A program made the position numbers and the translations under genes. From positions 1-22,441 of the IMG/VR virus record IMGVR_UViG_3300025110_001552: a stretch of 22,441 bases of DNA; one strand, 5' to 3'. The DNA comes from a virus. Below the pieces are notes generated by a model. The model saw only the letters and a program-made list of their open reading frames with translations. It did no database searches and had not been told where the DNA came from. Below, one piece after another: positions 1 to 22,441 of the stretch (positions within the stretch are counted from its first letter, which is position 1; each line of letters opens with the position of its first letter).

Positions 1-75
1 TGAACCCAATGAAGTAGGGCTAGTTAATATGGTATAGTTACCACTTCCATCATCTATTTTTATACTACCTGGCAT
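1..75 (-). CDS. N-terminus of a fibre/appendage protein, cut by left window edge
   Basis: An open frame begins with ATG at 75 and runs to the window edge without a stop; 25 codons are visible, beginning MPGSIKIDDGSGNYTILTSP. The start directly follows the TAA of the upstream gene, with an AGGAG ribosome site about 7 bases before it. The opening GSIKIDDGSGNYTIL pattern resembles repeated glycine-rich N-terminal segments of fibre-type proteins in marine phages (recalled family knowledge, not searched). With the 104-, 203- and 723-residue genes it would extend a fibre cluster. The rest of the protein, and therefore its role, cannot be seen. Confidence 0.7.
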   Translation of the reverse strand, partial: MPGSIKIDDGSGNYTILTSPTSLGS

Positions 76-390
76 TTATTCTCCTGGCTTAGGGTTGTCA
101 TCTTTTACTGTCTTTAAAGCTGTGTAAAAAGCACCTGTGTTATCTAGCTTACCATCATTTATATCGTGCCACAGTTTATCGAATTGTTCTGCAAGAGCAG
201 GGTAAGCAGATTGTCTAGCAGTCTTATAGCCATTAGCTTCTTCATCAAGTTGTCTAGCTCTTTCATTCTCTGCCCAAGTATTTAATGTAGCTTCTTTTTG
301 TTCTTCAGAAAGCTCTACCTCTACACCATTAACTATAGAATTACCAACTGGTGGTAATCCTGCTTTTATTTCCTCTACTGATTGTGCCAT
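76..390 (-). CDS. Small conserved phage protein in the tail-fibre cluster (104 aa)
   Basis: A soluble, charged 104-residue protein of unknown function. Residues 1-30 include a short beta-like piece (NSIVNGVEVELSEEQ). The remainder is helical and ends with YPALAEQFDKLWHDIND and a VKDDNPKP tail. The pattern 'R..AYP...EQ.D.LWHDI ... VKD..PKP' recurs in small proteins encoded beside tail-fibre genes of many phages, and I recognise it from general knowledge only. Its position among fibre genes suggests a fibre-assembly or minor structural role, but nothing in the sequence proves this. The start directly follows the TAA of the 203-residue gene; a GGAG lies about 11 bases upstream, so translation is probably coupled. 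Confidence 0.75.
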   Translation of the reverse strand: MAQSVEEIKAGLPPVGNSIVNGVEVELSEEQKEATLNTWAENERARQLDEEANGYKTARQSAYPALAEQFDKLWHDINDGKLDNTGAFYTALKTVKDDNPKPGE

Positions 391-1002
391 TTACTTTTTC
401 ACTCCATAAATTGTAATGCTTCCACTTGTTATATTGCCACTCTCCATTATAAATTTAATACCTGTTACAGCAGTTGCCACATCAATTAAATTAGTAGTTT
501 CAGTTGCATATATTGTGCCACCTGCACCATAAGTTCCTAATGATTTTGCATAAGTAAAACCATTTGTTCCATTAGCAGGAAAAAAATCAGTATGTGCAGT
601 ATATTCTTCCCTTGTTGAGTTACCTAAAACATGTAGTGTTGTGTGGTCAGTTTCTGCTGATGTAAAACCACTAACAGATGAACTTGCAACATCAGCATAT
701 ATATTATATCTTCTGTAACTTCCTGTTAAATCACTTCCACTTCCACCACCTGTTCTAAAAATAAATCTAAATTCTTTATTATTAGTTTCAGCTTTAAAAT
801 TGTTATACACAATTTTATAGTAAGCATAAGTGCTGTGGTCCACAAAGTTATCAAATGTTAAATCAGAACTACCACTTGCAGTAGCACTTGCTAACTTAAC
901 TAAACCACTATGAGCTACACTATCTTTAACTAAAACACCATCAATAGTTACACCATTTGCACCTGTATATTCATTGATTGTGTTTACTTGTATTTCACTC
1001 AT
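391..1002 (-). CDS. Tail fibre/appendage protein with beta-sandwich-like body (203 aa)
   Basis: Residues 1-30 contain the segment NTINEYTGANGVTIDGVLVK, a short fibre-joining motif common in structural proteins of marine phages. Residues 35-203 are rich in Gly, Ser, Thr and aromatic residues with alternating hydrophobic strands (YAYYKIVYNNF, FRFIFRTGG, GIKFIMESG), consistent with a jelly-roll or similar receptor-binding or decoration domain. No enzyme motif, signal peptide or membrane segment is visible. The ATG overlaps the TGA of the 723-residue fibre gene by four bases (ATGA), and the stop directly abuts the next start, so the three are co-translated. It probably sits at the tip of the 723-residue fibre or as a second fibre. 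Function is inferred from context and composition. Confidence 0.75.
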   Translation of the reverse strand: MSEIQVNTINEYTGANGVTIDGVLVKDSVAHSGLVKLASATASGSSDLTFDNFVDHSTYAYYKIVYNNFKAETNNKEFRFIFRTGGGSGSDLTGSYRRYNIYADVASSSVSGFTSAETDHTTLHVLGNSTREEYTAHTDFFPANGTNGFTYAKSLGTYGAGGTIYATETTNLIDVATAVTGIKFIMESGNITSGSITIYGVKK

Positions 1003-3170
1003 AGTATTACCATTGTACCTGCATTTGTTACTATACCACTTATTGTTAATGGTCCTGCATATACAGCACCATCAGTAGAACCTATAGTGTAATTTGATGT
1101 TTGTTCTTGACTATGAACATAAGCACCACCTGCTGATGTTAAAGCTAGTGTTGTACTCATAGTTGCTCTTTCAGTTCCTGCTGTATCAAATCTAATAATA
1201 TCTTCATCAGCACCTTCTTCTACCTGTATCTTGGTATCGCCATCTGCATCTACTATTTGTGTAGCATCTACACCGCTAACAACTAAGTCTATTGTTCCAT
1301 CTCCATCTTGATATGTAGCTGTTATACCTGTTTCGGTATTGCTACTAAACATAGCACCGACAATATCTTGTATCTGTTCGGTAGTATTTCCTGTAGCAAC
1401 TAAGTCTATAGTGCCATCACTATCTTCATAGGTAACTGTAATGTTAGTTTCTGTATTACCTGTGAACATAGCACCGACAATGTCTTGTACTTGTTCAGTA
1501 GTAAGTTGTGTGTCTGCTGTCATGTCATCTACAACTAAATCTATAGTGCCATCTGAATCTTCATAAGTAGCAGATATTCTAGTTTCTGTGTTGCTAGTAA
1601 ACATAGCACCTACTATGTCTTGTACAGCTTCTGTATTTAGTGTTACTGTTACAGTGTCTGTTGCACTAGCTGCTGTATCAATACCATTACCACCTGCTAT
1701 CTCTAATGTGTTTGCATCAGATATAGTTTGGTCTGAACCAGTATCTCCTGATACAGTAAAACTGTTCATGTTTCCAACACCAGTTCCAGATAAGAAAGCT
1801 GCTCTAGTTTGTTTCTTTAAACCACTAGCAGTGTCATCATATATAAGTATTACATCATTGTTATCAGCAGAAGCTTCATTAGTTTGTCCAGTAATAACTG
1901 TTGCATCTACAGCTATATCATTACCAGATATTGTTAAACCATTTCCACCATCTAATGGTGTTCCAAATACTGTAATTTTTCCACCCATACCAGAGTGTGA
2001 TGTACAATAATAATAAAGAACATCTGGAGTAGCAGCATCTACTGTGTACTCTACATAAGAACCAGTAGTCCCTTGTGATACACCAGAACTTGTTTTGCCT
2101 GTTGTATATTCAGAACCACCACCATGTGAACCATTACTTGTTATAGATAAAGCAAATGGATGTCCAGAAGTAGAGCTATGAGATAAATTAAATCTATGAA
2201 CAACTCCTGGTCTAAAAGATATTGTAGCTTGTGCTTCTCCATCTATATAAAATTTATTACCAGAACCTGGGTTAACAACAGTTACTGCATACTCTACTAT
2301 TACTGGATTATTTTCTAAATTAATAGTTTTATTTGTTAATTCTTGTGTCCCTGTAAGAGTTGCAACAGAACTATCGATAGCTACTGTAATTTTATTAGTA
2401 CCTGTAGCTGTGGCTATACCTGTACTACCTTCAATATCTAATGCTTCAGAATCTAAATCTATTTCAATATTGCTACCAGTATCAGCAGATACTTCTAAAT
2501 GTTCTGCTGTTATTTGGTCATCTACATATTTTTTAATTGATTGTTGTGTAGCAAGATGCGTGTCACTATTACTAGCCATATTATCTTCATCTTTTACAGG
2601 AACAACAAAATCCATTGTTCCATCACTATCTTCGTATGTTACATCTATAAATGTTTCTGTATTACCAGTGACCATACCTCCAACAAAATCTTCTATTGAT
2701 TCTTCTGTTTGTATTTGACTATCTACATACGCTTTTATAGATTGTTGTGTAGCAAGATGTGTAGCACTATCAGATGCCATGTTATCTTCATCTTTAACTA
2801 ATCCTGATGTGTTTACTGCAGTACCATCAGAGTTCATTATTGTATCTACTCTGTCATTTAAGTCATCAAAGTGTTGCTTCATAGCAACCATTCTGACTTT
2901 AGCACCTACAGCGTGTGCGTTTAATCCACCACTATCACTATCAATATTTCTTACTACTGTAAGAGATACTCCACTTCTGCTAGTAACCTTTATATATTCC
3001 CTAGTGCTATCACTATCAGGGTCTATAACAAGATACATTGGATTGGATGCGGAAGGTGAACCTACTGGTGCTGCGTTTACTTGTACTGATACTTCTGTTG
3101 CATCTGCACCAATGGCTAAAGCTAATGTTGTTTCATAAGCATTTTGTAATATGCTTTTTTGTGCGGTCAT
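999..3170 (-). CDS. Repeat-built tail fibre protein with an internal cupredoxin-like domain (723 aa)
   Basis: Domains in order: an N-terminal beta domain (about 13-95) ending LTVVRNIDSDSGGLNAHAVG; a helical joint (97-112, KQHFDDLNDRVD); two copies of a 29-residue VKDEDNMAS...THLATQQSIK unit (125-153, 192-220); a first DIVGAMF-type repeat (159-190); a cupredoxin-like domain (288-405) with His337, Cys389, His392 and Met395 in type-1 copper spacing; three more DIVGAMF...NTET...TYEDSDGTIDLVV repeats (516-547, 561-591, 600-631); and a C-terminal beta region (640-723). Tandem Gly/Thr/Asp-rich repeats of this kind form fibre shafts in phages. The start at 3170 lies one base after the stop of the propeller gene, with AGGA about 7 bases upstream. 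The final codons overlap the next start (ATGA). It is probably the main receptor-binding fibre. Confidence 0.85.
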   Translation of the reverse strand: MTAQKSILQNAYETTLALAIGADATEVSVQVNAAPVGSPSASNPMYLVIDPDSDSTREYIKVTSRSGVSLTVVRNIDSDSGGLNAHAVGAKVRMVAMKQHFDDLNDRVDTIMNSDGTAVNTSGLVKDEDNMASDSATHLATQQSIKAYVDSQIQTEESIEDFVGGMVTGNTETFIDVTYEDSDGTMDFVVPVKDEDNMASNSDTHLATQQSIKKYVDDQITAEHLEVSADTGSNIEIDLDSEALDIEGSTGIATATGTNKITVAIDSSVATLTGTQELTNKTINLENNPVIVEYAVTVVNPGSGNKFYIDGEAQATISFRPGVVHRFNLSHSSTSGHPFALSITSNGSHGGGSEYTTGKTSSGVSQGTTGSYVEYTVDAATPDVLYYYCTSHSGMGGKITVFGTPLDGGNGLTISGNDIAVDATVITGQTNEASADNNDVILIYDDTASGLKKQTRAAFLSGTGVGNMNSFTVSGDTGSDQTISDANTLEIAGGNGIDTAASATDTVTVTLNTEAVQDIVGAMFTSNTETRISATYEDSDGTIDLVVDDMTADTQLTTEQVQDIVGAMFTGNTETNITVTYEDSDGTIDLVATGNTTEQIQDIVGAMFSSNTETGITATYQDGDGTIDLVVSGVDATQIVDADGDTKIQVEEGADEDIIRFDTAGTERATMSTTLALTSAGGAYVHSQEQTSNYTIGSTDGAVYAGPLTISGIVTNAGTMVIL
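1278..1625 (-). repeat. Three tandem ~32-residue fibre repeats
   Basis: Three in-frame copies of a unit reading (V/I)QDIVGAMF..NTET.I..TY(E/Q)D.DGTIDLVV lie at 1530-1625, 1398-1490 and 1278-1373. Spacings are 135 and 117 bases because the linkers differ in length. A fourth, more diverged copy is at 2601-2696 (IEDFVGGMVTGNTETFIDVT...), about 1 kb away on the far side of the cupredoxin-like domain. Third-codon positions vary between copies while the protein is held, as expected for selected shaft repeats. Confidence 0.9.
1956..2309 (-). other. Cupredoxin-like domain inside the tail fibre
   Basis: Residues 288-405 of the fibre read as a beta-rich domain with the ligand set of a type-1 (blue) copper site: a His in SGHPFAL (residue 337) and the loop YYYCTSHSGMGG giving Cys389, His392 and Met395. 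In plastocyanin-like proteins the equivalents are an early His and a Cys-x2-His-x(2-4)-Met loop. The signature is seen directly; copper binding is inference. Confidence 0.7.
2511..2798 (-). repeat. Two copies of a VKDEDNMAS...THLATQQSIK..VD unit
   Basis: Residues 125-153 (bases 2712-2798) and 192-220 (2511-2597) of the fibre protein are near-identical: VKDEDNMAS(D/N)S.THLATQQSIK.YVD.QI. They flank the first DIVGAMF-type repeat, so a composite block has been duplicated. The ...HLATQQSIK.YVD... helix resembles a trimerisation or registration element seen in many phage fibres (recalled pattern). Confidence 0.85.
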
Positions 3171-3171
3171 A

Positions 3172-5166
3172 CTATCCTAATCCTGCTACTCCTAATTGTC
3201 CTACACCAAGTAGTCTTGTTACTATCGTAGCAGCATCTTCTGCTCTCACACCACGCACTCTAAGTAAACAAAACTGCGTTACTGAACCTATCTCTGACCT
3301 TTCAGAAATTGGGTATTGTACAGATTCTACCACACCTCTTATTATTTCGCTAGGTTCAAACATTTGTAGTGTAACAGAATCTCCCTCTTTATTTTTTAAT
3401 GTTTGATATATTACTTCACCTAAATTTTGTACTTTAAATGCTTTACGATTAGGTCTTTCTACCTGGTCAGATAAGTTAATTGGCACAGTAACTACTACAA
3501 GTTCTGGTCTAGGCAAAGCTCTTACAGATACAGCTCTAAACTCTGGTGATTCTGTAAATGTTACATTAGGTTCTAATACTATTTTTGTATTTAAGTATCT
3601 AGCGTTTCTGTTTAACTGATATTCTACATTACCTGTACCTGCAACAGAACTACCTATTAGTTCCCAACTAGAACTATTAGGGTCATCAATAGTGTCATAA
3701 TTTGTAGATACAAATATCTGTACAGATTTACCTGCAGATAAATTACTATGTTCTACTTCTACACCTACCCATTGTTTTTCTTCTGATGTAAAAAAATCTG
3801 CGTTAGGTAATATTAAATAACCTGTGCTTTCATACAAAGATGTTTCTCTGTATATATCCTTACCTGCTACAGCTACAACAAATTTTCCATTTGCATTTGT
3901 TATACCTGTAACAAATCCTGATGCACCGATTTTTAAATCTCTAGCAAATCCTGCTGTTGGTAAATAGTATCTCCACAAAAAACTTTCACTACCGCTTTCT
4001 TTTATGCCACAATATACACTATCTCTTGATACAAACATATGTTTAGGTGTTGTATCTTGTCCTGATATAACCCATTCTTTTATTAATTGTCTGTTAGCTA
4101 ATACATACAAGTTATCTGCTACAACTAAATCTGCTTTATAAAATCTACCTACATCTCTTGATTTTTCTTTAGTACCAAAAAATACAATACCTTCTGCAGC
4201 AGCAATAGAATGCACTTCTTCAAATGGTATGTTTGTTTGTCCTAACAAAGTCATAGTTCCTGTAACATCTTTTAACGAATATATATCACCATTGGTAGAA
4301 GCTACTAATACAACAGCACCTGCATCTACAACTTGTGATACATGATGACTATCTTCAAAAGTTATTACTGCTTGTGCATCTTGTAAATCAGAACCTGACC
4401 ATGTTTTATTAAATGGACTTACTGCCCATACTCTTTCTACTGAACCATCATCACCTGATATTATTAGTTGACCTTTAGCAAACCATACACCATTTAAACC
4501 ACCTGAACTAGATTGTGCTGTTGATTCTTCTGTCCATGTAGTTCCATTAAACTTTATAAGTTCTGAATTGCTTGTTCCATCTGCTGTTGTTAAATATAAT
4601 TGATTACCTACAGCAGCTATACCAGTAAAATTATAATTTATTGTAAGTGATGTATAACTAGAATCAGTTACTTCTGCCCAAGTATCTCCATGGTCTGTAG
4701 ATTTATACACTTTATTTTGGTCTGTAACATACAAGTGACCATTTGTAAGTTGTGCTAAATAGTTATTAGAACCTGCAAATACTGTGTCTGCACCTCTAAC
4801 ATTTTCATCTTGTGTTGTATATAGTAAATGGACATGATAAGAGGTTTCATCATCTCCATGAAATACATCAACGCCTTGACTATCAAAAAATCTTGTAACA
4901 TCTCTGTCTGTATTGTTTCTTTTGTGTGCTGAGTCTAAACCTTGTCCACCGCTAAAATCTGACCTAGAAAATATTTGACCTATGTTAGTTGTTATATCTT
5001 CAGGATTAGCTTTTAAATTAACTTGTTGATTAGGAAACTCTGCAGTAGATATTGTCATTTGTCTGTTAGGTCCTATTGCGGCTCTAAACAACAAATCATC
5101 TAATGCTAAATCATATCCTTTTCTTTTAGGATTTATAACTTCACTTGTTAATGGAACTCTAGGCAT
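3172..5166 (-). CDS. Beta-propeller tail protein, probable nozzle/tail-tip hub (664 aa)
   Basis: Residues 120-460 hold repeated four-strand blades of the type NGHLYVTDQNKVYKSTD, including a textbook Asp-box at 156-163 (STDHGDTW), the beta-hairpin signature of BNR/sialidase-type propellers. The N-terminal 110 residues and the C-terminal 150 residues are separate beta regions; the end (RAEDAATIVTRLLGVGQLGVAGLG) is helical then Gly-rich. No catalytic sialidase residues are evident, so an enzyme is unlikely. The nozzle of podoviruses such as T7 (gp12) contains a propeller fold and is encoded just after the adaptor, as here; this is the basis for the proposed role. Direct homology to gp12 is not claimed. 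The start overlaps the adaptor stop as TAATG. Confidence 0.7.
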   Translation of the reverse strand: MPRVPLTSEVINPKRKGYDLALDDLLFRAAIGPNRQMTISTAEFPNQQVNLKANPEDITTNIGQIFSRSDFSGGQGLDSAHKRNNTDRDVTRFFDSQGVDVFHGDDETSYHVHLLYTTQDENVRGADTVFAGSNNYLAQLTNGHLYVTDQNKVYKSTDHGDTWAEVTDSSYTSLTINYNFTGIAAVGNQLYLTTADGTSNSELIKFNGTTWTEESTAQSSSGGLNGVWFAKGQLIISGDDGSVERVWAVSPFNKTWSGSDLQDAQAVITFEDSHHVSQVVDAGAVVLVASTNGDIYSLKDVTGTMTLLGQTNIPFEEVHSIAAAEGIVFFGTKEKSRDVGRFYKADLVVADNLYVLANRQLIKEWVISGQDTTPKHMFVSRDSVYCGIKESGSESFLWRYYLPTAGFARDLKIGASGFVTGITNANGKFVVAVAGKDIYRETSLYESTGYLILPNADFFTSEEKQWVGVEVEHSNLSAGKSVQIFVSTNYDTIDDPNSSSWELIGSSVAGTGNVEYQLNRNARYLNTKIVLEPNVTFTESPEFRAVSVRALPRPELVVVTVPINLSDQVERPNRKAFKVQNLGEVIYQTLKNKEGDSVTLQMFEPSEIIRGVVESVQYPISERSEIGSVTQFCLLRVRGVRAEDAATIVTRLLGVGQLGVAGLG

Positions 5167-6200
5167 TATTGTACCCCTGAGTTAACACCATTAATTTCTA
5201 CTGCTTCAGGGTATCTTGCTCTTAAATTTTTTCTAGCTTGTTGTATTAATACTTGTTGATATTGTAATAATGAATTTCTGACAGATGATGCTGAACCTAC
5301 TGGAAAGTTATTAAGTTGCATTGATTGTGTAATATTTTCTACTGTGACTGCAGGTATATCTCTACCTGATACTAACTGTGCTGCTACACCTGCCATAACA
5401 ATAGGTTCATACTCTGTTTCTAAACCTACTTCTGCAAGTGTTGTATCTTCTATATCTCCATCAGTGTCATAATCTTTTACATCTAAAAATTTTTTCTTAA
5501 ATGTTACATACACAGTATGACCTTGTGATATTGAATAAAACTGTAAAGCATTAACTACGCTTGGTCCTGCGGTGTATGTAATTGTTCTTTCAGTTCCATT
5601 ACTATCTGTGTATGTAAAAGGATTAGGTAATGTAATTAATTGTACAGACACAGGTTGAAATACAACACCAGTTTGGTCTGAACCAGAAGAAAAATCTGTA
5701 TATTGTGATATTGCTTTTAACACTGATACTAAATAATTATTACTGCCTGGTGCATCATGTGTACCAAGTAATGTATATCCATCACTAGCAATTACAGTTT
5801 TAGTTTCTACTGCAAACAATGTTGGATATAAATTGTGTATTTGGTCTGACACAGCATCAAATACTGTGTTTCTAGGAAAGACTGGATTTACACGAATAAT
5901 ATCATCTACTGCGTGTGCAGCTAATGTTGTACCTCTAAAAGCTCTTTTGACTGTTAGCTGTTCTGCTGATGTATTTAGTGCAGTAACTAACATTAATTCT
6001 CTGTTTACTTCTACTACAGCACCTGGCTCTAGCATGTCCTCTTCTTCTGAAGTTAAATAATCTGATTCGTATTCTACAGTTGTTGCTGTTGCATCTGCAG
6101 CTAATGTTCCTCTTAAAACAGAAAATGATTGAATGTCATCATTTGGTTCTAGGTACTCACGATATATTCTATCTATTAAATTTCCTATATTTGTACTCAT
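5166..6200 (-). CDS. Head-tail adaptor/connector-like protein (344 aa)
   Basis: The N-terminus (IGNLIDRIYREYLEP, residues 5-19) is a helix of the kind that opens portal-contacting adaptor proteins. Residues 25-105 form a beta domain ending LTVKRAFRGTTLAAHAVDDIIRV, and a helix follows (NTVFDAVSDQIHNLYPTLFA). Residues 130-250 are strand-rich, and the C-terminal 90 residues are helical (NSLLQYQQVLIQQARKNLRA). A position just after the capsid gene and before the propeller gene, plus this helix-beta-helix layout, fits a connector. No direct homologue is recognised. The beta domain resembles the N-terminal domain of the 723-residue fibre. Expression follows a terminator-like hairpin at 6219-6248, and I see no strong ribosome site, so it is probably made at lower level than the capsid protein. 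Confidence 0.65.
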   Translation of the reverse strand: MSTNIGNLIDRIYREYLEPNDDIQSFSVLRGTLAADATATTVEYESDYLTSEEEDMLEPGAVVEVNRELMLVTALNTSAEQLTVKRAFRGTTLAAHAVDDIIRVNPVFPRNTVFDAVSDQIHNLYPTLFAVETKTVIASDGYTLLGTHDAPGSNNYLVSVLKAISQYTDFSSGSDQTGVVFQPVSVQLITLPNPFTYTDSNGTERTITYTAGPSVVNALQFYSISQGHTVYVTFKKKFLDVKDYDTDGDIEDTTLAEVGLETEYEPIVMAGVAAQLVSGRDIPAVTVENITQSMQLNNFPVGSASSVRNSLLQYQQVLIQQARKNLRARYPEAVEINGVNSGVQ

Positions 6201-6218
6201 AATATAAAACTATACCAC

Positions 6219-6248
6219 AAGAAAAGGGTGGAGGTGGAGTTCCACCCT
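6219..6248 (-). terminator. Intrinsic terminator after the major capsid gene
   Basis: On the transcribed strand an eight-base stem AGGGTGGA / TCCACCCT (6248-6241 with 6232-6225) encloses an eight-base loop and is followed by TTTCTT. It begins 17 bases after the capsid stop. An alternative shorter hairpin, GGTGG/CCACC, lies inside it. The short T-run suggests partial termination, which would let some transcripts continue into the adaptor and tail genes while boosting capsid message. Confidence 0.7.
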
Positions 6249-6265
6249 AATCTTGTAATTACTTT

Positions 6266-7390
6266 TTAAGCTACTGCTTGAATCTTGCAGTGGTATGAAG
6301 GAGGACCAAATTCAAATCCCATCTCCATATAAATTGCTTTACCAATTCTTGCATTTGCATCTTGGTCAAGGTCACGAACGAACACAGTACCAAATCCTGG
6401 GATGTTGGTAAATACTGGTTGTATGTAAGCCATGTCTAAGATGAATGAAGAACCTGCAGGCATAATGTCAGGGTCAATGACCATTAATCCAATAGAACCA
6501 AATGGGGTTACTACTGTATCAATGTCAATTCCTGCAACATTTCTATCTCTAGGAATGATTGCACCTGTTATTCCGACATTACCACCAATAAGTTCTGTGT
6601 TAAGGTCCAAAAGTTGTTTTGGACTTACACATAGAACTGGTTGCTTTAGTGGTGCATGAGCATCATATAATCTCTTCATAGCACCTGCTATTGCATCAAA
6701 AGAAAGCACTCTTGCTGAACCTGAACCATCTCCTGCGGCATCATTGTAAAAACAATTACCGCCTAGTGGGTTTGCAGATGCAGCTACAGTATTGTTAGCG
6801 TTCTTGCTTTGACTAACCCAATGGTCTATTCCCCACATTTCTCTAGTTCCATCACCTGGGGTGGTATTAGCACCATCAGAGAAAGAACCATTGAATGCGA
6901 ACCATTCTGCTTCTTTTGCTACTTTTTCTAATGCTTTTTCAAGCTGTAATGCAAATTCATCATTTACTGGTGAGCCACCAAATAGTCCTTGTGCAGCACC
7001 TGCTGTTGTTGTTCCATCACCATCTGATTGGTTAACAACATTAGCACTTAGTGTGAAAGGATTTTGATTGCCTGTTGAAGCTAAAGCTGTGTAGGTCATT
7101 TGTACACCTTTATGGAAAATTTGAGTTACATATGTAAATGCACTTCTATCTCTTCCAAGATATTCTGTAGGTGAGTTACCTTCTTTTCCTTTAGTTGGTT
7201 CTGAATTAATGATTGCACTATCTTCTACTTGGACTTGCCAATATGTAGAATTAAGTACTTTACCACCATTCAAACCACCAACTGCTGAAAGCAAAGGTGT
7301 TCTTTGACCGCCAACTTTAAACAATTCACCTGCAAAGTTATTGATATTTTGTGCATATATTGTATCGTTTGTTAACGAAATACTTGCCAT
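6266..7390 (-). CDS. Major capsid protein, HK97-fold type (SU10/DUF5309-like) (374 aa)
   Basis: Forms the head shell. The N-terminal 55 residues are followed by an extended E-loop-like region (VEDSAIINSEPTKGKEGN, 55-72) and an RSAFTYVTQIFHKGVQMTYTAL strand set (82-103). A spine-like helix (EFALQLEKALEKVAKEAEWFAFNG, 145-168) leads to REMWGIDHWV. An A-domain region (250-340) contains PFGSIGLMVIDPDIMPAGSSFILD. This order matches what I know of SU10-type (DUF5309) capsid proteins. Length is normal for an unprocessed HK97-fold subunit. It follows a scaffold-like gene and has a strong AGGAG site (7400-7404) nine bases before ATG. By eye its codons are more G/C-rich at third positions than its neighbours, as expected for a highly expressed gene. 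A terminator follows. Confidence 0.85.
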   Translation of the reverse strand: MASISLTNDTIYAQNINNFAGELFKVGGQRTPLLSAVGGLNGGKVLNSTYWQVQVEDSAIINSEPTKGKEGNSPTEYLGRDRSAFTYVTQIFHKGVQMTYTALASTGNQNPFTLSANVVNQSDGDGTTTAGAAQGLFGGSPVNDEFALQLEKALEKVAKEAEWFAFNGSFSDGANTTPGDGTREMWGIDHWVSQSKNANNTVAASANPLGGNCFYNDAAGDGSGSARVLSFDAIAGAMKRLYDAHAPLKQPVLCVSPKQLLDLNTELIGGNVGITGAIIPRDRNVAGIDIDTVVTPFGSIGLMVIDPDIMPAGSSFILDMAYIQPVFTNIPGFGTVFVRDLDQDANARIGKAIYMEMGFEFGPPSYHCKIQAVA

Positions 7391-7447
7391 TTTAATCTTC
7401 TCCTATATAAATTGTTTTATTGGTTTAGAAGAAGTAAAAGATACTAC

Positions 7448-7900
7448 TTAGCTGTTCTTTTTTGCTTCTTCTATAACAGAGAGCTTGGCAGCTATTGAGT
7501 TACGCACATTTCCTGATTTTTCTATTTCTTTAACCTGTGATACTACATCTGTGTTGTATAAATCTACAACAGAATTTTTCTGTATGTTGTTTAGTTTCTC
7601 TTGACTTTGTTCTACATTTTCTTGTAATCTGTCTTGATTCCCAAACTCAACTTGAAATTCTTGTGATGCGTATTCCTGGATTCCTTCTACAGTTAAATCG
7701 CCTTCGTACATCATCTCAACTGCTTTTCCAACACCTTTAGTAGTGTCAAGACCTGCTTCGTTAAAAACTTGTTGTCTTTCTTTACCTTCGTATTCTGCAA
7801 TTTTAGATTCGTAGAGTGAAAGTTTTTCTCTCATCTCTTTCCAATTCTTATCGCCTGTGTCAGAGTTGTTTAGTTCTTCTGTCATTATTCTATTGTCCAT
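7448..7900 (-). CDS. Scaffold-like capsid assembly protein (150 aa)
   Basis: A short, very charged, helix-forming protein directly before the major capsid gene, the standard site of a scaffolding gene. Residues 18-45 (NWKEMREKLSLYESKIAEYEGKERQ) and 90-150 (RLQENVEQSQEKLNNIQK ... IEEAKKNS) look like coiled coil. There are no cysteines and no membrane segment. It ends in a basic tail, as scaffolds that contact capsid subunits often do. Length is on the short side for the family. ATG at 7900 is preceded by a weak AGAAGAA; the internal Met6 has no ribosome site. It is the first gene after the 185-base leader, so it probably shares the leader's promoter with the capsid gene. The role rests on position and composition, not on a sequence match. 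Confidence 0.7.
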   Translation of the reverse strand: MDNRIMTEELNNSDTGDKNWKEMREKLSLYESKIAEYEGKERQQVFNEAGLDTTKGVGKAVEMMYEGDLTVEGIQEYASQEFQVEFGNQDRLQENVEQSQEKLNNIQKNSVVDLYNTDVVSQVKEIEKSGNVRNSIAAKLSVIEEAKKNS

Positions 7901-7920
7901 TTCTTCTACATTTTTTTACA

Positions 7921-7940
7921 AGAGGTGTAGAGTAACCTCT
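7921..7940 (-). promoter_or_regulatory. Hairpin in the 5' leader of the scaffold gene
   Basis: A perfect six-base inverted repeat, AGAGGT / ACCTCT, with an eight-base loop ends 20 bases before the scaffold ATG at 7900. It is followed by TGTAAAAAAA rather than a T-run on the transcribed strand, so it is not an intrinsic terminator for this transcript. It could shield the message 5' end or act on translation. Confidence 0.45.
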
Positions 7941-7971
7941 GCATTTTTGTCTTACACTACTGTTTTTATTT

Positions 7972-8040
7972 GACAGGTCTTGTCAGTAGGCATCAAGACC
8001 GATTACAAAATGAAGGTCTAGTTTAACCCCCAGACCTGTC
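7972..8040 (-). promoter_or_regulatory. Leader with four mutually complementary segments
   Basis: In the transcribed direction four segments occur: A GACAGGTCT (8040-8032), B AGACC (8019-8015), C GGTCTTG (8000-7994) and D CAAGACCTGTC (7982-7972). A pairs with D over 9 bases and B with C over 5. Alternatively A pairs with B over 5 and C with D over 7. The two folds exclude each other, the topology of attenuators and riboswitch-like leaders. The same GGTCT/AGACC units could instead be repeated protein-binding half-sites in the DNA. No T-run terminator follows segment D. Confidence 0.5.
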
Positions 8041-8083
8041 TACAGGGTCAATATTTAGTATAACAGATAATTGTAAAGTGCAA
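8033..8083 (-). promoter_or_regulatory. Candidate promoter and overlapping dyad for the scaffold-capsid operon
   Basis: A TATACT at 8062-8057 (five of six matches to the bacterial -10 box) lies in AT-rich DNA just after the stop of the 414-residue gene. A weak -35-like TTGCAC sits at 8083-8078 with a 15-base spacer, shorter than usual. The expected start, near 8050, coincides with an imperfect dyad GACCTGT-ct-ACAGGGTC (8033-8049), which could be an operator. This is the only sizeable gap in the window and lies before the genes needed in greatest amount. A phage-polymerase promoter of unknown consensus is an alternative. Confidence 0.45.
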
Positions 8084-8085
8084 GT

Positions 8086-9330
8086 TTATGATTCTTCTAA
8101 TCCTACAACTTCACCTGTTCGTAATGTAGCTGCACCTGCTTGTGCTGCTGATGCTGATGCAATTTGTGCTTGTATTCTACCTATTCTCTGTGCTTCTGAT
8201 TGTTGCCCTAATTCAGTAGCTTGTACATATCCTGTAGATGTTACTTCACCTCTACCAAATCTCTCTGCACCGCCTGATAGTCCAGGTAATACTGTAGATG
8301 CAGCTTGAAATCCTCTTCTAGCTTGTGCTTGTGTTAATCCTTGTTGTTGTAACCCTCTAGCTACTTGTGTTGTAAGTGCAGATGTACCTAATGCTACTTC
8401 TGCTTCTGCCATAATCTGACTTTGTCTTATTTGATTTTCTAATACTGATGTATTTAATTTAGGTGATATAAACATACCAAATATAGATTCTTCATTTAAA
8501 TCTAAATTAAACTCTCTAAGATACACTTCTTTAACTTGTGGTATATTTTGTACAATATTTTGATAACCTACTTGTAATCTCTCTGCAAACTCTGCAGGTG
8601 ATACATCACCAGATATAGCTTCTACAATGTCTGCATCAAATACTTGTGGATTTAAATTGTAGTTTCTTAGTTCTAATTGCATAAACTCTTTTGCAACAAT
8701 GTATTCTTGTTCTGTCATACGAAGTGAATTATCTTCTTTTCTAATGCCAGGGTAAACAGTTTCCATCATTGGGTCTGAACGCATCTGTAGTAGTGCTAGT
8801 TCACTGCTACCAGTGTCTATGTAACCTTGTACATATACATCAATTAATCTTTCATCTAAATATGGAAATCTTAATTTAGCTTCTTCTTTAGTTGTAAGAC
8901 TTGGTGATTCTACTGGTTCATATGGTACTTCTACAGTTTGTGGTGTATATACTTGTACGCTTTGTTGTGCAGCGTTAAGTCTTTCTTCTAATAATCTTCC
9001 ATCTCTTTGTTTATTAAGTCTATCTATTTCTGCTTGTACTGTTGCATCTGTGTATGTACCTGCAGCATCCTCTTGTTTTACATATCTTCCACCAGGTCCT
9101 TGTACAATGATATATTTAGTAACCTGACCACCACCTGTAACAATGTTTTGTATTTCACCTGGTGGTGTATAACCTTCAACTTTTTCTGTAATTAAATCTG
9201 TTTCTATTTCTAATTGACTTCTTGTATCTAATGGTTCAGGTTGTCTAGTCTTTAAAAATATTTCTTCTGACTCACCTCTAGCAATAGCTTCATCTTCGCT
9301 ACCATATCCTAATCTTTGCCACCACTCCAT
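8086..9330 (-). CDS. Unknown virion-associated protein, Ala/Gln-rich helical C-terminus (414 aa)
   Basis: No family recognised. The N-terminal 140 residues are acidic and mixed (EIETDLITEKVEGYTPPGE, then GGGQVTKYIIVQGPGGRYVK) and lead into a helix (TVQAEIDRLNKQRDGRLLEE). The middle third is helical and acidic. Residues 300-410 are long amphipathic Ala/Gln-rich helices (QIMAEAEVALGTSALTTQVA, RGLQQQGLTQAQARRGFQAA, RIQAQIASASAAQAGAATLR), a composition resembling small internal-core proteins such as T7 gp14; this is an analogy, not a match. The AGGAG ribosome site is well placed before ATG 9330. It is the last gene of the six-gene block before the capsid leader. It is probably a structural or ejected protein, not an enzyme. 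Confidence 0.6.
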   Translation of the reverse strand: MEWWQRLGYGSEDEAIARGESEEIFLKTRQPEPLDTRSQLEIETDLITEKVEGYTPPGEIQNIVTGGGQVTKYIIVQGPGGRYVKQEDAAGTYTDATVQAEIDRLNKQRDGRLLEERLNAAQQSVQVYTPQTVEVPYEPVESPSLTTKEEAKLRFPYLDERLIDVYVQGYIDTGSSELALLQMRSDPMMETVYPGIRKEDNSLRMTEQEYIVAKEFMQLELRNYNLNPQVFDADIVEAISGDVSPAEFAERLQVGYQNIVQNIPQVKEVYLREFNLDLNEESIFGMFISPKLNTSVLENQIRQSQIMAEAEVALGTSALTTQVARGLQQQGLTQAQARRGFQAASTVLPGLSGGAERFGRGEVTSTGYVQATELGQQSEAQRIGRIQAQIASASAAQAGAATLRTGEVVGLEES

Positions 9331-9338
9331 AATTACTC

Positions 9339-10529
9339 CTAACTAAATGCTGCCGATAAATCTTGTTTAAAATTACCTGCCATACCACTAAGTATATCTT
9401 GTTGTACACCTGGTGTATTCTGGTAATCGTTTCTTACTTGCTTACCTATAATTGTGTAATCACCTTTAAAATCTTTAGCTAAGTTATCCATATATGATTT
9501 AAACTCTTTGTTTGGTGCTTGTTTAGTTATGTTAAATCCATAGTTATACAATGGTGCAGACCAAGTGCTGTGTTTAGAACCAGAGAAATGTGGATATACT
9601 TTATCATGTGCAGCTTGTAACTCTGTTCTTATTTTTTCTTCTTGTACATTACTTTCACTAAGTGCATCTAGTCTTAACATACCTGCATACTTTTCTAATT
9701 GTCCTGATTCTATGTAACCATTTAATGCACTTTCACCCATTATGTCAATAATAATATTTTTAGCTGCTAGTTCTCCTGTCTTTGTTTCATCAATCATACC
9801 TATATATTTACGATATGACTCAGGTAAAGCATCTTCACCACCTACCATTTTTCTATAATAAGAATCAGATAACAATCTCATAATTTCAAACCCTTTAGCA
9901 CTACTCATAGCTTGACCTTCTATCATTTTGCCTGATGTAATATCTAATGCTAGTTGTGATGACAAAGCATTAAAACCAGAACCAGTTATACCCAAACCAT
10001 TTAAATCAACATTAAAGTTTTCTTTGTTCTGTGCTAACTGTGCATCTGCTCTGTCTGGTGCAAGTAATTTAAGTTGTATAAAATTTCTTTCTTGTGTTGT
10101 TGTGTTTAAATAATAAGGTGTATTTTCTATTTCCTCTGGTGTTACTGGAATACCTGTAAGTGCAGAAGAAGCATATAGTTTTACAATATCCTCTTCATAC
10201 ACCCAGTTACCTGATATAGCAGCACTTCTATCTATATTCTTTTCTAATATAGTTTCTATATCTGACCAATTTCTGTCATCTGGGTCTTGTAGCTGTGAAT
10301 AATTTAATACTGGTACAAACAATCTTTCGTTTGCATTTTCCCATTCTTCTTTTGTAAATGATTGTATTCCTGTAGGAGGTTGACCATTAGTAAAGTAATT
10401 ATTAGAGTCTATAAAAACAACAAGCGGTAAACTGTATTCTGGTCCTGCAACATTAAATATTCCATAGTATTCGCCATCTACTTGTATGACCTCATCTGAT
10501 TCTATATACTCTGGATTAAAATTACTCAT
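9339..10529 (-). CDS. Unknown structural/ejection-block protein (396 aa)
   Basis: No family recognised. The N-terminal 60 residues look beta-rich (VIQVDGEYYGIFNVAGPEYS, LPLVVFIDSNNYF). Residues 90-390 are mainly helical and charged, including ERNFIQLKLLAPDRADAQLA and a Gly-containing break, GLGITGSGFNALSS. The protein has no cysteines, catalytic signature, signal peptide or membrane segment. The start overlaps the stop of the multidomain effector-like gene as TAATG, with AGGA about 11 bases upstream, so production is probably coupled to that gene. A partner or chaperone of the large protein is one possibility, and a minor virion protein another. Confidence 0.55.
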   Translation of the reverse strand: MSNFNPEYIESDEVIQVDGEYYGIFNVAGPEYSLPLVVFIDSNNYFTNGQPPTGIQSFTKEEWENANERLFVPVLNYSQLQDPDDRNWSDIETILEKNIDRSAAISGNWVYEEDIVKLYASSALTGIPVTPEEIENTPYYLNTTTQERNFIQLKLLAPDRADAQLAQNKENFNVDLNGLGITGSGFNALSSQLALDITSGKMIEGQAMSSAKGFEIMRLLSDSYYRKMVGGEDALPESYRKYIGMIDETKTGELAAKNIIIDIMGESALNGYIESGQLEKYAGMLRLDALSESNVQEEKIRTELQAAHDKVYPHFSGSKHSTWSAPLYNYGFNITKQAPNKEFKSYMDNLAKDFKGDYTIIGKQVRNDYQNTPGVQQDILSGMAGNFKQDLSAAFS

Positions 10530-13500
10530 TATTTATTGCTTCCTGTAAATCCTGCATTATATATACTAGCAGGATTTTCCTTAAGTTTTGTAGTATAATC
10601 GCTAGTGGTTTGGTCTGTACCAGATTTGTACGCTTCACCTATTAAAAACATTAAACCTTTTGTTAAACCCCATCCTGGTGAATATTTAGATATTTTTTCT
10701 TGGTCTAATTCATTCATAAACTGACTACCAAAATCAAACTCTTCTAGTTGTTTTTTACCTGGCGGTGTTTGAAAATAATCATATGCAGACATACCTAATA
10801 CTTTAACTGGTTTTCCTGTAGCATCTAACTCTGGTTGTCGTAATTCGTTATACACAGCACCACCTTCTCTGTATTTGTAAGCAGATGAATCTGCATATAA
10901 CGCTGCTTGTGCAACATCAGCTAATGCTACTCCTATTTCGTAAGCTATGTATGTTGGCAATATGTTACCAAATTTTAATCTACCAAAACCTAATTTAGAT
11001 GCTGCATCATCTAAATATGGAACTGCTTTTTCTATAGCTTTTTCTATAGCAACATCTCCTGGTGCTAATGCAGGTGCTATTTTACCTAATCCTGCTAATG
11101 CAGTTCCACCTAGTACACCAAATCGTGTAAGAGTTTTAGCTAATGTATTGTATAACTTTGGATTTTTAGCAACTGTTTCTTGTGCTAGTTGTGCAGCTAG
11201 TTTGCTATCAGTACCACCTTGTTGCATTTTATTTTGCACAGCAACTTTTATTTCTTTTTCTGTTGGTGCTGTAGAGAATCTGTGATTAGTTAATGATACT
11301 TCTAAATTGTTTATCTCTGGTACAAATTGATTTACCACATCACTGTCAGATGCTATATATCCTTTAAAGTTACCTGCATCCCAGTATTGTTCTACATTAG
11401 CAAAATTTTCACCTAGTATTTTTTCTATCTCTTGTACAGATATTTGATTAGCTTCCATATCTAGCAATACATTAAATTTTTTATCTTGTAACTGTTCTGG
11501 TGTATAGTATTTAGATTTAAAAGTATTTTTTAATTCTTCATTAGCTTTGTATATTGCATCATTGTTAGCAAATTTTTCTTCTATTATTATTATTCCATTT
11601 TCATTTAACAAGTTTTCTTTTATAAATTTAATTTGTTCTGCTCTATTTTTATCCATAAATTGAAATGCCATAGACTCATGTACTACATCATATTTATCTA
11701 CTTCATTAAATACAGCAAATCTTACAGGTTGAAATGCTTTAGCATCAAATATTTTATCTTGGTCATCTAATACATAACTAAATGCTTCTCTTCTAAATAT
11801 TGCATTAGTAACTAATTCACCTTCTTCAAATACATCTTGTGCTTTTTTTAATGGGTCTAACACTTCTACATAAAAGTTTGGATTATTTTTAGCTAATGCT
11901 TTTGCCCATGTTCCTTCTGTTCCTCCTATATCTAATACTTGATATCTTCCTTTTAATAAGTTGTCAGGCATAGGTTGTTTGTTAAGTAAATTAGATAATG
12001 CTAAACCTTTTATTATTTGTGTTTCATAAAATGTAGGTATTGATGTAAAAATGTGTTGATTAAAGTTGCCACCTTCTTTAACTAATTTGTTATAGTCATC
12101 TTGCCACTTATAAATATCTGGATTGTTCAAATCTATAATCTGTTCATACGCTGATTTTGGTCTATATTTTTCATTAATACCTTTTACAACATCATCAAAA
12201 AAGTCTTGTGATGCTTGACCTGCATCAGCTAAAGGTTTACTAATATTTTCTATTTCAAATCCATTTTTTGGTAAATCAGATACATTTATTCTGTTAACAT
12301 CATCTTGTATTAATACCTGCTCTAGCTTTGCACTAGGTTTGTTTGCTGCTTCTGCAAGAACAATTATTTCTTGCTCATTACTAAATGACAATCCTAAAGC
12401 ATCTAAATCTATCATGTTGTTTTTGTGTATTAAATAAGTTTCTACAGTATCACCTGCACCATATAATTGATTCATTTGATAAGATACAGCTTGTGCTGAT
12501 GATGGACTTTTAGACATTGATTGCCATGGGTAAAATCTATTTAATTTACCACCACGCCATAACACAAAATAGTCATTAGGATTATTTTTATATATTTTAT
12601 TATGTGCATCTATTATTACATTTCTCATGCGTTCTTTTAAGTTAGTAAATTGACCTTGTTCAGTTACTAACTCAACTAATACTTTATTTATTTCTGGTCC
12701 AAGTTCAGAGTTACGAGATTGTAGTCTGTCTAAAAAAAATGCTTCATCATTAAATACACCCATAGGTATAACTTCTGTAATTGGCTTATCACTAAAAATA
12801 CCAATTTTGACAATATCTGATAGTGCATCTGCTTGGAAATATGGTTTATGTGCGTATGCAGTTGATGGACTGTGACTAGCTAAATATATAAAAAACTTAG
12901 TTATATCTTCATCAGATGCTCTGTTTTTTAATATTCTTTCATATAATTCTTTAGCATCAAAACTTGTAGTTCTATTCCAGATATATTCTTTACCTTCTCT
13001 AGTGTATCTAGTAAAAGAGTCTGGATTAAATACTTTATTAGGTTTGATTACATCATCTGCCCATTCATCTATTTCACCTACTGGTACATCTAGTACATCT
13101 GAAGTGTAATTAAATCTTGTTTCTAGTAATGGTGCATCATCTACTACATTTGTAGGTGTGTCTGGTATATCTGTATAGTATTTATAGTAACCATTTAATG
13201 TTCTGTCATATTTGTCCATGCCTTGTATGTTTTTTCTTGGGTCAATAGGTTCAACTTTATTTCCTTGTTCATCTAATACCCAATCCCAATCTTCCATTTC
13301 TGCTAAAGCCATATCTTCAAAAGGAGTAGGTTCTGTCCAACCATCAAAAACAATAGCCATGTCCTCTGTTTTTTTTGTAGTGTATAAATCATCATTAAAT
13401 GCTATTACATCATAAAAAACATCTTGATTAACAGCACCTAATATTCTTGACTTAACTGTTTGGTCTACTATGCCTTCAGATAATTTATCGTACTTTCTGT

Positions 13501-14326
13501 ATCTTGATAACAAACCTTCTTTTATGTGTGGATTATCTATTTGTTCTATAAAATTATCTAAACTTTTTCTAAATTCTTCAGGCGTTACTCCTTCTTTTAA
13601 CTGATAACCTGTGCCACTTTGTTCTCTTAGCAAATCATCAGGAGTTAATGTATCTCCTTTTCCTTCATAAAAAGGTATTGGACCAAGTTCTTCAACAGGA
13701 TAGTTTTTTATAAATTCATCATAAGAAATATTATCAGGTCTTTCTAGAATATTTTGGCTGAACAATTCAGAATTTTTTTCTACTGGTAATTCACCAATTA
13801 CATTTTTATCTAAATTTTTAAAAGCTTCTACTTGATTTTCGTAGCCAATCATAGTTGCTTTAATATCATCTACTACATTTGTAGGTGTGTCTGTATTTTC
13901 TAAAGTATTTGGTATTGTAATATCATTTTCTAATGTAGTTGGTAATGTTGTTTCAACTGGAAAGGTATCATAATACTCTAATAAAACACCTTTCATACCT
14001 TTGCCTTCTTTTAATATTTTATTGAATTTATCTAATGCTTGTACATCTCCACCTTTACCTTTAGCATTAAAAGAATAATCTACAATAACTTCACCATCTG
14101 GAAAAACCCTTTGTACATTAACTATTGTGTCATCTAAAGTTTTATTTACATCAACTATTTCTGAACCAGATATACCTGTTTTTATTGGTATGTCATCTGG
14201 TAATTCTAAAACAAATTCATACTTCACTCCACCAACATCTTCTGCATAAAATATACTATTTTGAATGCCAGATGATTGTTTTATTAAAAACTCTTTAACT
14301 AATGCTATCCAATCTTTTTCAGCCAT
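10529..14326 (-). CDS. Multidomain virion/effector-like protein: ADP-ribosyltransferase plus SAM methyltransferase (1265 aa)
   Basis: I chose ATG 14326 (MAEKDW) because AAGG lies five bases before it; an in-frame ATG at 14338 lacks a ribosome site. Residues 1-115 are beta-rich and 115-430 are linker-like with two TPTNVVDD copies. Residues 440-585 are helical. Residues 587-660 carry an R-S-E ADP-ribosyltransferase signature: Arg591 in VLWRGG, Ser603-Met-Ser605 followed by a SPSSAQAVS helix, and Glu651-x-Glu653 in SNEQEIIV. Residues 797-917 hold class I methyltransferase motifs: VLDIGGTEGTW (SAM loop), EVLDP with acidic Asp824, YDVVHESMAFQFM, and LLNENGIIIIEE. Hydrophobic stretches (1067-1090, 1122-1145) may touch membrane. 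The gene follows the lytic enzyme in the putative ejection block. The domains are seen in sequence; delivery into the host and the targets are inferred, by analogy with T4 Alt (an injected ADP-ribosyltransferase) and phage polyvalent proteins. Confidence 0.8.
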   Translation of the reverse strand: MAEKDWIALVKEFLIKQSSGIQNSIFYAEDVGGVKYEFVLELPDDIPIKTGISGSEIVDVNKTLDDTIVNVQRVFPDGEVIVDYSFNAKGKGGDVQALDKFNKILKEGKGMKGVLLEYYDTFPVETTLPTTLENDITIPNTLENTDTPTNVVDDIKATMIGYENQVEAFKNLDKNVIGELPVEKNSELFSQNILERPDNISYDEFIKNYPVEELGPIPFYEGKGDTLTPDDLLREQSGTGYQLKEGVTPEEFRKSLDNFIEQIDNPHIKEGLLSRYRKYDKLSEGIVDQTVKSRILGAVNQDVFYDVIAFNDDLYTTKKTEDMAIVFDGWTEPTPFEDMALAEMEDWDWVLDEQGNKVEPIDPRKNIQGMDKYDRTLNGYYKYYTDIPDTPTNVVDDAPLLETRFNYTSDVLDVPVGEIDEWADDVIKPNKVFNPDSFTRYTREGKEYIWNRTTSFDAKELYERILKNRASDEDITKFFIYLASHSPSTAYAHKPYFQADALSDIVKIGIFSDKPITEVIPMGVFNDEAFFLDRLQSRNSELGPEINKVLVELVTEQGQFTNLKERMRNVIIDAHNKIYKNNPNDYFVLWRGGKLNRFYPWQSMSKSPSSAQAVSYQMNQLYGAGDTVETYLIHKNNMIDLDALGLSFSNEQEIIVLAEAANKPSAKLEQVLIQDDVNRINVSDLPKNGFEIENISKPLADAGQASQDFFDDVVKGINEKYRPKSAYEQIIDLNNPDIYKWQDDYNKLVKEGGNFNQHIFTSIPTFYETQIIKGLALSNLLNKQPMPDNLLKGRYQVLDIGGTEGTWAKALAKNNPNFYVEVLDPLKKAQDVFEEGELVTNAIFRREAFSYVLDDQDKIFDAKAFQPVRFAVFNEVDKYDVVHESMAFQFMDKNRAEQIKFIKENLLNENGIIIIEEKFANNDAIYKANEELKNTFKSKYYTPEQLQDKKFNVLLDMEANQISVQEIEKILGENFANVEQYWDAGNFKGYIASDSDVVNQFVPEINNLEVSLTNHRFSTAPTEKEIKVAVQNKMQQGGTDSKLAAQLAQETVAKNPKLYNTLAKTLTRFGVLGGTALAGLGKIAPALAPGDVAIEKAIEKAVPYLDDAASKLGFGRLKFGNILPTYIAYEIGVALADVAQAALYADSSAYKYREGGAVYNELRQPELDATGKPVKVLGMSAYDYFQTPPGKKQLEEFDFGSQFMNELDQEKISKYSPGWGLTKGLMFLIGEAYKSGTDQTTSDYTTKLKENPASIYNAGFTGSNK
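13136..13164 (-). repeat. 29-base direct repeat, copy 1 (inside the effector-like gene)
   Basis: This 29-base stretch is identical to 13865-13893, 729 bases away in the same gene and the same frame. It encodes TPTNVVDD near residues 390-397. Confidence 0.9.
13865..13893 (-). repeat. 29-base direct repeat, copy 2 (inside the effector-like gene)
   Basis: Exact partner of 13136-13164. It encodes TPTNVVDD near residues 147-154, within a low-complexity linker that also repeats TLEN(D/T). The 729-base spacing is a multiple of three, so recombination between copies would delete 243 residues in frame. Confidence 0.9.
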
Positions 14327-14906
14327 TGTTACCTTCATTAGGTGATGGTATGTTAGCTATACTAGATGAGTCATAATCAAACAAGTTTCCAAATTCTTTA
14401 GATTTAACTTGCATATAAGAATTAACATAAGCACCTATTGCATCAGTAACGCTTTCTAAGTCTCTATCTATTTTTTTACCTTTTGTAAAAGGTACTACAT
14501 AGTCTTTATATGCGTTCCATTTGTTTAATGGGTCTCCATCAGTTCCAAAAGATTTAGGATTATCAGATAATCTTTTTATGTAATGTGCAACAAATTGTGA
14601 AGCAAATTTTTCGTTATTGTTTATTTTGTTAACAAATTCTTTTTGTGTATATTCTTTCCCTGACTCTTTAAAAAAAGTTGTCAATGTTTCATCAGGTTTA
14701 TTTTCATCTCTGTTTTTATAAAAACCTTCTACATTGACTTGATACACACCATAATCTTTAGTGCCATTAGTATTTGTTCCAATAACATCATTATTTAATC
14801 CAGATTCAAAAGAAGCAGTCATAATTAATAATGGTATTAAAGCATCACTAACACCAAAATTTTGTAGATATTCTACTAAATCACTTATTCGTACAGAGAC
14901 AGCCAT
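14319..14906 (-). CDS. Lytic transglycosylase/lysozyme-like wall-degrading enzyme (195 aa)
   Basis: Predicted to cut the peptidoglycan glycan strand. Residues 28-58 show the lysozyme/SLT pattern: a helix ending in the catalytic acid, IMTASFESGLN (Glu34), then G.NTNGTKDYGVYQVN (50-58), the 'YG.(Y/F)Q(I/V)N' beta hairpin that lines the active site. KWNAYKDY at 129-136 matches the closing segment of this fold. There is no signal peptide or membrane anchor, and the gene lies between large putative virion proteins rather than beside a holin. A virion-carried enzyme that opens the wall for DNA entry (the role of the T7 gp16 N-terminal domain) is therefore more likely than a lysis enzyme. A good AGGTGG site precedes the start, and its stop is overlapped by the next gene. 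Confidence 0.8.
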   Translation of the reverse strand: MAVSVRISDLVEYLQNFGVSDALIPLLIMTASFESGLNNDVIGTNTNGTKDYGVYQVNVEGFYKNRDENKPDETLTTFFKESGKEYTQKEFVNKINNNEKFASQFVAHYIKRLSDNPKSFGTDGDPLNKWNAYKDYVVPFTKGKKIDRDLESVTDAIGAYVNSYMQVKSKEFGNLFDYDSSSIANIPSPNEGNNG

Positions 14907-15898
14907 TACCCACCTAATGATTTAAGTCTCATTATGGACTGACTAATATTTCCTACATTGTTTCTTGCTCTACCAACATCTTGTTGTCTAGCAAGCACAC
15001 CTTCAAAATCTCCTGCTATTCTTTCTTGTAGTCTTGATACTGCATCTACTTCTTCTGGTATAGGCTCTATAATTTGTTCTGTTTCTACTGTTTCTATTGG
15101 TCTTTCAGACAAAGGTTCAACAGTTTTTTTTCTAGTTTCTATTGTTGTAACTTCAGGTCCTTCAACAGACATTCTTGCAACAGCTTCATCACTATAAAAT
15201 TCTTTTTGTTCTAATTCTTTTAATACTAATTCGTAATAGTTTCTTTCTTTTTTTGTAGCTTTTTTTCCTATAGAATTAAATATTGCATCTACTGTTTGTA
15301 GTCTTGTAGCCTTATCACTTTCTCTATATTGTTTTGGTATATAAATCTCTTCACCAGGATTTAATAATTCTAAATCTATTGCTGTGTCATAACCAACACC
15401 TGTAGAAAAATTAGATGCTGTCATAGCTTTTATTAAAGCATTTCTTGTTTCCCTACCTGCTCTTCCATATTCCTGAGTATAATTTTCCATAGACAACCAT
15501 TGTGTTCTAACTAATCTATCTTGTAATGTTCTTAACAATTTAGGAGTTTCAATTAATTTATCTAATACTATGTCCTCATCTCCTGGGTAGTACCAATTAC
15601 CTTGTGGATTTAAACCTTGTAGATAAACATTAACATCTTGAAATTTTGGTGTACCATCTTCGTTTTTTTGTCCTGTATTTATTAATGAAGGATAACCAAA
15701 AGGAGAAGTAGATGTGTAATTTACTCCACCACCTAATACAATATCTTGACCTGCTTTGCCTTCCTCTTTAATTGCACCTGTTAGGTTTACTGGCTCTTCT
15801 TCTTGCCAACCATCATTTAGATATGTTTGTAATTTTGATTTTTCAATTTGTATATTAACTACACTTCCATCTTCTTTTATTTTATAAATTGTTATCAT
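14906..15898 (-). CDS. Unknown protein of the putative ejection block (330 aa)
   Basis: No family recognised. Residues 1-30 form a small beta unit (MITIYKIKEDGSVVNIQIEK). Residues 50-110 are Gly/Tyr/Pro-rich and extended (YTSTSPFGYPSLINTG, NPQGNWYYPGDE). Residues 115-240 are helical and basic (LLRTLQDRLVRTQWLSMENY, KKATKKERNYYELVLKELEQ). Residues 250-285 are a Glu/Thr/Pro-rich linker (PLSERPIETVETEQIIEPIP). The end is a helix with LQERIAGDFEGVLARQQDVG. Such helix-linker-helix proteins are common among internal virion or minor head proteins. ATG 15898 has a good GAGGA site, and the stop overlaps the transglycosylase start as TAATG, so the two are made together. It might be a carrier or partner of the enzyme. 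Confidence 0.6.
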   Translation of the reverse strand: MITIYKIKEDGSVVNIQIEKSKLQTYLNDGWQEEEPVNLTGAIKEEGKAGQDIVLGGGVNYTSTSPFGYPSLINTGQKNEDGTPKFQDVNVYLQGLNPQGNWYYPGDEDIVLDKLIETPKLLRTLQDRLVRTQWLSMENYTQEYGRAGRETRNALIKAMTASNFSTGVGYDTAIDLELLNPGEEIYIPKQYRESDKATRLQTVDAIFNSIGKKATKKERNYYELVLKELEQKEFYSDEAVARMSVEGPEVTTIETRKKTVEPLSERPIETVETEQIIEPIPEEVDAVSRLQERIAGDFEGVLARQQDVGRARNNVGNISQSIMRLKSLGG

Positions 15899-15908
15899 AC
15901 TTTCCTCA

Positions 15909-18900
15909 TTATGGCGTATATTGATATTCTACTGTGGATAAGAACTTTGTTCTATATATTCCTGCAAAGTCTGGGTATTCTTCCACAACTTTTGCTCCCC
16001 AGTTAAATAAGTAATCACGCATAGCTTGTGTTGCTTGTTCTCTTCCTAAATATTCTATAGCTTCATTTTCTGGTTTTAATACTTCTACACCTCTTGGTGT
16101 AACTTTTTTCTTTTCATTTTGTATTTTTTCTATCATATACATAAAACCAACATTTTTATCATCACCATATAAAAACTTTTGCAATCCTTTTCCTGATTCA
16201 GTAGTAAGTATAAGCTCATCATTAGCTGCTTTCTTTAATTCTTCAAATACAACATATCTACTTACTGGTTCTGTTTTAGGTAAATCTCTTGCATCTGTAC
16301 CAAGTGGTACTACTTCTAATAGATTTGCTTTTATTAATGATAGTTCAGCTTGTGCATCTTTTTCTGATATTCTGTTTTCTGCTCTAGCTTCTCTAATAGG
16401 TTTAGATTGATAGTTAAACATTATTCTAAAAAATGTTTCTTGTGCTCTTTCTATTTTTTCATCTAATGATAATGTTATTCTTTGTCCTTCATCTACTTGA
16501 TTATAAAAAGAGTTAACATCTAATAAATCATACTCATAAACATTTGGTGCAAATAATGGAAATGTATATTCATACTCTTTTGCTTTTTCAGGATGTGCAT
16601 TAAACCATTCAACTTCTTCTTCTGTTGATGGCAAAGATACTCCTAATGTTGTTGTGTTTCCTTGCACTAAATATACAGCAGTATATACAGCATCCATATC
16701 TTCTGGTGTGCCACCAATTAATGATGCAATTGTTTGATACGCTAAATACTCTTCTCCTGGTTCTACTTGATTAATAACTTGTCTAAACAATGCAGTTATA
16801 ACTGTGTTGGTAAAGTAATCATCATCATATTTACCAAACTCGTAATCAGCAGGCATTAAGGCTTCTAATACTTCTATTAGGTTTTCTTTATCTAAAAAAT
16901 CTGCTTGTTTTTCAAGTCTATCACTAAGTTGTAATTTATATGCAGCTTCTGCTCTAGGAGATGATGGAGCTATACCCTTGGCCATACTTTCAAATACATT
17001 TATTCTTGAAGCTAAATCTATAACATCTTTTTCAAATAAAACCCTACCTTCATCTGTTCTAGGGTCATAAGGCAAATATCCTTCAAACCATGCTTTAGTC
17101 ATAATTTTAGAAGAGTTAGCAACATCATTAGCCCAAGCCATATCATTTAATCCACCTTTTGTATGTGTATTGTATGCTTGTTGCATATACACAGGAAACT
17201 GTCCAATAGTTGCACCTTCTAATCCAGGGTCACCTAATCCATAAGGAAATATTGTATCTTCAATTTTTTGTGTCCATTGTGAGTCTGGCATAAATCGTTT
17301 CATAAATTTGTAAGAATATTTTGCAATTGGACCTAAACCTGGTATTGGTGATTGAGTAAACAAGTTAGCACCTTGTACAGGTGATGACAGTCTTAATTGA
17401 ACATCTTCTTCAAAACCTGTCAAATCTCTATCTTCTATTCCATATACATACTCTGTTAAGTCAGTAGGAGCAGTAACATAAAACTTTTCTCCTGATACAG
17501 GGTCTGTGTAAAAGAAACCATTGTTAGTTCCTCTGTCTGTTGCTAATTGTATTTTTCTAAGTCCTGTTGGATTTTTGGTTAACAATCTTGGATAATTTAA
17601 TATAATTTCTTTCCAAGGTTCTAAAAAAGGAAATACTAATCGTAATGCTTCAGCAACATATCCTTTTTGGTTTAAGTTATATAACAATCTATTGTGCATT
17701 TCTAATGAATACATTTTTGCAGAATCATTAATTTCATCTATAGATAATCTCATATTTTCTGGTATTTTTTTAATTGCTTTTTCTATAGAACCATGTTTTT
17801 TTATAGCTGCATTTTTACCAGCAATATACAGTTGAGCAACTTCTTCAGGAACTTTTGATTGTTTTATCAAATCATCAAAATGTTTTACAGATTTTAAATC
17901 TCCAAATGGTAATTGTGATGCAACATTTTGCCAATAGTATTGAGTGAATGTTGGTATTCTTTGTAGTTCTGCATCAGGCAACTCTCCAAGGGTGTACCAT
18001 AAATACTGAGAAACTTTATTAGATTGTTGTTTTAATTTACTTTTTGTTTGTGGATTAGTTATCCAATCAGGTGCTGATAAAACATCTGGTGCTATATCGT
18101 ACTTGTCAGATAAAAATTTCTTTATTAAATTTTGATTTGCTGGTGTCCATCTAGCAAAATCATTAAATGTTATAACTTTACCTTGATAATTTAATTGTCT
18201 ATTTGCTATTAAACTAAGTAACTCTTCATCACCTTTTGTTAAATCCATAACCCATTGAACATAATCATCTACATATTTTTCTGCATCATCAAGTTTTACA
18301 TAAGGATTCATTGGGTTGCCATCAAAATCATATCTTGTATCATTTAATTGATTTCTAATTTTTGCAAGTGAACCATTCCAAAAACTTTGTTTTGTTTTTA
18401 CTAAATCAGAACCATCTAATAACTCTTTAGCTATTGATTGAGCTAAATCGCTTTCCATTGGCCATCTTAAATTAAGTTGCCATGATGAAACATAATTTTC
18501 TTTTTTAGTTCCACCCTTAATAACTCTTTTCCAATTGTTTTGTGCAAATTCTTTTTGTGCTTGTTTACCAAATACATTTGTAGGTCTATCAGCAACTATA
18601 CCTCTTACTATTTCATCATAAGCTCTTTTACTAGGCATAATACCTTTTCTAAAATCTTGACCTAATATATCATTGTAATAATTAGAAAAAGCCCAAGTAG
18701 AAATAGGATTTTCTATCCAGTTATCTAATCCATCTAATCCCATTCTAAATTGACCTTCACCAAATAATCTAAGTGGCCATGCAATTCTTGTAATTAATTG
18801 AGCTCCTGTCCAAATTTTTTGAGCTGGCCACAATGCTTCATCAATAAAATTTCTTGCTGTCTCAGGTATAAAACTTACTAACATATCTGCTTTTGGTACT

Positions 18901-20981
18901 ACATTTTCTAATAATTTTTCTACAGGTAATTTTATTCTTGATGTTTCAGGCAAATCATCTACAAATTGTTTTGACAAAGTTACTAATTTAGTTTTACCAA
19001 CATCAATGTTTGTGTATTTTTCAACTGTTGATAGTGCTCTTCTTATATCTAATGGTTTTCCTAATGACCATAATTCATCAAAGTGTTGTCCAATATCAAA
19101 TGGAGTAGGCATATCTATTGGCTTGCCATCTGGTCCAGGAATACTTCTCATACCTTTAAAAACTTTTTCTATTGGTTGTAAACCACCACCTTCTGTTTTT
19201 CCTAAACTTGCCCAATAAGAACGAACATCATACTTATTAGTTCCTGATATTTTTATTTTCCCTTGTAACTCATCAAAATAGTCATCTATTTTAGATATTG
19301 TTTTACTAGAAAAACCTTCTGACTTCATTAATATTTTTACTTGTTCTGGTAATTTTTCAAATAATATTCTTGACATTTCTGGTCTATTACCTATTACAGA
19401 TTTTTCTGCAAACTCTATAGATAATTGATTAGCAATATTTTTTGGTATTTTAAATTCTACTAACCATTGGTTAAATACTTTTACAGAATCTGTTGCATTA
19501 TCATAAGCAGCACCTGAGTCAGGTGTCCATTCACCAAACTTAGAGTAGGGAGCTTTATCTCCTTTTCTTGCTGTCATTAAAGCATCTACTAAATTTTTGT
19601 TGTAACCTAAACTATTTTTTGACCTTATAAGTGCAGGTATTCCAAGTCCTTGATTTTGTATTACAAAACCTTGCATAAGATTTTTTACTTCATCTATATT
19701 TTTAGTTTTAACTAAGTTAAGTGCTAACTCTGGGTCTTTAACTGCATCAAATATTTTTTTAAAATCATTTGATTCTGCAAACGCTGTTAGAAATCCTTCT
19801 GATTTAGGACTATTTAAAAAGTTATCAACAATACTAGGTATCTTTTCAAACTCTCCTGCTCTGTATGCTTTTTGTATTTTACCTTGTGTACTGTTAGCAA
19901 ACTTTATACCTTTTGATATTTTAGAACCAACTAAAAATGGGTCAGTTACCAAAACTTTATAAAAATCTAAAGTTCCTGAAACTCCATTAAATAACAAAGT
20001 GTTTTGTTCTATTCCTGCAAGTTCTGCAACATACCTACCAGCAGTTATGTTTTGACCTCTATATTTATAGGCTTCTTGTTCTTCTAATGCTTCAGCAACT
20101 ATTCTTCCTTGTGGAAAATATCCTTCACCAAAACTTTTCCAAACTGCACCAGGGTCTTGACCCTCTCTTATTTTTTGTGCTGCTATACCTGCAGTAGATG
20201 CTCCTGCATTTTTGTAGTTGTCTGCAAATGTTTTACCAATAATTTTTTTTAAACCTGTAGGACCTTTACCTGTTAAAGCAGATAATGTTAAACCAAAGCC
20301 AGCAATTTGACCTATTCGTTCTGCTTTGTTTGCTTCATCTCTAGCAACAGCAACATCATACATAGTCACATCTGGGTCACCTGCTAATCCTCTAGCAGAT
20401 AAATCTTCTGCTTTTTGTCTTTTTATTTGACCTAATTCTAAAAAAGGTTCTTCTATGGTTTCTTCTGCTGTTTTTACAAACGCTCTTACAGGTTTACCCA
20501 CAGTTGCATTTGCTCCTGCACCACCAATTAATGCTAATGCTCTAAATAATCCTTTAAGTGTTCCATATACAGGTTCACTTTGATATGTTGATTTATTCCA
20601 AAATTTCATACCTTCAGGTAATTTAAATTGTTCGCCTATTGCATTAGATACTTTTCCAAAAGTAGAATTAAACATAGCTGAATTTACTACATCATTACCC
20701 ATAGTATTTGGAAATGATGGTTGTGATTTAGGTACAGCTTTGTACTGCAGTTTTAAAAGTTCTTCAAATTGTTTATTATCAAGTCCTTTTAAAACAGCAG
20801 ATGAAACTAAACCAGATTGAGCTGTAGGATATAGTTTAGCTAACTCTTTAGTTCTTTCTACTTGGTCTTGTGTAAATTGGTTTTTCTTTTTGTTATAAGA
20901 TAATTCTAATGCTCTACTTTTTTCTGTTATTTGGTTGTACTCTTCACCAAATGTGTATGGTCCAATAGGTTGATTTACCAT
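15909..20981 (-). CDS. Giant unknown protein, probable internal virion/ejection protein (1690 aa)
   Basis: The largest gene in the window, about a quarter of it. No catalytic motif or recognised domain. The first 90 residues are helical and charged. Two Gly/Ala-rich hydrophobic segments (LKGLFRALALIGGAGANA near 142-159; IGQIAGFGLTLSALTG near 223-238) may insert in membrane. The remainder is long, helical and rich in aromatic residues, with stretches such as FPFLEPWKEIILNYPRLL near residue 1118. A giant helical protein encoded next to a lytic transglycosylase between portal and capsid genes recalls the large ejection proteins of podoviruses (T7 gp15/gp16), but no homology is claimed. A tape-measure protein is less likely, since no tail-tube or tail-assembly genes surround it. 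The start follows the previous stop by two bases without a clear ribosome site, suggesting coupling. Confidence 0.65.
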   Translation of the reverse strand: MVNQPIGPYTFGEEYNQITEKSRALELSYNKKKNQFTQDQVERTKELAKLYPTAQSGLVSSAVLKGLDNKQFEELLKLQYKAVPKSQPSFPNTMGNDVVNSAMFNSTFGKVSNAIGEQFKLPEGMKFWNKSTYQSEPVYGTLKGLFRALALIGGAGANATVGKPVRAFVKTAEETIEEPFLELGQIKRQKAEDLSARGLAGDPDVTMYDVAVARDEANKAERIGQIAGFGLTLSALTGKGPTGLKKIIGKTFADNYKNAGASTAGIAAQKIREGQDPGAVWKSFGEGYFPQGRIVAEALEEQEAYKYRGQNITAGRYVAELAGIEQNTLLFNGVSGTLDFYKVLVTDPFLVGSKISKGIKFANSTQGKIQKAYRAGEFEKIPSIVDNFLNSPKSEGFLTAFAESNDFKKIFDAVKDPELALNLVKTKNIDEVKNLMQGFVIQNQGLGIPALIRSKNSLGYNKNLVDALMTARKGDKAPYSKFGEWTPDSGAAYDNATDSVKVFNQWLVEFKIPKNIANQLSIEFAEKSVIGNRPEMSRILFEKLPEQVKILMKSEGFSSKTISKIDDYFDELQGKIKISGTNKYDVRSYWASLGKTEGGGLQPIEKVFKGMRSIPGPDGKPIDMPTPFDIGQHFDELWSLGKPLDIRRALSTVEKYTNIDVGKTKLVTLSKQFVDDLPETSRIKLPVEKLLENVVPKADMLVSFIPETARNFIDEALWPAQKIWTGAQLITRIAWPLRLFGEGQFRMGLDGLDNWIENPISTWAFSNYYNDILGQDFRKGIMPSKRAYDEIVRGIVADRPTNVFGKQAQKEFAQNNWKRVIKGGTKKENYVSSWQLNLRWPMESDLAQSIAKELLDGSDLVKTKQSFWNGSLAKIRNQLNDTRYDFDGNPMNPYVKLDDAEKYVDDYVQWVMDLTKGDEELLSLIANRQLNYQGKVITFNDFARWTPANQNLIKKFLSDKYDIAPDVLSAPDWITNPQTKSKLKQQSNKVSQYLWYTLGELPDAELQRIPTFTQYYWQNVASQLPFGDLKSVKHFDDLIKQSKVPEEVAQLYIAGKNAAIKKHGSIEKAIKKIPENMRLSIDEINDSAKMYSLEMHNRLLYNLNQKGYVAEALRLVFPFLEPWKEIILNYPRLLTKNPTGLRKIQLATDRGTNNGFFYTDPVSGEKFYVTAPTDLTEYVYGIEDRDLTGFEEDVQLRLSSPVQGANLFTQSPIPGLGPIAKYSYKFMKRFMPDSQWTQKIEDTIFPYGLGDPGLEGATIGQFPVYMQQAYNTHTKGGLNDMAWANDVANSSKIMTKAWFEGYLPYDPRTDEGRVLFEKDVIDLASRINVFESMAKGIAPSSPRAEAAYKLQLSDRLEKQADFLDKENLIEVLEALMPADYEFGKYDDDYFTNTVITALFRQVINQVEPGEEYLAYQTIASLIGGTPEDMDAVYTAVYLVQGNTTTLGVSLPSTEEEVEWFNAHPEKAKEYEYTFPLFAPNVYEYDLLDVNSFYNQVDEGQRITLSLDEKIERAQETFFRIMFNYQSKPIREARAENRISEKDAQAELSLIKANLLEVVPLGTDARDLPKTEPVSRYVVFEELKKAANDELILTTESGKGLQKFLYGDDKNVGFMYMIEKIQNEKKKVTPRGVEVLKPENEAIEYLGREQATQAMRDYLFNWGAKVVEEYPDFAGIYRTKFLSTVEYQYTP

Positions 20982-20983
20982 AA

Positions 20984-21397
20984 TTAAAAACTAAATGTCT
21001 GGCGTAACGCTGCAACATCACTATTGTCTGCTAAATCTGCTAATACAGCAAAATCTAAATCTCCTATTTCTTGTGAATTTAAACTAGGTAAAAAAGCACC
21101 TGCCGTTAATTCTTCATTGGGTCTATCTGATTCTTTTAATATATCTAATACATTATTCATTGGCATAGCTGGTACTACTGGTTGTCCACTTTCATTCATA
21201 GCAACTGATACTTCTTCAGCCATAGGTTCTACATTTCTTGTTTGGTCTGTAGTATTTGTTGTTGCAGGAGGTATAGCACTATTTCTAGCATCTACTGTGG
21301 GTAAGCCAAATTTATCTATTTGCTCACCAAGTACTTTACCTTTACCATAAGTCATACCTTTGGTTATGTTTTTGTTACTAGAACTCCTCGTTGCCAT
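20984..21397 (-). CDS. Small unknown protein after portal (137 aa)
   Basis: I chose ATG 21397 (MATRSSSNK) over upstream in-frame Met codons at 21412, 21409 and 21403 because GAGG lies about six bases before it. No family recognised. The N-terminal 40 residues are basic (SSSNKNITKGMTYGKGKVLG), the middle is a Pro/Thr/Asn-rich disordered-looking stretch, and the C-terminal 45 residues are acidic and helical (IGDLDFAVLADLADNSDVAA) ending TFSF. The start lies inside the 3' end of the preceding gene in another frame, and the stop is two bases before the giant gene. A small head-assembly, decoration or accessory protein is possible from position only. Confidence 0.6.
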   Translation of the reverse strand: MATRSSSNKNITKGMTYGKGKVLGEQIDKFGLPTVDARNSAIPPATTNTTDQTRNVEPMAEEVSVAMNESGQPVVPAMPMNNVLDILKESDRPNEELTAGAFLPSLNSQEIGDLDFAVLADLADNSDVAALRQTFSF

Positions 21398-21596
21398 TTT
21401 CATCCTCATCATCTTCGTAAAACATAAATGTAGAACTAATAATCATATAACCAAAAGGAAAAGCAAGTGGAGGCATTTGGTCTCTAAACATTCTTGGTTG
21501 TAATACTTCTTCTTCTAGCAATATATCATCTCCAAGTTCATCTACTTCTCCAAGTGAATTATGTACTATATCTGCAAATTCTTTATTAAATTTCAT
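21378..21596 (-). CDS. Small acidic unknown protein (72 aa)
   Basis: The start overlaps the portal stop as TAATG, and the gene's 3' end overlaps the next gene by about 20 bases, the tight packing typical of real phage genes. The first 40 residues are acidic and helical (FADIVHNSLGEVDELGDDIL). A hydrophobic stretch follows (PPLAFPFGYMIISSTFMFY), then a very acidic tail (EDDEDENGNEEF). The hydrophobic stretch contains Pro and Gly and is short for a certain membrane segment. No family recognised and no function can be assigned. Confidence 0.55.
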   Translation of the reverse strand: MKFNKEFADIVHNSLGEVDELGDDILLEEEVLQPRMFRDQMPPLAFPFGYMIISSTFMFYEDDEDENGNEEF

Positions 21597-22441
21597 TATC
21601 CACCCAATCCTTGTAATAATTGTGCTATGCCTGGTGGAGGTCCTTGTGGTGGTAAGGCTCCTCCTCCAAGCAATTCTTGTTCTGCTGTTGGTATTTCTGG
21701 TTCTTCTGCTGTAAAGAACTTATCTAAGATATTTTGCATATCATTAGGATTTTTTCTTATTTGCACTACAGCCATTGTTGCTTTAGGGTCTCCTTGTTGT
21801 GCTTGAGCCAATAATGTATCAAAAAGTATATTGTCTGCTTTTTCTTTAGTAATTCTATTGTTTACAGTTGTTAGGTTATCTAACCCATCTAAATTTTCCT
21901 GTAGTGTTTGTGTATCTATAATACCTGCTTGAAGTAATTGCAGCCCTGTTACAATTTTCTGTGGCTCATCATATCCAGCCATAGCTCCATATACTCTTCT
22001 AGTTTTATATGCACCCTGAATATCTTTTTCTGGGTCATACTTTTCACTAAAGAATTGATTGTTATAATAACCTGATAACTCTTTAGAACTACCACCATAC
22101 ATTTTTTGGTCCCACTCTAATCTTTTAGCATCAATCATTTCTATAGCATCAGCCATAACTGTGTGATACTCTCTAATCATAAGTGACATACTTGCACCTA
22201 GTTCTTCTAAACCTCTACCAGTAGCAAAACTAAGTGGAGATTGTGAATCATCAGATACAGGATAAGAACCACCAACACGAAGTTGTCTTTCTATTCTGTC
22301 TATTTGTTGAAATATTTGATAAGGAACATTAGATGCTGGTTTAGAAACTTGTGTACCTGGTGCTAGATAATTAACTGCAAATCTACCTTTTCTATATTGT
22401 CCAGACTCTATCTCACCAGATATGTTAGTTTCTGTAAATAC
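21596..22441 (-). CDS. Portal protein, C-terminal 281 residues (start beyond window)
   Basis: The frame is open to the right edge with no stop, so the gene continues outside; the internal Met at 22189 is unlikely to be the true start because the upstream 84 codons read as coherent protein (ISGEIESGQYRKGRFAVNYL ...). The stretch GRGLEELGASMSLMIREYHT, AIEMIDAKRLEWDQKMYG, KIVTGLQLLQAGIIDTQTLQ and the region rich in Gln/Glu (AQAQQGDPKATMAVVQIRKN) follow the helix-turn-helix pattern of portal wing/stem and C-terminal regions. It ends with a Pro/Gly/Gln tail (PPQGPPPGIAQLLQGLGG). The portal forms the DNA entry ring at one head vertex and probably follows a terminase gene outside the window. Confidence 0.75.
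   Translation of the reverse strand, partial: VFTETNISGEIESGQYRKGRFAVNYLAPGTQVSKPASNVPYQIFQQIDRIERQLRVGGSYPVSDDSQSPLSFATGRGLEELGASMSLMIREYHTVMADAIEMIDAKRLEWDQKMYGGSSKELSGYYNNQFFSEKYDPEKDIQGAYKTRRVYGAMAGYDEPQKIVTGLQLLQAGIIDTQTLQENLDGLDNLTTVNNRITKEKADNILFDTLLAQAQQGDPKATMAVVQIRKNPNDMQNILDKFFTAEEPEIPTAEQELLGGGALPPQGPPPGIAQLLQGLGG

Follow-up and report, generated by a model that had tools for sequence, protein, structure and literature searches.

Why should a phage tail fibre carry what looks like the copper site of a blue-copper protein? The question arises from a viral record 22,441 bases long, here called the window, which is the whole stretch of DNA that was analyzed. A minus-strand gene at 999-3170 encodes a tail fibre of 723 aa, for which PHROG tail-fibre matches were obtained and whose shaft repeats are similar to the tail fibre of Puniceispirillum phage HMO-2011 and a structural protein of Pelagibacter phage HTVC115P. 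The window also encodes a major capsid protein of the SU10 type (PF17236, E 2.6e-39). A sequence-only reading had placed a cupredoxin-like domain at residues 288-405 of the fibre (1956-2309) and had named His337, Cys389, His392 and Met395 as its copper ligands. The coordinates were exact, and the four residues were found at the positions claimed.

The fibre has a clear order of parts, all given here as window coordinates on the minus strand. Comparison with sibling fibres, defined as fibres with the same N-terminus that are 55-91% identical over residues 1-157 or 1-259, identified a conserved N-terminal (virion-attachment) region (residues 1-110; 2841-3170) and a C-terminal tip region (residues 675-723; 1002-1148), both common to siblings without the domain. 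Repeat mapping placed the N-side shaft repeats at 2514-2795, namely two copies of KDED..THLATQQSIK (residues 126-152 and 193-219) and one of VGGM..TYEDSDGT (residues 157-190). The shaft motif TLTGTQELTNKTI (2322-2360) directly precedes the cupredoxin domain, which comprises residues 292-403 (1962-2297). Two VGAM..TYEDSDGT repeats follow on the C side at residues 514-547 and 559-591 (1398-1631). The domain therefore interrupts two sets of shaft repeats, as had been proposed.

The first predicted ligand is His337 (2160-2162). The other three belong to the loop Cys389-x2-His392-x2-Met395 (1986-2006), with Cys389 at 2004-2006, His392 at 1995-1997 and Met395 at 1986-1988. Amicyanin has the same loop spacing, C-x2-H-x2-M, and the pattern occurred in 0.025% of sequences shuffled from the fibre's own residues. 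With His-Cys-His-Met in this order and a short loop the type-1 ligand set is complete, and the domain probably binds copper. The 723-aa fibre has no cysteine besides Cys389, which rules out an intradomain disulfide. For the same reason, and since the predicted fold is that of a cupredoxin, a disulfide or immunoglobulin V-set reading of the YYYC motif was rejected.

An AlphaFold2 model of the domain, based on an alignment of 23 relatives, reached a mean pLDDT of 87.6 and a pTM of 0.81 and was least confident at the NGSHGGG loop and the C-terminal tail. When the model was compared to the PDB with Foldseek, rusticyanins were the best matches (E 3.8e-5, probability 1.0), after which came mainly copper nitrite reductases, pseudoazurins, multicopper oxidases and plastocyanin; the top structural matches were cupredoxins in almost every case. 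VIA-align superposed residues 1-111 of the model on residues 38-155 of rusticyanin (Z 9.9, rmsd 2.6 over 96 residues). The copper ligands of rusticyanin are His85, Cys138, His143 and Met148. In both chains the alignment ended seven residues past the axial Met, as a correct ligand register would give. The predicted fold is thus the cupredoxin fold that had been suspected, and we hold the identification of the domain as a cupredoxin with high confidence.

At the sequence level, the best Pfam match of the isolated domain was PF25489 (At5g54830-like), which covered the whole domain with 26.9 bits (E 5.3e-6), 0.1 bit under the curated cut-off of 27; within the whole fibre protein the score was 22.7 bits. 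The members of PF25489 are plant DOMON/cytochrome b561 membrane proteins, whereas the fibre domain is part of a virion. PF00127 (plastocyanin/azurin) gave 15.3 bits (E 0.027), so that the window copy alone stays under the Pfam cut-off of 21.2. This cut-off was passed by two relatives, the proximal tail fibre of the cultured phage P-SSM2 (23.3 bits) and a 627-aa chromosomal protein (L133, the same DNA as L193; 24.4 bits). The domain of the latter alone matched plastocyanin structures almost exclusively in a sequence search of the PDB (2plt, E 8e-4). PDB searches with the single window sequence or with the A1 profile yielded nothing useful, and NCBIfam gave no match. An hhalign comparison to eight cellular cupredoxins had an E-value of 7e-4 at a probability of only 27% and set His337, Cys389 and His392 on the blue-copper ligand positions; Met395 came two residues early relative to the cupredoxin Met because the loop is shorter. 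The fibre domain thus shares with type-1 cupredoxins (plastocyanin, azurin, rusticyanin and pseudoazurin; PF00127) the predicted fold, the ligand order and, via its relatives, homology. It differs from them in being built into a virion, in lacking an export signal, which is absent from the fibre, in its long NGSHGGG loop and in having no known electron-transfer partner.

From all searches 372 near-full-length domains were pooled and reduced to 87 with less than 62% mutual identity. All four ligands were present together in 84 of these 87 diverse domains (His337 in 85) and in 368 of the 372, one of the other four being cut by a contig end. The early counts (90/90 viral and 85/85 prokaryotic loci with the site) came from loci found by patterns containing the site, and the searches were therefore carried out with each half of the domain separately. 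With the His region alone, Cys, His and Met were kept in 83/83 untruncated domains; with the C..H loop alone, His337 and Met395 were kept in all 89 domains having the loop. The ligand conservation expected by the sequence-only reading is thus real and far beyond chance. Each of 90 viral copies has one cysteine per domain, barring one extra, which likewise speaks against the disulfide reading.

The three exceptions among the 87 (PSS2 gp080, L283 and L288) lacked two to four ligands each. These ligand-less copies would fit a generic beta-sandwich whose ligands are retained by chance or recent descent. However, they are just three of 87, and the ligands account for four of the five best-conserved columns in domains that otherwise vary to less than 62% identity, so that we regard such a fossil site as extremely improbable. 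The ligands are retained or lost together, which is what one would expect if the metal site is functional. PSS2 gp080 itself (L166) is a cyanophage protein of 112 aa, almost the domain alone, in which three of the four ligand positions have changed (D, A, T, M). A further histidine, His349 of the NGSHGGG loop (2124-2126), was considered as an extra ligand. Its conservation is wide and not universal, and its deletion in a close sibling fibre (L003/L354) indicates that the main site probably does not include it.

The domain was not a constant part of the fibre. Among the siblings it was carried by L353, L354 and, within its extent, L358, and it was missing from five complete ones (L355, L356, L357, L361 and L362), three of which have the C-terminal tip in common with the window fibre by alignment. 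Outside the fibres, its hosts included baseplate-annotated proteins, an HK97 gp6-like connector, a tail terminator and chromosomal lipoproteins of marine bacteria. When 205 distinct proteins were clustered by their flanks, 33 clusters resulted, some of which were mere fragments. The domain is therefore an optional, exchangeable module and not a feature of the fibre as such; its spread to other virion proteins and its absence from siblings had been missed by the earlier reader.

Two of these settings deserve description. At L005:705-1715 and L007:3953-4963 the domain lies in the middle of a 336-aa HK97 gp6-like head-tail connector. The genes downstream presumably encode, by the names we read from their sequences, a head-closure-type protein, a gp10-like protein, a tail terminator, a tail tube and a tape measure protein. 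The model of the connector with its insert was too poor for use (pLDDT 35.7), and the insertion therefore rests on sequence and gene order. At L281:2022-2774 a tail terminator (phrog_176, E 6.7e-28) carries the domain close to its N-terminus.

These findings bear on the idea that the metal, copper or in vivo zinc, is a structural staple which holds the domain or the fibre together in seawater, the domain serving as a spacer or stiffener of the shaft. The position in mid-shaft between repeats and the preservation of the metal site in most copies are in its favour, and the metal generally stabilises type-1 cupredoxins. On the other hand, siblings with the same N-terminus manage without the domain, and it occurs in the connector and the tail terminator, proteins without a long shaft. 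The same distribution weakens the ideas of a trimer lock and of a main receptor-binding tip. In addition, the cupredoxin fold persists without metal in ephrins and some phytocyanin-like proteins. Under a purely structural role one would thus expect single ligands to be lost here and there, and no such loss was seen. Taken together, we consider the structural staple rather unlikely.

Close relatives are encoded at more than 590 IMG/VR loci, which is a lower bound. Among 50,697 phage records there were 52 matches, all apparently marine or seawater phages, comprising cyanophages, pelagiphages, Methylophilales phages and uncultured marine phages. A profile search found several copies of the domain per genome in P-SSM2 and Syn1. 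Structures in BFVD placed the fold in cyanophage tail fibres, baseplate connectors and small proteins of giant viruses. Moreover, 84,980 prokaryotic genomes contained 95 loci. Some were phage-like, such as L092 with a T7 tail-fibre N-terminus, and others lay on long chromosomal contigs; these included gammaproteobacterial lipoproteins (L119 and L094), where the domain occurs alongside cadherin and Big repeats, and very large surface-type proteins of Bacteroidetes (L098). A tree of 106 domains, poorly resolved, contained 14 changes between virus and cell labels.

Several of these relatives were of interest in themselves. SAR86 genomes (L161, L132, L135, L144 and L156) encode family proteins of 167-188 aa, at least one of which (L161) has a lipoprotein signal. 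These look in effect like small surface or periplasmic cupredoxins and are apparently undescribed. Two alphaproteobacterial proteins (L155:4581-5861 and L159:4563-5828) carry two tandem domains, one phage-like and the other of the HPFWIKT...YYNCQ.H..M type nearer to PF25489. The proteins of P-HM1 and P-HM2 are publicly annotated as immunoglobulin ('contains PF07686'), and that of MED4-213 likewise in BFVD (L169, L173 and L181 for P-HM1, P-HM2 and MED4-213, respectively). Here the YYYCxxH loop of the cupredoxin may have been misread as the YYC motif of an Ig V-set domain.

Since type-1 copper sites are electron carriers and the relatives include chromosomal lipoproteins, a redox role was also considered, in which the site would exchange electrons at the cell surface or quench reactive oxygen near the virion. 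Against it, a partner redox protein was not found in the scanned parts of the window, and the domain moves among virion proteins without a common neighbour. We think such a role very improbable.

The closest parallel for the distribution is offered by the immunoglobulin-like domains of phages, which, according to Fraser et al. 2006 as cited in PMC13370021, are sporadic modules on virion proteins. Dispensable display on unrelated virion proteins was observed here as it is for those decoration domains. Both are sporadic beta-sandwich domains, appended to unrelated virion proteins or placed within them, and close siblings lack them; the fibre domain differs in having a cupredoxin instead of an Ig fold, an invariant metal site and display without a frameshift. 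With regard to metal, the iron-binding HxH tail fibres of T4 gp37 and alterophage R22Y (PMC11705849) are the nearest case. Like these, the window fibre has a metal-binding feature, here a predicted one, on the tail fibre of a marine phage. Unlike them, it has no HxH, since no two of its eleven histidines are two apart, and its predicted site is mononuclear (His2-Cys-Met) within one domain and not formed by paired histidines between subunits.

By analogy, an outer-membrane copper transporter or another copper-binding surface protein might recognise the copper-loaded domain and thereby aid adsorption, as a copper Trojan horse. The metal site is intact on surface-exposed virion proteins, and an iron version has already been proposed for the HxH fibres of marine phages (PMC11705849). 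The best precedent is the interaction of azurin with OprC reported in Pseudomonas (PMC6907878), but it was not reproduced with functional OprC (PMC8610252). The domain is also found on a head-tail connector, remote from first contact. We therefore judge this route improbable. The same low probability is given to the broader proposal that marine tailed phages use copper as an infection cofactor, whereby the modules would engage copper-binding surface proteins of the host, adsorption would depend on ambient copper and virions would constitute a seawater pool of protein-bound copper.

We favour the reading that the domain is an intact copper-binding cupredoxin which serves the virion as an optional module on its surface, and we consider this probable. 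Tail fibres are usually trimers; each domain would hold one copper, and three copies would lie beside the shaft of each fibre trimer. The fibre lacks an export signal and its assembly is cytoplasmic, so that the copper would be acquired at lysis or once outside the host. What the module does is a more tentative matter. Like the Ig-like domains of other phages, the copper-loaded domain could contact ligands on the cell surface or in solution, in a secondary and reversible manner, and would not transfer electrons. Siblings without the domain and the decorated connector fit a displayed contact module better than a staple specific to fibres. This contact role, which derives from the distribution of the module only, we put at slightly below an even chance. 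It has a weakness of its own, in that an adhesion module would not obviously need an invariant metal site. The near-invariance of the site suggests that the function of the domain, whatever its nature, needs metal.

The sequence-only reading had further supposed that the family is common yet unexplained in marine phages. This agrees with the many viral loci and with the open literature, in which no description of a cupredoxin on phage virions was found (subscription papers were outside the coverage). Cupredoxins and virion decoration domains were each known beforehand; their combination as a widespread marine-phage module with a conserved type-1 site was not found described. For a domain that occurs in numerous virion proteins of cyanophages and pelagiphages, today labelled hypothetical or structural, the analysis offers a likely identity. 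Should the site hold copper, some viruses that rank among the most abundant in the ocean would bear a redox metal on their exterior, with consequences for adsorption and for the cycling of trace metals. Much has been written about the iron (HxH) hypothesis for phage tails. In the present case the coordination chemistry belongs to a well-understood cofactor and the site hardly varies, which makes the idea directly testable in the cultured carriers of the domain, P-SSM2, Syn1, S-TIM5 and HTVC028P.

Two other minus-strand genes of the window were observed in passing. A virion-cluster protein of 1269 aa (10529-14338) showed a Methyltransf_23-like part at residues 798-924, with an E-value of 5e-4 that is below the cut-off for acceptance, preceded by a stretch that by eye resembles an ADP-ribosyltransferase. 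The 195-aa protein encoded at 14319-14906 had a weak likeness, likewise below the cut-off (E 1.9e-4), to C-type lysozyme or phage tail lysozyme and is probably a virion muramidase.

Follow-up and report, generated by a model that had tools for sequence, protein, structure and literature searches.

A gap of 185 bases (8085-7901, minus strand) separates a 414-aa ORF from a 150-aa ORF that is followed by a major capsid gene. We read it as the untranslated 5′ leader of a scaffold-capsid mRNA, and by sequence comparison the leader RNA almost certainly folds into a row of H-type pseudoknots. The gap lies in a 22,441-nucleotide stretch of viral DNA (IMG/VR record IMGVR_UViG_3300025110_001552, positions 1 to 22,441), hereafter the window, whose large genes are on the minus strand. 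Described in the first-pass annotation as the only large gap, it is the largest between the minus-strand genes and stands directly 5′ of the scaffold-position ORF and the major capsid protein (MCP) gene. Its RNA can be drawn as three consecutive pseudoknots, PK1 to PK3, each with two stems, S1 and S2. The parts of the capsid unit are as follows.

8078-8083, minus strand: −35-like TTGCAC in the sequence, at a spacing of 15 bases from the −10; many relatives have a similar box
8057-8062, minus strand: predicted −10-like TATACT with upstream TG
8047-8014, minus strand: PK1; S1 CCCUG/UGGGG (8043-8047/8028-8032), S2 AGGUC/GACCU (8033-8037/8014-8018)
8000-7957, minus strand: PK2; S1 GGUCUUG/CAAGACC (7994-8000/7976-7982), S2 CUACUG/CAGUAG (7984-7989/7957-7962)
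7940-7905, minus strand: PK3; S1 AGAGGU/ACCUCU (7935-7940/7921-7926), S2 UCUAC/GUAGA (7927-7931/7905-7909)
7448-7900, minus strand: 150-aa ORF in the scaffold position, placed before the MCP as in Bernal13
6266-7390, minus strand: MCP (phrog_1328, E 1e-25)
6219-6248, minus strand: predicted terminator-like hairpin with a U-rich tail, after the MCP; similar hairpin in relatives

The leader was scored with a pseudoknot-chain scanner, a purpose-written script that applies simple energies to a single sequence and uses no alignment. The chain score of the window leader was −44.8, compared with −15.6 ± 5.4 in shuffled sequences, none of 2000 of which scored as well, and the leader supplied the three best z-scores among 1116 windows taken over both strands.

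Transcription usually starts about 7 bases past a −10 box. In 139 of 150 leader segments the distance from the end of a TATAAT-like box to the first pseudoknot is 7-10 bases (5 segments were unresolved), and with the usual spacing the predicted transcript start would lie 0-3 bases before PK1. The TTGCAC box was not listed by a consensus promoter scan because it is only 15 bases from the −10. That general scan returned 10 sites against 24.2 in shuffles, the leader promoter not being among them. At the other end, all 115 aligned leaders leave 0-9 bases between the last pseudoknot and a Shine-Dalgarno (SD)-like motif, and 11-21 bases between that pseudoknot and the start codon; the motif is merely GGA in 13 of the 30 leaders of the window's own type, including the window's relatives. 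The scaffold ORF probably begins at its second ATG, at 7885 (window 7900-7883, minus strand), since many relatives have AAGGA where the first ATG stands.

A hairpin with a U-rich tail follows the MCP gene in 73 of 75 distinct post-MCP segments, so that the scaffold and MCP genes look like a transcription unit of their own. The whole reads as promoter, pseudoknot row, scaffold, MCP and terminator, with the promoter, start site and terminator being predicted. The post-MCP hairpin is built on two different stems (AGGGTGG.../...CCACCCT and TGGGAG.../...CTCCCA) that mostly carry one loop, CUCCACC, and this shared loop suggests that the hairpin is more than a plain terminator. Elsewhere in the window, a 1269-aa protein (10529-14338, minus strand) has a weak methyltransferase match and a 195-aa protein (14319-14906, minus strand) a weak C-type lysozyme match, both below the Pfam cut-off. 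A search of the window for tRNAs and Rfam RNAs returned none.

Leader types and covariation

Relatives of the MCP were found at 138 loci in IMG/VR, of which the best 80 were taken; five of these were truncated and the other 75 yielded a leader. Sorted by motif and by eye, the 75 leaders comprised 36 of type 1, the type of the window, 35 of type 2, 2 of type 2′ and just 2 of type 3 (L062 and L070, the first pseudoknot of L070 being placed by eye). A search with a more distant MCP brought additional leaders of types 2 and 2′ and leaders of type 4. Exact-pattern scans then matched 87 stretches for type 1, 78 for type 2 and 97 for type 4, chance matches included, and the loci listed from them were 80 of the 87, all 78 and 80 of the 97. 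Among these listed loci a scaffold ORF adjoins every type-1 and type-2 match with enough downstream DNA, and 72 of the 80 type-4 loci have a scaffold or MCP gene downstream; two further type-4 loci carry the same leader with downstream DNA too short to tell, and six are chance matches (L294, L297, L302, L306, L312 and L344). No phage in INPHARED matched any of the three leaders used as queries, which represented types 1, 4 and 2.

Five sequence types were seen, all before a scaffold gene and two of them with four pseudoknots. They share the same plan, and the sequence of PK2 is wholly different between them. Since the plan persists over five almost completely different types, it must be under selection as an RNA shape.

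Across 150 leader segments, which are non-identical and in some cases represent one contig cut at different borders, the scanner found chains of three pseudoknots in 113, four in 36 and two in 1. All 200 shuffles were beaten by 119 of the 150 (median z −3.9), compared with all 100 shuffles by 1 of 66 control segments from inside the upstream gene (median z −0.3). For 14 of the 150 more than 2 of 200 shuffles were as good, the weakest being L015 (57 shuffles), L073 (23) and L075 (22). When whole records were ranked at a raw score of −24 or better, the leader came first in G005, second in G001 and outside the ten best in G006. High scores were also obtained by an unrelated 476-base gap in G001 (1780-2255, minus strand, part of L379; z −5.05), whose score is apparently driven by strong ordinary hairpins, and by an unrelated gap in G005 (25473-26175, plus strand; z −3.18). 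On reading, neither gap resembles the leaders, and such scores mean that the scanner does not show a genome to have a single such array.

Covariation was followed in alignments of 30 distinct type-1 leaders (A1), 28 type-2 leaders (A2) and 57 type-4 leaders (A3), 115 in total; A3 omits the type-2′ loci L299, L304, L318, L339 and L350, the truncated L300 and L324, and 10 duplicates. The proposed stems pair in 97.2% of 957 cells in A1, 98.4% of 864 in A2 and 98.4% of 2498 in A3, the last with four pseudoknots. Both sides change in 9 of 32 pairs in A1 (74 cells), 18 of 31 in A2 (82 cells) and 19 of 44 in A3 (108 cells), and the covariation score was reached by 0 of 500 shuffles in each alignment. 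Sliding the partners by 1-3 columns, a control that keeps relatedness where shuffles do not, lowered pairing to 32-49% in all three. Two of the five measures were unremarkable for A1, with the number of both-side pairs reached by 10 of 500 shuffles and that of further pair types by 493 of 500; the same two measures were reached by 0 and 2 of 500 in A2, and by 0 and 0 in A3.

Several single stems illustrate the pattern. PK1 S1 occurs in type 1 as seven different helices and is paired in all 30 leaders, S1 of the second pseudoknot in type 2 takes 17 different helices and is fully paired in 21 of 28, and S1 of the last pseudoknot in type 4 takes 15 and is paired in 57 of 57. PK3 S1 is also paired in 30 of 30 type-1 leaders. 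Residual alignment faults lower the A1 counts for PK1 S2, fully paired in 26 of 30 rows with the other 4 off by one base, and for PK3 S2, fully paired in 24 of 30 with the other 6 gapped or off register. Such faults lower the counts in A2 and A3 as well, where rows that are not fully paired number 5 of 28 at PKc S1, 7 of 28 at PKb S1 and 2 of 28 at each PKa stem in A2, and 15 of 57 at PKc S1 (7 clearly one base off) and 2 of 57 at PKb S1 in A3. The stems of type-1 PK2 are invariant in 30 of 30 save for the sixth S2 pair, leaving twelve unvarying core pairs. The pattern-derived sets are biased, because the search pattern itself fixes PK2 in L082-L161, as it fixes PK1 in A3, and permits no variation. 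The PK2 loops of type 1 are nearly invariant too, with one variable base, one T/C site and one T inserted in a single row. Type-1 covariation thus says nothing on PK2, and its support comes from the other types, in which the second pseudoknot has the same layout built from different stems. Comparison across the aligned types establishes the predicted pseudoknots, their place and their number in each type.

These covarying stems support the proposal in the first-pass annotation of an RNA-level leader before the scaffold and capsid genes. The same annotation had allowed that the repeated GGTCT/AGACC units, which do recur in the window leader, might instead be DNA sites for a regulator. A DNA-level element of any kind (operator repeats, a replication origin or a packaging site) is scarcely credible, since DNA dyads cannot account for interleaved stems of which both covary, the excess of G-U cells (202) over A-C cells (22) indicates a sense-strand RNA, and the GGTCT/AGACC units are not conserved in the other leader types.

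The pseudoknots also bear on an earlier reading of the gap as a switch, in which four segments would fold in two mutually exclusive ways, A-D enclosing B-C or A-B followed by C-D. All four segments are present exactly as given, on the minus strand (A, GACAGGTCT, 8040-8032; B, AGACC; C, GGTCTTG, 8000-7994; D, CAAGACCTGTC, 7982-7972). Both folds can be drawn over the 69-base stretch 7972-8040, with A-D + B-C the lower in energy as a nested fold, at −18.1 compared with −14.7 kcal/mol for A-B + C-D. The nested fold of this stretch is unremarkable (z −1.28, 24 of 200 shuffles equally good); that of the whole gap, 7901-8085, gave z −1.64, with 13 of 200 shuffles equally good. The stretch omits the PK1 strand 8043-8047, the PK2 strand 7957-7962 and the entire PK3. 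Over the 30 distinct type-1 leaders the A-D + B-C fold pairs in 79.5% of 420 cells, a level equalled or exceeded in 204 of 500 shuffles, and none of its 14 pairs changes on both sides. A-B reads AAGTC/GACTT in 6 of the 30 and AGGTC/GACCT otherwise, a compensatory change that preserves A-B and costs A-D one pair. The covariation check that had been suggested for related leaders hence finds compensatory change in A-B and none in A-D + B-C. The A-B and C-D helices are real, as one stem each of PK1 and PK2, and it is their membership of mutually exclusive states that is not supported; a two-state attenuator was rejected on the lack of compensatory change in A-D + B-C, and we consider it extremely unlikely. 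In a consensus terminator scan the A-B hairpin appeared with a weak tail, TCATTTTGTA, and C-D was absent from the same scan.

Scaffold proteins, mosaic modules and host

The 150-aa ORF has no PHROG or Pfam match, and its structure model is weak and all-helical, with a mean pLDDT of 60. We call it the scaffold because its position before the MCP matches that in the actinophage Bernal13, where an annotated scaffolding protein directly precedes an MCP 29% identical to that of the window. The two capsid modules share this gene order and differ in the space before it, Bernal13 having only 68 bases before its scaffold gene, too short for such an array.

Over 96 loci, scaffold identity is at least 41% within a leader type (median 64) and at most 45% between types (median 32). 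As a measure of how well identity separates by leader type, the AUC is 1.000 (after rounding) for the scaffold, 0.624 for the MCP and 0.793 for the end of the upstream gene. Judged by these comparisons, leader and scaffold move as one module. A protein-RNA pair would account for the match, and so would simple linkage across about 20 bases. All the scaffolds are acidic (98 proteins, pI 4.3-5.0).

Some capsid modules are mosaic. L062 and L047 share 92% MCP identity and differ in leader type, and in L085 and L125 a type-1 leader and scaffold are joined to an MCP of only 56% identity. Three contigs carry two capsid-module or leader matches each, namely L042/L060 (IMGVR_UViG_3300020468_000009), L239/L243 (IMGVR_UViG_3300025769_000167) and L126/L145 (IMGVR_UViG_3300030106_001776). 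Tandem genomes, end overlap, chimeric assembly and a duplicated module are all candidates to account for them.

One match, L205, fell in a cellular contig (PBPX01000045.1) of the Actinomycetota MAG RS345. This MAG (G007) contains two such MCPs, on contigs C30 and C36, together with three WhiB proteins and one RNase E/G; a search of it for RNase J (TIGR00649) found none, and a search of six phage records for WhiB likewise found none. An Actinomycetota host is tentative, as phage contigs in a MAG may be contamination. Phages of Actinomarinales are described (PMC7771536).

Possible roles and nearest known systems

We infer that the leader very probably acts in cis on the scaffold-capsid message. 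As its main role we favour, tentatively, shielding of the 5′ end combined with support of translation. A sigma-70-like promoter would start the transcript just before the first pseudoknot, and three H-type pseudoknots, or four in some relatives, would then form along the RNA with hardly a break between them. The row would lock the 5′ end in structure and so hinder 5′-end-dependent decay (by RppH with RNase E, or by RNase J), and the last pseudoknot, stopping just short of the SD, would leave the ribosome site free. The outcome may be a long-lived, well-translated capsid message.

Paired 5′ ends are reported to stabilise messages, as RppH and RNase E need single-stranded ends, and 5′ roadblocks are explained there by RNase J1 (PMC3997798); a folded xrRNA is reported to halt bacterial RNase J1 in vitro (PMC5760640). 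The likeness to such 5′ stabilisers and xrRNAs lies in structure at or near the 5′ end, here a predicted one, that hinders end-dependent decay, here as a candidate role, whereas flaviviral xrRNAs are ring-like folds in the 3′ untranslated regions of RNA viruses. Two features fit a 5′ shield: the array spans the leader between predicted start and SD, and its plan tolerates wholly different sequences in different types. The RNase E/G of the candidate host MAG also speaks for it. However, a simple hairpin would already be enough for 5′-end protection, and the three or four pseudoknots and the near-invariant PK2 of type 1 therefore suggest something more specific than shielding. The match between leader type and scaffold type also counts against shielding, which does not predict it. 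Further points against are the missing RNase J hit in the tentative host MAG, the promoter scan that passed over the leader promoter, and the SD-like motif reduced to GGA in 13 of the 30 type-1 leaders.

The main rival to shielding is autogenous control by the scaffold, which we place on the unlikely side. Free scaffold, or an assembly intermediate, would bind the pseudoknots of its own leader and lower translation, tying synthesis to assembly. The near-invariance of type-1 PK2 and the leader-scaffold match fit such control better than they fit a shield. Scaffold identity separates by leader type, that of the MCP hardly does and that of the upstream gene end does so partly, L085 and L125 keep leader and scaffold together with a divergent MCP, and the last pseudoknot abuts the SD. 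The P22 scaffold exerts post-transcriptional self-control. The gene 32 leaders of T4, T2 and RB69 offer a phage precedent, in which an H-type pseudoknot in an mRNA leader, upstream of the ribosome site, is bound in T4 by the gene's own product (PMC3014915). Gene 32 has a single pseudoknot 67 bases before the start, followed by unstructured A+U-rich sequence, and a known binder, whereas here three or four pseudoknots end close to the start codon and the scaffold is a candidate binder, suggested by its co-inheritance with the leader type. The conserved A+U-rich tract between pseudoknot and SD is absent, which argues against an operator of the gene 32 kind. Linkage over about 20 bases could by itself yield the leader-scaffold match, and two milder points against are the acidity of the scaffolds and a report that T4 produces its structural proteins at a rate that does not depend on their assembly (PMC9576892). 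In its stronger form, where every scaffold recognises the leader of its own type as an operator of several pseudoknots and the two make a swappable cognate pair, the proposal is a shade less likely again.

A riboswitch-like leader, in which a metabolite or host protein would bind to one of the pseudoknots (PK2 being the likeliest) and thereby set translation, is improbable. Known aptamers such as preQ1-I and SAM-II are built as an H-type pseudoknot with an A-rich third loop, and the near-invariance of type-1 PK2 is in keeping with a sensor; but no Rfam match was found, and PK2 differs wholly in sequence between types, unlike a conserved binding pocket. A virion-gene transcript that begins with structured RNA also suggests other actions of that RNA, either put-like processive antitermination or nucleation of capsid assembly by the leader RNA, and these are more doubtful still. 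The terminator-like hairpin that follows the MCP in nearly all relatives is hard to square with a late-gene antiterminator, and the presence of leader RNA in particles is conjectural.

To our knowledge, the main known example of pseudoknots in rows is STAXI, a motif of unexplained function that is included in Rfam. As described by Weinberg et al. (2010, PMC2864571), STAXI is a pseudoknot of unknown role that is repeated two or three times near DNA-handling genes, often with UUCG tetraloops. It is the nearest known kind to the leaders, sharing the tandem plan (here three or four pseudoknots per leader) and none of the other features tested. STAXI repeats the same unit, whereas PK1, PK2 and PK3 differ in stems and loops; the window leader has no TTCG, and in type-2 leaders TTCG does occur but, by eye, not as a closed tetraloop. 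In place of DNA-handling genes the neighbours here are scaffold, MCP and other structural-region genes, and the array fills the mRNA leader from predicted start to SD. No Rfam model was matched by the window leader (E up to 5), by a single leader from each of types 2, 4 and 3 (E up to 1) or by type 2′ (L068, at gathering scores). In the open-access papers searched, STAXI and gene 32 were the nearest cases found, and neither a capsid-leader pseudoknot array nor a structured phage capsid leader was found there.

In a large group of marine phages, then, three or four RNA knots would open the capsid message, and they probably protect or control it. If the operator reading is true, the phage would gauge free scaffold through serial RNA knots and thereby match capsid-protein synthesis to assembly. 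Swap comparisons could draw on the leader and scaffold types that occur naturally, and the leaders offer a test case for the purpose of tandem pseudoknots and for how tailed phages set their supply of scaffold and coat protein.
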